A DNA stretch of 64,000 nt from a bacterium 336/3 (GTDB taxonomy: Bacteria > Bacteroidota > Bacteroidia > Cytophagales > Thermonemataceae), in contig LJIE01000001.1 of assembly GCA_001281695.1 (NCBI GenBank), forward strand, positions 1,254,586-1,318,585, given 5' to 3'. Both the position numbers and the translations under genes were made by a program. Within the stretch, counting starts at the first letter, position 1; each line of letters starts with the position of its first letter. Below the pieces are notes generated by a model, which was not told where the DNA came from, did no database searches, and saw only the letters and a list, made by a program, of their open reading frames with translations. Below are positions 1 through 64,000 of this stretch, piece by piece.

Positions 1-1
1 T

Positions 2-1300
2 CCTGTATTTTTTCTTGATTCCACCTATCACGAGCTTTATGAAGCTAAAAAGATTTGTGATACATTAGAGTTCTCATATATAGAATTTACAACAGAAAAA
101 GCTCAAAAAACAGGCAAAACATACTCATTTAATATTTTTCTGATATTTTTAAAAGGACTTAATTTTCTATTATGCAGGTTATTAAGAAAAAAATATACAG
201 AGTTTTTTGGACATCTACGAAATAATATCATTGAGAAAAAAAACAATAATCTATCAATTCAAAAAATAATTATTGAGCAAGTTATTAAAGGAATTATTCT
301 ATCAGAGACTTCTCCAACCTATCAAACACCCAACATCTTAAAAATAGCTAAAGGCTTAAATATCAAAACTTTTCTTATACCTTTTACTGTCGCAAATTAC
401 ATAGAATTTGCAGAAGCAATTTTTAGAAGGCTTGCAAAGTACGAGATCAAAGGCTTTTATAAGAAACTAATAGCTTTTTTATACCCTAAATGGAAACTTC
501 GTTATAAAGAAAAGAATATTCTATATTTCCATTTAGAGGAAATATTAGCTCTAGAGTGGCTGGGACTTGCCCCTAAAAAACCTTGGGTATATAATGGCTT
601 ACAAATTGATAAAATGATTTTTGATAGCCAGTATTTGAAAGATTACTACATTCAAGAAGGCTTAGACTCAAAAAAAATGGAAGTATTAGGTGCTTTATAT
701 CAAGATATTTTTCATGAAAAGCTACTTCATAAAGAAAAAATACTTTGTGAACTCTCAGAAAGTTTAAATTTCGAAGATCAAAAACCTTTGATACTTTGTG
801 CTCTACCTCCAGATTTTCATCCAAATCCTAACTATCAAAATTATAACGAAATGATAGAAGATTGGATAAATTTACTTGGAAATCAAGATAAATATCATGT
901 AGTTGTGAGTTTACATCCAAGAAGCAGTTATGAAAATCTGAAATATATCGAAAGAGAAAATATAAAGATTTTTAAAGGAGCTATAGAAGAAATAGTGCCT
1001 ATTTGTGATATATTTGTGGCAAATGTTTCAGCTACAATTCGAATGGCATTAGCGTGTGAAAAAATAGTCTTGAATTTTGATGTTTTTCAGTGGAACTATA
1101 CAGATTATATTGGGATAGATGCTGTTATTACAGTTAAAGAGAGACAAAATTTTCACAAAGAGTTAGAAAAAATTATTAATGAGTTAGATTATGTTTTTCA
1201 AAAAATAAAAGTTTATAGCCAAAAGAAAAACTACTTTGGACATATAGATGGTAAATCGGGAGAAAGAATACTAAATTTATTTCAACAACAAATTGTATAA
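2..1300 (+). CDS. Surface-polysaccharide biosynthesis protein, GT-B-like (5' partial)
   Basis: The frame is open from base 2 to the stop at 1300, so the gene begins outside the window; at least 432 residues are encoded here. An internal ATG at 614 is not the start, because coding-like sequence continues upstream without a stop. The C-terminal part has a VVSLHPR segment followed by a CDIFVANVSAT stretch. This resembles the nucleotide-sugar or CDP-alcohol binding half of GT-B-fold transferases (UDP-GlcNAc 2-epimerase or CDP-glycerol glycerophosphotransferase type), and the same arrangement recurs in the gene at 3282. A cytoplasmic role in surface glycan assembly is inferred from fold and neighbours; the exact reaction cannot be read. 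Confidence 0.72.
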   Translation, partial: PVFFLDSTYHELYEAKKICDTLEFSYIEFTTEKAQKTGKTYSFNIFLIFLKGLNFLLCRLLRKKYTEFFGHLRNNIIEKKNNNLSIQKIIIEQVIKGIILSETSPTYQTPNILKIAKGLNIKTFLIPFTVANYIEFAEAIFRRLAKYEIKGFYKKLIAFLYPKWKLRYKEKNILYFHLEEILALEWLGLAPKKPWVYNGLQIDKMIFDSQYLKDYYIQEGLDSKKMEVLGALYQDIFHEKLLHKEKILCELSESLNFEDQKPLILCALPPDFHPNPNYQNYNEMIEDWINLLGNQDKYHVVVSLHPRSSYENLKYIERENIKIFKGAIEEIVPICDIFVANVSATIRMALACEKIVLNFDVFQWNYTDYIGIDAVITVKERQNFHKELEKIINELDYVFQKIKVYSQKKNYFGHIDGKSGERILNLFQQQIV

Positions 1301-1307
1301 AGAAAGC

Positions 1308-2321
1308 ATGAAAGTAATAGTTATAGGAGCTGGTAGAATGGGCATACGCCATGCACAAGGCTTATTACAAGTACCAGCAATTGCAGAACTTGTACTGGTG
1401 GACATAAAAGAAGAAGCATTAGCAAATGCTAAAAATACATTAAACTCACAAACTACTAAAATATTATCTTTTATTACTTTAGAGAATTTTATAGGTACGC
1501 CTATTCAAGCTGATATTGTGATAGATGCTTCTACAGCTCAAAATAGAATAGAAAGGCTTGAACATATTCTCAAAACTAATTGTAAATATATCCTTATAGA
1601 AAAACCTTTGGGGCAAAGTTTAGAAGAGGTAGAAGAAGTTATCCATTTTTCTAAAAATCAAAAGACTCCAATTTTCGTAAACTTAAATATGCGAATGTAT
1701 GAGATGTTTAGGAAAATACAACAAGATTTACAGCAAATGCCTCAATTAAAAGGGTTTGCGAATATTTCTGTTAATACAGGTACATTAGGTATTGGAGCTA
1801 ATGGCATTCATTATTTAGATTTATGCATGTTTTTGCTTGATGCAAATAAAACAGAATTGATAGCAGGTGAAATAGAAGAAACAGTTATTCCAAGTGGTAG
1901 GGGGGCTGATTTTGGTGATTTTGGAGGATGGGCAACTATTAAGTTTTTTAGAGATGACATTTATAAAGGTCGTTTACAAATTTCTATGAGTTCGGAAAGT
2001 ACAGTTTTTGGTAGTTGGGAAATTGTAGCCCCGCATGGAAGAATACAATTCAATGAAGTAGAAGGTAAATTGAATTATCAACTACGTAAAGTTGATAGTC
2101 AAATGCCTATTAATCGATATTTCGCAGATTACCAACCTCTTGAAACAGAGAACTTTGAATCTCCATTCTTGGGTGATTTGACAAAATTGTGGGTGGAAAC
2201 CTTAATAAAAGATGGTAAATCTTTATTACCTTTACTGGAAGAAAGCTATGAGACTCATAAACTCATGTTTGAATGGCTTTCTTTAAGCAAAACACATCAA
2301 AAACTATTTCCTATTACTTAA
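1308..2321 (+). CDS. Gfo/Idh/MocA family NAD(P)-dependent oxidoreductase
   Basis: A 337-residue protein opening with a Rossmann nucleotide-binding strand-turn-helix (VIVIGAGRMGIRHA), followed by the EKPLGQSLEE segment typical of Gfo/Idh/MocA enzymes around the conserved EKP lysine. These enzymes oxidise or reduce sugar carbons on nucleotide-sugars or free sugars. The ATG at 1308 is chosen over an upstream TTG at 1293 because the Rossmann motif then begins at residue 2, as is usual. It lies 7 bases after the preceding stop. A second family member follows directly. The sugar substrate is unknown; a role in making a modified sugar for the surface glycan is inferred. Confidence 0.88.
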   Translation: MKVIVIGAGRMGIRHAQGLLQVPAIAELVLVDIKEEALANAKNTLNSQTTKILSFITLENFIGTPIQADIVIDASTAQNRIERLEHILKTNCKYILIEKPLGQSLEEVEEVIHFSKNQKTPIFVNLNMRMYEMFRKIQQDLQQMPQLKGFANISVNTGTLGIGANGIHYLDLCMFLLDANKTELIAGEIEETVIPSGRGADFGDFGGWATIKFFRDDIYKGRLQISMSSESTVFGSWEIVAPHGRIQFNEVEGKLNYQLRKVDSQMPINRYFADYQPLETENFESPFLGDLTKLWVETLIKDGKSLLPLLEESYETHKLMFEWLSLSKTHQKLFPIT

Positions 2322-2328
2322 TATTATC

Positions 2329-3279
2329 ATGGAACATATTCTTTTAGTGGGTACTGGGTATATGGGTATCGAGTATGCTAAAGTTCTTAATGCATTGAAC
2401 TATAAATATATAGCTGTTGGAAGAGGGGAAGAGAATGCAAAAAAATTTGAAGAAATGATAGGTGTAAAGCCTATTGTTGGTGGCTTACAAAAATATCTAT
2501 CAGAAAATACCCAAATTCCAAAATGTGCTATTGTTGGAGTTAGTATAGAAACCTTAGCAGAAACCACTCTACAATTAATGGAGGCTGGAGTGAAAAAAAT
2601 ACTTTTAGAAAAACCTGGTTTTGGAGAAGTAGAAGAATTTGCTCAAATCTGGAATGCTGCTCATATCCATCAAACAGAAATATTTTTAGCATACAATCGT
2701 AGATTTTATGCTTCTACATTAAAGGCAAAGAAAATCATCGAAGAAGATGGAGGAGTGATGTCTTTCAATTTTGAGTTTACAGAATGGTCACATAGTATAC
2801 AAAATTTACCCAAACATTCTACTGAGTTACAAAATTGGTTTATGGGAAATTCTACGCATGTGATAGATTTAGCATTTTTCTTAGGTGGAAAGCCATCTCA
2901 AATCAATACTTTTGTAAAAGGGAAAGGCAACTTAGCATGGCATACTAAATCAGCTATTTTTGCAGGAGCTGGTGAAACAGAAAAAGGAGCTTTATTTTCT
3001 TATCAAGCGAACTGGCAGGCTCCTGGACGTTGGGGATTAGAAATCAATACCATTAAACATCGACTTGTTTTTAGACCTTTAGAAAAACTACAAATACAAA
3101 AAATAGGTTCTGTAGCTATTGAGCTTGTTGAAGAAATAGATTATAGTTTAGATGAACAGTTTAAACATGGAGTTTATTTACAAACAAAAAATTTCTTAGA
3201 GAATAACTATACAGATTTTTGTTCATTAGGAGAACAAAAAAGTATGTTGGATATTTACAAGCAAATAGGTGGTTATTAA
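2329..3279 (+). CDS. Gfo/Idh/MocA family oxidoreductase, second tandem copy
   Basis: A 316-residue protein with an N-terminal Rossmann motif (ILLVGTGYMGIEYA) and the LLEKPGFGEVEE segment carrying the family's catalytic-lysine EKP motif near residue 97. It is clearly related to, but divergent from, the gene just upstream, with 7 bases between them. Two adjacent family members usually act as consecutive steps, or as redox partners, in one sugar pathway; that reading is inference. The next gene begins 2 bases after its stop, indicating one transcript. Substrate unknown. Confidence 0.87.
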   Translation: MEHILLVGTGYMGIEYAKVLNALNYKYIAVGRGEENAKKFEEMIGVKPIVGGLQKYLSENTQIPKCAIVGVSIETLAETTLQLMEAGVKKILLEKPGFGEVEEFAQIWNAAHIHQTEIFLAYNRRFYASTLKAKKIIEEDGGVMSFNFEFTEWSHSIQNLPKHSTELQNWFMGNSTHVIDLAFFLGGKPSQINTFVKGKGNLAWHTKSAIFAGAGETEKGALFSYQANWQAPGRWGLEINTIKHRLVFRPLEKLQIQKIGSVAIELVEEIDYSLDEQFKHGVYLQTKNFLENNYTDFCSLGEQKSMLDIYKQIGGY

Positions 3280-3281
3280 GT

Positions 3282-4745
3282 ATGTATGAAGATTCTGAAA
3301 AATTACCAAAAGCCAATTACACTTATTTTAGTAAATTAGATGAAGCTGTAAATCAGGTATTAGATTTTTATGAAAAAGTCTACCCATCTATTTTTATATA
3401 TAAAAAGGTAAATATCAAATATGCAATAGCTAGAACCATATTTTATGAGTGCTTTAGGCTGGAATTTCATAAATTTTATTTCAAACAATATAAACAAACG
3501 GATATACCTCAAGAAACAATATTCAAGTCTGTTGCTACATTTTTAGGAGAAAACGAAATTCATAAAGAAGATATTGATAATACATATTCTGTAAATTTCA
3601 GAGAGTTTTTTTTACGCCCTTATAAAAAGATAAAGGATTCTATTAATGTTCTCAAAGAAGAAAAAATTAAAAAAGATATATTAGTTTATACACACGAAAA
3701 TAGATTTGTATATTTCCTAAATCCCATACTCAAGAATTTTTCAAGCTATTCGTATTTACATTATGGATATTTAGATACAGAACAAGCTGCTCAAGAAACA
3801 AATCAACCTCATGTAAACTTAGAGCCGTTTGCTAAACAAGCTTATCCTATTATATTTGAGAAAAAATTATTGAAAAAACTTTTTAATAATTTAATCAATC
3901 AAGTTGATTTACTGGATGTTGTATTTCAATACCACAAGCCAAAATGCTTGTTACTTGTTGAAGGGTTTTCTGCAAATGATGAAATAGCAAGCCAAGTGGC
4001 AAAAAAATATGGAATAAAAACGGTATGTATTCAACAAGGTTGGGATTTTATAGCATCACCTAGTAGTAAAAATTTGAGTTTTGATAAAATGCTTGTGTGG
4101 GGCAATGCTTTGGCACAATACCAGCAACCTTATAGTCCTAAAACTCAATTTAAAAGTGTTGGAAATCATATTTTACAAAATAATCAAAACTGTTTAAAAG
4201 AAAATAAAATAGTATTCTTACTCCAAGCAAGAATAGTTGAATCTGCATTTATCAATGAAGAAATTTGGAATAAAATGTGGCAATTTATTTTTTTTACAGC
4301 TTCAGAATTTCCTGATTATGCTGTAGTTGTCAGACCACATCCTGTTCATCCAATTTCTAAAGAAGAGGTAAATGCTATCAAAAAATATCCTAATGTTATG
4401 GTTTCAACACCACAAGAAAGTTTAAATGAAGTACTTTGTAAATCAAAAATTTCAGTAGCCATAAATTCTGCAACTATTTTAGAAAGTATTGGAAGAGAAA
4501 CAATACCTATTATATTTAATTTGACATCTGTTCCTCATTATAATCCTGATATTCATACTGAAGAAGCAGGGATAGAAGTTAAAAGTTTAGAAGATGCTCA
4601 AATAGAATTGACTAAACTTATCAATAATATTGTTTATCAAGAAAGAATATTTAAAAATATTAAATCTTATAAAACACAAATATTTAAGGCTTTTGGAGAA
4701 GAGTCTGTAGCGAATATAGTTAGAGAAATACAAGAATATTTGTAA
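3282..4745 (+). CDS. Surface carbohydrate biosynthesis protein, GT-B-like
   Basis: A 487-residue protein starting at the ATG at 3282, 2 bases after the preceding stop; a longer frame from 3219 would run through the upstream gene and is unlikely. The C-terminal half contains VVVRPHPVHP, then a segment with SVAINSATILES. This combination is found in CDP-glycerol glycerophosphotransferase-like, capsule-synthesis and UDP-GlcNAc 2-epimerase-like proteins, where the HP loop and the following SxT/E turn bind the nucleotide donor. It shares this layout with the truncated gene at 2-1300. No signal peptide or membrane segment is seen, so it is probably cytoplasmic. Exact donor and acceptor are unknown. 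Confidence 0.7.
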   Translation: MYEDSEKLPKANYTYFSKLDEAVNQVLDFYEKVYPSIFIYKKVNIKYAIARTIFYECFRLEFHKFYFKQYKQTDIPQETIFKSVATFLGENEIHKEDIDNTYSVNFREFFLRPYKKIKDSINVLKEEKIKKDILVYTHENRFVYFLNPILKNFSSYSYLHYGYLDTEQAAQETNQPHVNLEPFAKQAYPIIFEKKLLKKLFNNLINQVDLLDVVFQYHKPKCLLLVEGFSANDEIASQVAKKYGIKTVCIQQGWDFIASPSSKNLSFDKMLVWGNALAQYQQPYSPKTQFKSVGNHILQNNQNCLKENKIVFLLQARIVESAFINEEIWNKMWQFIFFTASEFPDYAVVVRPHPVHPISKEEVNAIKKYPNVMVSTPQESLNEVLCKSKISVAINSATILESIGRETIPIIFNLTSVPHYNPDIHTEEAGIEVKSLEDAQIELTKLINNIVYQERIFKNIKSYKTQIFKAFGEESVANIVREIQEYL

Positions 4746-4785
4746 AATATATTTACTTTTGTATGAATTTAGGAGTAAAAAAATT

Positions 4786-5748
4786 ATGTTAAATACCCCT
4801 GTTTTATTTTTAGTTTTTAATCGTTTGGAAACTACCAAACAAGTTTTTGCAAAAATTCAAGAAGCAAAGCCTATACAACTATTTATAGCTGCTGATGGAG
4901 CAAGAATAGATAAAATAGGAGAACAAGAGAAAGTGGAAGAAGTAAGAAAGTTTATAATTGATAATATTGATTGGGATTGTGAAGTAAAAACCTTGTTTAG
5001 AAAAAATAATTTAGGTTGTGGTAAAGCTGTGAGTGAAGGTATTACTTGGTTTTTTGAGCATGTAGAACAGGGGATTATTTTAGAAGATGACTGTTTACCT
5101 GAAAAAAGTTTTTTCTTCTTTTGCCAAGAAATGCTTGAAAAATATAAGATGGAACAACAAATAGCAAGTGTGTGTGGAACAAATCATTTATTTACAAAAT
5201 ATAAAAATAAAAATAGTTATTACTTTTCAAATTTGGGAACTATTTGGGGATGGGCTACTTGGAGAAGAGTTTGGAATAAATATAATTTTAATATTACTGA
5301 GATTGACATAAAGTTTTTTGAAGCAAAATTAAAATTAAAAATACCAAATCAAAAGTTAAAAAAATGGATTATAACTATGCTTACAGAAGTACAAAATAAA
5401 AATATAGATACATGGGATATACAATGGCTATATACTTTATTGATTAATGATACTTTATCTATAATTTCATGTAAAAATTTAGTTAAAAATATAGGCTATG
5501 TAGGAACTCATACCGAAAACACTGTGAAACATCATCCATTTTTTAATATGCAATTCTTTAAATTTGACTTAGATAAAATTGAACATCCAAATCAAATAAA
5601 AGTTAATAGTAAAATGGATTCTATAACATTTAAAGCAATAGTAAAATATAGCTTAAAAAAAACATTAACAGTTCAGATAAAAGATGTTTTAAAAAAAATT
5701 ATACCTAAGTTTATATATCTAAGCATAAAGAAATATAAAAATAAATGA
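4786..5748 (+). CDS. Glycosyltransferase, GT-A-like (HlpA-like family)
   Basis: A 320-residue protein. The N-terminus TPVLFLVFNRLETT followed by FIAADGAR is the nucleotide-diphospho-sugar binding half of a family often labelled hemolytic protein HlpA-like or nucleotide-diphospho-sugar transferase. IILEDDCLP near residue 100 supplies the acidic metal-binding motif expected of GT-A enzymes, and a WGWATWRRVW segment follows. The ATG at 4786 places the strand at residue 5, while an upstream in-frame TTG at 4759 is less likely. Role: adding a sugar to the surface glycan, inferred from fold and cluster. The C-terminus is lysine-rich. Confidence 0.75.
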   Translation: MLNTPVLFLVFNRLETTKQVFAKIQEAKPIQLFIAADGARIDKIGEQEKVEEVRKFIIDNIDWDCEVKTLFRKNNLGCGKAVSEGITWFFEHVEQGIILEDDCLPEKSFFFFCQEMLEKYKMEQQIASVCGTNHLFTKYKNKNSYYFSNLGTIWGWATWRRVWNKYNFNITEIDIKFFEAKLKLKIPNQKLKKWIITMLTEVQNKNIDTWDIQWLYTLLINDTLSIISCKNLVKNIGYVGTHTENTVKHHPFFNMQFFKFDLDKIEHPNQIKVNSKMDSITFKAIVKYSLKKTLTVQIKDVLKKIIPKFIYLSIKKYKNK

Positions 5749-5752
5749 ATTT

Positions 5753-6826
5753 ATGGATAAAACTTTACATTTTATATATGCAGTACCAGAGTCAATAAAC
5801 CCATTTTATTATAGACAAGATAAAATAACAACTAAATATAATATAATGTGGCCATCTTATAGAAAAGGAAAAAATATCAGCTGGCCTAAACCAAATGCTG
5901 CACCATTCTCAATTACATTTCATTTAATAAAAGAACTAAGTAAAATATATAAAATAAAGTTATATGATTGGAAAGAAAAAGGTGTTTGTAACATAAAGAA
6001 AAATGATATATTACTTTTTCAGCCATTACCTGATTTTGATTTATGGAATAAGAAATCAATTTGGCAAATTAATAAATCAAGTATATCATGGCGAACACTA
6101 GAAACATATCCTGAATGTGATAATATAGCAATTTTACCATATAATCATCCCGCTAATGAAAGTTTATGGTTGAAAGAGTTATTTGAAAAATATACAAAAA
6201 AAAATATTTTCATTTGTGGAGAATATTGGTTTGATACATGGGATAATTCACCCTATAATAAACTTCTAAATGAGAGGCCATTACAAATAAATATGGGAAT
6301 AGACCCTAAGAATTATCCATATATAAAAGATAGAATAAACCTTTCAGGAAAGCGAAAGTTTCTTTATATTGGTAATACACAAACATGGAAAAATACTATT
6401 CAATTAGAATTAATAGCCAAGGTATATCCAGACTTTCAAGGAGGATATATTTCAAGTGGTATTATAAATGGATGGAAAAAAATAGCAGATTATGCAGACT
6501 TAACCCCTGAATATATGCAAAGTATAATAAATGAATATGATTTTTTTTTAAGCCTAAGTTCTGGAGATGCACAAGCAACAACTATATTAGAAAATATTTG
6601 TTTTGGAATGTGCATTGCTTGTACACCAGAATCAGGATATAATTATTCATCTATTATTCCTATGCATATATCTGATATTGATTATAATTATCAACAAATT
6701 AAAAAAATGCAAGAAATGGATGAAGAAGAATATTTTAGAAGAGCAAAAGATAACTTATATAATATTGAAAATTTTCATAATTGGAAAGATATATGTTCTA
6801 AAATAATAGCTTACATAAATAAATAA
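5753..6826 (+). CDS. Putative glycosyltransferase, GT-B-like
   Basis: A 357-residue protein, very AT-rich in codon use. The middle has KFLYIGNTQTWKN, resembling the start of the donor-binding half of GT-B enzymes. Near the C-terminus a FFLSLSSGDAQATTILENICFG stretch resembles the donor-binding acidic loop of GT4-type transferases, where an E contacts the nucleotide-sugar. The family is not recognised with certainty. It starts 4 bases after the preceding stop, within the polysaccharide transcript. No signal peptide is visible. A cytoplasmic sugar transferase is the best inference. Confidence 0.6.
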   Translation: MDKTLHFIYAVPESINPFYYRQDKITTKYNIMWPSYRKGKNISWPKPNAAPFSITFHLIKELSKIYKIKLYDWKEKGVCNIKKNDILLFQPLPDFDLWNKKSIWQINKSSISWRTLETYPECDNIAILPYNHPANESLWLKELFEKYTKKNIFICGEYWFDTWDNSPYNKLLNERPLQINMGIDPKNYPYIKDRINLSGKRKFLYIGNTQTWKNTIQLELIAKVYPDFQGGYISSGIINGWKKIADYADLTPEYMQSIINEYDFFLSLSSGDAQATTILENICFGMCIACTPESGYNYSSIIPMHISDIDYNYQQIKKMQEMDEEEYFRRAKDNLYNIENFHNWKDICSKIIAYINK

Positions 6827-6835
6827 ACAACTATT

Positions 6836-7441
6836 ATGGCAACAAAAAAGAAAAAAACAATAGAAAGAATATATTTAACAAAAGAAGAGTTTATAGAAAT
6901 AGAAGGAGAAATAAGATTTCATGAACACTTAAGACGATATGCTTCTATACGTAGGTTTTGTTATGGTAAAGTTTTAGACTTTGCTTGTGGATCTGGTTAT
7001 GGTTCTTTTATATTAGGAGCAAATCCAGAAGTCAATGAAGTTATAGGTGTAGATAGAGATAAAGAAGCTATTAAGTGGGCTAATCAAGAATATGCTCATC
7101 CTAAAATTAAATATTTAGCTGAAGATATCAATAATATAAATGATACTTTTGATACTTTAGTTTGCTTAGAAACCATAGAGCATTTTGACAATGACAAAAT
7201 TCTTCAAAACTTAGTAAAACGATGTAATATAAAAAATATAATTTTTAGCTTCCCTGATAAAAAATCAACACATTTTAACCCATTTCATTTAAGAGATATG
7301 ATTTTGCAAGACATTGTTGATGCATTTCCATTCCATTTAGTTTACCATTCGTTTAGAAACGGGGATGTTCAGTTTGTATTAATGATGAAATTACCAGAAA
7401 ATGCTCCATTTCATATTTTTAGAAATTTGCGAGATTTATGA
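6836..7441 (+). CDS. Class I SAM-dependent methyltransferase
   Basis: A 201-residue protein with SAM-binding motif I VLDFACGSGYGS near residue 43, an acidic residue ending the next strand (VIGVDRD) and a later LVCLETIEHF segment, the standard order in class I methyltransferases. The gene overlaps the following acyltransferase gene by four bases (ATGA), which suggests translational coupling. Likely substrate: a sugar hydroxyl or a glycan intermediate, inferred from position only. The N-terminus is very lysine-rich. Confidence 0.82.
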   Translation: MATKKKKTIERIYLTKEEFIEIEGEIRFHEHLRRYASIRRFCYGKVLDFACGSGYGSFILGANPEVNEVIGVDRDKEAIKWANQEYAHPKIKYLAEDINNINDTFDTLVCLETIEHFDNDKILQNLVKRCNIKNIIFSFPDKKSTHFNPFHLRDMILQDIVDAFPFHLVYHSFRNGDVQFVLMMKLPENAPFHIFRNLRDL

Positions 7442-8043
7442 AAAAAATACTTTTTTTAATTTTGAGAAAATTAGCATATAAGTTGCAACATTTATTAGAA
7501 ATAGATTACTTGGAAAAATTAAAAGATTATTATGTAGGAGATAAAGCTATCATTCATAAATATGCACGTATATATAACATGAGTAATCAAAAAGAATATA
7601 TTAGTATTGGAAATGAAACTGTAATAGATGGGGAACTATTAGTTTTTAAATATGGAGGGCAGATATCAATAGGAAATAATTGTTATGTAGGTATGGGTAC
7701 TAGGATTTGGTCTGGTGAAAAAGTTCAAATAGGTAATGATGTATTAATTTCACATAATGTAAATATAATAGATACAAATTCTCATGAGCTGGATTATATA
7801 GAAAGAGCTGAGAGTTATCATCAACTGGTTAGAAATGATCATAAACAATATAAAGGAAATATTGTAACAAAAGAAATTATTATAGAGGATAATGTATGGA
7901 TAAGTTTTAATGTAACTATACTGAAAGGAGTTAGAATAGGACAAGGAGCTATAATCGCAGCAAATACAGTTATAACAAAGAATGTTCCTTCCTTTGTTAT
8001 GATGGGTGGTAACCCTGCATATATAATAAAAAAACTAGATTAA
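7438..8043 (+). CDS. Left-handed beta-helix acyltransferase (WbbJ-like)
   Basis: A 201-residue protein with several hexapeptide repeats of the [LIV]-G-x-x-x-x type (ISIGNETVIDG, ISIGNNCYVGMG, VQIGNDVLISHNV, IIIEDNVWISFNVTILKGVRIGQGAIIAANTVI) and the NPAYIIKK ending common to maltose/galactoside O-acetyltransferase relatives. Such enzymes acetylate sugar hydroxyl or amino groups using acetyl-CoA, acting as trimers in the cytoplasm. The start overlaps the upstream methyltransferase stop by four bases. Substrate inferred to be a sugar of the surface polysaccharide. Confidence 0.85.
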   Translation: MKKILFLILRKLAYKLQHLLEIDYLEKLKDYYVGDKAIIHKYARIYNMSNQKEYISIGNETVIDGELLVFKYGGQISIGNNCYVGMGTRIWSGEKVQIGNDVLISHNVNIIDTNSHELDYIERAESYHQLVRNDHKQYKGNIVTKEIIIEDNVWISFNVTILKGVRIGQGAIIAANTVITKNVPSFVMMGGNPAYIIKKLD

Positions 8044-8048
8044 GTAAA

Positions 8049-8942
8049 ATGAAAATCCTTGTTATTGGAGCAAATGGATTTATAGGAAGTCATTGTACAG
8101 CTTACTTTCTTAATAAACAGTATAGAATTTGGGGTGTAACAACAGATTCAAATGAAAAAATAAATCATTTTCTCATAAGCAAACAAAATTCAAATTTTGA
8201 ATACATATTTAAAAATCAACAATTTGACGTGTGCATTAATGCATCAGGCTCCGCAAATGTAGCATTTTCATTTGAAAGTCCTGAAGTCGATTTCGAATTA
8301 AATGTTTCCAATGTTCATAAACTTCTTGTAGCCATTCGAAAATATAATCCTACATGTAAGTTTATTAACTTTTCAAGTGCTGCTGTATATGGTAATCCTT
8401 TCAAACTACCTATATCAGAAGATTTTACTACAAAGCCACTTTCTCCTTATGGCTTTCATAAATTGCAAAGCGAATACTTACTCACAGAATATCATAAGTT
8501 TTTTGGTTTGCATACTTGTAGTCTTAGGGTTTTTTCAGCTTATGGAGAAGGTTTAAAAAAGCAATTATTTTGGGATTTGTATCAAAAAATACAGCATAAT
8601 GAAAAAATAGAGCTTTTTGGGACGGGTGAAGAAACAAGAGATTTTATACATATAAAAGACTTAATTAATGTAGTAGATTTATTAATACAAAATGCTTCTT
8701 TTGAAGGAGATATTTTTAATATTGCTAGTGGGCAAGAAACTAAAATAGAAGATGCTGTAAAGTTGTTTTTTGAAATATATGCTCCTAATAAAAAATATGT
8801 GTTTTCAGGTAAACAAAAAGTTGGAGACCCTAATAATTGGTGTGCTGACATATCTAAAATTCAATCAATGGGTTTTCAGTCAACAATAGATTTGCAGAAA
8901 GGTTTAAATCAGTATGCTCAATGGCTCAAAGAATTAAAATAG
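8049..8942 (+). CDS. NAD-dependent epimerase/dehydratase (extended SDR)
   Basis: A 297-residue extended short-chain dehydrogenase. The N-terminal ILVIGANGFIGSH is the glycine-rich NAD-binding motif, INFSSAAVYGNP carries the active-site serine region, and SPYGFHKLQSE carries the YxxxK catalytic pair. Members epimerise or dehydrate nucleotide-activated sugars such as UDP-glucose or GDP-mannose. The 3' end overlaps the following glycosyltransferase gene by 22 bases. The specific sugar cannot be deduced. Confidence 0.87.
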   Translation: MKILVIGANGFIGSHCTAYFLNKQYRIWGVTTDSNEKINHFLISKQNSNFEYIFKNQQFDVCINASGSANVAFSFESPEVDFELNVSNVHKLLVAIRKYNPTCKFINFSSAAVYGNPFKLPISEDFTTKPLSPYGFHKLQSEYLLTEYHKFFGLHTCSLRVFSAYGEGLKKQLFWDLYQKIQHNEKIELFGTGEETRDFIHIKDLINVVDLLIQNASFEGDIFNIASGQETKIEDAVKLFFEIYAPNKKYVFSGKQKVGDPNNWCADISKIQSMGFQSTIDLQKGLNQYAQWLKELK

Positions 8943-10099
8943 GATTGATATTTTCTAATAACGAGGCTTGGATAGGAGGCACTTATTACATTCTCAACCT
9001 TATTCAGGCTCTTCGCACTTTACCAGAAGAAAAACTACCTCATTTGGTTATATTTTGTGACAAAGAAAGTGATGTAAAGATTATAAAAAACTTACAATAT
9101 CCCTATACTTCATTTGAAAAACTTTCTTTTCAATACAATATTTTTGAAAAAATAGTTAATAAATTAAGTCGTTTGGTTTTTGATAAAAATATTATTACCA
9201 AATGCCATCCAAAACATACTGTTAATATTGTCTTTCCTTTTGACTTTCAAGAATCTCTAGGAAACATTTCTTATAGAATTGCTTGGATTCCTGATTTTCA
9301 AGAATACTTTCTAGGTCATTTTTTTTCTAAAGAAGAGTTAGAGAAAAGAAAAAAGCATCATTTAAGAATTATTAAATATAATCTACCCATAATTTTTAGT
9401 AGTAAAGTAGCTCAAGCACATTTTAATACAATCTATTCTAAAGCTAAAAATCAGACTTTTATATTAAATTTTGCGGTCTCTCATCCAGAATATATAAACA
9501 TAAATTCAGGGGCACTTTTAGAGAAATTTGATATAACCAAACCATATTTTATAGCTCCTAATCAGTTTTGGATTCATAAGAATCATCAAGTTATTTTGAA
9601 TTCTATACTTCATATGAAAGAAAACCAGAAAATATTGCCCTTTCAAATTGTTTTTACTGGTAAAGAATATGATTTTAGGTATCCAGAATATACCCAAAAT
9701 TTGAAGAAATTTGTGCAAAATAATGGATTAGTAGAGGATGTTTTATTTTTAGGTTTCATTGATAGACTAGAACAGCTTAAATTGATGAAAAATGCTTTAG
9801 CTGTTGTTCAGCCCTCTTTGTTTGAAGGTTGGAGTACAGTGGTAGAAGATGCAAAAGCTATGAAACAAATATTGATTTTATCAGATATTGAAGTGCATAG
9901 AGAGCAAGCAAGGAATAATAAATATTTATTTTTTCCTCCCCAAAATGCATTGCAACTGTCTAAATGTATTGAAGATTTTTTAAATAATCATGTTACTGTC
10001 AACATTAGTGATAATTATCAAAAGAATATTGAAGATTTTGGATTGACATTTATAAATATTTTAAATTCAGTATTAAATAATGAAAATCCTTTATCCTAA
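8921..10099 (+). CDS. Glycosyltransferase family 4-like protein
   Basis: A 392-residue GT-B protein. An N-terminal GGTYYILNLIQAL segment is the acceptor-side glycine-rich loop. A C-terminal VQPSLFEGWSTVVEDAKAM stretch is the GT4 donor-binding motif with the conserved FEG and a following E. These enzymes retain the sugar anomer and act at the inner face of the cytoplasmic membrane. The gene overlaps both neighbours (22 bases upstream, 20 downstream), the densest packing in the cluster. Donor sugar unknown. Confidence 0.83.
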   Translation: MAQRIKIGLIFSNNEAWIGGTYYILNLIQALRTLPEEKLPHLVIFCDKESDVKIIKNLQYPYTSFEKLSFQYNIFEKIVNKLSRLVFDKNIITKCHPKHTVNIVFPFDFQESLGNISYRIAWIPDFQEYFLGHFFSKEELEKRKKHHLRIIKYNLPIIFSSKVAQAHFNTIYSKAKNQTFILNFAVSHPEYININSGALLEKFDITKPYFIAPNQFWIHKNHQVILNSILHMKENQKILPFQIVFTGKEYDFRYPEYTQNLKKFVQNNGLVEDVLFLGFIDRLEQLKLMKNALAVVQPSLFEGWSTVVEDAKAMKQILILSDIEVHREQARNNKYLFFPPQNALQLSKCIEDFLNNHVTVNISDNYQKNIEDFGLTFINILNSVLNNENPLS

Positions 10100-11084
10100 A
10101 CATATTGTTCAAAGAGCTTTACCAAAAAATTTGGAACAAAAAGACTTACAAGCTTTTGAAAAAGAGATTGTTCGTGAAATTGATGAATGTAAGGTATTGG
10201 AACTAAAAAATATGTATATTACACCACAAGGAGTTATTTGGGATAATAGTTGGAGAAATGTAAAAGAAGTGGATATTATTGAGGGTTTTGATTGGAGATA
10301 CAAACTTTCTTGTTTTTTTAAAAGTAAGAAAATCAAACTTCCTAATAATGAGAAGTATTTATTGGCTTTTGACGCTTGGTCTCATGGGTATTTTCACTGG
10401 TTTGCTGATACCATGACAAGAATAGGGGCTTTAGCAGACAGACTACATGAATATATATTGTTGCTTCCTAATAAACTAAATTCATTTCAAGAAAAGTCAT
10501 TGAGTATTTTTAATTTTAAAGCAATCTATCAAATACCATCTGATAGTTATATTTATGTGCAATATCTAATAGTGCCTACCTATACAGCCCTGACGGGGAA
10601 TTATAATGAGATAATTGTTCAAGAAATTAGAAGTTTATATCAAACAAAATATAACTTTACAAACCAACAACCAGCTCAAGAAAGAATCTATATTAGCAGA
10701 GGAAAGGCTAAAAGGAGATATGTATCCAATGAAGATAAATTAAAACCTATCTTGGAAAAATATCACTTCAAGGTGGTATATTTAGAAGATTATAGTTTTG
10801 AAGAACAAATAAAACTGATGCAATCAACAAAATACTTAATTTCAATTCATGGAGCAGCTCTTACAAATATGCTTTTTATGTCTGAAAAAAGTAAAGTAAT
10901 GGAGTTGAGAAAAGAAGGTGATAACTCGAATTTGTGCTATTTTTCATTGGCATCAACACTTAATATTGACTATTACTATCAATTCGGAACTGTAACCAAT
11001 CAGAAAATAGCAACTTATGATGCAGATATTGCTATAAATGCTCGTTTATTAGAACAAAATATCTGTTTTATGTTAGAACAATAA
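10080..11084 (+). CDS. Glycosyltransferase family 61-like protein (DUF563)
   Basis: A 334-residue protein. The WSHGYFHWFADTMTRI segment and the C-terminal YLISIHGAALTNMLFM stretch are the hallmark regions of the GT61/DUF563 family, with a YISRGKAKRR segment between them. Known family members are inverting transferases (xylosyl, arabinosyl or N-acetylglucosaminyl); bacterial ones commonly sit in polysaccharide clusters as here. The start overlaps the previous gene by 20 bases. Confidence 0.85.
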   Translation: MKILYPKHIVQRALPKNLEQKDLQAFEKEIVREIDECKVLELKNMYITPQGVIWDNSWRNVKEVDIIEGFDWRYKLSCFFKSKKIKLPNNEKYLLAFDAWSHGYFHWFADTMTRIGALADRLHEYILLLPNKLNSFQEKSLSIFNFKAIYQIPSDSYIYVQYLIVPTYTALTGNYNEIIVQEIRSLYQTKYNFTNQQPAQERIYISRGKAKRRYVSNEDKLKPILEKYHFKVVYLEDYSFEEQIKLMQSTKYLISIHGAALTNMLFMSEKSKVMELRKEGDNSNLCYFSLASTLNIDYYYQFGTVTNQKIATYDADIAINARLLEQNICFMLEQ

Positions 11085-11086
11085 AA

Positions 11087-11830
11087 ATGCTTATGCTACA
11101 AAAAATCAAAAATAACAAGAGAATATTCAATTTGATATGGGCAATTCGAGGACTTTGGGGCATGACTCCTGAAAAGAAAAATGAATTGTTTTTTAGAAAA
11201 AAAACAAAAAATATTATTCCTAATTACCTCAATCAATATAAAGAAACTCGGAAACTCAATATTGGAGCTCAAATTCATGTTCAGGAAGGATGGCTTAGTG
11301 TTGATATTTGGCCTGCTAAAGAAGGCATTGCTTATATGGATGCTACCAAGCCTTTTTCTTTAGAAAATGAAAGTTTTGACTACATTTTCTCTGAACACAT
11401 GATAGAACATATTCCTCTTCAAGATGGCTTCTTTATGCTCAAAGAATGTTATAGAATCCTTAAAACAGGAGGGAAAATAAGAGTAGCAACTCCTTGTATG
11501 GATTATTTGATAGAAAAAGTAGATAAACAAGATGAAACGACTCAAAAATACTTTCAAAAGCTTGTGAAACCTATTATGGCAACAGATATCAATATTAGTA
11601 TAGATAGGGCTTATTTTATTAATTATTTAACTTATAATTACAATCATAGATTTATTTATAGTAAGGCTTGTTTAACAGATTTACTGACAGATGCAGGTTT
11701 TAAGAATATAAAAGTCTACCAGCCAGAGCAAAGTGATGATGAAAATCTTAAAAATATGGAGATTCATCATCAATATGTTGGAGATGAGATTAATAATTTT
11801 GAAACAATTGTTGTAGAAGCTGAAAAATAA
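11087..11830 (+). CDS. Methyltransferase-domain protein
   Basis: A 247-residue class I SAM-dependent methyltransferase of the methyltransferase-11-like group. KLNIGAQIHVQEGWLSVDIWP is a variant of motif I, lacking the usual second and third glycines. FDYIFSEHMIEHIPLQDGFFMLKECYRILKTGG is the typical motif with EHxIEH and the later LKPGG-like turn. It starts 2 bases after the preceding gene. An alternative in-frame ATG two codons further on cannot be excluded. Many such proteins near glycosyltransferases modify sugar residues; the substrate is unknown. Confidence 0.8.
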   Translation: MLMLQKIKNNKRIFNLIWAIRGLWGMTPEKKNELFFRKKTKNIIPNYLNQYKETRKLNIGAQIHVQEGWLSVDIWPAKEGIAYMDATKPFSLENESFDYIFSEHMIEHIPLQDGFFMLKECYRILKTGGKIRVATPCMDYLIEKVDKQDETTQKYFQKLVKPIMATDINISIDRAYFINYLTYNYNHRFIYSKACLTDLLTDAGFKNIKVYQPEQSDDENLKNMEIHHQYVGDEINNFETIVVEAEK

Positions 11831-11832
11831 GT

Positions 11833-12846
11833 ATGTTACCAAAAATTACCATTATTACTCCCAGTTATAACCAAGGACATTTTTTAGAGCAAACCATAGA
11901 TTCTGTATTAAGCCAAAATTATCCTCATTTGGAATATATGGTGATAGATGGAGGAAGCGTGGACAATTCTGTTGAGATTATCAAAAAGTATGAAAAATAT
12001 TTAGCTTATTGGGTCAGTGAAAAAGATAAAGGACAAAGTGATGCCATAAACAAAGGCTTACAAAAAGCAACTGGAGATATTGTAAATTGGTTAAATTCAG
12101 ATGATTACTATGAAAAAAACACTTTAAATACTATTGGCAAATCTTTTCAAAACCCACAAGTCCATGTAGTGTGTGGGAAAAGCAGAATATTTTATGATGA
12201 GGGTAATCAGACCTCTCATTTTTCATCAGGAACAGATATTTACAAAAATAATTTAGCTAAAACGATTGGTTGGGCTCGTATAGACCAACCAGAAACATTT
12301 TTTAGAACTTCTGCTATTCAGAAAATGGGATTTGTAAATGATAAATTTCATTATGTAATGGATAAGGAGTGGTGGATTCGTTATTTGCTTTTATTTGGTT
12401 TAGAAAATATTTTACAAATAGAAGATATTTTGGTCAATTTCAGGCTTCATGGAGACTCAAAAACCGTTTCTCAACAAAAAGGCTTCCAAATAGAAACCAA
12501 TAGCTTGTTTTATGAATTGGCTGAGGTAAAAGGACTCCATAAACAAAAAGAATTTATAAAGAATCTTTCCGAAATCAAAGAAAAAATCAATCAAGATTTT
12601 TATAAATTAATAGATAAAAGTCTGATAGAAAAGGCTATTCATTACTATTTGCTTTACAAAGCAGATGAGTATTATTATTTTGGCAATAAAAATTCTGCTA
12701 AAAAGTGTTTAAAAGAAATAGAAGAAAGTTTATTAGATAATATAGATAAAAAACTATTAAAAGAATTAACTCAAAAAGTGAATATTCCTACCTTTTTGAT
12801 AAAAATTCTTCGTTTTCTGAAAAGCAAATTGCCACAAAGTACTTGA
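11833..12846 (+). CDS. Glycosyltransferase family 2 protein
   Basis: A 337-residue GT-A enzyme. The opening KITIITPSYNQGHFLEQTIDSVLSQ is the GT2 nucleotide-binding strand and helix, YMVIDGGSVDNS follows, and WLNSDDYY supplies the metal-binding DxD-like motif. A QPETFFRTSAIQKMG acceptor-side segment follows. The last about 100 residues are helical and lysine-rich. This is the last gene of the polysaccharide cluster; after it come an apparent promoter and panD, so the transcript probably ends here, although no clear terminator hairpin is seen. Confidence 0.88.
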   Translation: MLPKITIITPSYNQGHFLEQTIDSVLSQNYPHLEYMVIDGGSVDNSVEIIKKYEKYLAYWVSEKDKGQSDAINKGLQKATGDIVNWLNSDDYYEKNTLNTIGKSFQNPQVHVVCGKSRIFYDEGNQTSHFSSGTDIYKNNLAKTIGWARIDQPETFFRTSAIQKMGFVNDKFHYVMDKEWWIRYLLLFGLENILQIEDILVNFRLHGDSKTVSQQKGFQIETNSLFYELAEVKGLHKQKEFIKNLSEIKEKINQDFYKLIDKSLIEKAIHYYLLYKADEYYYFGNKNSAKKCLKEIEESLLDNIDKKLLKELTQKVNIPTFLIKILRFLKSKLPQST

Positions 12847-12849
12847 TGT

Positions 12850-12881
12850 GTTGTTTTTGAAAAATGTTTTTGATAGTTTTG
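12850..12881 (+). promoter_or_regulatory. Candidate panD promoter
   Basis: TAGTTTTG at 12874-12881 matches the Bacteroidota -7 consensus TAnnTTTG, with GTTG at 12850-12853 about 20 bases upstream as a -33 element. The predicted start of transcription lies shortly before the panD ATG at 12901. The second element is only a partial match. Confidence 0.4.
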
Positions 12882-12900
12882 CCTACCAATTGATAAAACC

Positions 12901-13248
12901 ATGTGGATTGAAATTTTTAAATCAAAAATACATCGAGTAAAAGTAACACAAGCCGAATTACATTATGTAGGAAGTATCACAATTGATGAAGCATTGATGG
13001 AGGCAGCGAATTTGATAGAAGGAGAGAAAGTACAGATTGTCAATGTAAACAATGGTGAACGACTAGAAACGTACGTGATTCGTGGTGAACGAAACTCAGG
13101 TGTAATTTGCTTGAATGGTCCTGCTGCAAGAAAAGTACAAGTAGGCGATGTCATTATCATTATTGCGTACGCTCTGATGGACTTTGAAGAAGGTAAAACA
13201 TTCAAACCTACGCTTGTTTTTCCAGACGAAAACAACAGATTACCTTAA
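12901..13248 (+). CDS. panD: Aspartate 1-decarboxylase
   Basis: A 115-residue protein of normal family length. PanD decarboxylates L-aspartate to beta-alanine for pantothenate and CoA synthesis. The self-cleavage site is visible as Gly24-Ser25 in HYVGSIT, which generates the pyruvoyl cofactor. Lys9 in the N-terminal SKIHRV, the conserved Tyr58-like position in [11 protein letters not shown], and the NGPAAR segment are also present. It stands alone between the polysaccharide cluster and purD, with its own candidate promoter upstream and a strong hairpin downstream. Confidence 0.97.
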
Positions 13249-13251
13249 AAT

Positions 13252-13284
13252 CAAGAAGCAACCAAGTGATTTGGTTGCTTCTTG
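13252..13284 (+). terminator. Hairpin terminator after panD
   Basis: A perfect 14-bp stem (13252-13265 pairing with 13271-13284, five-base loop) begins a few bases after the panD stop. The base run after it is only weakly T-rich, so termination efficiency is uncertain. Confidence 0.65.
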
Positions 13285-13325
13285 TGCTATCAATCTAAAT
13301 GTATCATCTTTTATAATTATTTTTC

Positions 13326-14603
13326 ATGTATCGCATACTTTTATTGGGTTCGGGTGGACGTGAACACACATTGGCTTGGAAAATGGCTCAAAGTTCACTT
13401 TGTGAAAAACTTTGGGTAGCGACTGGTAACGCAGGAACAGCACAAGTAGCTGAGAATGTGAATATATCACCCTTAGATTTTCCTACAATAGCTTCATTTT
13501 GTATTGAAAATAAAGTCTCTTTGTTGGTGGTGGGTAACGAAGACCCTTTGGTTGCAGGTATTAGAGATTATTTTCAGGAAAATGAACAACTAAAAAATAT
13601 TGGCTTGATTGGTCCTGATAAACATGGAGCTATGCTTGAGGGAAGTAAGGACTTTGCTAAACTCTTTATGTTTGAAAATAATATCCCAACGGCTGCATAT
13701 CAGACATTTACATCTGATAATCTGGAACAAGCATTGCGATATGTTTTTAATCAGGCTTTGCCCATTGTTCTGAAAGCAGATGGTTTGGCAGCAGGGAAAG
13801 GGGTTGTGATTTGTCAGACTTATAAAGAGGCAGAAATAACCCTTAGAGAGATGCTTGTAGATAAAAAATTTGGAAATGCAAGCTCCAAAGTAGTTGTAGA
13901 GCAGTTTTTAGAAGGTATAGAGCTTTCGGTTTTTGTACTAACAGATGGTAAAAATTATAAAATTCTTCCTGAAGCCAAAGATTATAAACGTATTGGTGAA
14001 AAAGATACAGGACTAAATACAGGTGGAATGGGAGCTGTTTCGCCAGTGCCATTTGCGGATAGTCAATTCTTGAAAAAAGTAGAAGATAGAATTATCAAAC
14101 CTACCCTTGAGGGACTCCAAAAAAGAAATATTCATTATGTAGGGTTTATTTTCATAGGTTTGATGAAAGTAGGACAAGAACCTTATGTGATAGAATATAA
14201 TTGTAGAATGGGAGACCCTGAAACTGAGGTGGTTATTCCAAGAATAGAAAATGATTTGGTTGAACTTTTTGCATCTACTGCAGAAGGTCGTTTGAACGAA
14301 ATCACGCTCAAAATTAATCTACAAACAGCCACAACCATCATGCTTGTTTCAGGGGGGTATCCTGAAAAATACGAATCAGGGAAAGAAATGAAGAATTTGG
14401 CTGAAATCAAAAATGTACTTCCTTTTCATGCAGGCACACGAGAAGAGAACGGCAAAATTTTAACCAATGGAGGTAGAGTAATGGCTCTGACAGCTTTCGG
14501 AACAAGTATAGAAGATGCACTCCAAAAATCGAATTTGGCTGCCCAAACCATTGACTTTGAGGAGAAATATTATCGTAAAGATATTGGTTTGGATTTACTC
14601 TAA
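13326..14603 (+). CDS. purD: Phosphoribosylamine--glycine ligase (GAR synthetase)
   Basis: A 425-residue ATP-grasp enzyme joining phosphoribosylamine and glycine in purine synthesis. The N-terminal LLLGSGGREHTLAWK motif, the GPDKHGAMLEGSKDFAK segment, the ATP-binding VLKADGLAAGKGVVI loop, LNTGGMGAVSPVP and the metal-binding NCRMGDPETEVV near the C-terminus are all in the expected order. Length is normal. It is a single plus-strand gene whose stop lies 3 bases before the end of a convergent minus-strand gene. Confidence 0.98.
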   Translation: MYRILLLGSGGREHTLAWKMAQSSLCEKLWVATGNAGTAQVAENVNISPLDFPTIASFCIENKVSLLVVGNEDPLVAGIRDYFQENEQLKNIGLIGPDKHGAMLEGSKDFAKLFMFENNIPTAAYQTFTSDNLEQALRYVFNQALPIVLKADGLAAGKGVVICQTYKEAEITLREMLVDKKFGNASSKVVVEQFLEGIELSVFVLTDGKNYKILPEAKDYKRIGEKDTGLNTGGMGAVSPVPFADSQFLKKVEDRIIKPTLEGLQKRNIHYVGFIFIGLMKVGQEPYVIEYNCRMGDPETEVVIPRIENDLVELFASTAEGRLNEITLKINLQTATTIMLVSGGYPEKYESGKEMKNLAEIKNVLPFHAGTREENGKILTNGGRVMALTAFGTSIEDALQKSNLAAQTIDFEEKYYRKDIGLDLL

Positions 14604-14606
14604 AAC

Positions 14607-15692
14607 TTATCGAATAGCAGCATAACCTTTTAGTAGCCATCCTACCAGTAGGGTGGCTATTGTTTGTACGCCCAAAATTACAAATGATGGAGTTAAATAT
14701 TCCCAAAAACGAGCATCTTTTGAGTATGTTTTAAAATGAGCAAAAGACCACCAACAACGCCATTCTAAAGCACAGGGAGTACATTTATAACAGTATTTGG
14801 TATCATAATCAAAAAATATTTTTAAAGAAAAATATATAGGAATTAATACCAATAGTGTAGCGATGAAAACCCAATTATTACGCTGTTTAGCTTTTTCTAC
14901 ACTTTTAGAAGCTGTTATGAGGTCATCAGGAATGACACTATGCCGTAAAATCCAAATAGCGATAAGTGTTGCCATGCTTCCACTTATCCAAAAAAGATGT
15001 TCAAAGTTAATTTTTAAAAGCCATTTGTTTTTGATGGCATAAGGTGTGAGCCACTGGGCATTTGCCCAACTTGCTCCGTAATTGCAGAGTAAAAAAACTA
15101 CTCCAAAAAATAACAAACGAGCAAACCATTTGGCTTTGAGAGTTGGAGCAATAAACTCTTCATAAACATCTTTCAAAAATCCCCAGCCAATCTGTAAACT
15201 CTCTAATACTTTATACCAAACTTTATCTTTCCACGAAAATTTAGGAATATCTGAAAGTGAGTATCGTTTTCTACCCGATTTGCTATGTTCTGATTTAAAA
15301 AAAGCATTTTTAGCTCCTGATGTAATCCAAATATATTGAGCATATAAATGGTTATCATAAGAAAAGGCTTGTTCAATGGCTTCATCGAAGGTAGTTTCAC
15401 CCACACCAGCTTTTTTACATTCTATAATGATAAATGGGTTTTGCTTTAAATCGTCAGCAAAAATTAAAATATCTACTCTCTTATAGCTTGAACCCATTTT
15501 TACAGGGTGTTCAAAAACAATTCTTTTGGCTGGATAGCGATATGTATATAATACTTCCAAATATATCTGCATACGTACCTGTTCCTCTGGATTGAAGGGT
15601 AAAGATATATCCATAGGAGCATAGTAAACCGTATTTTGTGTTGTATTGATATGTATAATGCCTTCTGCCTGAGCTTTAGAAAGTAGATTCAT
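14607..15692 (-). CDS. HSDR_N-like nuclease domain fused to membrane segments
   Basis: A 361-residue protein of two halves. Residues about 38-130 resemble the type I restriction enzyme R-protein N-terminal (HSDR_N) fold: E46, then D74 in RVDILIFADD and E91/K93 in FIIIECKKAG form the D-(D/E)xK pattern of the PD-(D/E)xK nuclease superfamily. Residues about 192-354 carry around four hydrophobic segments (near 192-205, 233-249, 273-293, 334-353), with a loop holding four cysteines (301, 304, 307, 313). Nuclease-superfamily domains linked to membrane helices occur in some defence proteins. Activity here is inferred from motifs only, and the domain may equally be a nucleic-acid sensor. Confidence 0.72.
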   Translation of the reverse strand: MNLLSKAQAEGIIHINTTQNTVYYAPMDISLPFNPEEQVRMQIYLEVLYTYRYPAKRIVFEHPVKMGSSYKRVDILIFADDLKQNPFIIIECKKAGVGETTFDEAIEQAFSYDNHLYAQYIWITSGAKNAFFKSEHSKSGRKRYSLSDIPKFSWKDKVWYKVLESLQIGWGFLKDVYEEFIAPTLKAKWFARLLFFGVVFLLCNYGASWANAQWLTPYAIKNKWLLKINFEHLFWISGSMATLIAIWILRHSVIPDDLITASKSVEKAKQRNNWVFIATLLVLIPIYFSLKIFFDYDTKYCYKCTPCALEWRCWWSFAHFKTYSKDARFWEYLTPSFVILGVQTIATLLVGWLLKGYAAIR

Positions 15693-15730
15693 CTGTAAAA
15701 GCTATTTGTACTCAAACAAAATGTTTGTGA

Positions 15731-15793
15731 AAACCTATAAGGTTTGAGCTTGTTTATCAATTAATTCTGGAAAAAACAAAACCTTATAGGTTT
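15731..15793. repeat. Paired inverted 15-bp mini-palindromes (copy 1)
   Basis: AAACCTATAAGGTTT at 15731-15745 is followed 33 bases later by its exact reverse complement AAACCTTATAGGTTT at 15779-15793. Each unit is itself a 6-bp hairpin with a 3-base loop, and the two can also pair with each other. The same pair occurs in opposite order at 44262-44340. It lies between the 3' end of pgk and the start of the nuclease-domain gene. On the minus strand a unit is followed by a T-rich run, so it may terminate pgk transcription. Confidence 0.75.
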
Positions 15794-15848
15794 CAAAAGA
15801 TACATTATCTATGATAATAAAAAATATACCTTGAATGTAAAATAATAA

Positions 15849-17036
15849 TTATGACAAAGCTTTCACTCCAGGCAATTCTTTTCCTTCCATGTATTCGAGT
15901 AAAGCACCACCACCTGTTGAAACATAAGAAACTTTATCACCAAAACCAAGCTGATTTACAGCAGCGGCAGAATCTCCACCACCAATGAGTGAAAATCCAC
16001 CTTTTTCAGTAGCACTTACTACGGCTTTTGCAACGGCTGAAGTTCCTTGAGCAAAATTTGGCATTTCAAAAACGCCCATAGGACCGTTCCAAAGTATAGT
16101 TTTAGAACTTTCTATTACTTTTGAAAAACTTTCGGCAGCTTTTTTACCAATATCTAAACCCATCCAACCTGCAGGAATGTGTTTATTATCAGCTTCTTTT
16201 CTGTTGGCATCATTGTTAAAGGCATCTGCAATGATAGAATCTTCGGGCAATAGCAAATTTACACCTTTATTTTTAGCTTTTTCGATTAAACTTTTCGCCA
16301 AATCTAATTTATCTTCTTCTACAAGTGAGCTACCAATTTCACCACCCATCGCTTTGAAAAATGTATAACTCATCCCCCCTCCAATAATCAGATTATCAAC
16401 TTTATCTAAAAGTTTTTCAATGATTAAAATTTTATCAGAAATTTTAGCACCACCCATAATGGCTGTGAACGGTTTTTCAGCCTTTTCTAATACTTTTTGA
16501 GCATTATCCAATTCGGCTTGCATTACATAACCACATACACGAGTGTCAAAAAATTGAGCCATCACAGCTGTAGAAGCATGGGCTCTATGAGCTGTTCCAA
16601 AAGCATCATTTACATATACATCTCCCAAAGAAGAAAGTTTTTTAGCGAAATCTACATCTCCTTTTTCTTCTTCTGCATAAAATCTGAGATTCTCTAAAAG
16701 AAGAATCTCACCAGCTTTTAGATTCTTAGCCATGTTTACTGCCTCATCACTAATACAATCAGAAGCAAATAGAATATCTTGTCCTAAAAGTTTTTTAAGA
16801 GAGAGAATAACATGTTTTAAAGAATATTTTTCTTCATAGCCACCTTTGGGTCTTCCCAAATGTGACATTAAAATTAGGCTTCCTCCATCGCCTATAATTT
16901 TCTTAATACTACGAATATGAGCATTGAGGCGTGTAAAATCTGTAACTTCAAAAGTGTTTTTATCCAAAGGGACATTAAAATCTACTCTCATCAGAGCTTT
17001 TTTACCTGCGAAATTGTATTGGTCTAAAGTGAGCAT
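15849..17036 (-). CDS. pgk: Phosphoglycerate kinase
   Basis: A 395-residue two-domain glycolytic kinase of normal length, transferring phosphate from 1,3-bisphosphoglycerate to ADP. Visible family motifs: RVDFNVPLD at the N-terminus, [11 protein letters not shown], the [13 protein letters not shown] strand, [15 protein letters not shown], the [12 protein letters not shown] hinge region, the WNGPMGVFE nucleotide-binding loop and [13 protein letters not shown] near the C-terminus. It is followed on the same strand by an inverted-repeat element and preceded by a GlmU-like gene 43 bases upstream. Confidence 0.98.
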
Positions 17037-17079
17037 AAAAATTGTGAATGATAAATTATGAGTGATAAATGATATTTTT

Positions 17080-18261
17080 TTATTTTAGTTTGAATCGTCT
17101 TTCAAAAACATTTAAAAGTATTTTTTTGTCTATTTCTGTAAGAGGAATATTTCTACGTTGCATCATGCGTTCGGCTGCTTCAAGAGCTTTGTCAAACTCA
17201 AATACCTCAAAATTATTTTGATTACTACCCCACATAAATGAAGGAATAAACTTGGGTGGAAAATCGCCACCAAAAATATTACTACTAATACCGACCACTG
17301 TACCTGTATTGAACATGGTATTGATACCTGATTTGGAGTAGTCACCCATTGTAAGTCCACAAAACTGTTTATCTGTGTTAATAAAATCTTCTTGTGTGTA
17401 GTTCCAAATTTTTACTTTACTATAATTATTTTTGAGATTAGATGTATTTGTATCAGCACCTAAATTACACCATTCTGCAAGTACAGAATTACCTAAGAAG
17501 CCATCATGGGCTTTGTTAGAATATCCAAAAATCACAGAGTTGCTAATTTCTCCACCCACTTTGCTATATGGACCAATGGTTGTATCGCTTCTCATTTTAC
17601 CTCCAATATTGACAACTGCTCCCTCACAAAGAGCAAAATTTCCTTGTATTACACTCATTTCTTGTATTTGAGCATTTTTTCCAATGTAAATTACTCCTTT
17701 TTCTGCATTGAGTACACATGCTTTCAAGTCTGCACCTTCTTCTATAAATATATTTTCGGGTTTATAAACAATTGTATGTGGGTCTGTAATAGGTTGACTT
17801 TGTCTATTTTTGGTAATAATTTTAAAATCTTCTTGAATTTGCTCACCATTATAACCAAAAATATCAAAAGAATAAGAAATTTTGGCAAATGGTTCTTCAT
17901 AAACAAATTGCTCTAGATGTTCTGTTTTTCTATCAGCCCCTATCTTGTAGGCAATTATTTCATTTTTCTGACTAATTAACATTTGCTTTTCTTCAAGAGC
18001 CAAAATGGTTTCGCAAAGTTTATAATTGGGACAAATTGAACCGTTGATATAAAACGTTGATTCTTTGTCATCAATGTTAGTTAGATATTTTTCAGATAAA
18101 TAAGGTTCTGTTTGGAAGCTACATGCTTGTTGCAGGTGCTTTTCCCATTTTTCCTTGATAGTTAGGATGCCCACACGCATCAATGATAGAGGTCGTAAAA
18201 AACTAAGAGGTAATAAGTTTTTACGATCTGTTGGATTATCGAATAAGACAAAGTTTGCCAT
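17080..18261 (-). CDS. GlmU family sugar-nucleotidyltransferase-like protein
   Basis: A 393-residue protein of the Bacteroidota GlmU-like family usually annotated putative sugar nucleotidyl transferase. The N-terminus [30 protein letters not shown] is the family hallmark. It differs from the classic GxGTRM pyrophosphorylase loop, so nucleotidyl transfer is not certain. The C-terminal half has irregular left-handed beta-helix repeats ([60 protein letters not shown]) with the GADT/NxKNNY segment typical of the family. It may make or modify a nucleotide sugar for envelope synthesis. Upstream lies the divergent small gene at 18359. Confidence 0.82.
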
Positions 18262-18358
18262 GAATTGTAAATATTTTATACAAAAATTTGAGAAAAATAT
18301 TTATTTTACTATTTTTAGTACGGAAATTATTTCTTTTAATCTTAAAACCCTCAGAATT

Positions 18359-18619
18359 ATGTCTTATTATCGTGTAATTGATGGAAAAAAATATGATAAC
18401 GGATTACTTGCAGCTGCTGAAGAAGCCGTAAAAGGTAGAGGTGATGGTAGAATTTCTTTAGATGATGCCAAATTATTGCTTGAACAAGTAAAAGACGGTG
18501 ACACCTATACTGATATTGAAAAAGATACAATGGAGTATATCCGTAACAATTTCAAATGGACAGAAGAGGCTGATGAGTGGTTCCGTACAGAAATTCGTAA
18601 ATGGGCGGCTACTAAATAG
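18359..18619 (+). CDS. Small conserved protein with an EF-hand-like loop
   Basis: An 86-residue acidic protein from the ATG at 18359; a longer frame beginning at 18155 would run antisense through the GlmU-like gene and is rejected. A DGRISLDDA segment resembles half of an EF-hand calcium-binding loop, followed by a helix and by IEKDTMEYIRNNFKWTEEADEWF. I recall similar short proteins with a GDGRIS segment in diverse bacteria, but no function. Nothing indicates secretion. It is transcribed alone, divergent from the GlmU-like gene and ending in a shared bidirectional terminator. Confidence 0.8.
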   Translation: MSYYRVIDGKKYDNGLLAAAEEAVKGRGDGRISLDDAKLLLEQVKDGDTYTDIEKDTMEYIRNNFKWTEEADEWFRTEIRKWAATK

Positions 18620-18624
18620 TATTC

Positions 18625-18670
18625 AAAAACAAAGACTGAGATAATTTTTTTTACCTCAGTCTTTGTTTTT
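18625..18670. terminator. Bidirectional terminator between convergent genes
   Basis: A perfect 16-bp inverted repeat (18625-18640 with 18655-18670) has A-rich and T-rich flanks that serve both strands. It sits exactly between the convergent ends of the small plus-strand gene and slyD, and overlaps the slyD stop codon. Confidence 0.88.
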
Positions 18671-19157
18671 ACATGCCTTTTACAATACCTTGAAGAATTT
18701 CTTCAGAGGTAGCATTTCTGACGTCCAATACTTTTCCTTGATAATGTAGATTTCTACCTGCAAAAGGATGATTGAAATCTATCGTTACCATCTCGTCATC
18801 AATAGAAATAATTACTCCATCTAAAGGATAACCATCTTCATCCTGTAAAGGTACAATTTCTCCAATTTTCAATAACTCTTCTGGATAATTCTGGTCTCTA
18901 AAAGCTTGTAGAGGATAACCAACCATATTGTCTTCATAATATTCACCAAAACCTTCTTCTGGTGTAAGAATAAAATCAAAAGAATCATCTTTAGAAAGTC
19001 CTTCTAAATGTTTTTCTAGGGCAGGCAGGGCAAATTCATGTCCATGAATATATGCAAAAGGCTCTGTTGCTGGAGCTTGTCCAACTACCTGATGACCATC
19101 GTCTACAGAAGACAATGTATAAGAAATGTATACAACTTTATCTTTTTCTATTTTCAT
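18669..19157 (-). CDS. slyD: FKBP-type peptidyl-prolyl isomerase, SlyD-like
   Basis: A 162-residue SlyD-type isomerase and chaperone. The FKBP half has YTLSSVDDGHQVVGQ and FAYIHGHEFALPALEKHLEGL, then the inserted chaperone flap (EYYEDNMVGYPLQAFRDQNYPEE), then DFNHPFAGRNLHYQGKVLDVR closing the FKBP fold. Unlike E. coli SlyD there is no histidine-rich metal-binding tail. Cytoplasmic, accelerating proline isomerisation in folding substrates. Single gene ending in a bidirectional terminator. Confidence 0.93.
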   Translation of the reverse strand: MKIEKDKVVYISYTLSSVDDGHQVVGQAPATEPFAYIHGHEFALPALEKHLEGLSKDDSFDFILTPEEGFGEYYEDNMVGYPLQAFRDQNYPEELLKIGEIVPLQDEDGYPLDGVIISIDDEMVTIDFNHPFAGRNLHYQGKVLDVRNATSEEILQGIVKGM

Positions 19158-19275
19158 TTTTAATAATTTTTTGCAAAAATAAAGAATTATTCTTAACTTT
19201 TTGAGTTAAAACAAGAACTAAATATAAAATATATTATAATTTTTTTAAGAAGATCTCTAAAACTATTTAAACACT

Positions 19276-20388
19276 ATGGGCATGCTTCGTTGGTTTAAAA
19301 AAACAAAAAAAGAGGAAGACCCTGCAGAGGTAATAGATACCACCATTATCGAAATGGAAGGAGCAATACGTTCATCAATAGCCTCCTTAAATCAACTTGC
19401 AAGGAATTATAAAGATATGCAGGATAAAACTGCTCAGTTGCAATATGAGGCCCACGATTTAGGCAAGGAAGCACTGAAAGCAATCAAGAATAATAGAGAA
19501 ATGGAAGCCAAGCAACTGCTTGCTAAAAAGGCTGATTGTGAGATGCAATCCAAAGATTATCAACAGATTGCTCATGAAATGGAAAACTCTATTCGCAAAT
19601 TGGAAAAGCAAGTTTCCAAGATGAAAATGCAATTAGATGAAACCAAGTCTAAAAGAGCTGTACTTATGGCAGAGTATGCAAGTGCCAAAACACAAAAAGA
19701 ATTAGCTCAAAAATTACAAGACCTCAATATTCATACAGATGTGTTTGAAGAAAATATAATTCAAACACAAATAGAAGCAGGTTTAGAAGATAATGAAGAC
19801 CCTCTGCTCAAAGAATTTGAAGCTCTCAACTCATCTGATAGCTCTATAGAGCAACTCAAACTCAAAGCAGCAGAAGAAGAAAAAAAACAAAAAGAGATTC
19901 AAGAAGCGAACAAACAAAAACAGATAGAACTTTTATTTGGAAAAGATTTTACAAAACCTCAAGAGAAAAAAGGTGAAACACAAGATAAAAATAAACTTTT
20001 AGAAGGTTTTTTTGATACAAACACCAATCCAAAACCAAAAGAAAATGTTGATAATTTTTTTACAAGTTCATCAACTAAAAAAACAAATACAGAAGATTTT
20101 TTCAAGAGTGATGTGAAGAAAACAGAAAATATTGATGAGTTTTTTGATAAAGAAAATCAACTTTGCATCAATATTGATAGTTTCTTTCAAGAGAATAAAT
20201 CTAAAAATAATATAGATGACTTTTTTAGTAAACAAGAGCAAGACGAATTGGACGAATTGGAAAAGAAACTGGCATCTATGACAGAAGAGCCTGAGCAGAA
20301 ACAAGAAAAAAACAAGAAGTTTGATGACTTTTTTAGTGATGAAAAGGATAAAAAGAAAAAACAAATTGATGACTTTTTTAACTCATAG
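19276..20388 (+). CDS. PspA/IM30-like coiled-coil protein with repeated FF-motif tail
   Basis: A 370-residue, highly charged protein without signal peptide. Residues about 18-150 form a long heptad-like coiled coil (DTTIIEMEGAIRSSIASLNQLARNY onward) reminiscent of the PspA/Vipp1/Snf7-like membrane-remodelling family, though assignment to that family is tentative. The tail from residue about 240 is low-complexity and carries eight short motifs ending in FF: EGFF (243-246), VDNFF (258-262), TEDFF (272-276), IDEFF (286-290), IDSFF (300-304), IDDFF (313-317), FDDFF (349-353) and IDDFF (364-368). Five spacings are 13-16 residues. The motifs look like a multivalent docking tail; the partner is unknown. 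The stop overlaps the next gene by 20 bases. Confidence 0.75.
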   Translation: MGMLRWFKKTKKEEDPAEVIDTTIIEMEGAIRSSIASLNQLARNYKDMQDKTAQLQYEAHDLGKEALKAIKNNREMEAKQLLAKKADCEMQSKDYQQIAHEMENSIRKLEKQVSKMKMQLDETKSKRAVLMAEYASAKTQKELAQKLQDLNIHTDVFEENIIQTQIEAGLEDNEDPLLKEFEALNSSDSSIEQLKLKAAEEEKKQKEIQEANKQKQIELLFGKDFTKPQEKKGETQDKNKLLEGFFDTNTNPKPKENVDNFFTSSSTKKTNTEDFFKSDVKKTENIDEFFDKENQLCINIDSFFQENKSKNNIDDFFSKQEQDELDELEKKLASMTEEPEQKQEKNKKFDDFFSDEKDKKKKQIDDFFNS

Positions 20389-21103
20389 AAATTTTTTTAT
20401 AAAGTCTTTAGCTAATTACTCATTACAAATATTAGTAGGGTTAGGATTTTTCTTTTTACTACAAAATTGTTCTAAAACCATCGAACCTGATGGTGATAGA
20501 TTGGGATATAATTATTTCCCTTTAGAAATAGGAAAATTTGTTACTTGGGAAATTGAAGAAAAAAACTATACTATTTTAGATTCTACTACCAATATTTATC
20601 AAATAAAAGAGGTAGTGGTAGATACTTTTACAAATCTTTCTGGACAACGCCAATATGTTTTAGAACGCTATAAACGAGCCAATATCAATCAATCTTGGCA
20701 AATTGATTCTGTTTGGTCTGCCATACGAACTGGCTCACAAGCCATCAAATACGAAAACAATACTCCATATATTAAACTTATATTTCCTACTACCAATAAC
20801 CAAACATGGAATGGCAATGCATACAATAATTATGGTGAAAAAACGTATAAATTGGTAGAAAATAAAAGAACTCGAAAGTATGGAGAAATAACTCTCCCCA
20901 ACACAGTTAAAATACTGATGGGAAACGACTCCAGCCTTGTAACGCAAGTAAAAAGAGAAGAAGTTTATGCTTTGGGCGTTGGTTTGGCTTATATGCAACG
21001 AATAAATGTTCGGTTCAAATCTGATGGACCCAATTTGGGAAAGGGCATTATAGAATCGGGAAAAATAGAAAAATTCACAATCATAGAACATGGTAAAGAG
21101 TAA
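20369..21103 (+). CDS. Hypothetical lipoprotein
   Basis: A 244-residue protein starting at the ATG at 20369, inside the end of the coiled-coil gene in another frame (20-base overlap); an earlier ATG at 20321 would overlap more. A hydrophobic stretch ends in FFLLQNCSKT, a relaxed lipobox with cysteine near residue 34. The mature protein is rich in beta-strand-forming residues with a GYNYFPLEIGKFVTWEI segment near its start, seen in Bacteroidota lipoproteins of unknown function. Overlap suggests co-expression with the upstream coiled-coil gene. No catalytic motif recognised. Confidence 0.75.
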   Translation: MTFLTHRNFFIKSLANYSLQILVGLGFFFLLQNCSKTIEPDGDRLGYNYFPLEIGKFVTWEIEEKNYTILDSTTNIYQIKEVVVDTFTNLSGQRQYVLERYKRANINQSWQIDSVWSAIRTGSQAIKYENNTPYIKLIFPTTNNQTWNGNAYNNYGEKTYKLVENKRTRKYGEITLPNTVKILMGNDSSLVTQVKREEVYALGVGLAYMQRINVRFKSDGPNLGKGIIESGKIEKFTIIEHGKE

Positions 21104-21128
21104 TATTGTATTCAAAAATGAAAAATAT

Positions 21129-22859
21129 ATGAAAACTTCACATTTAAAATTGACACGTACAAAATATCAGTTTCTTGTCGCCTTTATGCTAATAGCTTTT
21201 ACTACAGTAGCTCAAACGCAAGAAATGTATTATTTTATTCCATTTAAAGATAAGCAAGGAGTTACATACTCTGTTGCAGAACCTCAAAATTTCTTGAGTA
21301 AAAAAGCTTTGGATAGACGAAAAAAACAGAATATAGAGGTTTCTTTGGAGGACTTACCTGTAAGTGCCAATTATGTTACCCAAATCAGAACACAAGGAGC
21401 TAAAATACACCAAATAACCAAATGGTTTAATGGAGTTGTAATTCTATGTAATGAAACAGTTTTGGGACAAATTAAAACTCTGAATTTTGTGAAGGCTGAT
21501 GAAGTAAAGATGGTAAAAAGCAAACCCATAACAGAATCGGAAACACAAAAAGCGAGTAAAAGAACTTATAAATCAAGCAAAAAAACAACGGATTTTACCA
21601 AAGGTTTTGGCTTTGATAAAAATGATTATGGATATTCTTATACTCAAAATCAAATGTTAGGTGTTGATGAAATGCATAAAAAAGGTTTTTGGGGTGATGG
21701 AATGGTGATGGCTGTTTTTGATTCAGGCTTTAGTAATGCCGATAAACAAACCTATTTCAAACATCTTTTTGAAAATGGTCAGATTTTAGATACCTACGAT
21801 TTTGTAATGAACGAAAAGTCTGTTTTTGAAGATGATGATCATGGCAGAATGGTGCTTTCATGTATTGCAGCTTATGAAAAAGGTAAAATTGTAGGAACAG
21901 CTCCCAAAGCTCAATTTTATTTGTTTAGAACTGAAGATGCTTCTACTGAATACATGATTGAAGAATACAATTGGCTTGCTGCTGCTGAAAGGGCAGATAG
22001 TTTGGGTGTAGATATGATTAGTTCTTCTTTGGGATATAATAGTTTTGATGATAAAAACACTAGTTATAAAACTGAGCAAATGGATGGAAAAACTTGTATT
22101 GCTACTCGTGCCGCTGAAATAGCAGCTCAAAAAGGTATTGTAGTGGTAAGTAGTGCAGGCAATGAAGGAGGTTCTGCATGGAATATCATTTCTTCACCTG
22201 CTGATGCAGCATCTATTTTAAGTATTGGAGCAGTAAATAGCAGAGGTAGTATCGTTTATTTTAGTTCTAGAGGCTATACTGCTGATGGACGTGTAAAGCC
22301 TGATGTACTTGCAATGGGTAGTAGTGCTACAGTTGGGGGAGATGATAGCGAAGTTTCATATTCAAGTGGAACGTCTTTTTCTTGCCCTATTACAGCAGGT
22401 TTAGTAGCAGGTTTTTGGCAGGCAAATCCACAACTTACAGCCAAACAAGTAGTAGAATACATCCGAAAATCTGGAAATCAATATACAAAGCCAGATAATA
22501 CGTATGGTTATGGAATAGTAAGCTTTGTAAGGGCAGATTATCTTGCCAAAAAAGAAACGACTACTGATGGTATTATGACAGGACAAAACCCTAACGAATT
22601 TAAACTATACCCCAACCCATATAAGCCTGAAAACAAAGAAACAATTCCTGCTATTGCTTGGGGGGCTAATTATAGAGGAAAAGATATAGAAGTAAAGGTA
22701 TATGACTCAAAATCGAAATTAATAGCTCAAACTCGTTTGAAACAAGTAGGTAAAGAAACAATCCTCGAAGATTTTAAAAATTTACCAAGAGGTGAGTATA
22801 TTTTAACTGTGAGCCCCAACTTAAGCCAACAGCCATCATTAAGGTTAGTTGTTGAGTAA
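21129..22859 (+). CDS. Secreted subtilase (S8 peptidase) with C-terminal sorting domain
   Basis: A 576-residue secreted protease from the ATG at 21129, 25 bases after the preceding stop. An N-terminal hydrophobic signal ends near TVAQTQ. A propeptide region contains the LSKKALDRRKKQNIEV signature of Bacteroidota S8 proteins. The catalytic triad is visible: Asp in VMAVFDSGF, His in DDDHGRMV and Ser in SSGTSFSCPIT, with the oxyanion Asn in SSAGNEGG. The C-terminal about 90 residues begin with FKLYPNPYKPE and end in a short beta domain, the pattern of a type A type IX secretion sorting domain. It is probably exported to the surface by T9SS. Confidence 0.92.
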   Translation: MKTSHLKLTRTKYQFLVAFMLIAFTTVAQTQEMYYFIPFKDKQGVTYSVAEPQNFLSKKALDRRKKQNIEVSLEDLPVSANYVTQIRTQGAKIHQITKWFNGVVILCNETVLGQIKTLNFVKADEVKMVKSKPITESETQKASKRTYKSSKKTTDFTKGFGFDKNDYGYSYTQNQMLGVDEMHKKGFWGDGMVMAVFDSGFSNADKQTYFKHLFENGQILDTYDFVMNEKSVFEDDDHGRMVLSCIAAYEKGKIVGTAPKAQFYLFRTEDASTEYMIEEYNWLAAAERADSLGVDMISSSLGYNSFDDKNTSYKTEQMDGKTCIATRAAEIAAQKGIVVVSSAGNEGGSAWNIISSPADAASILSIGAVNSRGSIVYFSSRGYTADGRVKPDVLAMGSSATVGGDDSEVSYSSGTSFSCPITAGLVAGFWQANPQLTAKQVVEYIRKSGNQYTKPDNTYGYGIVSFVRADYLAKKETTTDGIMTGQNPNEFKLYPNPYKPENKETIPAIAWGANYRGKDIEVKVYDSKSKLIAQTRLKQVGKETILEDFKNLPRGEYILTVSPNLSQQPSLRLVVE

Positions 22860-22940
22860 ATTTATTATGAAATAAATTTGGTTTTTATTTGGAAATTTCT
22901 AAATTGAAACTATTAAAGTATATTTTGTACTAAACCTTAA

Positions 22941-23162
22941 ATGCTTATGGGAATTGTAAAAGTAATAGAAGTCATTGCCACATCTCCAAAAAGTTTTGAA
23001 GATGCTGTAAAAAATGCAGTGGAAGAAGTTTCTAAAACTATCAGAAATGTGGATTCTGTTTACATTAAAGATCAAAAAGCTCATGTAAAAGATGGTAAAA
23101 TAACTTCTTATGGGGTTATTTGCAATGTTTCTTTCAGATTGGATAATTCTAAAGACGATTAA
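22941..23162 (+). CDS. Dodecin family flavin-binding protein
   Basis: A 73-residue protein with the dodecin fold signature: VKVIEVIATSPKSFEDAVKNAVEEVSKTIRNVDSVYIKDQKAHVKDGKI. Dodecins assemble into hollow dodecamers that bind flavin or lumichrome pairs and act as flavin buffers. An in-frame ATG at 22947 gives the more typical MGIVKVIEV start, and either is possible. A strong terminator follows directly, so it is a single-gene transcript. Confidence 0.92.
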   Translation: MLMGIVKVIEVIATSPKSFEDAVKNAVEEVSKTIRNVDSVYIKDQKAHVKDGKITSYGVICNVSFRLDNSKDD

Positions 23163-23181
23163 TGAAATTTAAAACTTAAAA

Positions 23182-23216
23182 ATAAAATCCCTTTTTGTAA
23201 AAAGAAGGGATTTTAT
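23182..23216 (+). terminator. Terminator after dodecin gene
   Basis: An inverted repeat built on AAAATCCCTTTTT and its complement (about 23182-23196 with 23199-23216, one unpaired base) is followed by T-rich sequence 20 bases beyond the dodecin stop. Confidence 0.8.
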
Positions 23217-23228
23217 AACTTATATACC

Positions 23229-23915
23229 ATGCTTCCTGTATCAAACTCTATATACATTACTTTTTTTATAGCAACATTTACTTGTATCACTTTTTTCTTC
23301 TTTTCAATAGAAAACAGATCAAAAGCGAGAAATTTTATATTATTTGCGATTACTTGGCTTGCTATTCAGGCTTTATTGACATTGCAAGGTGTTTATTATA
23401 CAAATACAAACACTATTCCCCCAAGAATTATTCTTTTTGGAGTATTTCCTCTTGTTATTTTGATTTTCTATCTGTTTTTTAGTAAAAAAGGAAGAGAATT
23501 TATGGATAATCTTTCTTTAGAATTTCTAACACGCTTACATATTATCCGAATACCTGTAGAAATAGCTTTGTATCAGTTATATTTAGAAAAAAAAATACCC
23601 CAACTCATGACTTTTGAAGGCAGAAACTTCGATATTTTGGCGGGGATTACAGCTCCTATAATGGCTTATTTAGTATTTAAAAAGAAGATATTATCAAATA
23701 AAATACTCTTAGTATGGAATATTATTTGTTTAGGCTTACTTATAAACATAGTAGTTAATGCCATACTTTCTGCTCCTTCACCATTTCAAAAATTCGCTTT
23801 TGAGCAACCCAATGTAGCCATTTTATATTTTCCGATTAGTTGGTTGCCTACACTAGTAGTACCATTGGTACTTTTTAGTCATTTGGTATCCATTAGAAAA
23901 TTATGGACTAAATAA
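23229..23915 (+). CDS. Multi-pass membrane protein of unknown function
   Basis: A 228-residue protein dominated by about seven hydrophobic segments: the N-terminal YITFFIATFTCITFFFF, then FAITWLAIQALL, IILFGVFPLVILIFYLFF, FDILAGITAPIMAYLVF, ILLVWNIICLGLLINIVVNAIL and a last IYFP-type helix near WLPTLVVPLVLFSHL. No signal peptide or catalytic motif is recognised. It resembles an uncharacterised integral membrane family frequent in Bacteroidota. It precedes the RelA/SpoT gene by 79 bases on the same strand. Confidence 0.75.
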   Translation: MLPVSNSIYITFFIATFTCITFFFFSIENRSKARNFILFAITWLAIQALLTLQGVYYTNTNTIPPRIILFGVFPLVILIFYLFFSKKGREFMDNLSLEFLTRLHIIRIPVEIALYQLYLEKKIPQLMTFEGRNFDILAGITAPIMAYLVFKKKILSNKILLVWNIICLGLLINIVVNAILSAPSPFQKFAFEQPNVAILYFPISWLPTLVVPLVLFSHLVSIRKLWTK

Positions 23916-23994
23916 ATAGTCTATTTGGAATTATAAAATAAACTCTTTACATTAAAAGGAGGTTTATATAAAAGAATAGAAAAAATGAATATCT

Positions 23995-26229
23995 ATGATA
24001 GAATTGAGTCCTGAAGAATTAGAATTAGAAAAACAAGAGATTTTAAAAAGATACCGTAAATTATTACGTTTGGCGAAGCCTTTTCTGAAAGATAATGATG
24101 CTAAACTTATCAAAAAAGCATTCAGCCTTTCGGCAGAAGCTCATAAAGATATGCGTAGAAAATCGGGTGAACCTTATATTTATCATCCGTTGGCAGTAGC
24201 TCAAATTTGTGTAGAAGAAATAGGTTTGGGAACGACTTCCATTGTTGCTGCCTTATTGCATGATGTGGTAGAAGATACACATATTGAGTTAAGTTATATC
24301 GAAAAAGAGTTTGGGCATAAAGTGGCTCAAATTATAGACGGATTAACTAAAATTGCAGGTGTTACTGACCAAACCTCTTCTATGCAAGCAGAAAACTTTA
24401 AAAAAGTTTTACTGACACTCTCCGAAGATGTACGAGTGATACTCATTAAGATAGCTGATAGACTCCATAATATGCGTACGTTGGAGGATATGCCTCGCAA
24501 TAAACAACTCAAAATTTCCTCTGAAACGAGCTATATTTATGCTCCTTTGGCTCACCGTTTAGGACTTTATACCATCAAATCAGAATTAGAGGATTTATAT
24601 TTAAAATATACAGAAAGAGAAGTTTATGATGAAATAGCCAGAAAACTTCAGTCTACAAAAGCTGCCAGAGATAAATTCATCAAAGATTTTATTTCTCCTA
24701 TAGAAAAATCACTTACACAAGAAAAGTTTGAGTTTGTTATCAAAGGAAGACCAAAATCTATTCATTCTATTTATAATAAAATGAAAAAGCAACAAATCCC
24801 CTTTGAGAAAATCTATGATTTGTTTGCTATCAGAATTATTTTGGATGAAATCAAATATGATGATGAAAAATCAGCTTGTTGGAAGGTTTATTCCATTATT
24901 ACAGATTATTATCGTCCAAGCCCTGAACGTTTGAGAGACTGGATTAGCAATTCAAGAGCAAACGGCTACGAATCGTTGCATACAACCGTCATGAGTACTA
25001 CAGGGCAGTGGGTAGAAGTACAAATACGTACTCGTAGAATGGATGATATTGCTGAAAAAGGCTATGCTGCTCATTGGAAATACAAAGAAACTGGAGCAAA
25101 TAAAGGTACATCTCACGAAAGTGGACTCGAAATTTGGATGAACAAAGTTCGGGATATGCTAGAAAATAATAATACTTCAGCAATCGAGTTTTTAGATGAA
25201 TTCAGAAGTAATTTATTTAATGATGAGGTATTTATTTTTACCCCTAAAGGAGATTTAAAAGTACTTCCTTTGGGTTCTACGGCTCTTGACTTTGCTTTTG
25301 AGATTCATTCGGAAGTAGGACAAAAATGTATTGGAGCAAAAGTAAATAACAAACTCGTCCCTATTAGTTATAAACTACAAAATGGCGACCAGATTGAAAT
25401 CTTGACCTCTTCTAAACAAACACCTAGCGAAGATTGGCTTCGTTTGGTGGCTACCTCCAAAGCCAAAGCCAAAATTAGAGAATCTTTAAGAGATGAAAAA
25501 AGGCAGTTTATCAGAAAAGGAAAAGAAGTTGTTGATAAGAAAATGCAACAATACAGTATAGAAGTCAATGATAATGTATATAATGATATTCGAGCCCTTT
25601 TTAATGACAAATCGGTGGCTGATATGTTCTATCGTTTTGGGAAAGGTTATATACAGCCTACTGAACTCAAACAATACAAAGAAATTGTTGCAAAACGTAG
25701 AAGTAGCTCCAGAGAAAATATCAAAGATGTAAAAGGTTTTGAAAAAGTAGTACAAAAAATCCATAGCCCCGAAAATAAAGATGTACTCTTGATTGGTGAG
25801 GATATGGATAAAATAGACTATAAATTGGCTTCTTGTTGTAATCCTATCCCTGGTGATGATGTTTTTGGATTTGTAACAGTTACAGAAGGCATTAAAATAC
25901 ATAGAACCAATTGCCCCAATGCCACAGAACTCATGTCGCATTATGGACATAGAATCCTCAAGGCTCAATGGGCTTCAAAAATGGAGGAATCTTATATTGT
26001 GGGCTTACGCATTACAGGTACTGATAGAGTAGGGATTATCAATGATGTAACCCGTATTATTTCTAATGAACTCAAAGTAAATATGCGTTCATTGGCTTTT
26101 GATACTATTGAAAATGTATTTGAAGGAAATTGTACAGTGTTAGTTCATGATACAAAACACCTCAATATGCTCATTGAGCAATTGCAAGGCATACAAGGTG
26201 TTGAACAAGTTGTTCGATATGATTCTTAA
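23995..26229 (+). CDS. Bifunctional (p)ppGpp synthetase/hydrolase (RelA/SpoT)
   Basis: A 744-residue Rel-family enzyme that makes and hydrolyses the alarmone (p)ppGpp. The HD hydrolase domain is intact, with H89-D90 in LLHDVVEDT and a KIADRLHNMRT segment. The synthetase follows with GRPKSIHSIYNKM and ANGYESLHTTV, a TGS domain (DEVFIFTPKGDLKVLPLGSTALDFAF) and a C-terminal ACT domain (VGLRITGTDRVGIINDVTRIISNELKVN). Having both activities suggests it is the main stringent-response enzyme. Normal length; a strong terminator follows. Confidence 0.96.
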   Translation: MIELSPEELELEKQEILKRYRKLLRLAKPFLKDNDAKLIKKAFSLSAEAHKDMRRKSGEPYIYHPLAVAQICVEEIGLGTTSIVAALLHDVVEDTHIELSYIEKEFGHKVAQIIDGLTKIAGVTDQTSSMQAENFKKVLLTLSEDVRVILIKIADRLHNMRTLEDMPRNKQLKISSETSYIYAPLAHRLGLYTIKSELEDLYLKYTEREVYDEIARKLQSTKAARDKFIKDFISPIEKSLTQEKFEFVIKGRPKSIHSIYNKMKKQQIPFEKIYDLFAIRIILDEIKYDDEKSACWKVYSIITDYYRPSPERLRDWISNSRANGYESLHTTVMSTTGQWVEVQIRTRRMDDIAEKGYAAHWKYKETGANKGTSHESGLEIWMNKVRDMLENNNTSAIEFLDEFRSNLFNDEVFIFTPKGDLKVLPLGSTALDFAFEIHSEVGQKCIGAKVNNKLVPISYKLQNGDQIEILTSSKQTPSEDWLRLVATSKAKAKIRESLRDEKRQFIRKGKEVVDKKMQQYSIEVNDNVYNDIRALFNDKSVADMFYRFGKGYIQPTELKQYKEIVAKRRSSSRENIKDVKGFEKVVQKIHSPENKDVLLIGEDMDKIDYKLASCCNPIPGDDVFGFVTVTEGIKIHRTNCPNATELMSHYGHRILKAQWASKMEESYIVGLRITGTDRVGIINDVTRIISNELKVNMRSLAFDTIENVFEGNCTVLVHDTKHLNMLIEQLQGIQGVEQVVRYDS

Positions 26230-26230
26230 A

Positions 26231-26257
26231 AAAAGCCCTCATTTTATGAGGGCTTTT
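26231..26257. terminator. Terminator after rel gene
   Basis: A perfect 12-bp stem (AAAAGCCCTCAT at 26231-26242 and its complement at 26246-26257, 3-base loop) follows the stop by one base; its A/T flanks could serve both the rel gene and the convergent secreted-protein gene ending at 26261. Confidence 0.88.
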
Positions 26258-26260
26258 GAT

Positions 26261-26725
26261 TTATCTATTTTTAGACCAATAATAAAGTTTTACCTCAATA
26301 ATTTTATACTTACTTGTTTGTCTTGGGTTTGGAGAATCTAAGTCTATAATATAGATTTTAGTGAAACTATCTATGTAAGGCCATCTTGCATAAAAGTCTT
26401 TTGGACTCAAAATATCCCTTAATTGAGCATTGGTGATTGCTACACTATTATAAGGAGCAAGTTCTGTATAACCAAAGTATTCTTTATTTAGTGTATATAG
26501 GCTAACATCAAAGGTGAATAAATACAAATCTTGCCATTCTAAATTACTTCTATCAGCTTTCCATACTTGACATTCTGTAAATGAATGTTCTCCATTTAAA
26601 GTTGGACTCTGTCCAAACTTTAAAAATAAAGTATTGGGCGTATTGGGGTCAGGTACGGTTATATTTTGGGCTTGGCTATTGATTGTAGTAAACACAACCA
26701 CTAATAATAATAATATCTTTTTCAT
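26261..26725 (-). CDS. Secreted protein of unknown function, paralogue A
   Basis: A 154-residue protein with a signal peptide (KKILLLLVVVFTTINSQAQ). The mature part begins with an NTLFLKFG stretch, and its last 60 residues read QLRDILSPKDFYARWPYIDSFTKIYIIDL...KYKIIEV. The same plan (LFLKF near the start, a LR..LS segment, Y..R.Y.D.F, IDL and a final KYKI) recurs in the gene at 27218 and, more weakly, in the gene at 26773. No known domain or catalytic residue is recognised. It lies last in the minus-strand series. Confidence 0.7.
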   Translation of the reverse strand: MKKILLLLVVVFTTINSQAQNITVPDPNTPNTLFLKFGQSPTLNGEHSFTECQVWKADRSNLEWQDLYLFTFDVSLYTLNKEYFGYTELAPYNSVAITNAQLRDILSPKDFYARWPYIDSFTKIYIIDLDSPNPRQTSKYKIIEVKLYYWSKNR

Positions 26726-26737
26726 AATCTTTTAAAC

Positions 26738-26764
26738 AAAAACCCTCTATTATAGAGGTTTTTT
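26738..26764 (-). terminator. Terminator between two small secreted-protein genes
   Basis: A 7-bp stem (26744-26750 with 26752-26758) extended by A/T pairs, with a T-run on the minus strand, separates the 26773 gene from the 26261 gene. Confidence 0.65.
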
Positions 26765-26772
26765 TGTTTGTT

Positions 26773-27207
26773 TTAACGACTTGTAATATTACGTACTTGA
26801 TAAATACGAGCCTTGTTATTGGGTAATATTTCTACTACAAACAATTTTTGTTCTCGCTCCAAATCCATAAAAAACTTAATCTCCTCACTATGACTTTTAG
26901 GACGAAGCATTTCCAATACTTGCTCATCTGTTTTAACCCCATAACTTGCCAATTGGCTCTGGTTGATTTCTATGTAGTTGCGTTTATTGATAGTGGCAAC
27001 CGTTAAAGGTACATTATCACATGGAATTCTCATAAATCCAAATATATCTTCATCTAATGATTTATCTTCATAATTCCAGTGAGCATTTACATTTTTATAT
27101 TGATTAGAATTATTTTCTTGATAAATTAAATATAAAGGTGTTACATTTTGAGCTAAAGCTAAATTGCATAACAACAAATACACACTAATAAATAATATCT
27201 TTTTCAT
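26773..27207 (-). CDS. Secreted protein of unknown function, paralogue B
   Basis: A 144-residue protein with a signal peptide (KKILFISVYLLLCNLALAQ). The mature protein contains QVLEMLRPKSHSEEIKFFMDLEREQKLFVVEI, which lines up loosely with the corresponding region of its two neighbours (LR.LS, then a final I/V-rich strand). No enzymatic motif is recognised. It starts 10 bases after the upstream gene and is closed off by its own terminator. Confidence 0.65.
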   Translation of the reverse strand: MKKILFISVYLLLCNLALAQNVTPLYLIYQENNSNQYKNVNAHWNYEDKSLDEDIFGFMRIPCDNVPLTVATINKRNYIEINQSQLASYGVKTDEQVLEMLRPKSHSEEIKFFMDLEREQKLFVVEILPNNKARIYQVRNITSR

Positions 27208-27217
27208 AGATTAGTGT

Positions 27218-27718
27218 TTAAAAAGCACTCCCATAATACGTTTCACCACTGTTCCCACAATGCCATACATCTATATGGTCAAAATAACTATAAGGAAGAA
27301 CTCCCACAATTTTATATTCTTTTTTTTCTTTAGATTCTTCTAAATCTATCATAAAAATATGTAAAAAACCATCTAAATATCTTCTTATGTCATAATATGC
27401 AAGCTTGGATAAGGTTTTTCTCAATGCTTCGGCGTCTATGGCTCTTTGATAATAAACTGATGATGAATCAATGGTTAAAAATTGAGCTTTGGGGGCATAA
27501 AGCTCAACATCTGAATGCCATTGGTCTGTATCAAAAAAATATCCTATTCTATTCTCTGTTTCTTCTTTATATGGTACACGAACAGAAACATTAAAAATTT
27601 CTTGTTTATCTTCTTCACAACGAAACTTTAAAAATAACATATCTGAATATTGAGGGCGACTGTTTTTCATTTGACAGCCTACAAAACCAATCCAAATAAT
27701 CAAAAAAAATACTTTCAT
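27218..27718 (-). CDS. Lipoprotein of unknown function, paralogue C
   Basis: A 166-residue protein from the ATG at 27718; the upstream in-frame start at 27745 lies inside a terminator hairpin and is unlikely. An N-terminal hydrophobic stretch ends in IGFVGC, a standard lipobox. The mature part starts with DMLFLKF and its C-terminal 70 residues (ALRKTLSKLAYYDIRRYLDGFLHIFMIDL...EYKIVGV) align with the 26261 gene. It is therefore a lipid-anchored paralogue. Function unknown. Confidence 0.7.
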   Translation of the reverse strand: MKVFFLIIWIGFVGCQMKNSRPQYSDMLFLKFRCEEDKQEIFNVSVRVPYKEETENRIGYFFDTDQWHSDVELYAPKAQFLTIDSSSVYYQRAIDAEALRKTLSKLAYYDIRRYLDGFLHIFMIDLEESKEKKEYKIVGVLPYSYFDHIDVWHCGNSGETYYGSAF

Positions 27719-27732
27719 AGTTTTAAACTTTA

Positions 27733-27756
27733 AAAGCCCTCGCAAATGAGGGCTTT
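27733..27756 (-). terminator. Terminator hairpin between small secreted-protein genes
   Basis: A 9-bp perfect stem (AAAGCCCTC at 27733-27741 with its complement at 27748-27756) between the 27761 gene and the lipoprotein gene downstream on the minus strand. The following T-run is short. Confidence 0.65.
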
Positions 27757-27760
27757 ATTC

Positions 27761-28264
27761 TTATTTCTTACTTTTTTTTTCTTTATTACCTATTTGCCCC
27801 TCAAAGGAGATTTTAAAAGTATCTCTTGCCCAAGGATTAGAAGCTACAAATTGATGTGTGTAAATTAAAATTACTCCATAACCTCCACTTGCTCCATAAA
27901 ATGTAGTTAACTCAAAATTATTCGCTGTAGTTATATAATTAACACCTGCAATTTGAGTCAATTGATAACTATTTATTTTAGAAAGTGCCTCTTGTTCTGA
28001 ATTTGTTGAGCCTGGAAAACTTACATATTCATTGTCAATAATTACTGCGGGTGATTTGAAGTAACTCATTGCATAAGATTTATGAGGGTTTGTACCTGTC
28101 AGACCAGGACCAGACTTAACAGAAGAATGTAAACCTTCATTAATTGTTTCAGGAAAATATTGTTGTCTTATTTCCTGTATTTTATACCACAAAGTAGAGT
28201 TTTGTGCTTGTGTATGTATAGATAAAAACACAATATACACAAATAATAATAATAGCTTTTTCAT
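27761..28264 (-). CDS. Secreted stand-alone TonB-receptor plug-like protein
   Basis: A 167-residue protein with a signal peptide (KKLLLLFVYIVFLSIHTQAQ). The segment from AVIIDNEYVSF through ALSKINSYQLTQIAG to FYGASGGYGVILIYT follows the pattern of a TonB-dependent receptor plug domain (IDG..., IESIEVLKG..., YGSRGANGVILITT), but no barrel follows: the protein ends about 25 residues later in a lysine-rich tail. It probably derives from a plug domain and may act as a periplasmic adaptor, which is inference. It lies 13 bases downstream of the HExxH lipoprotein gene. Confidence 0.65.
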   Translation of the reverse strand: MKKLLLLFVYIVFLSIHTQAQNSTLWYKIQEIRQQYFPETINEGLHSSVKSGPGLTGTNPHKSYAMSYFKSPAVIIDNEYVSFPGSTNSEQEALSKINSYQLTQIAGVNYITTANNFELTTFYGASGGYGVILIYTHQFVASNPWARDTFKISFEGQIGNKEKKSKK

Positions 28265-28277
28265 AATAGTTTATAGT

Positions 28278-29831
28278 TTAAGGTTTAACAAAAATATCAG
28301 TAGGATTAGTTGCATTTTGCAGGGTTGTACCCTCAGGTTTGGTTTTTATTGTAATTTGAGTTGTTGGGATTGAGTTATATATCCCAGAAGCCAATACAGT
28401 TGTGTTATTTACTACAAAATTAGGTGCTGGCTTGCCTAAAAAGTCAATTTTTCCGTTATCATGAAAATTAACCATCAGTATATATTGTATTTTATATGCG
28501 TCTACTTCATCTTGTAAATCATATAAAACGCCTCCTTTACCTTTTCCTTCACTATCAGGTGTTTTTGAGTAGGATAATTTGCCAGTTTCAAATTGTCCTA
28601 CATGTCTCATTTCATGAGCTTTTAAACCTAAAACAACAGCAGCAGTAATTCCAACATTTTGAGGAAAAGCAACCACTATTTTATTATTTGCTATGTCATA
28701 ATAGGTTTCTCCTTGTGGTATGTATTTACCATTTACATCTACTTCAGGAGGCATAGATTTAAAAAAATATTTATAAGTAGATTTTTCTATAAGTTTAATA
28801 TCCTTTTCAGCCTGCTCATAAGCATCAAGTTTTTTTCTCATAAATGAAACCATAGCTTGAACTTGAGGGTTTTCAGAAGTTGAAAAAGTGTTAATATATT
28901 CTTTTGTTCCTGTCAAACCAGCAGAGATGTAAGTTTTATATTCTTTATAAATTCCTTCAGGGTCTTCGATATGGTCAGGCGTAAAGTTTGGGTCTAAGGG
29001 TTGGTCTTGTCCATTATCTCCACCACCATTACCAGTTTGTCCACTGCCAGGAGGGTTATTAGGGTCAGAGGGAGGTGTCCAAGGGCTACCACCACCATTA
29101 GGGCAGTTGTTTATAGGAGTTCCAAAACCTTGAAATGCACCAGGCATATCAGCACTACAAGGAGCAGGCTCTTGGAGATACTGAACATCAGAGCAACTCA
29201 CTACTGCAACTAATTGATAACAGCCAGGGGAATCGCTACCACTTGTGGGTCTTAGGTTGGCTGTGGTGTTAGTTGTTTCTCCTTTCCAAGAACCACTTTC
29301 AATTTGAGGTGTATATCCTGCATCAAATACCAAAATTTTAGCGTCTGTTCTTGTTTGTATTTCTTCAAATACATTGGCAATAATTTGGTACTTTTGAGAA
29401 GCTACTGTATGCTTGAGGGTTACAAGCTCTACAATATTGGCTTTCACTACTTGGTTTTGAGTATTTAACTCAATTCTTAATCTACGAATGTAGTACAAAT
29501 TGTTGTAATCTACTTTCATGTTTCTGCTTATTGGTGTAATCAGCACCTTATTTCCGTTCAAGAGTGTTACTTGCTCTGTTTTACTCCAAATAGGTTGAAA
29601 GGTTCTAAAGACAGGATAAGCCCACAAATTGATTCGGTTGTCTCTTGCTCCAAGACTTACCTCTACTGTTTTGGTAAGGGCTACGCTTTGGGCGTTTTCA
29701 AAATAAGTTTTGGCTTGTTCTATCACATCAGGATTGATGTTAGTTGTTTGTGGGCGGAGTTCTTGGGTTCGAGGTTTGCAACCAAACACCAATACACTTA
29801 GCAACAGCGTTGCTAAAAAATGTGTTTTCAT
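28278..29831 (-). CDS. Lipoprotein with an HExxH metallopeptidase-like motif
   Basis: A 517-residue lipoprotein: the N-terminal hydrophobic stretch ends in LVFGC (lipobox cysteine 18). Residues about 30-170 form one domain, about 200-245 a segment with four cysteines (204, 213, 225, 243), and 244-275 a proline/glycine-rich linker. In the C-terminal domain KAHEMRHVGQFE contains HEMRH (406-410), the zinc-binding HExxH pattern, and DEVDAY (441-446) could supply a third ligand. The family is not recognised and peptidase activity is inferred. It is divergent from the XRE regulator at 29985 and probably heads the minus-strand transcript with the plug-like gene. Confidence 0.7.
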   Translation of the reverse strand: MKTHFLATLLLSVLVFGCKPRTQELRPQTTNINPDVIEQAKTYFENAQSVALTKTVEVSLGARDNRINLWAYPVFRTFQPIWSKTEQVTLLNGNKVLITPISRNMKVDYNNLYYIRRLRIELNTQNQVVKANIVELVTLKHTVASQKYQIIANVFEEIQTRTDAKILVFDAGYTPQIESGSWKGETTNTTANLRPTSGSDSPGCYQLVAVVSCSDVQYLQEPAPCSADMPGAFQGFGTPINNCPNGGGSPWTPPSDPNNPPGSGQTGNGGGDNGQDQPLDPNFTPDHIEDPEGIYKEYKTYISAGLTGTKEYINTFSTSENPQVQAMVSFMRKKLDAYEQAEKDIKLIEKSTYKYFFKSMPPEVDVNGKYIPQGETYYDIANNKIVVAFPQNVGITAAVVLGLKAHEMRHVGQFETGKLSYSKTPDSEGKGKGGVLYDLQDEVDAYKIQYILMVNFHDNGKIDFLGKPAPNFVVNNTTVLASGIYNSIPTTQITIKTKPEGTTLQNATNPTDIFVKP

Positions 29832-29945
29832 TGAAATTAGTTAAGGTTTAAGTTTTATAGTATAAAGGTGTACCTCCAACGTTTGAGGCTTTTAATAAGT
29901 ATTTGCTAGATTTTCGACAAAAATAATACCTAAAGTCTTAGATGC

Positions 29946-29963
29946 TTATTCAAATTTGAATAA
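29946..29963. promoter_or_regulatory. Candidate XRE operator (perfect palindrome)
   Basis: TTATTCAAATTTGAATAA is an 18-bp perfect palindrome ending 21 bases before the XRE gene start, in the divergent intergenic region with the HExxH lipoprotein gene. Its right end overlaps a TAATTTTA stretch that could be the -7 element. It fits an autoregulatory dimer site. Confidence 0.6.
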
Positions 29964-29984
29964 TTTTACAGAAAACTTACAAAT

Positions 29985-30398
29985 ATGCTCGAATCTGCTC
30001 AAAAACTTAAAAAATTAAGAGAAAAATATGGCTATACGCAAGAGCAATTAGCCGATTTCTTGCAGGTATCACAAAGCTCGTACAGCCGTCTGGAAACAGG
30101 CGAAGGCAAACTAAACTTAGAACAAATAGATAAACTTGCCGAAGCCTACGAAATGGATATTGTAAGTTTTTTGCATTACCTCACTGATGACAAAAGATTT
30201 AATGTAAATCATTCAGGGGACAATAATAATACAGATAATGAAATTAATAGTAATAATAGTAATTATGCTGAAAATATTACTATCAATAATCAATACTCTT
30301 TAAGCAAAGAAGAAAGAGAACTCTATCAAAAGCAGATAGAAAAATTGGAAACAGAAATAGCATTTTTGAGAGAGATGCTCAAAGATAAATTGAAGTAA
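29985..30398 (+). CDS. XRE-family transcriptional regulator with coiled-coil tail
   Basis: A 137-residue protein. Residues about 5-62 form a canonical five-helix Cro/C1-type HTH domain (LKKLREKYGYTQEQLADFLQVSQSSYSRLETGEGKL). An asparagine-rich linker (NNNNTDNEINSNNSN) follows, then a charged coiled coil to the C-terminus. This is the usual build of dimeric, small phage- or chromosome-encoded regulators in Bacteroidota. A palindrome sits just upstream, and the gene is divergent from the secreted/lipoprotein series, which it may regulate together with itself. A terminator follows at 30400. Confidence 0.92.
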   Translation: MLESAQKLKKLREKYGYTQEQLADFLQVSQSSYSRLETGEGKLNLEQIDKLAEAYEMDIVSFLHYLTDDKRFNVNHSGDNNNTDNEINSNNSNYAENITINNQYSLSKEERELYQKQIEKLETEIAFLREMLKDKLK

Positions 30399-30399
30399 A

Positions 30400-30422
30400 A
30401 AAAGGAGCTTTTAGCCCCTTTT
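30400..30422. terminator. Terminator after the XRE gene
   Basis: A 10-bp stem with one mismatch (AAAAGGAGCT at 30400-30409 with AGCCCCTTTT at 30413-30422, 3-base loop) directly follows the XRE stop and precedes the convergent stop at 30427. Confidence 0.7.
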
Positions 30423-30426
30423 GTAA

Positions 30427-30891
30427 TTAAGTTGTTTTTTTGGTTTTGCCTTGCCCCTTAAAACGTTGTTGAAGTTGCTCGGAAACGGTTTTAAGCCCTG
30501 CCTGCGACTTAGCAGCCGTTTTTACATACTCATAAACTGTCAAAGAGGCTTTCATGGCTTCGTTACCTACGGCAGTAGTCGTGTCGTTGAGTTTTTCATT
30601 GAGTGTATTGAGGAGTAAACGAAGCTCCGAAAGTTGTTCAAACAGTTTGCTATCTTTGGCAAGCTCACCAGCATCAAAGCCCGAAGGTAATATTTGGGGG
30701 TAGTTTTGAGCTACATTGTTACAATCTTTTACAAAATCTACACTTTTCGAGCCTAATTTAACCAAAGACTTTTTCTCGTCTGTGGTAAGTGCTACTAAAA
30801 AGGGTAACGCTGTTGAAATAGATTCAATAGCTTGTTTAATTTTCTTGATTTCGTCTCCTGAAACCGTTTGTGAAATATTTTGATAAGCCAT
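30427..30891 (-). CDS. Conserved helical protein of unknown function
   Basis: A 154-residue, mostly helical protein without signal peptide. Its pattern (LTTDEKKSLVKLGSKSVDFVKDCNNVAQNYPQILPSGFDAGELAKD, then DTTTAVGNEAMKASLTVYEYVKTAAKSQAGLKTVSEQLQQRFKGQ) matches a widely distributed Bacteroidota hypothetical family whose members always carry a KLG.K...FV and a late VYEYVKTAAK-type segment. No function is known. Tandem 21-bp repeats lie in its upstream region. Confidence 0.75.
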   Translation of the reverse strand: MAYQNISQTVSGDEIKKIKQAIESISTALPFLVALTTDEKKSLVKLGSKSVDFVKDCNNVAQNYPQILPSGFDAGELAKDSKLFEQLSELRLLLNTLNEKLNDTTTAVGNEAMKASLTVYEYVKTAAKSQAGLKTVSEQLQQRFKGQGKTKKTT

Positions 30892-30955
30892 AATAATAGA
30901 GGTTTAGTTGATTATATATGTTTTTATCAAAATATGTACCAAATTCACTTCATTG

Positions 30956-31186
30956 GTTATACAAATTTGGTAGTCAGGTATATATTTTTAGTAGTTAGTT
31001 ATATAAATTTAATAACGAGTTATATATTTTTAGTAACTGGCTACATAAATTTAATAGTCAGCTATATAATTTTAGTAACTGACTACATAGATTTAGTAGT
31101 TGGTTACATAAATTTGGTAGTCAGTTATTTATTTTTAGTAACTGGTTACATAAATTTAGTAGTCAGTTATATAATTTTGGTAATCA
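30956..31186. repeat. 21-bp tandem repeat, 11 imperfect units
   Basis: Eleven consecutive 21-base units (11 x 21 = 231 bases) each start G-TTA-like and hold an AAATTT or TTTTTA core followed by a GTAGTCA or GTAACTG end. Two sub-types alternate, giving a 42-base higher-order period apart from one repeated sub-type at units 7 and 8. The period equals two DNA helical turns, so the A/T tracts fall on one face and the DNA may be bent. The only open reading frame through it encodes a hydrophobic heptad repeat; see the rejected list. Confidence 0.85.
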
Positions 31187-31194
31187 TAACACTA

Positions 31195-31440
31195 TCAAAG
31201 ATAATGTTGAATTATATCTTCTAAACCATCTTCATGTTCGTGTAAAATTGTTTTAGATACAACTAAATCAATTTTTTGCTCTATTTCTTTTTCAGAATTT
31301 AATTGATTTAAAAAGTCAGGTGATACCTCTCTTTCAAAGAAATAGAAATAAATATCTTCTTTTATGGAATCACTATAACTATCATTTTTTGTGAGTAGAT
31401 AGTTTTCTAAAAAGGCTACTTTTTGTTCATAACTTAACAT
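31195..31440 (-). CDS. Small acidic protein downstream of the DUF3883-like gene
   Basis: An 81-residue, acidic protein (many D and E, sparse K) without signal peptide or recognised domain. Its ATG lies inside the last codons of the nuclease-like gene (7-base overlap, ATGTTAA), which implies translational coupling. Overlap, acidity and pairing with a nuclease-like protein suggest a partner or immunity role, but that is inference. A 21-bp tandem repeat region lies just past its stop. Confidence 0.65.
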   Translation of the reverse strand: MLSYEQKVAFLENYLLTKNDSYSDSIKEDIYFYFFEREVSPDFLNQLNSEKEIEQKIDLVVSKTILHEHEDGLEDIIQHYL

Positions 31441-32192
31441 ATATCATCTATTAGTTGATATTCAATGATGTTTTTTGCAGGTCTATCTTCTTTTCTAAAT
31501 TTTAAGTTTTGGGCAGGATTCTCTACTGTTACAAAAGTAGGAGCATCATTAAGATTTAAAACTACTGTTACAACATAATCATTTTGGAACTCTTGAGCTT
31601 TTATAAACTCTTTTTCAGTCATTCTGAATTTCCCTTTTTTTGCTCTAATGCCTTTTATATCCACTAAAAAAGTACGATTTATAACATCTAATTGGAAATC
31701 GTATCCATCTCCATACATTCTTGCATCTTCAATAATTCCACCTTTAAACTGCTCAATCTGATTGAAATTATGCATAAAGTAAAGTTCTGCTTCTAAACCT
31801 GTTTCTTGCATACTCCTAAACCTTGTTTTAGTAATAGGTTTTACTTTCACAAATAAATCTTTGATTCCATAATTATCTTGCAAGTATAGTTTTACAATAT
31901 TTGCAAAACCTTTTACATCTTCATTGCCAAATAAGCTATCAATTAGTAATTTTCTATGAATATAAGCATCTCCTTTTTGCCACCATCCTTTTCTATCATT
32001 ATCAAAAAAAGGGTCGAACAAGTCCATTCGATTTTTTATAGTGCCAACGGTTTCAGCAATGCCAATACTTACACAATATTCATAAAATGAAGTTTTAGTT
32101 TTAAACCCAAATTCTTTAATAAAATTATCATCAAATTTAGAAAGACCATATCCTAAAAGATTAAGAATTTCGTAATGTTCGTGCTTTGCCAT
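31434..32192 (-). CDS. DUF3883-like (PD-(D/E)xK) nuclease-domain protein
   Basis: A 252-residue protein. The C-terminal 120 residues have the plan of DUF3883, a PD-(D/E)xK endonuclease-like domain: E134/E136 in TGLEAELYFM, GDGYDFQ (D162, D165), FLVDIKGIRAKKGKFRM (D178, K180) and MTEKEFIKAQEFQNDYVVTVVL after it. D178 replaces the usual E of the VEVKG motif. The N-terminal 110 residues are unrecognised. It is followed by an overlapping small acidic gene. Restriction- or toxin-like activity is possible but unproven. It is preceded upstream by a REP-like palindrome. Confidence 0.7.
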   Translation of the reverse strand: MAKHEHYEILNLLGYGLSKFDDNFIKEFGFKTKTSFYEYCVSIGIAETVGTIKNRMDLFDPFFDNDRKGWWQKGDAYIHRKLLIDSLFGNEDVKGFANIVKLYLQDNYGIKDLFVKVKPITKTRFRSMQETGLEAELYFMHNFNQIEQFKGGIIEDARMYGDGYDFQLDVINRTFLVDIKGIRAKKGKFRMTEKEFIKAQEFQNDYVVTVVLNLNDAPTFVTVENPAQNLKFRKEDRPAKNIIEYQLIDDIC

Positions 32193-32289
32193 GATTTAAA
32201 GTAATCAGTTACAAACAAATCTAATAGTTTTTTCTATTTTAAGAAACTTCAAAATAAGAAAAATGATGTTAGGGGAGTAAACAAAAAAA

Positions 32290-32369
32290 CGTCATTACGA
32301 GGCGAATGAAATGAGACGAAGTAATCTAAATCTATCATAATAAGATTGCTTCGTTACACTCGCAATGAC
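32290..32369. repeat. REP-like 80-bp imperfect palindrome
   Basis: Outer arms CGTCATTACGAG (32290-32301) and CTCGCAATGAC (32359-32369) and inner arms ACGAAGTAATCT and AGATTGCTTCGT form an imperfect long hairpin. The core is of the CGTCATTGCGAG / ACGAAGCAATCT type, a REP/MITE-like repeat seen in many bacterial genomes. It lies between the 3' end of the TPR gene and the DUF3883-like gene. No transposase is present in the window. Confidence 0.8.
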
Positions 32370-32376
32370 ATTCTGT

Positions 32377-33177
32377 TTATTTCAACAAATTCTCAAATTC
32401 TTGAGCGAAAGGGCTTGTTCTTAAATTGTTAAATCCACTGTCTTGTGCCATTTGAGGCTTTATTTGAGGAACAACAGTTAATATTTGGCGTAAAAGTTCC
32501 AAACACTCTTCATAGGAGTGTAATGCACTATGACAAGTAGCCATTCCTAAAGCTGCATGAATGCCATATTCGTGTGTGAGTTGTACTTGTTCATAAATGT
32601 TTTTATACAATGCTAAAGCATCTGTATAAGCATTCAGACCTACTAAAATATTACCTTTTTCTATGAAATAAAATGCGTTGGAACTGATTTCAATAGCTTT
32701 GTCTATGGCTTGCAAAGCACCATCCCATTTGGAAAGTAAAGGAAGTTGTAGATTTGTCAGAGCATTCATTTTCTCCGATACAGCCAAATAATAGTAAACT
32801 GTGTCCAAACGATTATCTTTTAAGCCAATTTCAATGGATTTTTTTATAGATTCAATAGCCTTAGGGTAGGTTCTTAAGTGAAAACTTGCCAAACCAACAA
32901 AAAAATGAGCATCTCCTTCATCATCTACAAACTCGTTTACTTTTTCAAAGGGTTCAATTACATTTTGCCAATCTTGTAGCTCCACATAACATTGTCCCAA
33001 TACAAAATAAGGAAACATAAAGTTTGGTTCTTGAGCGATTACATTTTTGAAAGAAGCTATGGCTTCATCGTACATTTGATTTGCTTTGTGTTGTAGTCCT
33101 TGGCTATAAATTTCTTTGAGACTATCATTCAAATTTTTCCCTAAAATAATGTCCTCTGAGATATTGTGTTTTTTCAT
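32377..33177 (-). CDS. TPR-repeat protein
   Basis: A 266-residue protein made largely of tetratricopeptide-like helices: YSQGLQHKANQMYDEAIASFKNVIAQEPNF is a classic unit, followed by AYPKAIESIKKSIEIG-type units and a further YEECLELLRQIL unit near the end. TPR arrays mediate protein-protein contacts. No signal peptide is present. It lies 14 bases downstream of the response regulator on the same strand, so it probably belongs to that transcript and may be part of the signalling module. Confidence 0.85.
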   Translation of the reverse strand: MKKHNISEDIILGKNLNDSLKEIYSQGLQHKANQMYDEAIASFKNVIAQEPNFMFPYFVLGQCYVELQDWQNVIEPFEKVNEFVDDEGDAHFFVGLASFHLRTYPKAIESIKKSIEIGLKDNRLDTVYYYLAVSEKMNALTNLQLPLLSKWDGALQAIDKAIEISSNAFYFIEKGNILVGLNAYTDALALYKNIYEQVQLTHEYGIHAALGMATCHSALHSYEECLELLRQILTVVPQIKPQMAQDSGFNNLRTSPFAQEFENLLK

Positions 33178-33191
33178 AATAATATCTGATT

Positions 33192-33878
33192 TTATCCAAT
33201 TTTTAACAAAAAGCCTTTGCTATGTATATTTTCAATTTCAATAAGAGTGCTTTTGTCCAAACTTAAATATTTTCGGAGTTTGGTAATAAAAACATTCATA
33301 CTTTGTTTGGTGAAGTAGTCATCATTTTTCCAAATTTTAATAAGAGCTTCTTCATGTGTCAAGATTTCTCCTTGTTTATCACAGAGTAGTTTGAGCAAAT
33401 CGGCTTCTTTGGGGCTTAGTTTTTCTTCCTGATGATTTAAGTTTAAAATACGTTTTTCGTAGTCAAAACTAAAACTTCCTATTTGGTAGATTTTTTGTTC
33501 AGATGTTTTATCTGTTTTGAGTTGCAAAAGAGCGTTGAGTTTTAATAGTAAAATTTCAGGGTCAAAAGGTTTGATGAGATAGTCGGCAGCCCCTAATTTA
33601 TAGCCTTGTACTTGGTCTTCTTTGAGAGCTTTAGCTGTTAAGAATACAAAAGGAACATTTTTTTTGCTTTTATGAATATTTTCGGCAACCGTAAAACCAT
33701 CTGTATGGGGCATCATCACATCCAAAATACACAAATCAAAATCTTGAGCATGGAAGGCTTCTATGCCCAAATGCCCATTTTCACAGAGAACTACCTCAAA
33801 ACTATTCATTTCTAAAAAAAACTTGAGCATCAAGCCAAAACTTGCATCATCTTCTACAAGTAAAATACGTTTTTTCAT
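33192..33878 (-). CDS. OmpR/PhoB-family response regulator
   Basis: A 228-residue response regulator. The receiver domain has the acidic pair in ILLVEDD, the phospho-acceptor aspartate in CILDVMMP (about residue 53), the conserved FVFLTAK segment and the lysine of LIKPF. The C-terminal winged-helix DNA-binding domain (YEKRILNLNHQEEKLSPKEADLLKLL through FITKLRKYL) is of the OmpR type. It lies 2 bases downstream of its sensor kinase. It may bind direct repeats found between the kinase and the divergent lipocalin-like genes. Confidence 0.95.
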   Translation of the reverse strand: MKKRILLVEDDASFGLMLKFFLEMNSFEVVLCENGHLGIEAFHAQDFDLCILDVMMPHTDGFTVAENIHKSKKNVPFVFLTAKALKEDQVQGYKLGAADYLIKPFDPEILLLKLNALLQLKTDKTSEQKIYQIGSFSFDYEKRILNLNHQEEKLSPKEADLLKLLCDKQGEILTHEEALIKIWKNDDYFTKQSMNVFITKLRKYLSLDKSTLIEIENIHSKGFLLKIG

Positions 33879-33880
33879 GT

Positions 33881-35344
33881 TTATGCTTTCAAGGGAAAAA
33901 TGACCGTAAATGTACTTCCTTTGTCAATTTTGCTTTCCAAAGAAATACTACCCTGATGCTTTTCGACAACATCTTTCACATAACTCAAACCCAAACCAAA
34001 CCCTTTTACATCATGTGTATTGCCTTGAGGTACTCTGTAAAATTTATCAAACACCATTGCCTGATTTTCTTTACTAATCCCAATACCTTTATCAGAAATT
34101 TTTATGATGATTTGATTGTTTTTGTTTTCTGTGCTAACGGCAATATCTATATTATTTTTAGAATATTTGATAGCATTGTCCAATAAATTGGAAATCACGT
34201 TGGAAATATGAAAGCTATCGCCTATAATTTGGTCGTGGGTAGCATGGAGTATTTTTGTGATATTTCCTCCATTTTTTACTTTCATTTCGTAAGCACCAAC
34301 AAGGTTTTCAATGATGCTGTGTAAATGAATATCCTCTTTCTTGAGGTCTAAACTTTTATTATCCAAAATAGCAGCCTGTAATATCTTTTCTACCTGAGAG
34401 TTTAGGCGTTTGTTTTCATCTTTAATTACTTTAACAAGCTGTTTGATTTTTTCAGGGTCTTTGAGTACCTGTTCATGTTCAATATTGGCAAGAGCAAACG
34501 AAATGGTGGCAATAGGTGTTTTGAGTTCGTGGCTTACATTATTGATGAAATCATTCTTGAGATTGGATAGTTTGTGTTGTTTTACCAAAATCTTTGAACC
34601 TAAAATAAAACAAAACAAAGCAATCGTAATGAGCAAAAGGGCTGCTAAGATGTTTGGTACAAGAGATTTTAAGATAAATTGTTTTTCTTGAGGAAAAACA
34701 ATTCTGATTTCCTCTTTTTCTGAGAATGGAATTTTATGTTTGGTCTCATTAAATGCAAGAGAATCAGAGATGTTTTTTAACAAAGAATATTTTTTGCTTT
34801 GAGTATTAAAGAAAGCTATTTTTACATCAGTATTGATATTATTTTTTTTGAGATGAGCTTTCAATAATGAATCCAAGGGGAAAACCTTTGCAATACTTAT
34901 ATCTTGCTTCTCACAATCCAAACAATACTGAATGCTTCTAAACAAATAAAACTCCTTCAAACGCTTATTATCCTTTCGGCGTGTAGTTTCTAACTCTTGT
35001 TTAAAACGCAAAAATTGCTCTTTTCTAATTTTAGGCAAAAGTGTATCAGGCTTAAAATTTAACAATGGATAGTTTTGAACTGTTTGGGCAGTCATGAAAA
35101 CAAAACTACTATCTGTATTAAAATACAAATCGTTAAAACTCTTTTTGTTTTCTGTATTAGACGTATGACTATTCCATAGAGCAAAAACTTGCTGGGCTTG
35201 TCCAACAGATTTTTTCACATCAAGATCAAAGTTCTCTTTTGCTCGTTGATATTGTTTCCCCAAAGTTCCTACTTGTAACCCAAAAATAAGACCAGCAGGA
35301 AGAGCCAGTAAATAAATAATGATATGGTAAACTGATTTTTTCAT
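33881..35344 (-). CDS. Sensor histidine kinase
   Basis: A 487-residue membrane histidine kinase: one N-terminal transmembrane segment, a roughly 200-residue periplasmic domain with two cysteines (CLDC), a second transmembrane helix near 237-259, then the H-box FINNVSHELKTPIATI, the N-box HISNVISNLLDNAIKYS, G1 DKGIGIS and G2 GLGLSY. This is the Bacteroidota RprX-like build. The signal is unknown. Transcribed divergently from the lipocalin-like genes. Confidence 0.94.
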   Translation of the reverse strand: MKKSVYHIIIYLLALPAGLIFGLQVGTLGKQYQRAKENFDLDVKKSVGQAQQVFALWNSHTSNTENKKSFNDLYFNTDSSFVFMTAQTVQNYPLLNFKPDTLLPKIRKEQFLRFKQELETTRRKDNKRLKEFYLFRSIQYCLDCEKQDISIAKVFPLDSLLKAHLKKNNINTDVKIAFFNTQSKKYSLLKNISDSLAFNETKHKIPFSEKEEIRIVFPQEKQFILKSLVPNILAALLLITIALFCFILGSKILVKQHKLSNLKNDFINNVSHELKTPIATISFALANIEHEQVLKDPEKIKQLVKVIKDENKRLNSQVEKILQAAILDNKSLDLKKEDIHLHSIIENLVGAYEMKVKNGGNITKILHATHDQIIGDSFHISNVISNLLDNAIKYSKNNIDIAVSTENKNNQIIIKISDKGIGISKENQAMVFDKFYRVPQGNTHDVKGFGLGLSYVKDVVEKHQGSISLESKIDKGSTFTVIFPLKA

Positions 35345-35405
35345 GAAGTAAAGATAAAAATTGCTTGTAAAAGAGCCTAATATCTTATGGTTCTGATAAG
35401 TAATT

Positions 35406-35512
35406 TTAAGTTTTTATTAAGTTTTGAAAAACATCCAAAATGCTTATAATCATATATTTATATTGAATGTTGTAAGAATTTTTATAAAAACGATACCTTT
35501 TTTTTAAGTTTT
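35406..35512. promoter_or_regulatory. Direct repeats TTAAGTTTT (OmpR-type operator candidate)
   Basis: TTAAGTTTT occurs at 35406-35414, 35417-35425 (11-base spacing, one helical turn) and again at 35504-35512, in the 251-base region between the histidine kinase and the divergent secreted-protein genes. Two head-to-tail copies at 11 bases is the usual geometry for an OmpR/PhoB-type dimer. The regulator is encoded next door. Nothing else was recognised in the region; a promoter on either strand is not clear. Confidence 0.45.
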
Positions 35513-35595
35513 CCTTGAAAGTCATTTAAGGCTTCATTCATAAAGATTCTGAATGGAATCCAGTTATTTTGAAACAGAATCTAAACAGAAATCTT

Positions 35596-36060
35596 ATGAA
35601 ACTCAAGAAAAACTTATTCGTTGTAATACTAACTGTCGTAGTATTTTTTGTAGGTAGTCCAATTGTTAAAGGACAAAATGCCCAGAAGAATGTACAAGCT
35701 AACATTGTGGGTAAATGGAAGATTGATAAAAGTAGCATAGCTGGGTTAGTAGATGATATCATTGAAAAGACAAGAAAACAAGATGCTACACAAGCAGATG
35801 CACTATCTCAACAAAGAGAATTAGTTGAGCAAACAGTAGGTGAGAGTTTAGTAGAATATAAAGCAGATAATATATACACTATTGATATACCTGGAAGACC
35901 ACAAGCTACTGGCAAATGGAAAATTAGTGATGATGGTAAAAAAATAATACGCACAGACAATGCAGGAAAGGAAATTATTAATGAGGTTGTAGAAAGTACA
36001 AAAACAAAATTAGTGGTGATTAATACTGATAAAAGGAAAGTTATCTACAATCTACAATAA
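35596..36060 (+). CDS. Secreted lipocalin-like protein, paralogue 1
   Basis: A 154-residue protein from the ATG at 35596; an upstream in-frame ATG at 35569 is less likely. A signal peptide (KLKKNLFVVILTVVVFFVGSPIVKGQ) is followed by a single domain: IVGKWKIDKS, a helical DDIIEKTRKQ segment, VEYKADNIYTIDIP, GKWKISDDGKKIIRTD and an alternating-hydrophobic tail. This is a small lipocalin-like beta-sheet plan. The same domain follows in the next gene and at the end of the subtilase at 38329. Export is likely; ligand unknown. Confidence 0.8.
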   Translation: MKLKKNLFVVILTVVVFFVGSPIVKGQNAQKNVQANIVGKWKIDKSSIAGLVDDIIEKTRKQDATQADALSQQRELVEQTVGESLVEYKADNIYTIDIPGRPQATGKWKISDDGKKIIRTDNAGKEIINEVVESTKTKLVVINTDKRKVIYNLQ

Positions 36061-36081
36061 CCATATCTAAATATAGGTTTT

Positions 36082-36543
36082 ATGAAACTTAAAAAAATAT
36101 TATTCTTCTTCATCCTACTCATTATAGGTTTTTTTGTAGGAGCCATGATTGCCAAAGCCCAAAATACTCAAAAAATCCATAAACCGACTATTGTAGGTAA
36201 ATGGATAGTAGATAAAAGTGTTTTGCCTGAAATGGTGGATGAAATCATTGCCGAAGTAAAGAAGCAAGATACTCAACAAGCTGAACAATTAGCTTCTCAA
36301 AGAGAATTTCTTGAGCAAATGCTTCTAGATGTAGTTTTGGAATACAAGGCAGATTATACATTCTACATCGATGTTCCTAACAACCCTCAGTCAGGTACTT
36401 GGAAAATCAGTGAAGATGGTAAGAAAATCATCAGGAAAGATATACAAGGTAAAGAAAGTATTAGTGAAATCGTAGAATTAACAACTAAAAAAATGGTTGT
36501 AATGAACGAAGAAAAAAAGAAACGCATTTATAACGCACTATAA
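36082..36543 (+). CDS. Secreted lipocalin-like protein, paralogue 2
   Basis: A 153-residue protein with a hydrophobic signal (KLKKILFFFILLIIGFFVGAMIAKAQ). It aligns across its length with the preceding gene: IVGKWIVDKS, VDEIIAEVKKQDTQQAEQLASQREFLEQ, LEYKADYTFYIDVP, GTWKISEDGKKIIRKD and a final KKRIYNAL. Tandem duplication is evident. It lies 21 bases after paralogue 1 and 2 bases before the next small membrane protein gene. Confidence 0.8.
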   Translation: MKLKKILFFFILLIIGFFVGAMIAKAQNTQKIHKPTIVGKWIVDKSVLPEMVDEIIAEVKKQDTQQAEQLASQREFLEQMLLDVVLEYKADYTFYIDVPNNPQSGTWKISEDGKKIIRKDIQGKESISEIVELTTKKMVVMNEEKKKRIYNAL

Positions 36544-36545
36544 CT

Positions 36546-36752
36546 ATGAAATGGAAATTTTCTAAACCCCACCCAGCAGAAGTAGGTGCAGGCATAGGTT
36601 TAATGGTAGTTTGTATTACAGCCATGATTCTTGATAAATCCTTAGTACCTTTTGCTTTGATGTTCAATTCATTTGGATTATTACTTGCAACGGGCGTTTT
36701 CTCAGAAAATAAAAACGTTAAAAAATGTAAAACAAAAACCTATGAAAAATAA
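36546..36752 (+). CDS. Small two-helix membrane protein
   Basis: A 68-residue protein with two hydrophobic segments (EVGAGIGLMVVCITAMIL and VPFALMFNSFGLLLATGVF) and a lysine-rich end. It begins 2 bases after the lipocalin-like gene and overlaps the next gene by 11 bases, which supports it being a real gene in the transcript. No family is recognised. Confidence 0.6.
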   Translation: MKWKFSKPHPAEVGAGIGLMVVCITAMILDKSLVPFALMFNSFGLLLATGVFSENKNVKKCKTKTYEK

Positions 36753-37794
36753 ACTGATTGTACTTTTTTCGTTGCTAATCAGCATTACAAATGCTCAAAC
36801 TTGGCAAAAATTAACAACAGAACCTTATGCAGGAAAGCAAGATGATATTTGTTTTATTGATGAAAACAAAGGCTGGTATATCAATGGTTATGGAAAAATT
36901 TATAAAACCAGTGATGGAGGTAAAAATTGGGAGAAACAAATTGAGAAAAAGGGTACATTCTTTCGTTGTGTGGCTTTTTTGGATAGTCTCAAAGGCTTTG
37001 CAGGTACAGTAGGTACAGACTATTTCCCGAATGTAACAGACACCATTCCCCTCTACAAAACGAAAGATGGTGGTAAAACATGGGAGCCTGTGGTTTATAA
37101 AGGAGCTTATGTAAAAGGTTTGTGTGCTATTGATATTGTAAAAGAGCAATATATCAATCATGGAAAAATAGACTATAAATACCATATCTATGCTGTGGGG
37201 CGTGTAGGTAGCCCTGCCATGATGATGGTTTCGCATGATAATGGCGAAACTTTTGAGTCTTCAAGCTTAGATGCAAATGCCAAAATGCTTTTCGATATCA
37301 AAATGTTTAATAAAAAAGAGGGCTTTGCTTGTGCAACTACTGATGCCGACATAGCTAAATCCAATGCTCTTATTTTGCAAACCAAAGATGGAGGTAAAAC
37401 TTGGAAAAAAGTTTACCAATCTGATAGACCCTACGAAACAACTTGGAAAGCATCGTTTCCAAGCCAAAAAGTAGGCTATGTAACTATTCAGAGCTATAAT
37501 CCAGATACAACCGTCAAACAACAAAGAATTGCAAAAACCATAGATGGCGGAAAAACTTGGAAAGAAATTAATCTTTGTCAAGACTCAAAAGCTCGTGAAT
37601 TTGGAATAGGCTTTTTAGATGAAAATACAGGCTATGTAGGAACCGTAAGAAGTGGCTATAAAACCACAGATGGAGGCAAAAATTGGGAAAAGATAGATTT
37701 AGGAATGGCTTGTAACAAAATTAGAATATATAAAGAAAAAGATAAAACCTATGGTTATGCTATTGGGGTGAATGTTTTCAAATTAATATATTAA
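36742..37794 (+). CDS. Secreted Ycf48-like beta-propeller (Asp-box) protein
   Basis: A 350-residue protein from the ATG at 36742 with a short signal peptide (KLIVLFSLLISITNAQ). Six Asp-box-like repeats are visible (YKTSDGGKNWE, YKTKDGGKTWE, VSHDNGETFE, LQTKDGGKTWK, AKTIDGGKTWK, YKTTDGGKNWE), as in BNR/Asp-box sialidase and photosystem-II stability factor Ycf48-type propellers. In Bacteroidota these often sit on the cell surface and bind partners; no sialidase catalytic residues were assigned. Overlaps the small upstream gene by 11 bases. Confidence 0.85.
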   Translation: MKNKLIVLFSLLISITNAQTWQKLTTEPYAGKQDDICFIDENKGWYINGYGKIYKTSDGGKNWEKQIEKKGTFFRCVAFLDSLKGFAGTVGTDYFPNVTDTIPLYKTKDGGKTWEPVVYKGAYVKGLCAIDIVKEQYINHGKIDYKYHIYAVGRVGSPAMMMVSHDNGETFESSSLDANAKMLFDIKMFNKKEGFACATTDADIAKSNALILQTKDGGKTWKKVYQSDRPYETTWKASFPSQKVGYVTIQSYNPDTTVKQQRIAKTIDGGKTWKEINLCQDSKAREFGIGFLDENTGYVGTVRSGYKTTDGGKNWEKIDLGMACNKIRIYKEKDKTYGYAIGVNVFKLIY

Positions 37795-37814
37795 CCTTTA
37801 AAACAGCTAAAATT

Positions 37815-38309
37815 ATGGAACTCTCAAAAAAATGGGAAAAATTAAAAAATAATGAATATGTCTTTAGAGTAAATGACTTAACAAAAGGGATATTGACTCT
37901 TGAGTGGAGTGGCTTACAAAACATAGCCAATGCTGTGATCAATAATGAAATATATGTGATTAGGAGGAAAGGTTTTTGGAAAAATAAAATCCAAATAGAA
38001 AATAACAATGGAAGAGTTGTTTTGGAGGTAGATGTTGAAAAATGGTATTCTAATGATTGGATAGTTGATTATGAAGGCAGAAAGTATCGTTTAGAAATCC
38101 GTAATAACCCATTGGCTGAGTATGTCATTTTTGAAGGTGAGCAAGAACTTATTGCTTATGGATTGCATACACAAAATAATCAAATAAGTACAAAAATAAC
38201 AACTCAAAGAGAAGTACCCATTTTATTCGATTTTCTGCTCTTCTATCTATTTCATTCTATTTCTACTGAAAGTGGTGCAGATACTACATTTTTAACCATG
38301 ATTGCATAA
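37815..38309 (+). CDS. Tubby/LURP-one-like protein of unknown function
   Basis: A 164-residue protein without signal peptide. The middle reads YVIRRKGFWKNKIQIENNNGRVVLEVDVEKWYSNDWIVDYEGRKYRLEIRNNPLAEYVIFE, a beta-rich plan resembling tubby/LURP-one-type barrels (a G-F-W-x-N/K stretch, an LEVxxxKW strand, then YRLEIRNNPLAEYVI). Identity is tentative. It has a hydrophobic stretch near the C-terminus (ILFDFLLFYLF). It lies between the propeller and the subtilase, 20 bases after the former. Confidence 0.5.
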   Translation: MELSKKWEKLKNNEYVFRVNDLTKGILTLEWSGLQNIANAVINNEIYVIRRKGFWKNKIQIENNNGRVVLEVDVEKWYSNDWIVDYEGRKYRLEIRNNPLAEYVIFEGEQELIAYGLHTQNNQISTKITTQREVPILFDFLLFYLFHSISTESGADTTFLTMIA

Positions 38310-38328
38310 TTTTAACCATCTAGATTAT

Positions 38329-40560
38329 ATGAAAAAAGTTTTTAAAATAACCAGCCTTATTTTGTTTTTTGTTGGTAATCAGTGGCTGATGGCTCAAAAA
38401 ATAAAAATCACAAAAGCAGATGACCTGCCTCGTCGATCAATAACGCTTAAGGGCAAAGCAACCGAAATTGTCAATGATGTAGCCCAACTCAATACACTTA
38501 ACAATGCTTTTATCAAAAATCTTGAAGGAGATTTAGAAAAATACGAAATTACAGATAAAGCTACATTGAAGGCATACTATCAAACCATTATGATGGGCTA
38601 TGTTTTCAAAAAAGATTATGACAAAGCCCTTACCTTTATACCCAAAATACAAGATTTGGAAGATAAGAAATCTGAAAAACTGACAACAGGGTTGTTTTTA
38701 CAGGCTTATGCAAAAACATTAAAACAAAATTCAGACAAAAAATCTGAAGCATTTAAACAAACGTTTTCTAAAGAATACGCAACTCTTTGGAAAAACTTGC
38801 CTTACAACGAAATCAAAAATGAGTTGGAATCTGCAAGAGGAAGCTTGAGTATTTTTAATCCAAATTTAATTACTTCCAGTTTAGAAAGTCAAATTCAGCC
38901 TTTTTTAGACAATAATAAAAATGTAGTACCTGAAAGCGTTGTATCAAGTTTTACAGGAATTCGTTTTGTCTTGGACGAAAGAGCTGCTCTTGTTCCTGAA
39001 ATGCTCAAGGTTTTGAATGAAATTTATGAAAAGAATAAAGTAAATGAAGTTAAAAAAGACATTTGGTCAGAACGTGATGTGACTTTAAGCACATCAGAAA
39101 AAGGTACATCGGTAGTAGTAGCTGTTTGGGATAGTGGCGTAGATGTCAATATTTTTCCAAAAAACGTTGTTTATCAAGATAAAAAAGGTAAAAATGGTGT
39201 AGGATATAGCTTGATAGAATATAAAAATGATGGTTTGTTGCTTGAAAACCCACAAGGAAAAATCAAAACAGATATTAAACGTTTACAACTGCTTACAAAA
39301 GGCTTCATGGACTTACAAGCAGGTATAGAAAGTCCTGAGGTAACAGAAGTTCGTAAAACCATGGCTAATTTAAAACCTGATCAAGTGAAAGATTTTCAAG
39401 AAGAATTGGGTTTTTATGGAAACTATGCACATGGAACGCATGTGGCAGGTATAACCATCAAAGACAATCCTTTTGCTCGTTTGCTGACTGCTCGTATGGG
39501 TTGGGACTATAAAACTTTGCCTCCTCCACATACCTTGGCTCATGCGAAATTTCAAGCAAATATGTATAAAGAGGTCATCAAATACTTCAAAGAAAATAAT
39601 GTAAAAGTGGTGAATATGAGTTGGAGATATGGAGTATCTGCTTATGAAGGAATTCTTTCTTTGAATGGAGTAGGAAAGAATGATGAAGAACGTAAGAAAA
39701 TGGCAAGAGAAATGTTTGAAATAGAGAAAAAAGCTTTGTACGAAGCATTTAAATCAGCTCCCGAAATCTTATTTATTTGTGGCTCTGGTAACGAAAACAA
39801 CGATGCAGGCTTTGAAGAATACATTCCTGCTTCATTTCAAGGGCTTCCTAACCTGATAACCATAGGAGCTGTGGATAATGAAGGTAAAAAGACATCTTTT
39901 ACTACAGAAGGAAAAAGCGTTAGATTCTATGCCAATGGTTTTGAAGTGGAAAGTTTTGTGCCTGGTGGCGATAAAGTAAAGTTCTCAGGAACATCTATGG
40001 CTTCGCCCAATGTGGCAAATCTTGCAGCAAAAATATTAGCCTTAAAACCTTCTCTAAGCCCTAAAGAAGTGATAGACTTGATTGAAAAAGGTTCTGATAA
40101 TCTTCCTGAAAATCCATCTTTAAGACTTATCAATCCTAAAAAAACAATAGAAATACTGATAGGAAGCCCAAGAACTACAACCACCAATAATGTTACTCAG
40201 TTACTTCTAAAAAAATGGAAGCCTGATACCCAAACAGCAAATTTAATGGTGGAAGACTATATCAATGAACTCAAAAAACAAAATGCAGAACAAGCAAAAC
40301 AAGTAGAAGGACAAAAAGCAATGCTTGTACAGGTTTTTTCACAAGTGAATTTGGAATACAAAGCTGATGGTTCTCTTGTTGTAACGATACCTAGTAGTCC
40401 AGCTCAAACAGGCTCTTGGAAACTTTCAGAAAATAATAAAAAATTGACAACCAATACAGCAGGGCAAGAAGATTATGAAATGATAGAAGAAATCACAAAA
40501 GATAAGATGGTAACAACTACCTCCAAAGGTAAAAAGTATGTGTATCTGTTAGCCAACTAA
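38329..40560 (+). CDS. Secreted subtilase (S8) with C-terminal lipocalin-like domain
   Basis: A 743-residue secreted protease from the ATG at 38329; an earlier ATG at 38302 is rejected. A signal peptide ends near NQWLMAQ. The catalytic triad is Asp in VVAVWDSGVDV, His in YAHGTHVAGI and Ser in SGTSMASPNVANLAA, with an oxyanion Asn in CGSGNENN. The last about 118 residues (LLLKKWKPDTQ... LEYKADGSLVVTIP... GSWKLSENNKK...) align with the two lipocalin-like proteins upstream. The usual T9SS C-terminal pattern (YPNP) is absent. A protease tagged with the same binding domain as its neighbours suggests a shared ligand; inference. Confidence 0.9.
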   Translation: MKKVFKITSLILFFVGNQWLMAQKIKITKADDLPRRSITLKGKATEIVNDVAQLNTLNNAFIKNLEGDLEKYEITDKATLKAYYQTIMMGYVFKKDYDKALTFIPKIQDLEDKKSEKLTTGLFLQAYAKTLKQNSDKKSEAFKQTFSKEYATLWKNLPYNEIKNELESARGSLSIFNPNLITSSLESQIQPFLDNNKNVVPESVVSSFTGIRFVLDERAALVPEMLKVLNEIYEKNKVNEVKKDIWSERDVTLSTSEKGTSVVVAVWDSGVDVNIFPKNVVYQDKKGKNGVGYSLIEYKNDGLLLENPQGKIKTDIKRLQLLTKGFMDLQAGIESPEVTEVRKTMANLKPDQVKDFQEELGFYGNYAHGTHVAGITIKDNPFARLLTARMGWDYKTLPPPHTLAHAKFQANMYKEVIKYFKENNVKVVNMSWRYGVSAYEGILSLNGVGKNDEERKKMAREMFEIEKKALYEAFKSAPEILFICGSGNENNDAGFEEYIPASFQGLPNLITIGAVDNEGKKTSFTTEGKSVRFYANGFEVESFVPGGDKVKFSGTSMASPNVANLAAKILALKPSLSPKEVIDLIEKGSDNLPENPSLRLINPKKTIEILIGSPRTTTTNNVTQLLLKKWKPDTQTANLMVEDYINELKKQNAEQAKQVEGQKAMLVQVFSQVNLEYKADGSLVVTIPSSPAQTGSWKLSENNKKLTTNTAGQEDYEMIEEITKDKMVTTTSKGKKYVYLLAN

Positions 40561-40605
40561 AGCACCATATTTAGCAAGCATAAAAAGACTTAAAAATATA
40601 AAAAC

Positions 40606-41115
40606 ATGATACGATTTACTTTCATTTTCGCAATTTTGTTGTTCTCTCAATCATTGTTTGGTCAAAAACAAACAACAAATGATAAACAGGAAATACAAAA
40701 TGTATTAAACATCTTTATGGAGTGTCTCACAAAAAAAGACAGTACTAAATTTTATTCTTTATTTTATAATGAACCTGTAACTTGGGTTGGTATTTTTAAA
40801 GAAAAAACACAACAAGCCATACTAAAACAGAATAGTAAGACTCCAACTCATTTTATAAGTACTTACAAAGAGTTTTTTCGTGGAATTCTTCGCTTTACAT
40901 CTTGTGAAGAAAAATTCTATAATGTAGAAATTATTGAAGATGGGAGAATTGCTTCTGTAACTTTTGATTATAGTTTTTGGGGAAACAAACAAAAACTAAA
41001 TTGGGGTAAAGAAAGCTGGGGGCTTGTCAAAATTAATGAACAATGGAAAATAACAAGTGTGATTTTTTCTATGGATTATGAAAATATTAATCCTGAGCCA
41101 AGTACAAAAAAATAG
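40606..41115 (+). CDS. Secreted NTF2/SnoaL-like protein
   Basis: A 169-residue protein with a signal peptide (IRFTFIFAILLFSQSLFGQ). The domain reads EIQNVLNIFMECLTKKDSTKFYSLFY followed by a beta-rich half (SVTFDYSFWGNKQKLNWGKESWGLVKINEQWKITSVIFSMD). This is the cone-shaped alpha+beta plan of NTF2-like proteins (SnoaL, DUF4440 type), many of which are non-enzymatic or steroid/lipid-pocket proteins. It ends 68 bases before a terminator hairpin at 41183. Confidence 0.8.
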   Translation: MIRFTFIFAILLFSQSLFGQKQTTNDKQEIQNVLNIFMECLTKKDSTKFYSLFYNEPVTWVGIFKEKTQQAILKQNSKTPTHFISTYKEFFRGILRFTSCEEKFYNVEIIEDGRIASVTFDYSFWGNKQKLNWGKESWGLVKINEQWKITSVIFSMDYENINPEPSTKK

Positions 41116-41182
41116 AAGCTTTTATAAATATTTTATTTGTGAAAGTGATATACAGAACTTAAATATACACTACGTTTTCTGA

Positions 41183-41209
41183 TAGCCAAAACTTAATAAG
41201 TTTTGGCTA
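41183..41209 (+). terminator. Terminator after the NTF2-like gene
   Basis: A 12-bp perfect stem (TAGCCAAAACTT at 41183-41194 with its complement at 41198-41209, 3-base loop) followed by a TATATTTTTG run, closing the first half of this secreted-protein group. Confidence 0.85.
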
Positions 41210-41248
41210 TATTTTTGTGGTAAATTCAAATCAAAAACCAATAATTTT

Positions 41249-41953
41249 ATGAAAAAATATTTTATTTTAGCATTATTAGGTATCAGTAGTATTTGTAAAG
41301 GGCAAAATATGAGTAGTTGTTACACAGAAGACACTTTTGAAATGGCATATCATTATGTGCAATGGAAGAAACAAACAGCTAAAAAACTAAGTGAAAATAA
41401 TAAAGTTCTTTTGGAAGATGGTTATGAATTGGAGGCTTTGGAACAAGATGGAACGCCCAAAATCGTTTTTTCCAAGAAAAATTACAGTTATTTTTTTGTA
41501 AGCAACCCAAAAGGAATAACACCTCTTACAAAGTCTGCTAACGATTTGAAAAAATATGAAGAGAAATTCTGTAAATTAGTAGAAATTGCAAAATTTAAGA
41601 ATCTACCTAAAAATTATTCTTACATCTATGCAGATGGCTCTGCAAATATATGGCTCATTTCAGATAAAACCATAGAATACAAGCCTGTAACCAAAGAAAT
41701 GAGTTCTTCGGGAATGTATGATGGTGGAAAGCCTTTCAAAAAGGAGATAACAGAAGCTCAATACAAAGAAATACAAGTATTACTAAAAAAAGGCTTACAA
41801 AATACTGCTATTCATGCAGAAAGCAGAAATAAAGGAACAGGAGTGATAGAAGAGGGTGTTACGCCTACAGTAATGGTAGCAAGCAAAATCTTACAAATGA
41901 ATGCAGAAGAGAAAAAAGCCGTTGAAACATGGCTCAATGCTCAAAAACCATAA
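41249..41953 (+). CDS. Secreted protein of unknown function
   Basis: A 234-residue protein with a signal peptide (KYFILALLGISSICKGQ). No known domain is recognised. Charged helices alternate with strands; a KPVTKEMSSSGMYDGGKPFKKEITEAQYKEIQVLLKKGL segment lies in the second half. It follows a terminator, has its own 5' region of about 40 bases, and is separated by 4 bases from the next gene, so the two are probably co-transcribed. Confidence 0.65.
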   Translation: MKKYFILALLGISSICKGQNMSSCYTEDTFEMAYHYVQWKKQTAKKLSENNKVLLEDGYELEALEQDGTPKIVFSKKNYSYFFVSNPKGITPLTKSANDLKKYEEKFCKLVEIAKFKNLPKNYSYIYADGSANIWLISDKTIEYKPVTKEMSSSGMYDGGKPFKKEITEAQYKEIQVLLKKGLQNTAIHAESRNKGTGVIEEGVTPTVMVASKILQMNAEEKKAVETWLNAQKP

Positions 41954-41957
41954 AATT

Positions 41958-43664
41958 ATGATACTTCAAAAATGGATAGGTAGGTTTATTTTGGGAATGA
42001 TTTTCTACTTGCATACCTCTATGAGCTTTGCCCAAACCAAAAATAATATGGATGAATTATTGCCTTGCCGTTTTATCTACGAAATCAATGTGGCTATCAA
42101 ATCCAAAAGACCTGATAAAAACGGAGAACCTGTTTGGAAATATGCATTGCTTTATACATGTAAAGAACCTAATGAAATAGAAGTACAAAGGCAGGTAATT
42201 ACAGTAAAATTAGGAAAAACAACCCATCATCGAGAAATTGTAAGGGTAGAAAAGATATTTGATACCCAAGAAGATGCTTATGCTTATGCCGAAATGAATC
42301 GAGTAATGATGGCATACTTCAAAGATAATAAAGAAAGAGTTGATAATGTACCAAGTATGCGAGAAAATGGCATATCACCTTCCGATATCCGTACAGACTG
42401 GATTATTACAGATATTGAGCAAAAATTACCCAAAGACTGGGAAATTGTACAAACAGAAGATGATAAAAAATCTTTTCCTCAAAAATTTACAATTCGAGCC
42501 AGATACAAAGTCTGGAAAACAAATCTGAATTTAATCAATGCATCAAAAGAGGTCATTCAAAAATCTACAGAAGAGGAATTTATCAAAAAGAATGGAAAAG
42601 AAGTTACACCTCTTATTCAGTTTGCTTTACATCAGCCTTGGCGAGAAATAGAGCTTAAAAATGTAGCATACAATGAAAGTAACTGGCAATATTATTATGC
42701 CAATGCTCAATATTTTGGTTTGAAGGTTGTAACCTTAGAAGGCATAGGAGGGCAATTGGAACAAATCTATCCACCCAAAAATGTAGAAACAACACCTCTG
42801 CAAGTTTATACACAAATCAGAGAATTACTAACCCCTAAAACATTCAAAGGGATAGCTCAAAATGCTAAGTTAGGGGCTGTGTTGATAAACGAAGGCAAAA
42901 CATATTTTATAGATGACAGAAAAGGGAATTGGGCTACATGGACTGATGACTTGGTTGGTAAAATGGTTGTTTTAGAAGGTGTTGAAATCGTTAGAATAAC
43001 TCAAAAAGAGCCTCTTGTAAATGAAAAAGGCGAATACAAAGCAGGTTCGGAAGGAGGGCGAAAAAAGTACTTATTAAATGTTTCTAAAACCAATATAAAG
43101 GTTCAATCTGAAATAATAGGGATAGCCCAAAATGCTAATATTGGTAAAATAGTAGGTGTTTCGAGAAAAGAAGATGATATAGCTTGCATTATGACAGAAA
43201 AAGGAGAAATATTTTATATAGATGGTTTAAAAGAATGGGATTATAGATTTCTGGGTAAAAGAGTAGGAGTATCTGGTTTTATTGAAAAAAAAGCAATTTC
43301 TGAACCTACAGCTCGTATAGATAGAGATAAAGGGCTTGTAAAAGCCAAAGAACAGACCACCAAAGATTATAATTTTTTAACAGACAGCCAATTGCCCAAA
43401 CTCGAAAAAACACCCAGTTTGGTAGTAGTTTTTAAGAAAGGAATAGCAAAAAACGTTGCCAAAACCATCATGGAAGCAACAAAATATCCTTATTGGGAAG
43501 GCATGGATAGTAGTAAAGGCAAAGTGTATTTCTCGAAAACAGGCGAAAAATATCATATTTTGTTCCCTAATGATGCAGAATTAAAAGCCTTCCAAGAAAG
43601 ATATAAAAATACCCCTGAAATCTACGAAATTTATATCCCTGATTGGAATATTCAGAAAGATTGA
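41958..43664 (+). CDS. Secreted protein with duplicated GIAQNA domain
   Basis: A 568-residue protein from the ATG at 41958 with a hydrophobic start (LQKWIGRFILGMIFYLHTSMSFAQ). Two copies of one small domain are visible: FKGIAQNAKLGAVLINEGKTYFIDD...LVGKMVVLEGVEIV, and IIGIAQNANIGKIVGV...EIFYIDGLKEWDYRFLGKRVGVSGFIEK. Each pairs a GIAQNA strand with a G-K-x-V-x-V-x-G strand, an OB-like or SH3-like plan. The N-terminal region and C-terminus are unrecognised. It is the last gene of the plus-strand secreted group. Confidence 0.65.
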   Translation: MILQKWIGRFILGMIFYLHTSMSFAQTKNNMDELLPCRFIYEINVAIKSKRPDKNGEPVWKYALLYTCKEPNEIEVQRQVITVKLGKTTHHREIVRVEKIFDTQEDAYAYAEMNRVMMAYFKDNKERVDNVPSMRENGISPSDIRTDWIITDIEQKLPKDWEIVQTEDDKKSFPQKFTIRARYKVWKTNLNLINASKEVIQKSTEEEFIKKNGKEVTPLIQFALHQPWREIELKNVAYNESNWQYYYANAQYFGLKVVTLEGIGGQLEQIYPPKNVETTPLQVYTQIRELLTPKTFKGIAQNAKLGAVLINEGKTYFIDDRKGNWATWTDDLVGKMVVLEGVEIVRITQKEPLVNEKGEYKAGSEGGRKKYLLNVSKTNIKVQSEIIGIAQNANIGKIVGVSRKEDDIACIMTEKGEIFYIDGLKEWDYRFLGKRVGVSGFIEKKAISEPTARIDRDKGLVKAKEQTTKDYNFLTDSQLPKLEKTPSLVVVFKKGIAKNVAKTIMEATKYPYWEGMDSSKGKVYFSKTGEKYHILFPNDAELKAFQERYKNTPEIYEIYIPDWNIQKD

Positions 43665-43673
43665 AATAGACTT

Positions 43674-44234
43674 TTACCCTCTTGGGAAATCGGGTTCGTT
43701 ACAAACTCGAAGCATTTGATTAAAATGTCTTAAATTGTGCCATAACTCAATCTTAAAGTAATCTCCCAAATTAAATTTAATAAGTTTACTCACAGAAGAA
43801 GGTACTTTGACTTTGTTAATATCCACAGACAAATCTTGTGCTTTTTGAGCAAAATAAATTACACGCTCTAAATAAGTAATGTACTCAAAAACAATATCTT
43901 TAGAATAAGTGCTTTGAGTTGGATGCAAAGCTGAAGGAGAAGGAGTTTTAATTTTGTAATTAGGTTTTACAAAATTTAAAAATATTTTCCCAAGAAAACT
44001 GGTTCTATAGCTTTTTGGACTGGTTATTTTTTCAGCTTTAGCCAAACCACTTTCTACAGAATGCTCATACTTATCAAATACAATGAGTAAATGGTGCATG
44101 CACTCTGCCACTGACCACGCTTTGGGTACGGGTTTCCAATTCAATTGTTTTTCAGAAAGTTTTTGAAAAGCTAAAGAAGCTTCTTCTTTCAAATTTTTCA
44201 ACGATGTGGTACATTCTGCCAGATGTGTTTGCAT
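43674..44234 (-). CDS. DinB-family four-helix protein
   Basis: A 186-residue protein with the DinB/YfiT four-helix-bundle plan: SEKQLNWKPVPKAWSVAECMHHLL with a histidine pair, and a C-terminal IELWHNLRHFNQM segment that could supply the third metal-binding histidine. Members are metal-binding and include thiol-dependent transferases; the substrate is unknown. A second family member lies at 49282. It precedes on the minus strand the repeat element at 44262. Confidence 0.85.
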   Translation of the reverse strand: MQTHLAECTTSLKNLKEEASLAFQKLSEKQLNWKPVPKAWSVAECMHHLLIVFDKYEHSVESGLAKAEKITSPKSYRTSFLGKIFLNFVKPNYKIKTPSPSALHPTQSTYSKDIVFEYITYLERVIYFAQKAQDLSVDINKVKVPSSVSKLIKFNLGDYFKIELWHNLRHFNQMLRVCNEPDFPRG

Positions 44235-44261
44235 ATATTTAAATTAAGTGCTTAATAATAA

Positions 44262-44340
44262 AAACCTTATAGGTTTTAAGTGTGATAGTGAGTGTATAAG
44301 CTGATTATCAACTATTAAAAATATCAAACCTATAAGGTTT
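44262..44340. repeat. Paired inverted 15-bp mini-palindromes (copy 2)
   Basis: AAACCTTATAGGTTT at 44262-44276 and its reverse complement AAACCTATAAGGTTT at 44326-44340 flank 49 bases; compared with copy 1 at 15731 the order is swapped. The spacers share short stretches (a GCT, then TTATCAA, then TA). The right unit overlaps the stop codon of the GT4 gene. Probably a dispersed intergenic element of this genome, which may double as a terminator. Confidence 0.75.
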
Positions 44341-45454
44341 AAATACTTTCAAAGGCTTTCTTATAGTTTTGTGTTTCATGTATATGTGTATAACGCTCTT
44401 TTACCAAATGTAAACATAAATTCCCCATATTTTTTAAAGATTTCACGTCTGTATTGACAAACTTGTATAAAGCTTCCCGACAGCTTTCTCCATTTCCTGC
44501 TTCAAATAGAAAGGCTGTTTCATCAGATAACACATCTGCCATACCTGCCACGTTTGACCCAATAATAGGAATACCCAAAGCCATAGATTCTAGAAGTACA
44601 TTGGGCATACCATCATAAAATGAAGGAATAGCTACTGCATCACAGGCAGGATAGTAGCCAAGCAAAGCATAACGATCAATGAACTCATAATGTGTATAAC
44701 GCAACTCAGGTTCAGCAATTAAAAAATCTCTCATTTCAGATTGCATTTCACCTACAATCAGTAAATGAATTTTACTTGTAATATCTGCTTTTAAAATTTC
44801 TTGTAAGAAAAATAGACCACCTTTTTTTTCTTTCAAATGTCCAAATAAGCCTATAACCTTATGTGAGTAATCTATATGTGTTTTTCTCCAATTTTCAGCA
44901 TGTTGCAAATCTAAAGGAAGCACTTGCCAATGCTCTAAATCAATACCGTTTGGAGTATAAACAGTGTTTAGTGTTTTGTATAAATAGTTTATTTTAAATA
45001 TTTTATCCTTGCTGACAGAACAAATAAGAGAAGATTGAAGCAAACAATCTTCCACTATTTGTTTGCGTCTTGGAGAAAATAAGCCTGCATCAAAATCATT
45101 TCCACGAAGTAAGGTTATCAGTGTTAAGTTAAATATTTTACTTAGAAAAGGAGCAAAAAACATGGTAGCGTATCCACCAAAAACTGCTAAATGTGTATGT
45201 TTTTCTTTGGCTATATAATTTTCTAAAAAATTAAAAAGATAGTTAAACGTATGGGCTAGATCCTCATCAGTAGGAAATAAAATATCTTTGCCTAGTTGGG
45301 TTTGATTTATCTTGATTTCGGGTGTATGTTGGGTAAAGTGAATCAAATCTATCTCTACACCTGTTTTTCGTAAATTGAAAACAATTCTATCACAAGATTG
45401 AGCCATTCCACCTCTGTTGGGGGGGTAATTTTCTGTAAGCCAAAGTATTTTCAT
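44339..45454 (-). CDS. Glycosyltransferase family 4 protein
   Basis: A 371-residue GT-B enzyme. The N-terminus ILWLTENYPPNRGGMAQSCDRIVFNLRKTG is the GT4 signature with its GG loop; KVIGLFGHLKEKKGG opens the donor domain, and AIPSFYDGMPNVLLESMALGIPIIGSNVAG holds the E-x7-E donor-binding motif. It acts in the cytoplasm or at the inner membrane face. It is isolated from the polysaccharide cluster at the start of the window, so its acceptor may differ. A terminator lies upstream on the minus strand. Confidence 0.88.
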   Translation of the reverse strand: MKILWLTENYPPNRGGMAQSCDRIVFNLRKTGVEIDLIHFTQHTPEIKINQTQLGKDILFPTDEDLAHTFNYLFNFLENYIAKEKHTHLAVFGGYATMFFAPFLSKIFNLTLITLLRGNDFDAGLFSPRRKQIVEDCLLQSSLICSVSKDKIFKINYLYKTLNTVYTPNGIDLEHWQVLPLDLQHAENWRKTHIDYSHKVIGLFGHLKEKKGGLFFLQEILKADITSKIHLLIVGEMQSEMRDFLIAEPELRYTHYEFIDRYALLGYYPACDAVAIPSFYDGMPNVLLESMALGIPIIGSNVAGMADVLSDETAFLFEAGNGESCREALYKFVNTDVKSLKNMGNLCLHLVKERYTHIHETQNYKKAFESI

Positions 45455-45500
45455 CGTATGTAATCCAAGTTTTGATTGCTGTGGCTTTAAAGCTAAAAAA

Positions 45501-45529
45501 AATCCCTAAACCTTCAAGATTTAGGGATT
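45501..45529 (-). terminator. Terminator after the thioredoxin-like gene
   Basis: A perfect 10-bp stem (AATCCCTAAA at 45501-45510 with TTTAGGGATT at 45520-45529, 9-base loop) with a T-run on the minus strand downstream of the 45554 gene; it is the clearest terminator in this part. Confidence 0.9.
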
Positions 45530-45553
45530 AAAAAGTTTCAGGATGTTAATGAA

Positions 45554-46174
45554 TTAAGCTTTTTTCCATTTAATGGTACAACCAATGGCTTTTGCCTGAT
45601 TTTTTTCTACTTTCTTGCCACCTAAAAGGCTGTTTACAGCATCTTCCACATATTTTACAGTTGTTTTGCTGGCATCTTTAGGGCTATCATCAATAGAACC
45701 AATGTAACGAACTACAAAGTTTCCTTTTTTATCTTTCTCTAAAACAAATGTATGAGGAGTATTGGTTGCTCCAAAAGTAGTAGCAACTTCTTGTGTTTCA
45801 TCTACCAAATAAGGGAAAGTAAAACCTTTTTCTTTGGCTCTTACAATCATATTTTCAAAAGAATCGTCTGGTTCAGCTTTTACATCATTGGGGTTAATTG
45901 CTACAACTGGATAACCTTTTGATTTGAATTGAGCGTCTAAAGCAATGATTCTGTCTTCATACATTTTTGAGAAAGGGCAATGATTACAAGTAAAAACCAC
46001 AATAGCACCTTTTACATCTTTCATACTTTTTAAAGAAACCATGTTGCCATCAATATTCTTTAAATTAAAGTCTTTGACTTTGTCACCAGGTTTGTAACCA
46101 CCTTTATTTGTAGCATTTACAAATAAAAGTAATGCCATTGCCAAAACACTCATGGATGCAAATAGCTTTTTCAT
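45554..46174 (-). CDS. Secreted thioredoxin-like (AhpC/TSA-type) protein
   Basis: A 206-residue protein with a signal peptide (FASMSVLAMALLLFVNAT). The domain GGYKPGDKVKDFNLKNIDGNMVSLKSM opens an AhpC/TSA or TlpA-like fold, and FTCNHCPFSKMYEDRI holds a CxxC redox pair (about residues 59-62) of the redoxin group. Gene-level pattern, DDSPKDASKTTVKYVEDAVNSLL near the end, is typical of periplasmic thiol peroxidase-like proteins in Bacteroidota. It lies 30 bases after the TlpA-like gene, indicating co-transcription. Confidence 0.88.
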   Translation of the reverse strand: MKKLFASMSVLAMALLLFVNATNKGGYKPGDKVKDFNLKNIDGNMVSLKSMKDVKGAIVVFTCNHCPFSKMYEDRIIALDAQFKSKGYPVVAINPNDVKAEPDDSFENMIVRAKEKGFTFPYLVDETQEVATTFGATNTPHTFVLEKDKKGNFVVRYIGSIDDSPKDASKTTVKYVEDAVNSLLGGKKVEKNQAKAIGCTIKWKKA

Positions 46175-46204
46175 ATTTTTTTGAGTTTAAGTTTGATAAG
46201 AAAT

Positions 46205-46669
46205 TTATTGAATAGATTTGATTTTCCTTTCTAAGGTTTCAAGAGTAGTTTCTTCATTGATGAAAATACGTTTTTTGCCTTTTAAAATAATAGTTACAGG
46301 GATAGCACCTTGCCACGAGGGTTCTACATCGTTTATCCAAGTATCGTATTTGGTTTCATCTAATAAATAAGTTTTGAAACCAATTTGTTTTTTATTCAGC
46401 AGTTTTTTTGTTTTTTCAATGTCTTCTGCAAAATCTAAACTAATCATCAGAACTTTTACATCTTTATGATTTTCAGCAAATTGCTTAAAAGCAGGCAGTT
46501 CTTTAACACAAGGAGCACACCAAGTAGCCCAAAAATTAATTACGTAAATACTGTTATCTTGTGGTGTGAGCATTTGCATCATTTGAGGTTTTTTAATCAC
46601 CTCTACATCTTGTGCCTGTAAACCAAAAGCTATCATTGAGAAAAATATACTTACAATAAATGTTTTCAT
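46205..46669 (-). CDS. TlpA-like thiol-disulfide oxidoreductase
   Basis: A 154-residue protein with a signal peptide (FIVSIFFSMIAFGLQAQ). NFWATWCAPCVKELPAF holds the reducing-type CAPC redox pair, followed by the cis-proline region near GAIPVTIIL. TlpA-like proteins reduce or insert disulfides in periplasmic proteins. It is upstream of, and probably co-transcribed with, the 45554 gene. Divergent from phaE across a 233-base gap, in which TAACTTTG at 46868-46875 fits a -7 element for phaE without a clear -33 partner. Confidence 0.9.
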   Translation of the reverse strand: MKTFIVSIFFSMIAFGLQAQDVEVIKKPQMMQMLTPQDNSIYVINFWATWCAPCVKELPAFKQFAENHKDVKVLMISLDFAEDIEKTKKLLNKKQIGFKTYLLDETKYDTWINDVEPSWQGAIPVTIILKGKKRIFINEETTLETLERKIKSIQ

Positions 46670-46902
46670 TATCAGTATTTTAAAAAAGTTAAAACGTTTT
46701 GGAAAATGGTAAATTGTACTTATGTAACAATAATTTTTAGAAAAAAATTTGATAAGCCATACAAAAAACAGTTTATAGAAATTTTTCCAAATTTTATTGG
46801 GCTTGTAATCTTAATAAAGTATTATGTATTCACGAAAAAATCATATTATTTTCTGTACTTATCCACATAACTTTGTATATTTCGGAAAAACTTTTAGTAT
46901 CC

Positions 46903-48129
46903 ATGAACAAACCTTACAACTTCTTTGAGTATTGGACAAAAGATCTCAAAGAGCAAAATACAACGCCCATGCAGGCTTATCAAGATTTTTTCAAGCAATG
47001 GACACAACCCGAACAGACCAAAAAAGTTGAACCAGGTACGCCAGAGTTTTTTGGACAAATGTTGCAGTCGCAGATGGAAATGGGCAAAATGTGGATGGAA
47101 AACGTACAATCTCTTTTTGAGCAACTTGCCCCCAAACGCAAAGAAGCGAATCTTTTTGAGCAATGGAGCAAAATGTATGGTTCGTGGAACAATCAGTTTG
47201 GAAAACCCTTTGCAGGACAAGCCCCACAAAGAAATGATGTAGCAGAAACGTTTAGCAATATCATGACTTTTTCTCAAAACTACATGAAAATGTATGAGTT
47301 GTGGCAACCTATCTTGGAGCAAATCAATGTGGGTAAAAAGCCTAAAAAGACTGCTTTTCAAGAATTTATGAATAATTTTAGTTTAGATCATTATAACGAA
47401 ATTGTCAGTAATGTTTTTGGAAGCATTACACCCAAACAATCATCCAATTTTTTAGAAGAAGTTTCAGGTTTTACCAAGAAATTGTTAGATAGCATCAATC
47501 AGCAGACTGGTGGAGGTTTGGAAAAATTATCTCAGAAATTTCCTGAAATGATTAGCCAAATGCAAGAAACACAGTATCAGGCATTGGGTAAAATGAAAAA
47601 AGGAGTAGCTCCTTTTATGAAAATGTTACCAGATAGCAAAGAAAAAGAGCTCTTAGAGTTGAGTATTGAGATGCAAGATGATTATACACATTATTATGTA
47701 AAATCAAATGAAATGCAAAAACTTGTTCAGAATGCAGCTCAAAAATCAATGGAAAAAACATTGAAAACCGTACTTGAAAAAGTAAGCAAAGACCCCAGCA
47801 AGATAATCACTTACGAAGATTTCTTCAATACATGGATGGATACCACAGAACCCATGATGATAGAACTTTATAGAAGTGTAGAATTTAGTAAGTTACAAGC
47901 AGAGTCCATGTCTGTGAGTACATCTATTAAAAATCGTTTTGAAAAACAACTTGAAATACTTTTAGAGCCTCTTCCGATTGCTCCACGTTCCGAAATAGAT
48001 GAACTCAATGCAATTATTCACGAATTGAGAGGTAAAATCAGAAATCTTGAGAAAATAGTAGATAGTCCAGAAGAACAAAAAAGCTCTGAAACGACTTCTA
48101 CTGCCACCAAACGTGGAAAAACAAAGTAA
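46903..48129 (+). CDS. phaE: Class III polyhydroxyalkanoate synthase subunit PhaE
   Basis: A 408-residue protein from the ATG at 46903 (an upstream in-frame ATG at 46873 is less likely). PhaE-type traits: an N-terminal SMNKPYNFFEYWTKDLKEQN region, glutamine-, methionine- and aromatic-rich helices (MGKMWMENVQSLFEQL, FSQNYMKMYELWQP) and a DFFNTWMDTTEPMMIELYRSVEF segment before a coiled coil that ends in a lysine/threonine tail. PhaE lacks catalytic residues and activates PhaC. Directly followed by phaC with 30 bases between, so the pair forms the class III synthase. Confidence 0.88.
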   Translation: MNKPYNFFEYWTKDLKEQNTTPMQAYQDFFKQWTQPEQTKKVEPGTPEFFGQMLQSQMEMGKMWMENVQSLFEQLAPKRKEANLFEQWSKMYGSWNNQFGKPFAGQAPQRNDVAETFSNIMTFSQNYMKMYELWQPILEQINVGKKPKKTAFQEFMNNFSLDHYNEIVSNVFGSITPKQSSNFLEEVSGFTKKLLDSINQQTGGGLEKLSQKFPEMISQMQETQYQALGKMKKGVAPFMKMLPDSKEKELLELSIEMQDDYTHYYVKSNEMQKLVQNAAQKSMEKTLKTVLEKVSKDPSKIITYEDFFNTWMDTTEPMMIELYRSVEFSKLQAESMSVSTSIKNRFEKQLEILLEPLPIAPRSEIDELNAIIHELRGKIRNLEKIVDSPEEQKSSETTSTATKRGKTK

Positions 48130-48159
48130 TTCTTGTATTTTGACTAAACTGACTAAACC

Positions 48160-49218
48160 ATGTTACCAGAACAATTGCTTTCACTTTCAGAAAAATATAA
48201 AGAAAGAACAGAAAAATTGGCTCAAAGCTATCAAATTTTATATGATGTAGAAGAAATAGATATTGCCACAGCCCCCAAAGATTTGGTTTGGAATGATGGT
48301 AAAATCAACTTATATCGTTACAAACGTAAAACGAAAGCTACTGTTAAAACACCTTTGCTTATTTCGTATGCTCTTGTAAATAAGCAGGATATGATGGATT
48401 TGCAACCTGATAGAAGTGTTATCCGTAAATTTTTAGATTTGGGATTGGATGTTTATATCATTGATTGGGGCTATGTAACAAGAGCAGATAGATATACTTC
48501 TATGGATGATTACATCAATGGTTATATTGGTGGCTGTGTAGATTATATCCGAAAAGAACACAAAATAGACAAAGTAAATTTATTAGGTGTTTGTCAAGGT
48601 GGAACGTTTAGCACAATTTATTCATCTATTAATCCTGATAAAATTAAGAATTTGGTGGTGATGGTTGCACCAATAGACTTTTCCAATAAAGAAGGCTTAC
48701 TTTTTCAGTGGTCAACTTATATGGATGTAGATAAAATGATTGAAAACAATGGAGGTATCATGCCTGGCGAAATGCTTAACATTGGTTTTGATATGCTTAA
48801 ACCCATGAGTAAATTCAGAAAATATACTTCTGTAGTGGATATGATGGATGATGAAGCGAAACTCATGAATTTCTTGAGAATGGAGAAATGGGTTGCTAAT
48901 AGCCCTGATCAAGCTGGTGAGTGTTTTAAGCAGTTTATCAAAGATTTATATCAAGGTAACAAACTTATCAAAGGGGAATTGGTAGTTGGAAAACATAAAG
49001 TAGATTTGAAAAACCTAACCATGCCAGTTCTCAATATTTATGCAGAAGCAGATCATTTAGTCCCTCCTCCTTGTTCAATTCCTTTAGAAAAACATATAGG
49101 CTCTAAAGATGTACAAACTTATAAATTCCCTGGCGGGCATATAGGAGTGTTTGTGGGTGCACGTTCGCAAAACGAACTGAGCCCAACGATTGTAAATTGG
49201 CTTAAAGATAGAGATTAA
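48160..49218 (+). CDS. phaC: Class III polyhydroxyalkanoate synthase subunit PhaC
   Basis: A 352-residue alpha/beta-hydrolase-fold enzyme polymerising hydroxyacyl-CoA into polyester. The active-site nucleophile is the cysteine of the lipase-like box LLGVCQGGTF, the catalytic aspartate lies in IYAEADHLVPP and the histidine in FPGGHIGVFVG. YIIDWGYVTRADRYTSMDDYING matches the class III synthase. The short length (about 350 residues) and the adjacent phaE mark a class III enzyme. It is followed by a terminator. Carbon storage as PHA granules is the inferred role. Confidence 0.95.
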   Translation: MLPEQLLSLSEKYKERTEKLAQSYQILYDVEEIDIATAPKDLVWNDGKINLYRYKRKTKATVKTPLLISYALVNKQDMMDLQPDRSVIRKFLDLGLDVYIIDWGYVTRADRYTSMDDYINGYIGGCVDYIRKEHKIDKVNLLGVCQGGTFSTIYSSINPDKIKNLVVMVAPIDFSNKEGLLFQWSTYMDVDKMIENNGGIMPGEMLNIGFDMLKPMSKFRKYTSVVDMMDDEAKLMNFLRMEKWVANSPDQAGECFKQFIKDLYQGNKLIKGELVVGKHKVDLKNLTMPVLNIYAEADHLVPPPCSIPLEKHIGSKDVQTYKFPGGHIGVFVGARSQNELSPTIVNWLKDRD

Positions 49219-49228
49219 TTTGAAATTT

Positions 49229-49259
49229 AAAGCCTTGTAGAATCATTCTGCAAGGCTTT
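49229..49259 (+). terminator. Terminator after phaC
   Basis: A hairpin whose outer arms are AAAGCCTTG (49229-49237) and CAAGGCTTT (49251-49259), with extra inner pairing, is followed by T-rich sequence; it lies just past the phaC stop. Confidence 0.85.
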
Positions 49260-49281
49260 TGTATATTTTAATAAAACTACC

Positions 49282-49806
49282 ATGAACCAACAAGAGATTA
49301 TCAGCCAATTAGAACAAAAACATCAGATTTTTATCCATTATATTACTGGTTTATCTGATGATAGCTTTATTTTCAGAAAAGAAGAAAAATGGTCTGCTGG
49401 GCAACAATTAGAGCATATTTGTAGAGCTGTAAGCCCTTTAAACTTAGCTTTTTCGTTGCCTAATTTTGTATTGAAAATGCTTTTTGGAAAAGCTAACAGA
49501 CCTTCTAAAAGTTATGATGAGCTCGTAAAAAAATATCAAGATAAATTACAAAATGGAGCAAGGGCAACAGGCAGATTTGTGCCTCCAATTATCAAAGTAG
49601 AACAAAAAGAACTTTTGTGTAAAAAACTTTCAAAAACTGTTGATACACTGAATCAGAAGATAAAAAACTACACAGAACAAGAACTAGATACATTTATTTT
49701 ACCACATCCATTATTAGGTAAAGTAACTATCAGAGAAATGTTGTATTTTACGATTTATCATGTAGAGCATCACTTGGGTATCTGTAAAAGAGATTTAGAA
49801 CAATAA
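49282..49806 (+). CDS. DinB-family four-helix protein, second copy
   Basis: A 174-residue DinB_2-type four-helix bundle. SDDSFIFRKEEKWSAGQQLEHICRAVSPLN carries the first histidine, and YFTIYHVEHHLGICKRDL carries the HxxxHxxHH-like second cluster, giving a plausible three-histidine metal site. Its sequence is distinct from the other DinB gene at 43674. It is preceded by the phaC terminator and ends 9 bases before the convergent TSUP fusion gene. Confidence 0.88.
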   Translation: MNQQEIISQLEQKHQIFIHYITGLSDDSFIFRKEEKWSAGQQLEHICRAVSPLNLAFSLPNFVLKMLFGKANRPSKSYDELVKKYQDKLQNGARATGRFVPPIIKVEQKELLCKKLSKTVDTLNQKIKNYTEQELDTFILPHPLLGKVTIREMLYFTIYHVEHHLGICKRDLEQ

Positions 49807-49815
49807 TTTTCAGTC

Positions 49816-51186
49816 TTACAAAACTTTCATAAGCATTCTGACACTGAACACAATTACAAGTGTAGCTACAAGCAATAACGCTATTTTCTGAGGTAATTTG
49901 CCTGCAAGTCTTGCTGCCAAAGGTGCTGCAATAGCTCCACCTACAATCAGCCCCAAGACAATATACCAATGGCTTACCCCTAAAACAGAAAAGAATACAA
50001 TAGAAGCAGAAAGGGTTACAAAAAACTCTGATAAACTTACAGTTCCTACTACAAATTTCGATTTTCTACCTCTTGAAAGCAGGGTAGAGGTAACAATGGG
50101 TCCCCAGCCACCACCACTGAAGGCATCTAAAAATCCACCTAAAAAGCCTAAAAGACCAATATTTTTAACTCGCCTTTTGATAATTTTTTTCTGAAAGGCA
50201 ATGATGATGAGTCTTGCCCCTAAAATCATGCTATACACAGCTAAAATACTATACGTTATATTTTCAAACTGATTGCCTAAATAACTTAGGAACAAAGCTC
50301 CACAAACTGCTCCTATCACTCCAAAACCTGCAAGCCAAATAAGTAATCGCTTGTTTACATTGCCAAATTTATAATGAGAGTAGCCTGTAATGCCACTGGA
50401 GAACATTTCGGCAGTATGGATACTACCACTAATAGCAGTAGATTTAATACCCAAAAGCATCATGCTGGTTGCACAAGTAACACCATAACCAAGTCCAACT
50501 GCTCCATCTACCAATTGAGCCAAAAAACCAACCAAAAGCATTCCATAAAATTCTTTTGGCATTTGTGTAAGCATTCCTTTAAATTCCTCGAAAGAGATAA
50601 TCGTGGAAAATCCATAACCCAAAAATGTTGCTAAAAATAACAAAGAAAGCTGGAATGCTAATTTTCTGTATTTAGCTCCACCATCATTTTTTATTTTGAG
50701 TTTGTGATGAGTAATTTTTTCCTTTAATAGATGAGTTTGAATATCTTCTTTTTCTAATTCTGTTTCCCATACTTTTGAATTTTGAACTGCAGAAAAAGAA
50801 TGATTAATAGTTTTCTCTTTGATGCTTACATCAAAAAAGAAATCTGAGAACTCTTGAAAATGAATAGAATGTACCAAAATTCTTTTTTCTTTAGCTATAG
50901 CTTTGATACTTTCATTGAGGTCTAGATTTTTAACGGCGATGACAACTAAAGATACTTCTTCTAAATCCTGAGGCTCAAAAAGTTTTTCTTCCCATGTGAG
51001 ATGTGGATGTTTTTCAACTAAATCAAACAACTCATCAGATAGAGTAGGTGAAACAATATGAATATTGGTATATTCATTGTATTCAAGGAGATTCATCACT
51101 TTCTGACAGGCACTATTCCCACCCCCAACAATAAGAATTGGATAGTTCTGATTCTGTATGTAAATGGGTAATAGTGAAGTATTCAT
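49816..51186 (-). CDS. CysG-N-like Rossmann domain fused to TauE/SafE transporter
   Basis: A 456-residue fusion. Residues about 15-130 are a precorrin-2 dehydrogenase (CysG/Met8p)-like Rossmann domain: ILIVGGGNSACQKVMNLLE has the GGGxxAxxK signature. The following strand reads VIAVKNLDLNES, where CysG has the catalytic ATDDxxxN, so the catalytic aspartates appear replaced. Residues about 175-456 form a TauE/SafE (TSUP) transporter with about eight membrane helices, including GLGYGVTCATSMMLLGI and LGFLGGFLDAFSGGGWGPIVTSTLL. Being last in the sulfate-assimilation operon, it probably moves a sulfur anion (sulfate, sulfite or similar). Confidence 0.85.
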   Translation of the reverse strand: MNTSLLPIYIQNQNYPILIVGGGNSACQKVMNLLEYNEYTNIHIVSPTLSDELFDLVEKHPHLTWEEKLFEPQDLEEVSLVVIAVKNLDLNESIKAIAKEKRILVHSIHFQEFSDFFFDVSIKEKTINHSFSAVQNSKVWETELEKEDIQTHLLKEKITHHKLKIKNDGGAKYRKLAFQLSLLFLATFLGYGFSTIISFEEFKGMLTQMPKEFYGMLLVGFLAQLVDGAVGLGYGVTCATSMMLLGIKSTAISGSIHTAEMFSSGITGYSHYKFGNVNKRLLIWLAGFGVIGAVCGALFLSYLGNQFENITYSILAVYSMILGARLIIIAFQKKIIKRRVKNIGLLGFLGGFLDAFSGGGWGPIVTSTLLSRGRKSKFVVGTVSLSEFFVTLSASIVFFSVLGVSHWYIVLGLIVGGAIAAPLAARLAGKLPQKIALLLVATLVIVFSVRMLMKVL

Positions 51187-51192
51187 AAGAAA

Positions 51193-51924
51193 TTATTTTT
51201 GAAGATTAATTTTATGAAAGATTGTAAATCTTAAAATATCTCGATTATAAAAGCTATTGCCAGAGGCTCTTTGCTGATACCAGTTCAAATAGCCTGTTTC
51301 TAATCGTAGATTTGAGGTAATATTGTAATTGAAAGCTATATAAATTCTATTTTGGTCAAAAATATTGTATGTGATGTTTCGACCTGCATTAAGCATGATT
51401 TCATCACTTAATTTGATAGATAACCACTTTTTATAAACGGGGATTTCTACTCCTATCTGATAACGAAAACGAAAATTCCCAAACTGATAACCATTCACTA
51501 ATTCATTATTTTCTACTTCATGAAAAAAACGTGCTTCTGCTCTATATCTTTGATTGATGGAAAAATGATTAAACTTAGTTTGATTTGCAAGGGCTATGTG
51601 TGGGCGTAACTCTGGAACAACCAAATTGCTTTCATCTGTTGGGTCTTGTGGACTTTGGAGAAATAAACACATCCCAAGAGCTACATCCCAACCAGAACCC
51701 ACATTTCTATGAATATGATTTCTGAGAACAAGTTGATGTTGAGCAAAAGGGTTGATAAAATGCCTTTCCTGAATTTCGGTAGTTAAAAAATACTTCTGAT
51801 TAAACTGAAGAGTATTATAATAGCCATACCAAATTAGTTGTTGGCGAGTCACTTGTTTCGTATTCTGACTAAAAACAGCAATATTTATCAACCCTAAAAG
51901 CAATATGGATAACCAGTATCTCAT
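51193..51924 (-). CDS. DUF2490 outer-membrane-like protein
   Basis: A 243-residue protein of the DUF2490 family from the ATG at 51924, which overlaps the cysN stop as ATGA; an earlier in-frame start at 51936 is less likely. A signal peptide (YWLSILLLGLINIAVFS) is followed by alternating amphipathic strands (FLTTEIQERHF, QHQLVLRNHIHRNV, YQFGNFRFRYQIGVEIPV, IYIAFNYNITSNLRLETGYLNW) that fit a small outer-membrane beta-barrel. Its place in the sulfate operon, coupled to cysN, suggests a role in sulfur-compound passage; inference. Confidence 0.82.
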   Translation of the reverse strand: MRYWLSILLLGLINIAVFSQNTKQVTRQQLIWYGYYNTLQFNQKYFLTTEIQERHFINPFAQHQLVLRNHIHRNVGSGWDVALGMCLFLQSPQDPTDESNLVVPELRPHIALANQTKFNHFSINQRYRAEARFFHEVENNELVNGYQFGNFRFRYQIGVEIPVYKKWLSIKLSDEIMLNAGRNITYNIFDQNRIYIAFNYNITSNLRLETGYLNWYQQRASGNSFYNRDILRFTIFHKINLQK

Positions 51925-53156
51925 AAAAACATACAAGCCCCTACAGTATTGAATGTGGTTTCATCAATTAAAATAGCACTACCGTTTTGGGGAATTTCTT
52001 TGAATGCATCAAAAAATAAATTCTGATTAGTTTTAATATTCACCTGAGTAATATCATTGAGGCGTACTTCGTCAGTAGAACTAAATTGCCATTCATTGAT
52101 ATTCCATTTTTGCTCAATGGATTGTATTTTTACCCGTACAGTTTTGAAACGATGTTGTAAGAGATAGGTTTTAGCCAGATTGAGAGGTGTGTTATCAAAC
52201 CAGCAAAGCCATGTTTTGAGCTGGTTGGCTTCTTGTGGAGCTTCAGAGACTTTCACAATACTATCACCTCTGCTGATATCAATATTATCTTTAAGATGTA
52301 ATACAATATTCTCGCCTGCCTGAGCTTTTTCTACTTCTTTTTGATGACGTTCTATTTTTATGATTTCACTTTCAATGCCTGCGGGTAGTATTTTTACTTT
52401 GTCACCTACTTGATAAGAGCCACTCAATACCAATCCTGCATAGCCTCTGTAGTCATGGTAGGCATCATCTTTGGGACGTATTACCCATTGTACCTGAAAT
52501 CTGGCTAAAGATTGTGTGTTCGCTGAAATTTCTACTTTTTCTAGATAAGGTAATATTGCTTCTCCTGTGTACCAAGGTGTATTTTCTGATTTTTCAACGA
52601 TATTATCACCCTGTAAAGCACTTACAGGAATGTAAATGATTTCATCATAATTGAGTTCTGTTCTTTTTTCTTCAAAATCCTGCTTGATATCCTCAAACAC
52701 ATTTTCAGAAAAATTCACCAAATCCATTTTATTGATGGCTACTACAGCTTTTCTGATACCCATAAGTGAGCCAATGCTTGCATGGCGTTTGGTTTGTTCT
52801 GTAATGCCTTTACGAGCATCTACAAGCAAAATAATTAAATCGGCATTGGAAGCACCAGTAATCATGTTGCGAGTGTACTGCTCATGTCCTGGAGCATCAG
52901 CAATAATAAATTTACGTTTATCCGTAGAAAAATATTTATAAGCTACATCAATCGTGATGCCTTGTTCTCTTTCAGCTCTCAATCCATCTGTAATTAAAGA
53001 TAAATCTATTTCGCCACTTTGAGAAGCCTTGGTTTGTTTTTGTAAAATACCTAGTTGATCTGTATGAATGCTATTTGAATCGTAAAGTAAACGCCCAATG
53101 AGTGTGCTTTTTCCATCATCTACATTCCCTGCTGTTATAAATTTGAGTGTATTCAT
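51921..53156 (-). CDS. cysN: Sulfate adenylyltransferase subunit 1 (GTPase)
   Basis: A 411-residue EF-Tu-like GTPase. The G1 P-loop GNVDDGKSTLIGRLL, the G3 DAPGHEQYTRNM, and the G4 NKMDL are intact, and beta-barrel domains follow. CysN drives sulfate adenylation by CysD using GTP hydrolysis to form APS. There is no C-terminal APS kinase (CysC) extension, so the pathway would go from APS directly to reduction by CysH. It lies 64 bases after cysD on the minus strand. Confidence 0.96.
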   Translation of the reverse strand: MNTLKFITAGNVDDGKSTLIGRLLYDSNSIHTDQLGILQKQTKASQSGEIDLSLITDGLRAEREQGITIDVAYKYFSTDKRKFIIADAPGHEQYTRNMITGASNADLIILLVDARKGITEQTKRHASIGSLMGIRKAVVAINKMDLVNFSENVFEDIKQDFEEKRTELNYDEIIYIPVSALQGDNIVEKSENTPWYTGEAILPYLEKVEISANTQSLARFQVQWVIRPKDDAYHDYRGYAGLVLSGSYQVGDKVKILPAGIESEIIKIERHQKEVEKAQAGENIVLHLKDNIDISRGDSIVKVSEAPQEANQLKTWLCWFDNTPLNLAKTYLLQHRFKTVRVKIQSIEQKWNINEWQFSSTDEVRLNDITQVNIKTNQNLFFDAFKEIPQNGSAILIDETTFNTVGACMFL

Positions 53157-53219
53157 GGGTTAATGCTAAATTTTTAATGGTAAATGATAAGTTTTGTTTT
53201 TTCTTATTTCTAAAATCTC

Positions 53220-54116
53220 TTAGAAATATCCTTGTTTTTTACGGTCTTCCATAGCAGCTTCAGAAAGTTGATCATCAAGACGTGTTTGACCTCTTTCGCT
53301 GATGCTGGTTTCTATAATTTCTGCTATAATTTCGTCTATTGTCAAAGCCGTAGAGGGTACGGCAGCCGTACAAGTCATGTCACCTACAGTTCTATAACGA
53401 ACTTTTTCTTTCACTACTATATCAGTAGGAAGAGGTTGAATGAAATCTGAAATGGCAACTAATTTATCTTGGTGAACAATACAATCTCTTTCATGAGAGA
53501 AATAAAGGTTGGGAAGTTCTATTTTATGCTTTTTAATATAATTCCAAACATCAAGTTCTGTCCAGTTACTGATAGGAAAAACTCTCACATTATGTCCTTT
53601 ATGAATTTTACCATTCAAAATATTCCAGAGTTCAGGGCGTTGAAGTTTAGGCTCCCACTGTCCAAAATCATCACGAACAGAAAAAATACGTTCTTTGGCT
53701 CTTGCTTTTTCCTCGTCACGTCTTGCTCCAGCAATACAAGCATCAAATTCGTTGGCTTGTATCACGTCTAAAAGAGTATAGGTTTGTAAAGCATTTCTTG
53801 AAGGAAATCTACCTTGAGTTTCTTTTAAGCTGTATTTTTTCATACTGTCCTCTACATAACCCACTATGAGTTTTTCATCAATTTCTGAAACTAATTTATC
53901 TCTGAATGCAAGGGCTTCAGGGAAATTATGACCAGTATCAATATGAACCAATGGAAAAGGGAATTTAGCAGGGCGAAAAGCCTTGAGTGCCAAATGAATG
54001 AGTACAATAGAGTCTTTTCCTCCTGAAAAAAGCAAAGCTGGGCGTTCAAATTGAGCAGCAGTTTCCCTCAAAATATAAATAGCTTCGTCTTCTAATTGTT
54101 CTAAATAATTATTCAT
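53220..54116 (-). CDS. cysD: Sulfate adenylyltransferase subunit 2
   Basis: A 298-residue N-type ATP pyrophosphatase, forming APS from ATP and sulfate with CysN. The PP-loop SGGKDSIVLIHLA, the IDTGHNFPEALAFRD strand, AGARRDEEKARAKERI and the C-terminal MTCTAAVPSTA are all family hallmarks. Length is normal. It lies between cysH (53 bases upstream) and cysN on the minus strand. Confidence 0.97.
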   Translation of the reverse strand: MNNYLEQLEDEAIYILRETAAQFERPALLFSGGKDSIVLIHLALKAFRPAKFPFPLVHIDTGHNFPEALAFRDKLVSEIDEKLIVGYVEDSMKKYSLKETQGRFPSRNALQTYTLLDVIQANEFDACIAGARRDEEKARAKERIFSVRDDFGQWEPKLQRPELWNILNGKIHKGHNVRVFPISNWTELDVWNYIKKHKIELPNLYFSHERDCIVHQDKLVAISDFIQPLPTDIVVKEKVRYRTVGDMTCTAAVPSTALTIDEIIAEIIETSISERGQTRLDDQLSEAAMEDRKKQGYF

Positions 54117-54169
54117 ATAATGGTAAAATTCTAAATGTTTGCTAATATCTGATGTCTAAAATCTTTAAT

Positions 54170-54865
54170 CTATCTATGTAATCCACATTCTTTTTTAGAG
54201 TTATCTTCCCACCACCAACGACCAGCTCGTAAATCTTCGCCCTCTTGAATAGCCCTTGTACACGGCTGACAACCAATGCTTACAAAGCCTTTGTCTTGCA
54301 ATACATTGTATGGAATATTGTACTTTTTAACATAAGATTCTACTTCTTGTGTACTCCAATGCAACAAAGGGTTGTATTTATGCAATTGATTTGCTTCATC
54401 CCATTCAATAAAATCAGTTTGGCTTCTATTGGTAGAATGCTCTGCCCTAATACCTGTAATCCAGAGTTTTGCCCCCTGTAATGCTCTTTTCAGAGGTTCT
54501 ACTTTTCGGATAAAACAACATTCTTTACGCAAATCTACTGATTCATAAAATGCATTGATGCCTTTGGTTTGAACATATTGCTCAATACTTTGATTATTTG
54601 GATAATAGGGCTTTATGTTATAATTGTACTTTTTGACAGTTCTATCCCAAACTTGATACGTTTCTGCAAAAAAACGTCCTGTATCCAAAGTGAAAATATC
54701 AATGTTTTTGATATTCTGACTGAGAATAGCATGTGTAATGATTTGGTCTTCAACACTAAAACTGGTAGAAAAAACTATTCTTTCTGAAATATTTTTAGAA
54801 AGGGATAGTAAACTTTCTTCTAAGCCTTTTTGGGCAATGAGATTATTTAGAAAATCTTGATCCAT
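54170..54865 (-). CDS. cysH: Adenylyl-sulfate (APS/PAPS) reductase
   Basis: A 231-residue reductase producing sulfite. N-terminal VFSTSFSVEDQIITHA is the modified PP-loop, and FTLDTGRFFAETYQVWD follows. Cysteines C116-C117 and C199/C202 form the two pairs that bind a [4Fe-4S] cluster in APS-type reductases. The C-terminal ECGLHR (C227) holds the catalytic thiol. The four-cysteine pattern plus absence of CysC points to APS as substrate. It is the first enzyme gene behind the riboswitch and leader peptide, and its start lies 102 bases after the leader stop. Confidence 0.95.
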   Translation of the reverse strand: MDQDFLNNLIAQKGLEESLLSLSKNISERIVFSTSFSVEDQIITHAILSQNIKNIDIFTLDTGRFFAETYQVWDRTVKKYNYNIKPYYPNNQSIEQYVQTKGINAFYESVDLRKECCFIRKVEPLKRALQGAKLWITGIRAEHSTNRSQTDFIEWDEANQLHKYNPLLHWSTQEVESYVKKYNIPYNVLQDKGFVSIGCQPCTRAIQEGEDLRAGRWWWEDNSKKECGLHR

Positions 54866-54886
54866 AGAAATTAGTAAATTGTTATG

Positions 54887-55008
54887 CCTGAATGAATTAT
54901 GAAATCCTCAGGAATATAGCTGTTGATAAAATAAAGAAATAATTCGATATGAGGATGTTACGTTGTATTAACAACAGCAACACGATTCAAAAGTAGAAAC
55001 TTTTGAAT
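54887..55008 (-). promoter_or_regulatory. Attenuator-like alternative pairings in the cys leader
   Basis: On the minus strand, a perfect 10-bp hairpin (arms 54999-55008 and 54985-54994, loop AGAA on the plus strand) lies inside the leader reading frame with its 3' arm ending one codon before the four cysteine codons. Past the leader stop, ATCCTCA (54950-54956) can pair with TGAGGAT (54904-54910), whereas CCTGA (54908-54912) can pair instead with TCAGG (54887-54891), which lies about 21 bases before the cysH start. The two pairings exclude each other. Stems are short (7 and 5 bp), so the switching role is inference. Confidence 0.45.
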
Positions 55009-55057
55009 TGAAAGAAAAAAATGGTAGAAAAGAAAAAATGGTAGAATAAAGATTCAT
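54968..55057 (-). CDS. Polycysteine leader peptide of the sulfate operon
   Basis: An unannotated 29-codon frame between the SAM riboswitch and cysH. It begins MNLYSTIFSFLP and ends ESCCCC followed by TAA, so four consecutive Cys codons (TGT TGC TGT TGT) sit right before the stop. The ATG lies 12 bases after the riboswitch's P1 helix, and a perfect 10-bp hairpin abuts the Cys codons. Polycysteine leader frames are known in mycobacteria to sense cysteine through ribosome-mediated attenuation. Here, scarce charged tRNA-Cys would slow the ribosome at the Cys run and change folding before cysH. Real translation is not proven, but the position and the run make chance unlikely. Confidence 0.75.
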   Translation of the reverse strand: MNLYSTIFSFLPFFSFNSKVSTFESCCCC

Positions 55058-55068
55058 GTTCGTAAATA

Positions 55069-55170
55069 ATTTATATCTCCTAAAACTCTATTTAGGTAAG
55101 GAATTAGCACCTTGCTTGGCAGGTTGCTAAGGGTTCTTAGAGCCTTTTCTCTCCCCCTTTCTCTATAAAT
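55069..55170 (-). promoter_or_regulatory. SAM-I (S-box) riboswitch
   Basis: On the minus strand, the segment carries GGGGGAGAG, then the conserved TAGCAACC, AAGGTGCTAATTCC and a closing helix P1 (ATTTATA at 55164-55170 pairing with TATAAAT at 55069-55075). Order and spacing match the S-box consensus, which binds S-adenosylmethionine. No intrinsic terminator is seen after P1; the start of the polycysteine frame follows 12 bases on, so control may be at translation of that frame. It leads the cysH-cysD-cysN operon. Confidence 0.9.
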
Positions 55171-55220
55171 CAATTACAAGAATGTACTATGTACAGGCAA
55201 GTAAATGATACATGGATATG

Positions 55221-55251
55221 CAAAGGTAAAAACTGTATTCTGATTTGCAAA
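55221..55251 (-). promoter_or_regulatory. Bacteroidota-consensus promoter of the cys operon
   Basis: On the minus strand, TTTG (55251-55248), a 19-base spacer and TACCTTTG (55228-55221) match the Bacteroidota consensus TTTG-N19-TAnnTTTG exactly. Transcription would start near 55214, about 45 bases before the riboswitch P1 helix. Confidence 0.75.
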
Positions 55252-55286
55252 ATAATCTTGATAAAAATGTGTTTTTAGTTACATAC

Positions 55287-55316
55287 TTGTTATTTGTATA
55301 CAATCCCTTACTTTTG
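55287..55316 (+). promoter_or_regulatory. Promoter of the MFS transporter gene
   Basis: TTG at 55287-55289, a 19-base spacer and TACTTTTG at 55309-55316 match the Bacteroidota consensus, on the plus strand and divergent from the cys promoter. The short 5' leader (about 15-20 bases) precedes the ATG at 55340. Confidence 0.65.
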
Positions 55317-55339
55317 CAAATATTTTATAATAACTATTC

Positions 55340-56521
55340 ATGCCTTTTCTAATAAAAAAATCTAACTCTATCTATACCACCCAATTTTGGCTTCTTTGTT
55401 TAAGTAACTTTCTTTTTTCAGCAAGCTTTCAAATGATTATCCCTGAATTACCAGATTATCTGGCTGGGATGGGTGGAAAAGAATATATTGGATATATTAT
55501 TTTCCTTTTTACACTGGCAGCAGGGGCTTCACGTCCATTTTCTGGTAAGCTCTCTGATACAATTGGCAGAATGCCTGTGATGATTTTTGGTTCGCTGGTA
55601 TGCTTTATATGTGGTGGACTATATCCTTTTTTGGGGTCTATTGGTTTTTTCTTGTTTTTACGATTTTTACATGGATTTTCAACAGGTACAAAACCCACAG
55701 CCACAGCAGCTTATGTGGCTGATATTATCCCCGAAAATAGGAGAGGAGAAGCTCAAGGCGTTTTAGGGATTTTCACAGCTACAGGAATGTCTATTGGTCC
55801 AAGTATTGGAAGTTTAATTACAGACTGGTTTGATATTTATGTACTATTTTACTCTTCTTCCATAGTGGCTTTGCTTTCTATTCTGATACTTCTGAATATG
55901 AAAGAAACACTTCCCAAAGAACAGAGGAAGCCTTTTAGTTTCAAACTATTTAAAATTAAGTGGGTAGATGTATTTGAGCCACGAGTAATGAAAGTATTTT
56001 GGATGATGTTACTCGTTTCTTTTTCATCTGGGGTATTATTGACGCTAGTACCAGATCAAACTAAAATGATGGGTATCAAGAATAAAGGCCTGTTTTTTAC
56101 AATTTATACCATTGCATCTGTGTTAGTAAGGCTATTTTTCTCAAAAGTTTCAGATAAAAAAGGTAGAATGCCCGTGATGAAAGTATCTGTAATTATGCTT
56201 GTACTTTCTATGTTAACCATAGCTGTTTCCAATGATATTTGGGGTTTTACCATTGCAGCTATTTTATTTGGTTTTTCGTGGGGATTCAATACGCCTACAC
56301 TGACAGCTTGGACAGTGGACTTATCAGACCCAAACTATAGAGGACGAGCCATTGCAACCATGTATATAGCACTCGAAGTTGGAATTGGTTTAGGAGCTTA
56401 TTGTGCTGGTGAAATCTATCAAGGAGTTAAAGAGAGAATACATCTAAGCTATTGGCTTGCTGCTTTTTTAGCTTTTATTGGGTTGGTATTATTATTTGTG
56501 TTTGATAGAAAAAAAGACTAA
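55340..56521 (+). CDS. Major facilitator superfamily transporter
   Basis: A 393-residue membrane protein with about 12 hydrophobic helices. The GKLSDTIGRMPVMIFGS loop after helix 2 is the MFS motif A-like G-x-x-x-D-x-x-G-R, and a related KVSDKKGRMPVMK segment marks the second half. It resembles drug-efflux-type MFS proteins; the substrate is unknown. It has its own promoter, divergent from the sulfate-assimilation operon, and a strong terminator behind it. Co-regulation with sulfur genes is not shown. Confidence 0.9.
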   Translation: MPFLIKKSNSIYTTQFWLLCLSNFLFSASFQMIIPELPDYLAGMGGKEYIGYIIFLFTLAAGASRPFSGKLSDTIGRMPVMIFGSLVCFICGGLYPFLGSIGFFLFLRFLHGFSTGTKPTATAAYVADIIPENRRGEAQGVLGIFTATGMSIGPSIGSLITDWFDIYVLFYSSSIVALLSILILLNMKETLPKEQRKPFSFKLFKIKWVDVFEPRVMKVFWMMLLVSFSSGVLLTLVPDQTKMMGIKNKGLFFTIYTIASVLVRLFFSKVSDKKGRMPVMKVSVIMLVLSMLTIAVSNDIWGFTIAAILFGFSWGFNTPTLTAWTVDLSDPNYRGRAIATMYIALEVGIGLGAYCAGEIYQGVKERIHLSYWLAAFLAFIGLVLLFVFDRKKD

Positions 56522-56523
56522 AT

Positions 56524-56556
56524 AAAAAAGGCTTCCAAAATCTGGAAGCCTTTTTT
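56524..56556. terminator. Bidirectional terminator between convergent genes
   Basis: A perfect 14-bp stem (AAAAAAGGCTTCCA at 56524-56537 with its complement at 56543-56556) with A- and T-runs on either side serves the MFS gene and the convergent pyrophosphatase gene. Confidence 0.92.
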
Positions 56557-58737
56557 TTATTTCTGAGCTACTTGGTTTGTAGCGTTATTCATTTTGATTT
56601 CTTTCGTTTCGATATTTTGAGAAGTTTTGATGAATGTTTTAGGCTTTGAAATATAAGGAGCAATCACAAGAGCCACAATTGACATCAATTTAATCAAGAT
56701 ATTCATAGAAGGTCCAGACGTATCTTTGAAAGGGTCACCAACTGTATCACCAGTTACTGATGCTTTATGAGGCTCAGATTTTTTGTAATAAGTTTGTCCA
56801 TCAATTACCACACCTTTCTCAAACGATTTCTTAGCATTATCCCAAGCACCACCAGCATTAGACTGGAACATAGCCATCAATACACCAGATACAGTTACAC
56901 CTGCAAGTAAACCACCCAATACTTCAGGACCAGCAGCAAAACCAACTACCACAGGAACAATCAAGGCAATAGCACCAGGCAATACCATTTCACGAATAGC
57001 AGCTTTTGTAGAAATAGCCACACATTTTTCGTATTCAGGTCTTGCTGTTCCTTCCATAATACCTTTAATCTCTCTGAATTGTCTTCTTACTTCATTTACC
57101 ATATCCATAGCAGCTTTACCTACAGCACTAATTGCTAATGAAGAGAAAATGAAAGGAATCATACCACCTACAAATAAACCTGCAAGCACTTTGGAGTTAG
57201 AAATATCAATAACATCAATACCTGCTGTACCCATGAAGGCAGCAAATAAAGCCAATGAAGTAAGAGCAGCTGAAGCAATCGCAAAACCTTTACCAATAGC
57301 AGCAGTTGTATTACCTACAGCATCCAAAACGTCAGTTTTCTTACGAACAGACTCATCCAATCCAGCCATTTCAGCAATACCACCAGCGTTATCAGCAATA
57401 GGACCAAAAGCATCCACAGCCAATTGCATAGCAGTTGTTGCCATCATACCAGCAGCAGCAATCGCTACACCATACAAACCTGCAAAATGATAAGAACCTA
57501 CAATACCAGCAGCCAAAATGAGGATAGGAAGCATCGTTGATTCCATACCAATAGCCAAACCACCAATTACGTTGGTTGCGTGTCCTGTTCCCGATTTCTT
57601 GATGATAGAAAGTACAGGTCTTTTACCCATTGCAGTATAATATTCTGTAATCCAGCTCATTAAAGCTCCTACTAACAAACCTATCACCACAGCCCAAAAA
57701 ATTCCCATTTTTGTAAATGTCTCGCCACGAAGTGTTAGCATATCAGGCATCAAGAAAGTTATGATAAAATAAGAAGCAATAGCTGTTAAGATAATAGAAA
57801 CCCAATTTCCTAAGTTCAATGCACCTTGTACATTTCCATCTTCTTTGCTGATACGTACAAACAACATCCCAATAATTGAGAAAATAATTCCTAAACCAGC
57901 AATGAGCATTGGAAGCAAAATAGGAGCAATACCACCAACTTGGTCAGCAGATTTAATTTCTCTACCCAAGACCATAGTTGCTAAAATAGTAGCCACATAA
58001 GAACCAAACAAGTCAGCACCCATACCAGCTACATCACCTACGTTATCACCTACGTTATCAGCAATAGTAGCAGGGTTACGAGGATCATCCTCGGGGATAC
58101 CAGCTTCAACTTTACCTACTAAGTCAGCACCTACGTCAGCAGCTTTTGTATAGATACCACCACCTACACGAGCAAACAATGCGATAGATTCAGCACCCAA
58201 AGAGAAACCAGTCAGTACCTCTAAAGCTAATTCCATAGACTCACCATTTACATTACCATCTTTTACAAAAAATGCCATGAAAATGATAAACAAAGAACCT
58301 AAACCCAATACAGCCAAACCAGCCACACCAGTACCCATTACAGAACCACCTGTAAAAGAAACTTTTAGAGCTTGAGCCAAACTTGTACGAGCAGCTTGTG
58401 TAGTACGAACGTTTGCTTTGGTTGCGATTTTCATTCCGATATAACCAGCCAAAGCAGAGAAAACTGCACCAATAATAAATGCTACAGCTATCAAGAAATG
58501 CGATTTATGATTGGTCTGAGACAATAAAAATAATAAGATACTTGTAAGTACTACAAAATATCCGAGAACTTTATATTCTGCCCTTAAAAAAGCCATCGCT
58601 CCATTGGCAATGTTATCAGAGATTTCTCGCATTTTTTCATCACCTGCGTCTTGCTTGGTTACCCAAGCCGACTTTATATAGGTAAAAAGTAGTCCTACAA
58701 CTCCCAAAATGGGGACTAGATAGAGTAGAAAATTCAT
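56557..58737 (-). CDS. hppA: Membrane-bound ion-pumping pyrophosphatase
   Basis: A 726-residue, about 16-helix protein from the ATG at 58737; an upstream in-frame start at 58836 would run through a hairpin and is unlikely. It couples hydrolysis of pyrophosphate to ion export. Motif runs: [42 protein letters not shown] (pyrophosphate/Mg site), and [36 protein letters not shown]. The alanine in GNTTAA, instead of lysine, marks the potassium-dependent type; whether H+ or Na+ is pumped cannot be read. Divergent from etfB. Confidence 0.96.
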
Positions 58738-58784
58738 AAGCTTTGTATTTTGTTTAAATGGTTTAAGAATTGAATAACATACAA

Positions 58785-58810
58785 AAACAAGGCTACCAGT
58801 AACCTTGTTT
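58785..58810 (-). promoter_or_regulatory. Terminator-like hairpin in the hppA 5' region
   Basis: A 12-bp stem with one wobble (58785-58796 with 58799-58810) is followed on the minus strand by TTTTTG and lies 48 bases before the hppA start. A TATATTTG at 58831-58824 just upstream fits a -7 element, which would put the hairpin at the very start of the transcript. It could be an attenuator, a 5' stabilising stem, or a terminator for antisense readthrough. The rest of the 284-base gap to etfB shows nothing else clear. Confidence 0.5.
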
Positions 58811-59021
58811 CCAAAAATACCCGCAAATATAAGCAAACAAATGAAATGAGAAATTAAAAATCGAAAAAATTAGATAAAACCAAAATCAATTCTGTAAAAT
58901 TGGGATGTAAAAAATTTAAAAATAGTATGCTTGCATAACTTTTTTTGGAAAAATTTTAAAATTCCAAAACAAAATACTTAAATTGCGACTTATTAATTTC
59001 GTTCACATAAATTCAAACACA

Positions 59022-59759
59022 ATGAAAATTTTAGTTTGTATTACCCACGTCCCTGACACCACAACTAAAATCAAATTCACTAATGGTGATACTCAATTGG
59101 ATGCCAATGGAGTTCAATTTATAGCTGGCCCTTATGACGATTACGCTCTCTCTCGTGCCGTAGAACTTAAAGAACAATTTGGAGCAACACTTACTGTACT
59201 TAATGTAGGTACAGCCGAAACAGAGCCAACTATTCGTAAAGCTTTGGCACTTGGAGCAGATGATGCTATTCGTATAGATGCCGAACCTACAGATGCATAT
59301 TTTGTAGCAGAACAAATTGCACATATCTGTAAGCAAAACAACTATGATCTGATTTTGATGGGTAGAGAGTCTATCGATTTCAATGGTGGACAAGTTCATG
59401 GTATTGTAGGTGAAATGTTGGGTATGCCTTCACTTTCTCCTATTATGAAATTAGATTTAGAGGGTAGTTTAGCAAAAATGGCCCGTGAAATAGAAGGTGG
59501 AAAGGAATATTTAGAAGCTCAATTACCACTAGTATTGGGTTGCCAAGAGCCTATTGCAGAGTGGAAAATCCCTAATATGCGTGGTATCATGTCAGCTCGT
59601 ACAAAGCCTTTGCAAGTAATTACACCTGCAAACCCTCAGGAACTTACCAAAAGTGTAAAGTTTGAACTTCCTCCAGCAAAAGGTGCTTGTAAAATGATTC
59701 CTGCTGACCAAGCAGAAACTCTTATTGACTTGCTTAAAAACGAGGCAAAAGTTCTTTAA
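59022..59759 (+). CDS. etfB: Electron transfer flavoprotein subunit beta
   Basis: A 245-residue subunit from the ATG at 59022. KILVCITHVPDTTTKIKF is the family start. The AMP-binding region is present as DYALSRAVELKEQFGATLTVLNVG and DLILMGRESIDFNGGQVHGIVGEMLG; the C-terminal arm fits etfB. With EtfA it accepts electrons from acyl-CoA dehydrogenases. It lies 121 bases upstream of etfA, and the spacer shows no terminator, so the two are probably co-transcribed. Confidence 0.96.
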   Translation: MKILVCITHVPDTTTKIKFTNGDTQLDANGVQFIAGPYDDYALSRAVELKEQFGATLTVLNVGTAETEPTIRKALALGADDAIRIDAEPTDAYFVAEQIAHICKQNNYDLILMGRESIDFNGGQVHGIVGEMLGMPSLSPIMKLDLEGSLAKMAREIEGGKEYLEAQLPLVLGCQEPIAEWKIPNMRGIMSARTKPLQVITPANPQELTKSVKFELPPAKGACKMIPADQAETLIDLLKNEAKVL

Positions 59760-59880
59760 TTTATTTATACATTAGACAAGAGAATAGAAAAAGAGAAAGG
59801 AGAAAAAAATATTTACCATTTGATTTCCTTATTCACACATTCAATCATTCTTGTATTTATTATTTATAACTCAACTCATT

Positions 59881-60840
59881 ATGTCAGTACTTATATTTGT
59901 AGAAACAGCAGAAGGTAAAGCAAAATCTTCATCTCTTGAAGCAGTAGCTTATGGTGCAAAAGTTGCCGAAATGTTAGGCACAAGTGCAACAGCTTTGGTA
60001 CTTGGAGATGCTCAAGATTTGGAAAGCTTGGGTGGATATGGAGCAACTAAAGTGCTTCATGTAGCGGACTCTCGTTTAAATGTAGGAGTCATTCAGGCTT
60101 ATGGTAATGTAATTGCTCAGGCTGTTGAAAAAGAAAATGCACAAGTTTTAGTTGTTGCAAAATCTGCTTTAGCTGATACAGTAGCTGCTCGTGTTGCTGG
60201 TAAACTTAAAGCTGGTTTAGCTTCTAATGTGGTTGCATTACCCGATTTGAGCAATGGATTTGTTGTAAGAAGAAGCATTTATACAGGTAAAGCATTTGCT
60301 AATACAGTTATTACTTCTGATAAGAAAATCTTGGCTATCAAGAAAAATATTTATACTGCAACAGCTTCAGATGCAAAAGCTTCAGTAGAGAGCTTTAGTG
60401 CAAGTTTAAATGATGCAGATTTTGGTGTAAGTATTACAAGCACTGAAAAAGCAACAGGAACAGTATCATTACCCGAAGCAAACTTAGTCGTTTCTGGTGG
60501 TAGAGGTTTGAAAGGTCCTGAAAATTGGGGAGTAATTGAAGACTTAGCGAAAGCTCTTGGAGCAGCAACAGGTTGCTCTAAACCTGTCTCTGACTTACAT
60601 TGGAGACCTCACCATGAGCACGTAGGACAAACAGGGGTAAAAGTAAGCCCTAATTTGTACATAGCTGTTGGTATTTCGGGTGCTATTCAACATTTGGCGG
60701 GTGTAAACTCTTCTAAATGTATTGTAGTAATCAACTCTGACCCTGAGGCTCCTTTCTTCCAAGCTGCTGACTATGGTATTGTTGGAGATGCTTTCCAAAT
60801 ATTGCCTAAACTGATTGAAGCGGCAAAAGCCAAACTATAA
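59881..60840 (+). CDS. etfA: Electron transfer flavoprotein subunit alpha
   Basis: A 319-residue FAD-binding subunit from the ATG at 59881 (the frame opens earlier at 59851). The C-terminal FAD domain is complete: VVSGGRGLKGPENWGVIEDLAKALGAATGCSKPVSD, then HHEHVGQTGVKVSPNLYIAVGISGAIQHLAGVNSSKCIVVINSDPEAPFFQAADYGIVGD. It partners EtfB in fatty acid or amino acid oxidation electron flow. A hairpin terminator follows. Confidence 0.97.
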   Translation: MSVLIFVETAEGKAKSSSLEAVAYGAKVAEMLGTSATALVLGDAQDLESLGGYGATKVLHVADSRLNVGVIQAYGNVIAQAVEKENAQVLVVAKSALADTVAARVAGKLKAGLASNVVALPDLSNGFVVRRSIYTGKAFANTVITSDKKILAIKKNIYTATASDAKASVESFSASLNDADFGVSITSTEKATGTVSLPEANLVVSGGRGLKGPENWGVIEDLAKALGAATGCSKPVSDLHWRPHHEHVGQTGVKVSPNLYIAVGISGAIQHLAGVNSSKCIVVINSDPEAPFFQAADYGIVGDAFQILPKLIEAAKAKL

Positions 60841-60862
60841 TCTGAAAAATAGTTTTTTTATC

Positions 60863-60912
60863 AAAAGTTTCTAACTTTGCTGGCAAAATGCTTAGCTTTG
60901 TTAGAAACTTTT
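60863..60912 (+). terminator. Terminator after etfA
   Basis: A 13-bp perfect stem (AAAAGTTTCTAAC at 60863-60875 with its complement at 60900-60912) with a 24-base loop is followed by a T-rich run. Confidence 0.75.
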
Positions 60913-60933
60913 ATTTTATCCTAAACCTTTATT

Positions 60934-61725
60934 ATGAAAATCAAAAATTTATTTTTTGCAGGCGTGTTATTATCTATCATAGGCTTGCATGCTTGCCAAA
61001 AACCTTTATTATTTGGACTTGAACAACAAAAAGCTTTAGGCTTACAGGTACGAGACCAAATCCTCGCTGACCCCCAAACATATCCAATTTTAGATGAAAA
61101 ACAATATCCCCAAGCCTATCAACATATCCGTAGAATTACAAATAATATTTTGAATTCTGGAAAAGTTGAGATGAAAAGTCAGTTTACTTGGGAAGTACGC
61201 ATCATCAAAGATGATAAAACATTGAATGCATTTTGTACTCCTGGGGGCTATATTTTTGTCTATACAGGTTTGATTAAATACTTGGATACCGAAGACCAAT
61301 TGGCAGGCGTGATGGGGCATGAAATAGCTCATGCAGACAGACAACACTCTGCCAGAGCCATGGAAAAACAATATGGTGTGGCTTTGATGGTGGAAATTGC
61401 TTTGGGAAAAGCAAAAAGTGAACAACTCAAACAAGTAGCTAATGGATTAATAGGTTTGAAATTTAGTAGAGATCATGAATATGAAGCGGATGCTTATTCA
61501 GTAAATTATCTTGCTGGTACACAATATCGTTGTAATGGTGCTGCTGATTTCTTTGTGAAAATTGGGCAATCTGGCGGACAGCAACCCCCAGAGTTTATGA
61601 GTACACACCCCAACCCTGGCAACAGAGTAGAAGCCATTAACACAAAAGCAAAAACAATCAATTGCCCTACAGATAAGCCTGATAGCAAAACAGAATATCA
61701 GAAATTTAAAAATAGTCTTCCATAA
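60934..61725 (+). CDS. M48-family metalloprotease, lipoprotein
   Basis: A 263-residue lipoprotein: the hydrophobic start ends in GLHAC (lipobox). GVMGHEIAHADRQHSARAMEKQYG holds the zinc-binding HExxH (HEIAH), and a downstream RDHEYEADAYSVNYLA supplies the conserved third-ligand E. It is a periplasmic/outer-membrane-anchored M48 protease of the BepA/YcaL-like type, often involved in outer-membrane quality control. It precedes the 5'-nucleotidase-like lipoprotein gene by 70 bases. Confidence 0.92.
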   Translation: MKIKNLFFAGVLLSIIGLHACQKPLLFGLEQQKALGLQVRDQILADPQTYPILDEKQYPQAYQHIRRITNNILNSGKVEMKSQFTWEVRIIKDDKTLNAFCTPGGYIFVYTGLIKYLDTEDQLAGVMGHEIAHADRQHSARAMEKQYGVALMVEIALGKAKSEQLKQVANGLIGLKFSRDHEYEADAYSVNYLAGTQYRCNGAADFFVKIGQSGGQQPPEFMSTHPNPGNRVEAINTKAKTINCPTDKPDSKTEYQKFKNSLP

Positions 61726-61795
61726 TATTATAAGGTTTAGAGTATTAGTACTTTAAACCTTCTTGTTTCTTGTTCATTCAAATACACTACTATTC

Positions 61796-62545
61796 ATGAA
61801 ATATTTCATTAGCCTTTTTAGCTTACTACTTATTTTTGTTGTAGCATGTACACCTTCTGTATATCAATTACAATCTTCAAAAGTATCTTTTGTTGAAACG
61901 AAAGAAAACCTGACAGATGACAAAGAAGTAACACAAATCATAGAACCTTATAAAAAGCAGTTAGATGCCCAAATGAATCAAGTAATTGGGTATGCTGAAA
62001 AAGAAATTTCGACTAACAGAAGAGCCAATGAAACTTTGTTAGGAAATTTAGTCGTAGATATGATTATAGCAAAAGCTCGTAAAAATGCTACTAAAAAAGT
62101 AGATTTTGCTTTTGTTACTTTTGGTGGTTTGCGTTCAAGTATTCCTGCTGGAGCTATCAAAAGAGGAGATATATTTGAACTAATGCCTTTTGAAAATGAA
62201 CTGGTTATTTTAGAGGTAGATGGAAAAGTGATTAGAAAATTGTTTGAACACATGGCAAATGTGAAAAATATGGCTATTTCTAATTCTAGAATATTTATTG
62301 AAGGTGGAAAAATTAAAGAGGTTTTGATAGATGATGAACCCATTGAAGATACAAAAACTTATTATATAGCTACTTCCGATTATTTGGCAAATGGAGGTGA
62401 TAATTTGAATTTCTTGAAAGAAAGAAAAAGCATGACTTTTTTGAATGCAAAATTTAGAGATTTAATTATCGAATCTATTGAAGAAACTCACAAAAACGGA
62501 AAAAAAATAAATACTGAAATAGGAGGGCGAGTACAAGAAAGATAA
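61796..62545 (+). CDS. 5'-nucleotidase C-terminal-domain lipoprotein
   Basis: A 249-residue lipoprotein from the ATG at 61796: FVVACTPS gives the lipobox. The domain matches the 5'-nucleotidase C-terminal (substrate-binding) domain: ETLLGNLVVDMI, FVTFGGLRSSIPAGAIKRGDIFELMPFENELVILEV and YYIATSDYLANGGDNLNFLKE with the NGGD motif. The N-terminal metallophosphoesterase domain that does the catalysis is absent, and no such gene follows on this strand before the convergent sufE. It may pair with a phosphatase encoded elsewhere; inference. Confidence 0.88.
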   Translation: MKYFISLFSLLLIFVVACTPSVYQLQSSKVSFVETKENLTDDKEVTQIIEPYKKQLDAQMNQVIGYAEKEISTNRRANETLLGNLVVDMIIAKARKNATKKVDFAFVTFGGLRSSIPAGAIKRGDIFELMPFENELVILEVDGKVIRKLFEHMANVKNMAISNSRIFIEGGKIKEVLIDDEPIEDTKTYYIATSDYLANGGDNLNFLKERKSMTFLNAKFRDLIIESIEETHKNGKKINTEIGGRVQER

Positions 62546-62550
62546 CACAA

Positions 62551-62586
62551 AAAAAGAGCTTGAAAAAATCACTTCAAGCTCTTTTT
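62551..62586. terminator. Bidirectional terminator before sufE
   Basis: A perfect 14-bp stem (AAAAAGAGCTTGAA at 62551-62564 with its complement at 62573-62586) lies between the convergent 5'-nucleotidase-like gene and sufE. Confidence 0.9.
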
Positions 62587-62589
62587 CTT

Positions 62590-63006
62590 TTAAACATTTT
62601 GGAAAGCTAAACTATATGCTTTCATCTGTTTAATCATAGAAGCAAGCCCATTGGCTCTTGTCATAGATAAATGTTGTTGCAAACCTACTTTTGAAAGAAA
62701 ATGTAAATCTGCTTGAGAAATTTCTTCTGGAGTATGTTCAGAAAGCACTTTAATGAGAAGACTTACAAGTCCTTTTACAATAATGGCATCACTATCTCCC
62801 TCAAAAAAAATTTTACCATCTTTAGTGTAAGCATGTAACCAAACTTGCGACTGGCAACCCCTTACCAAATTATCTTCTGTTTTGTATTCAGGTGCTAAAA
62901 TAGGGAGTTTTTTACCCAATTCTATGATATACCCATATTTATCATCCCAGTCATCAAATAATTCAAAGTTGCTGATAATCTCATCTTGTATTTCTTGAAT
63001 TGTCAT
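62590..63006 (-). CDS. sufE: SufE-family sulfur acceptor protein
   Basis: A 138-residue protein. The sulfur-accepting cysteine lies in LVRGCQSQVWL, inside the SufE hallmark; DDKYGYIIELGKKLP precedes it. SufE accepts sulfur from the SufS cysteine desulfurase and passes it to the Fe-S scaffold. No suf genes are adjacent, so it is isolated here. It is transcribed alone, ending in a shared terminator and divergent from the truncated TlpA-like gene. Confidence 0.94.
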   Translation of the reverse strand: MTIQEIQDEIISNFELFDDWDDKYGYIIELGKKLPILAPEYKTEDNLVRGCQSQVWLHAYTKDGKIFFEGDSDAIIVKGLVSLLIKVLSEHTPEEISQADLHFLSKVGLQQHLSMTRANGLASMIKQMKAYSLAFQNV

Positions 63007-63108
63007 AAACCTGTTTTTTAGTAGCAGAACATTTTTTAATAGAATATTGTTTCTCTAATATCCAAAATTGGCTTAACTTTTGGAGTCATTTCAGAAAACT
63101 CTGCAAAT

Positions 63109-64000
63109 ATGCGAAAATTATTACTTATTCTTGGTGTACTTTTTTCACAAGAATTGTCAGCTCAGTCTATTCAGGTCAAAATTAGTGGTAAAATACAAGA
63201 TTTTGATGAAAAGTCGTTGGTATTGCAAAAAGCTTCCATTAATGGTAGAAGTTCGATTGCTGTTGATACACTTGCTGTAGTCAATGGGCAATTTGAAAAA
63301 CTTTGTAAACTCCCTGAACACGGTTTGTATGTGTTTAGAATAAAACGAGCAGGCATTGTGATGGCTCTTGAAAATAAAGAAAGTGTGGAAATTGAGGTAA
63401 CTGAAGAGAATACAAAAATTGGAGGAACATCCAAAGGCTCACTGCTTATCAAAGAATATGCAGATTTTGAAGTAAGCCTTACACAAAAATATTTAAATCC
63501 TATTAATGAGGCTTATATAAAAATACAAGGTGATGAAGTTAAAGAAGCAGAGTTGATAAAAACCTATGAAAAAGCCTTGAAAGATAAAGACAAAGAATTG
63601 AATCAGATGGTTTTGGACAAGTTTGAAAGCTCCATTGCTTTGCATTATGTAGCTTTAAAGTGGGATGGTAACACTGATTTGGCTTTGATGGAGGAAATCA
63701 ATAAAAGAGTGCAAAAAAAACATCCTAAAACAACCTTTGCAGAGTTTGTAAATCAAAGATATAAATCTCTTAGTCAAATAGTTATGGGGGCAATAGCTCC
63801 AGAAATAGATTTGGCAGATGTGGATGGTAAAAATATTAAATTGTCTTCTTTCAAAGGAAAATATGTACTTATTGACTTTTGGGCTGCATGGTGTGGACCT
63901 TGTAGAGCCGAAAACCCCAATGTAGTTCGCATGTATGGCGAATATAAAAGTAAGGGTTTGGAAATTTATGGAGTATCGTTGGATGATAGCAAACAAGCAT
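63109..64000 (+). CDS. DUF4369/TlpA-like thiol-disulfide oxidoreductase (3' partial)
   Basis: A frame open from the ATG at 63109 to the window end, so 297 residues are seen and the gene continues. A signal peptide (RKLLLILGVLFSQELSA) is followed by a DUF4369-type domain (IQVKISGKIQDFDEKSLVLQKAS) and, after a helical linker, a thioredoxin domain (MGAIAPEIDLADVDGKNIKLSSFKGKYVLIDFWAAWCGPCRAEN) with the WCGPC redox motif. DUF4369-TlpA proteins are typical of Bacteroidota and reduce disulfides in the periplasm. Divergent from sufE. Confidence 0.92.
   Translation, partial: MRKLLLILGVLFSQELSAQSIQVKISGKIQDFDEKSLVLQKASINGRSSIAVDTLAVVNGQFEKLCKLPEHGLYVFRIKRAGIVMALENKESVEIEVTEENTKIGGTSKGSLLIKEYADFEVSLTQKYLNPINEAYIKIQGDEVKEAELIKTYEKALKDKDKELNQMVLDKFESSIALHYVALKWDGNTDLALMEEINKRVQKKHPKTTFAEFVNQRYKSLSQIVMGAIAPEIDLADVDGKNIKLSSFKGKYVLIDFWAAWCGPCRAENPNVVRMYGEYKSKGLEIYGVSLDDSKQA

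Follow-up and report, generated by a model that had tools for sequence, protein, structure and literature searches.

A polycysteine reading frame directly behind a SAM-I riboswitch upstream of cysHDN: a putative two-input leader in Cytophagales and relatives

Both SAM riboswitches and codon-run attenuators are familiar devices when taken separately. In mycobacteria, polycysteine leaderless short ORFs are reported to act by cysteine-responsive attenuation (Canestrari et al. 2020, Mol Microbiol 114:93). The locus studied here lies within a stretch of 64,000 nucleotides (hereafter the window) from the genome of the Cytophagales bacterium 336/3 (GCA_001281695.1, contig LJIE01000001.1). It resembles the mycobacterial ones, for which a response to cysteine is reported, in carrying a short ORF with consecutive Cys codons before cysteine genes, but it belongs to another phylum and, whereas those ORFs are leaderless by the title of that work, its ORF stands behind a SAM-I aptamer. 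The start of this ORF follows a complete 104-nt aptamer by 11 nt, which argues against a leaderless ORF at the window; the transcript start is unmapped.

Several other systems invite comparison; the sources cited here by PMC number were available in part only, and what is said of them is limited to those parts. The mycobacterial polycysteine system has been termed translation attenuation (PMC13236596). Another system is uORFC-8-2, found before cysS in Rhodobacterales, with tandem Cys codons in a stem and a proposed ribosome-mediated attenuation; it differs in having two Cys codons, a terminator-like 3’ U run and an association with cysS only, and the available part of its description does not mention a riboswitch (PMC8632094). 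The mgtCBR leader of Salmonella, described as tandem attenuators, likewise reads two signals in one RNA, one of them a charged tRNA sensed through a codon-rich ORF, but it does so with two ORFs, its ATP and proline signals are reported to be independent and additive, and no metabolite aptamer directly before the ORF is described in the accessible text (PMC3641672). In Sinorhizobium meliloti, the methionine gene metA likewise has a SAM riboswitch beside its first AUG and another start codon farther on; it differs from the window leader in the riboswitch class (SAM-II) and in having in-frame metA starts, and an amino-acid codon run goes unmentioned in what is available of the source (PMC9373788). 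Tandem riboswitch logic gates also combine two sensors per leader; there, as far as the accessible parts go, both inputs are small-molecule aptamers, whereas in the window leader one input would be the ribosome (PMC5912903, PMC9481103). Among Bacteroidota, clues for leader-peptide attenuation before amino-acid operons have been presented for Flavobacterium psychrophilum (PMC9723704), and short ORFs reminiscent of leader peptides were noted in 5’ UTRs of Bacteroides thetaiotaomicron (PMC7366714); the parts of these two papers at hand name neither a Cys run nor a SAM riboswitch. No description of a SAM riboswitch fused to a cysteine leader was found in the literature searched, which left most subscription papers outside its coverage, so that within this limit nothing contradicts an earlier statement, made from the sequence alone, that no equivalent stacked with a SAM-I riboswitch was known to have been described in Bacteroidota. 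The parts of the leader are thus of known kinds; their fusion, with the aptamer directly before the sensing ORF, is new as far as that search reaches.

The leader upstream of cysH

As the sequence-only reading had proposed, a 29-codon frame ending in ESCCCC and TAA lies on the minus strand between a SAM riboswitch and cysH. This polycysteine leader ORF (54968-55057, minus strand; MNLYSTIFSFLPFFSFNSKVSTFESCCCC then TAA, read from the sequence and the ORF list) has its ATG at 55057 and its TAA at 54970-54968, and its final four Cys codons, TGT TGC TGT TGT (54971-54982), abut the stop codon. The riboswitch named in that reading is indeed present as a SAM-I aptamer (RF00162; 55068-55171, minus strand), which scores 75.1 bits, the gathering threshold being 44.4, and covers model positions 1-108, with fold and core above the gathering score. 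RF00162 was the sole match in the window, no other Rfam family reaching its gathering threshold, and a T-box fold was not found. Between the end of the aptamer and the leader ATG there are 10 nt (ATG at +11), and between the leader stop and the cysH start (54865) 102 nt. The P1 core strands of the aptamer, UUUAUA (55169-55164) and UAUAAA (55075-55070), both read from the minus-strand sequence, consist entirely of A and U. About 50 nt upstream of the aptamer, a promoter-like site, TTTG-N19-TAccTTTG (55221-55251, minus strand), fits the Bacteroidota promoter consensus, but this assignment is weak because the window holds about as many matches as chance gives (5 observed, 3.57 expected).

Downstream lie cysH (PAPS/APS reductase; 54170-54865, PF01507, 2.8e-41, named from its sequence), cysD (sulfate adenylyltransferase subunit; 53220-54116, PF01507, 4.3e-44) and cysN (sulfate adenylyltransferase GTPase subunit; 51921-53156, PF00009 and PF22594), the last two named from sequence and gene order and all three on the minus strand. 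This locus shows two traits of amino-acid attenuators. Its short ORF carries consecutive codons for the amino acid in which the pathway ends, and genes of that same pathway follow downstream. Three congeners of this bacterium gave no match to cysH. A gene near the cys operon (49816-51186, minus strand) combines an NAD-binding domain (PF13241) and a TauE/SafE permease domain (PF01925) in one protein.

On the RNA, the Cys codons pair with the post-stop sequence ACAACGUAACAU in a hairpin of 12 pairs with one bulge and the stop codon in its loop (54955-54983, minus strand), which is present in both the minimum free energy and centroid folds; the Cys run with the following 30 nt has a folding z of -2.1. 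A possible competing helix, AUCCUCA (54956-54950) with UGAGGAU (54910-54904), was recognized by eye on the same strand (54904-54956); it has a long, U-rich loop and overlaps the Cys hairpin by 2 nt, is absent from the minimum free energy fold and lacks comparative support. Within the leader, and ending 2 nt short of the Cys run, sequence and fold give a 9-bp hairpin, AUUCAAAAG-UUUCUA-CUUUUGAAU (54985-55008, minus strand), possibly an RNA polymerase pause site giving the ribosome time to catch up.

Chance alone rarely produces such a frame: in 5000 dinucleotide shuffles of the window leader, an early frame with CC close to its terminus appeared once and one with CCCC never. The same genome holds six SAM-I riboswitches, three of which are followed by a polycysteine ORF, namely the one at cysH, one at metY (MEKPNKTSQKNTSNNFLLICLACCCCC) and one at an NhaC-like transporter gene (MQKNLFFSATFSYITKYNLETTIFMALLCCCC); two of those without a Cys ORF (L001 and L004) are followed instead by a site resembling an intrinsic terminator. 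The metY product exceeds the cut-off of the NCBIfam model “O-acetylhomoserine aminocarboxypropyltransferase/cysteine synthase”, which makes a cysteine input at metY plausible. As the NhaC-like transporter gene sits behind a SAM-I aptamer and a polycysteine leader (L003, G000:C1:1050549-1050649), its product may carry a sulfur compound.

Occurrence in Cytophagales and other Bacteroidota

We searched RF00162 in 148 Cytophagales genomes, 112 of which have matches, and read the best-scoring 115 of at least 150 SAM-I loci, from 72 genomes. These loci, which are no random draw, comprise 30 ready loci, five more from the window’s own genome and 80 fetched ones, the 35 lowest listed being left out. 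Under a strict criterion (an ORF that starts with ATG or GTG between +5 and +16, counted from the aptamer end, and closes with CCC), 45 of these best-scoring 115 loci, in 33 genomes, carry a leader (39 with ATG, 6 with GTG), against a mean of 0.06 and a maximum of 1 in shuffles; under a loose one (an ATG frame that opens close to where the aptamer ends and has CC among its final ten residues), 44 of 115 do, against a mean of 0.47 and a maximum of 2. The two criteria differ in membership, hence the two counts; the shuffle controls ignore the relatedness of the loci, and the groups called leaderless still contain a few leaders (such as L087 and other GTG loci). Within the same best-scoring set, leaders open most often at +10 (18 loci) and +11 (10 loci) and measure 23 to 60 codons, and up to nine consecutive Cys close the C terminus of one of them (L088).

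Conservation of the reading frame is evident from comparison of the loci. Wherever a locus has an ATG at +4 to +17, the TGY runs within 230 nt are in frame with it (42 of 42, 41 of them before the stop), and seven further runs at loci without such an ATG, all of family f13, each match the frame of a GTG at +10 or +11. This bears on the idea that the TGY repeats serve RNA pairing, or arose by chance, and are not codons. In Mucilaginibacter the run can indeed pair with an arm beyond the stop, and there is little variation at its third positions, as would suit a pairing element; nonetheless, the shared frame, the mixed use of TGT and TGC (170 to 78) and the 45 loci against 0.06 in shuffles leave this explanation with hardly any credence.

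The association with particular genes likewise emerges from comparison. Among the best-scoring 115 of at least 150 loci, leaders occur at 24 of 35 metY, 4 of 6 cysH, 3 of 4 amino-acid permease, 2 of 2 nitrite/sulfite-reductase-like, 2 of 12 metX and none of 34 metH loci, and in the 15 genomes that have SAM-I loci at both metY and metH, the leader is at metY only in 10 and at metH only in none. Leaders also precede genes for a TonB-dependent receptor (L113), a peroxiredoxin-like protein (L117) and a RimK-like ATP-grasp protein (L118); tblastn placed two further loci, L057 and L096, in the classes of these three. The classes metY, metH, metX, NhaC-like, permease and cysH were assigned by tblastn to set members; their names rest on motifs that we recognized, with only representatives checked against models. 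Representatives of metY (one, TIGR01326), metX (one, PRK00175) and cysH (two, PRK02090) exceeded the cut-offs; the metH representative, a fragment, fell below its cut-off, and the NhaC-like and permease proteins stayed under NCBIfam cut-offs, the NhaC-like one being over a Pfam cut-off.

Two subtypes of the 5’ P1 strand, CTTATC and TTTATA, can be distinguished in these best-scoring 115 of at least 150 loci. None of the 42 CTTATC aptamers is followed by a leader, and the 70 TTTATA aptamers hold 49 of the 50 leaders found by either criterion. A start codon at +8 to +12 is present at 45 of 49 TTTATA loci with a leader, partly by selection, and, where no leader was counted, at 13 of 21 TTTATA loci versus 2 of 42 CTTATC loci; at L103 this early start, at +10, is that of metX itself. 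Terminator-like sites within 120 nt follow 11 of 42 CTTATC aptamers, versus 2 of 21 TTTATA aptamers without and 4 of 49 with a leader. Since the start at +8 to +12 is tied to one P1 subtype, the riboswitch could gate translation of the ORF, and we infer a translational platform in which the A/U P1, with its 3’ strand in the ribosome entry region, would open at low SAM. The TTTATA loci without Cys runs include eight metY and eight metX, and all eight of the metY loci (L061, L024, L021, L039, L078, L027, L044 and L074) keep an ATG at +8 to +12 and a short ORF. The Cys run therefore gives the impression of an input grafted onto a SAM-gated ORF; that ORF may predate the cysteine sensor or respond to some other signal. 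These eight loci also favor an explanation in which the ORF is simply the translational target of the riboswitch, with the operon coupled to it by polarity (through Rho or RNase protection) and the Cys run being no sensor at all. We consider this improbable, because Cys runs are kept in every parsed Mucilaginibacter leader, stand at sulfur genes and at none of the 34 metH loci, and arise apart from the aptamer too.

The last point comes from a second set of 80 named metY loci, of which the 57 belonging to Bacteroidota by record title were re-scanned and 21 flagged; L216 looks like chance, and three loci missed by the re-scan (L204, L205 and L253) were found under other criteria. Among these 80 loci, a Cys-rich ORF behind a SAM core occurs in Mucilaginibacter, Pedobacter rhizosphaerae, a Sphingobacterium MAG, Hymenobacter, a Bernardetia MAG, Cyclobacteriaceae, Saprospiraceae and Lewinella MAGs and one Flavobacteriaceae genome; Cyclobacterium plantarum and some further species of Pedobacter and Sphingobacterium are among those in which no such ORF was seen at metY. 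In a phylum-wide sample of Bacteroidota (70 of 150 matches listed, with 22 contributed by a single family that lies outside the class), the loose CC criterion was met by 1 of 70 and the strict CCC criterion by 0 of 70 among the matches listed; judged by sequence comparison, the putative device is not general in Bacteroidota.

Three of the metY loci, two of them from records labelled Chitinophagaceae, have a SAM aptamer with its own terminator (by eye) and a separate Cys ORF nearer metY (L134, L220 at 897-1500 and L233 at 902-1500). At L253 the Cys ORF is placed before the aptamer, and in a Saprospiraceae MAG (L245, about 1250-1440) a Cys-rich ORF and then a strong terminator, again by eye, lie upstream of metY, with no SAM aptamer at the gathering threshold. 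metY may have acquired its cysteine input on more than one occasion. Such arrangements are what one would expect of two independent sensors in series, each acting alone on the operon, their fixed spacing in the fused type being incidental. This possibility has to be kept in mind, yet we think it unlikely for the fused type, where the early start follows one P1 subtype, a tie that independence does not predict, and where terminators within 120 nt are rarer than behind CTTATC aptamers (4 of 49 versus 11 of 42), which it does not predict either.

Mucilaginibacter leaders and the RNA behind their stop codons

metY was detected at E 1e-100 in 74 of 80 Mucilaginibacter genomes; 70 of the 74 loci were fetched and 69 parsed, L325 being omitted because of its start motif. 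All 69 parsed leaders have at least two Cys within their final 14 residues. In 101 close, non-independent pairs of these leaders, the body changes at 0.253, 0.18 and 0.18 per first, second and third codon position, without any third-position bias, and the final four codons at 0.012, 0 and 0.037, so the Cys run is kept against the drift of the rest, a comparison that the sequence-only reading had suggested making. According to that reading, relatives with neither a conserved short frame nor a run of Cys at this place would have refuted it; the comparison did not refute it, given the 45 of the best-scoring 115 Cytophagales loci, the named genomes and the 69 of 69 Mucilaginibacter leaders. The support for a polycysteine leader is nevertheless comparative only, without data on translation or on a response to cysteine.

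Because the body drifts without third-position bias whereas the Cys tail is kept, the body does not seem to be selected as protein. This weakens the case for a functional cysteine-rich microprotein, for instance a metal-binding peptide, for which the nine consecutive C-terminal Cys of L088 might plead. The length range of 23 to 60 codons, the lack of any NCBIfam match for seven such leaders, that of the window included, and the fixed position behind the aptamer also stand against it, and we regard it as very improbable. Mucilaginibacter tails (L304-L373) often read C-x-C-M-C-C-C-C, and the recurrent Met codon, together with the low third-position change in these tails, hints at a constraint at the RNA level.

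RNAalifold gave a consensus of few pairs for the 69 Mucilaginibacter rows, and named helices, picked after viewing the alignment, were counted instead. The best supported is a post-stop hairpin between region 2 (AACACGU), which starts 4-12 nt past the leader stop in 67 of 69 Mucilaginibacter loci, and region 3 (ACGUGUU). In this hairpin 2:3, 88.5% of cells are paired, both sides have changed at 5 of 6 pairs (reached by 3 of 500 shuffles) and the covariation score of 0.278 was reached by none of 500 shuffles; slid versions are all lower on these measures. The Cys-tail codons AUG UGU resemble region 3, and their alternative pairing with region 2 is possible in 88.5% of cells as well. This alternative helix between the Cys codons and region 2 shows no covariation in Mucilaginibacter and is not above shuffles, which is expected if the codons fix that strand or, alternatively, if the pairing is fortuitous. 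As a conserved helix it was accordingly set aside for lack of covariation, and it is retained merely as a possibility. Mean energies of the two alternative segments are similar (-8.0 and -8.8 kcal/mol). Further downstream, a hairpin-like motif, GGAUA-UAUCC, recurs in Mucilaginibacter.

More widely, the 100-nt regions behind the leader stops fold better than shuffles (mean z -2.4 in Mucilaginibacter and -1.6 in Cytophagales). For mutually exclusive pairing, Mucilaginibacter scores above every one of 40 shuffles; in Cytophagales the support is weak, with 3 of 60 shuffles reaching the observed value. The score is 0 at L003, L005 and the window leader (L006), and L003 shows no folding between the Cys run and the sequence behind it (z +0.94). 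With regard to terminators, a tool scan found no intrinsic one between the window leader and cysH, and script scans found 2 after 44 Cytophagales leaders (6.2 in shuffles) and 6 after 69 Mucilaginibacter leaders (4.8 in shuffles). An intrinsic terminator behind the fused-type leader was consequently dropped as a candidate, there being none at the window and no enrichment elsewhere. A Rho signature was dropped too, as composition after leader stops (C 0.223, G 0.170) shows no excess of C over G compared with that behind leaderless aptamers (C 0.224, G 0.177).

A putative gate for SAM and cysteine

We consider it probable, though well short of established, that the locus is a two-input RNA leader in which a SAM-I riboswitch gates a ribosome-mediated cysteine-codon attenuator. 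The recurrence of the pair in many relatives suggests, from comparison of sequences alone, that one RNA leader may sense SAM plus cysteine supply; the gating, the off-switch and the direction of the response are inferred. In the first inferred step, binding of SAM would close the all-A/U P1 and hide the A/U-rich ribosome entry region upstream of the start, so that the leader would remain untranslated and the operon low. At low SAM, P1 would open and ribosomes would translate the leader. With plentiful charged tRNA-Cys, the ribosome would run off at the stop and leave the Cys codons free to pair with the post-stop sequence; with scarce charged tRNA-Cys, it would stall on the Cys codons, an inference in itself, and block that pairing. 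After stalling, the post-stop sequence would fold into the alternative hairpin and the operon would be expressed. The net logic would be that cysHDN is on when both SAM and cysteine are low.

The weak point of this mechanism is the off-switch, with neither a terminator nor a Rho-like composition in evidence. In the off state, transcription might end, either through Rho or at a weak U-rich site that follows the Cys-run hairpin; translation might be controlled instead. Without an intrinsic terminator at the window leader, a trp-type ending is unproven. The element is proposed to work like an attenuator and is not classed as a trp-type terminator attenuator, because no intrinsic terminator was found to serve as its off structure.

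Whether the two-input leader amounts to a hierarchical SAM-and-cysteine gate is, in our judgment, evenly poised. In such a gate the expression platform of the riboswitch would itself be the second sensor, SAM controlling translation of the ORF and the translating ribosome reading charged tRNA-Cys, and it would constitute a recurrent sulfur-assimilation device in Cytophagales, Sphingobacteriales and relatives, where the Cys run would be gained or lost and the SAM-gated ORF would stay. If true, a single RNA would weigh both end products of sulfur assimilation without any protein regulator, and the phylum, whose rules for starting translation are unusual, would offer a well-defined system for testing two inputs; there would also be many short leader ORFs that family-based annotation leaves unnamed.
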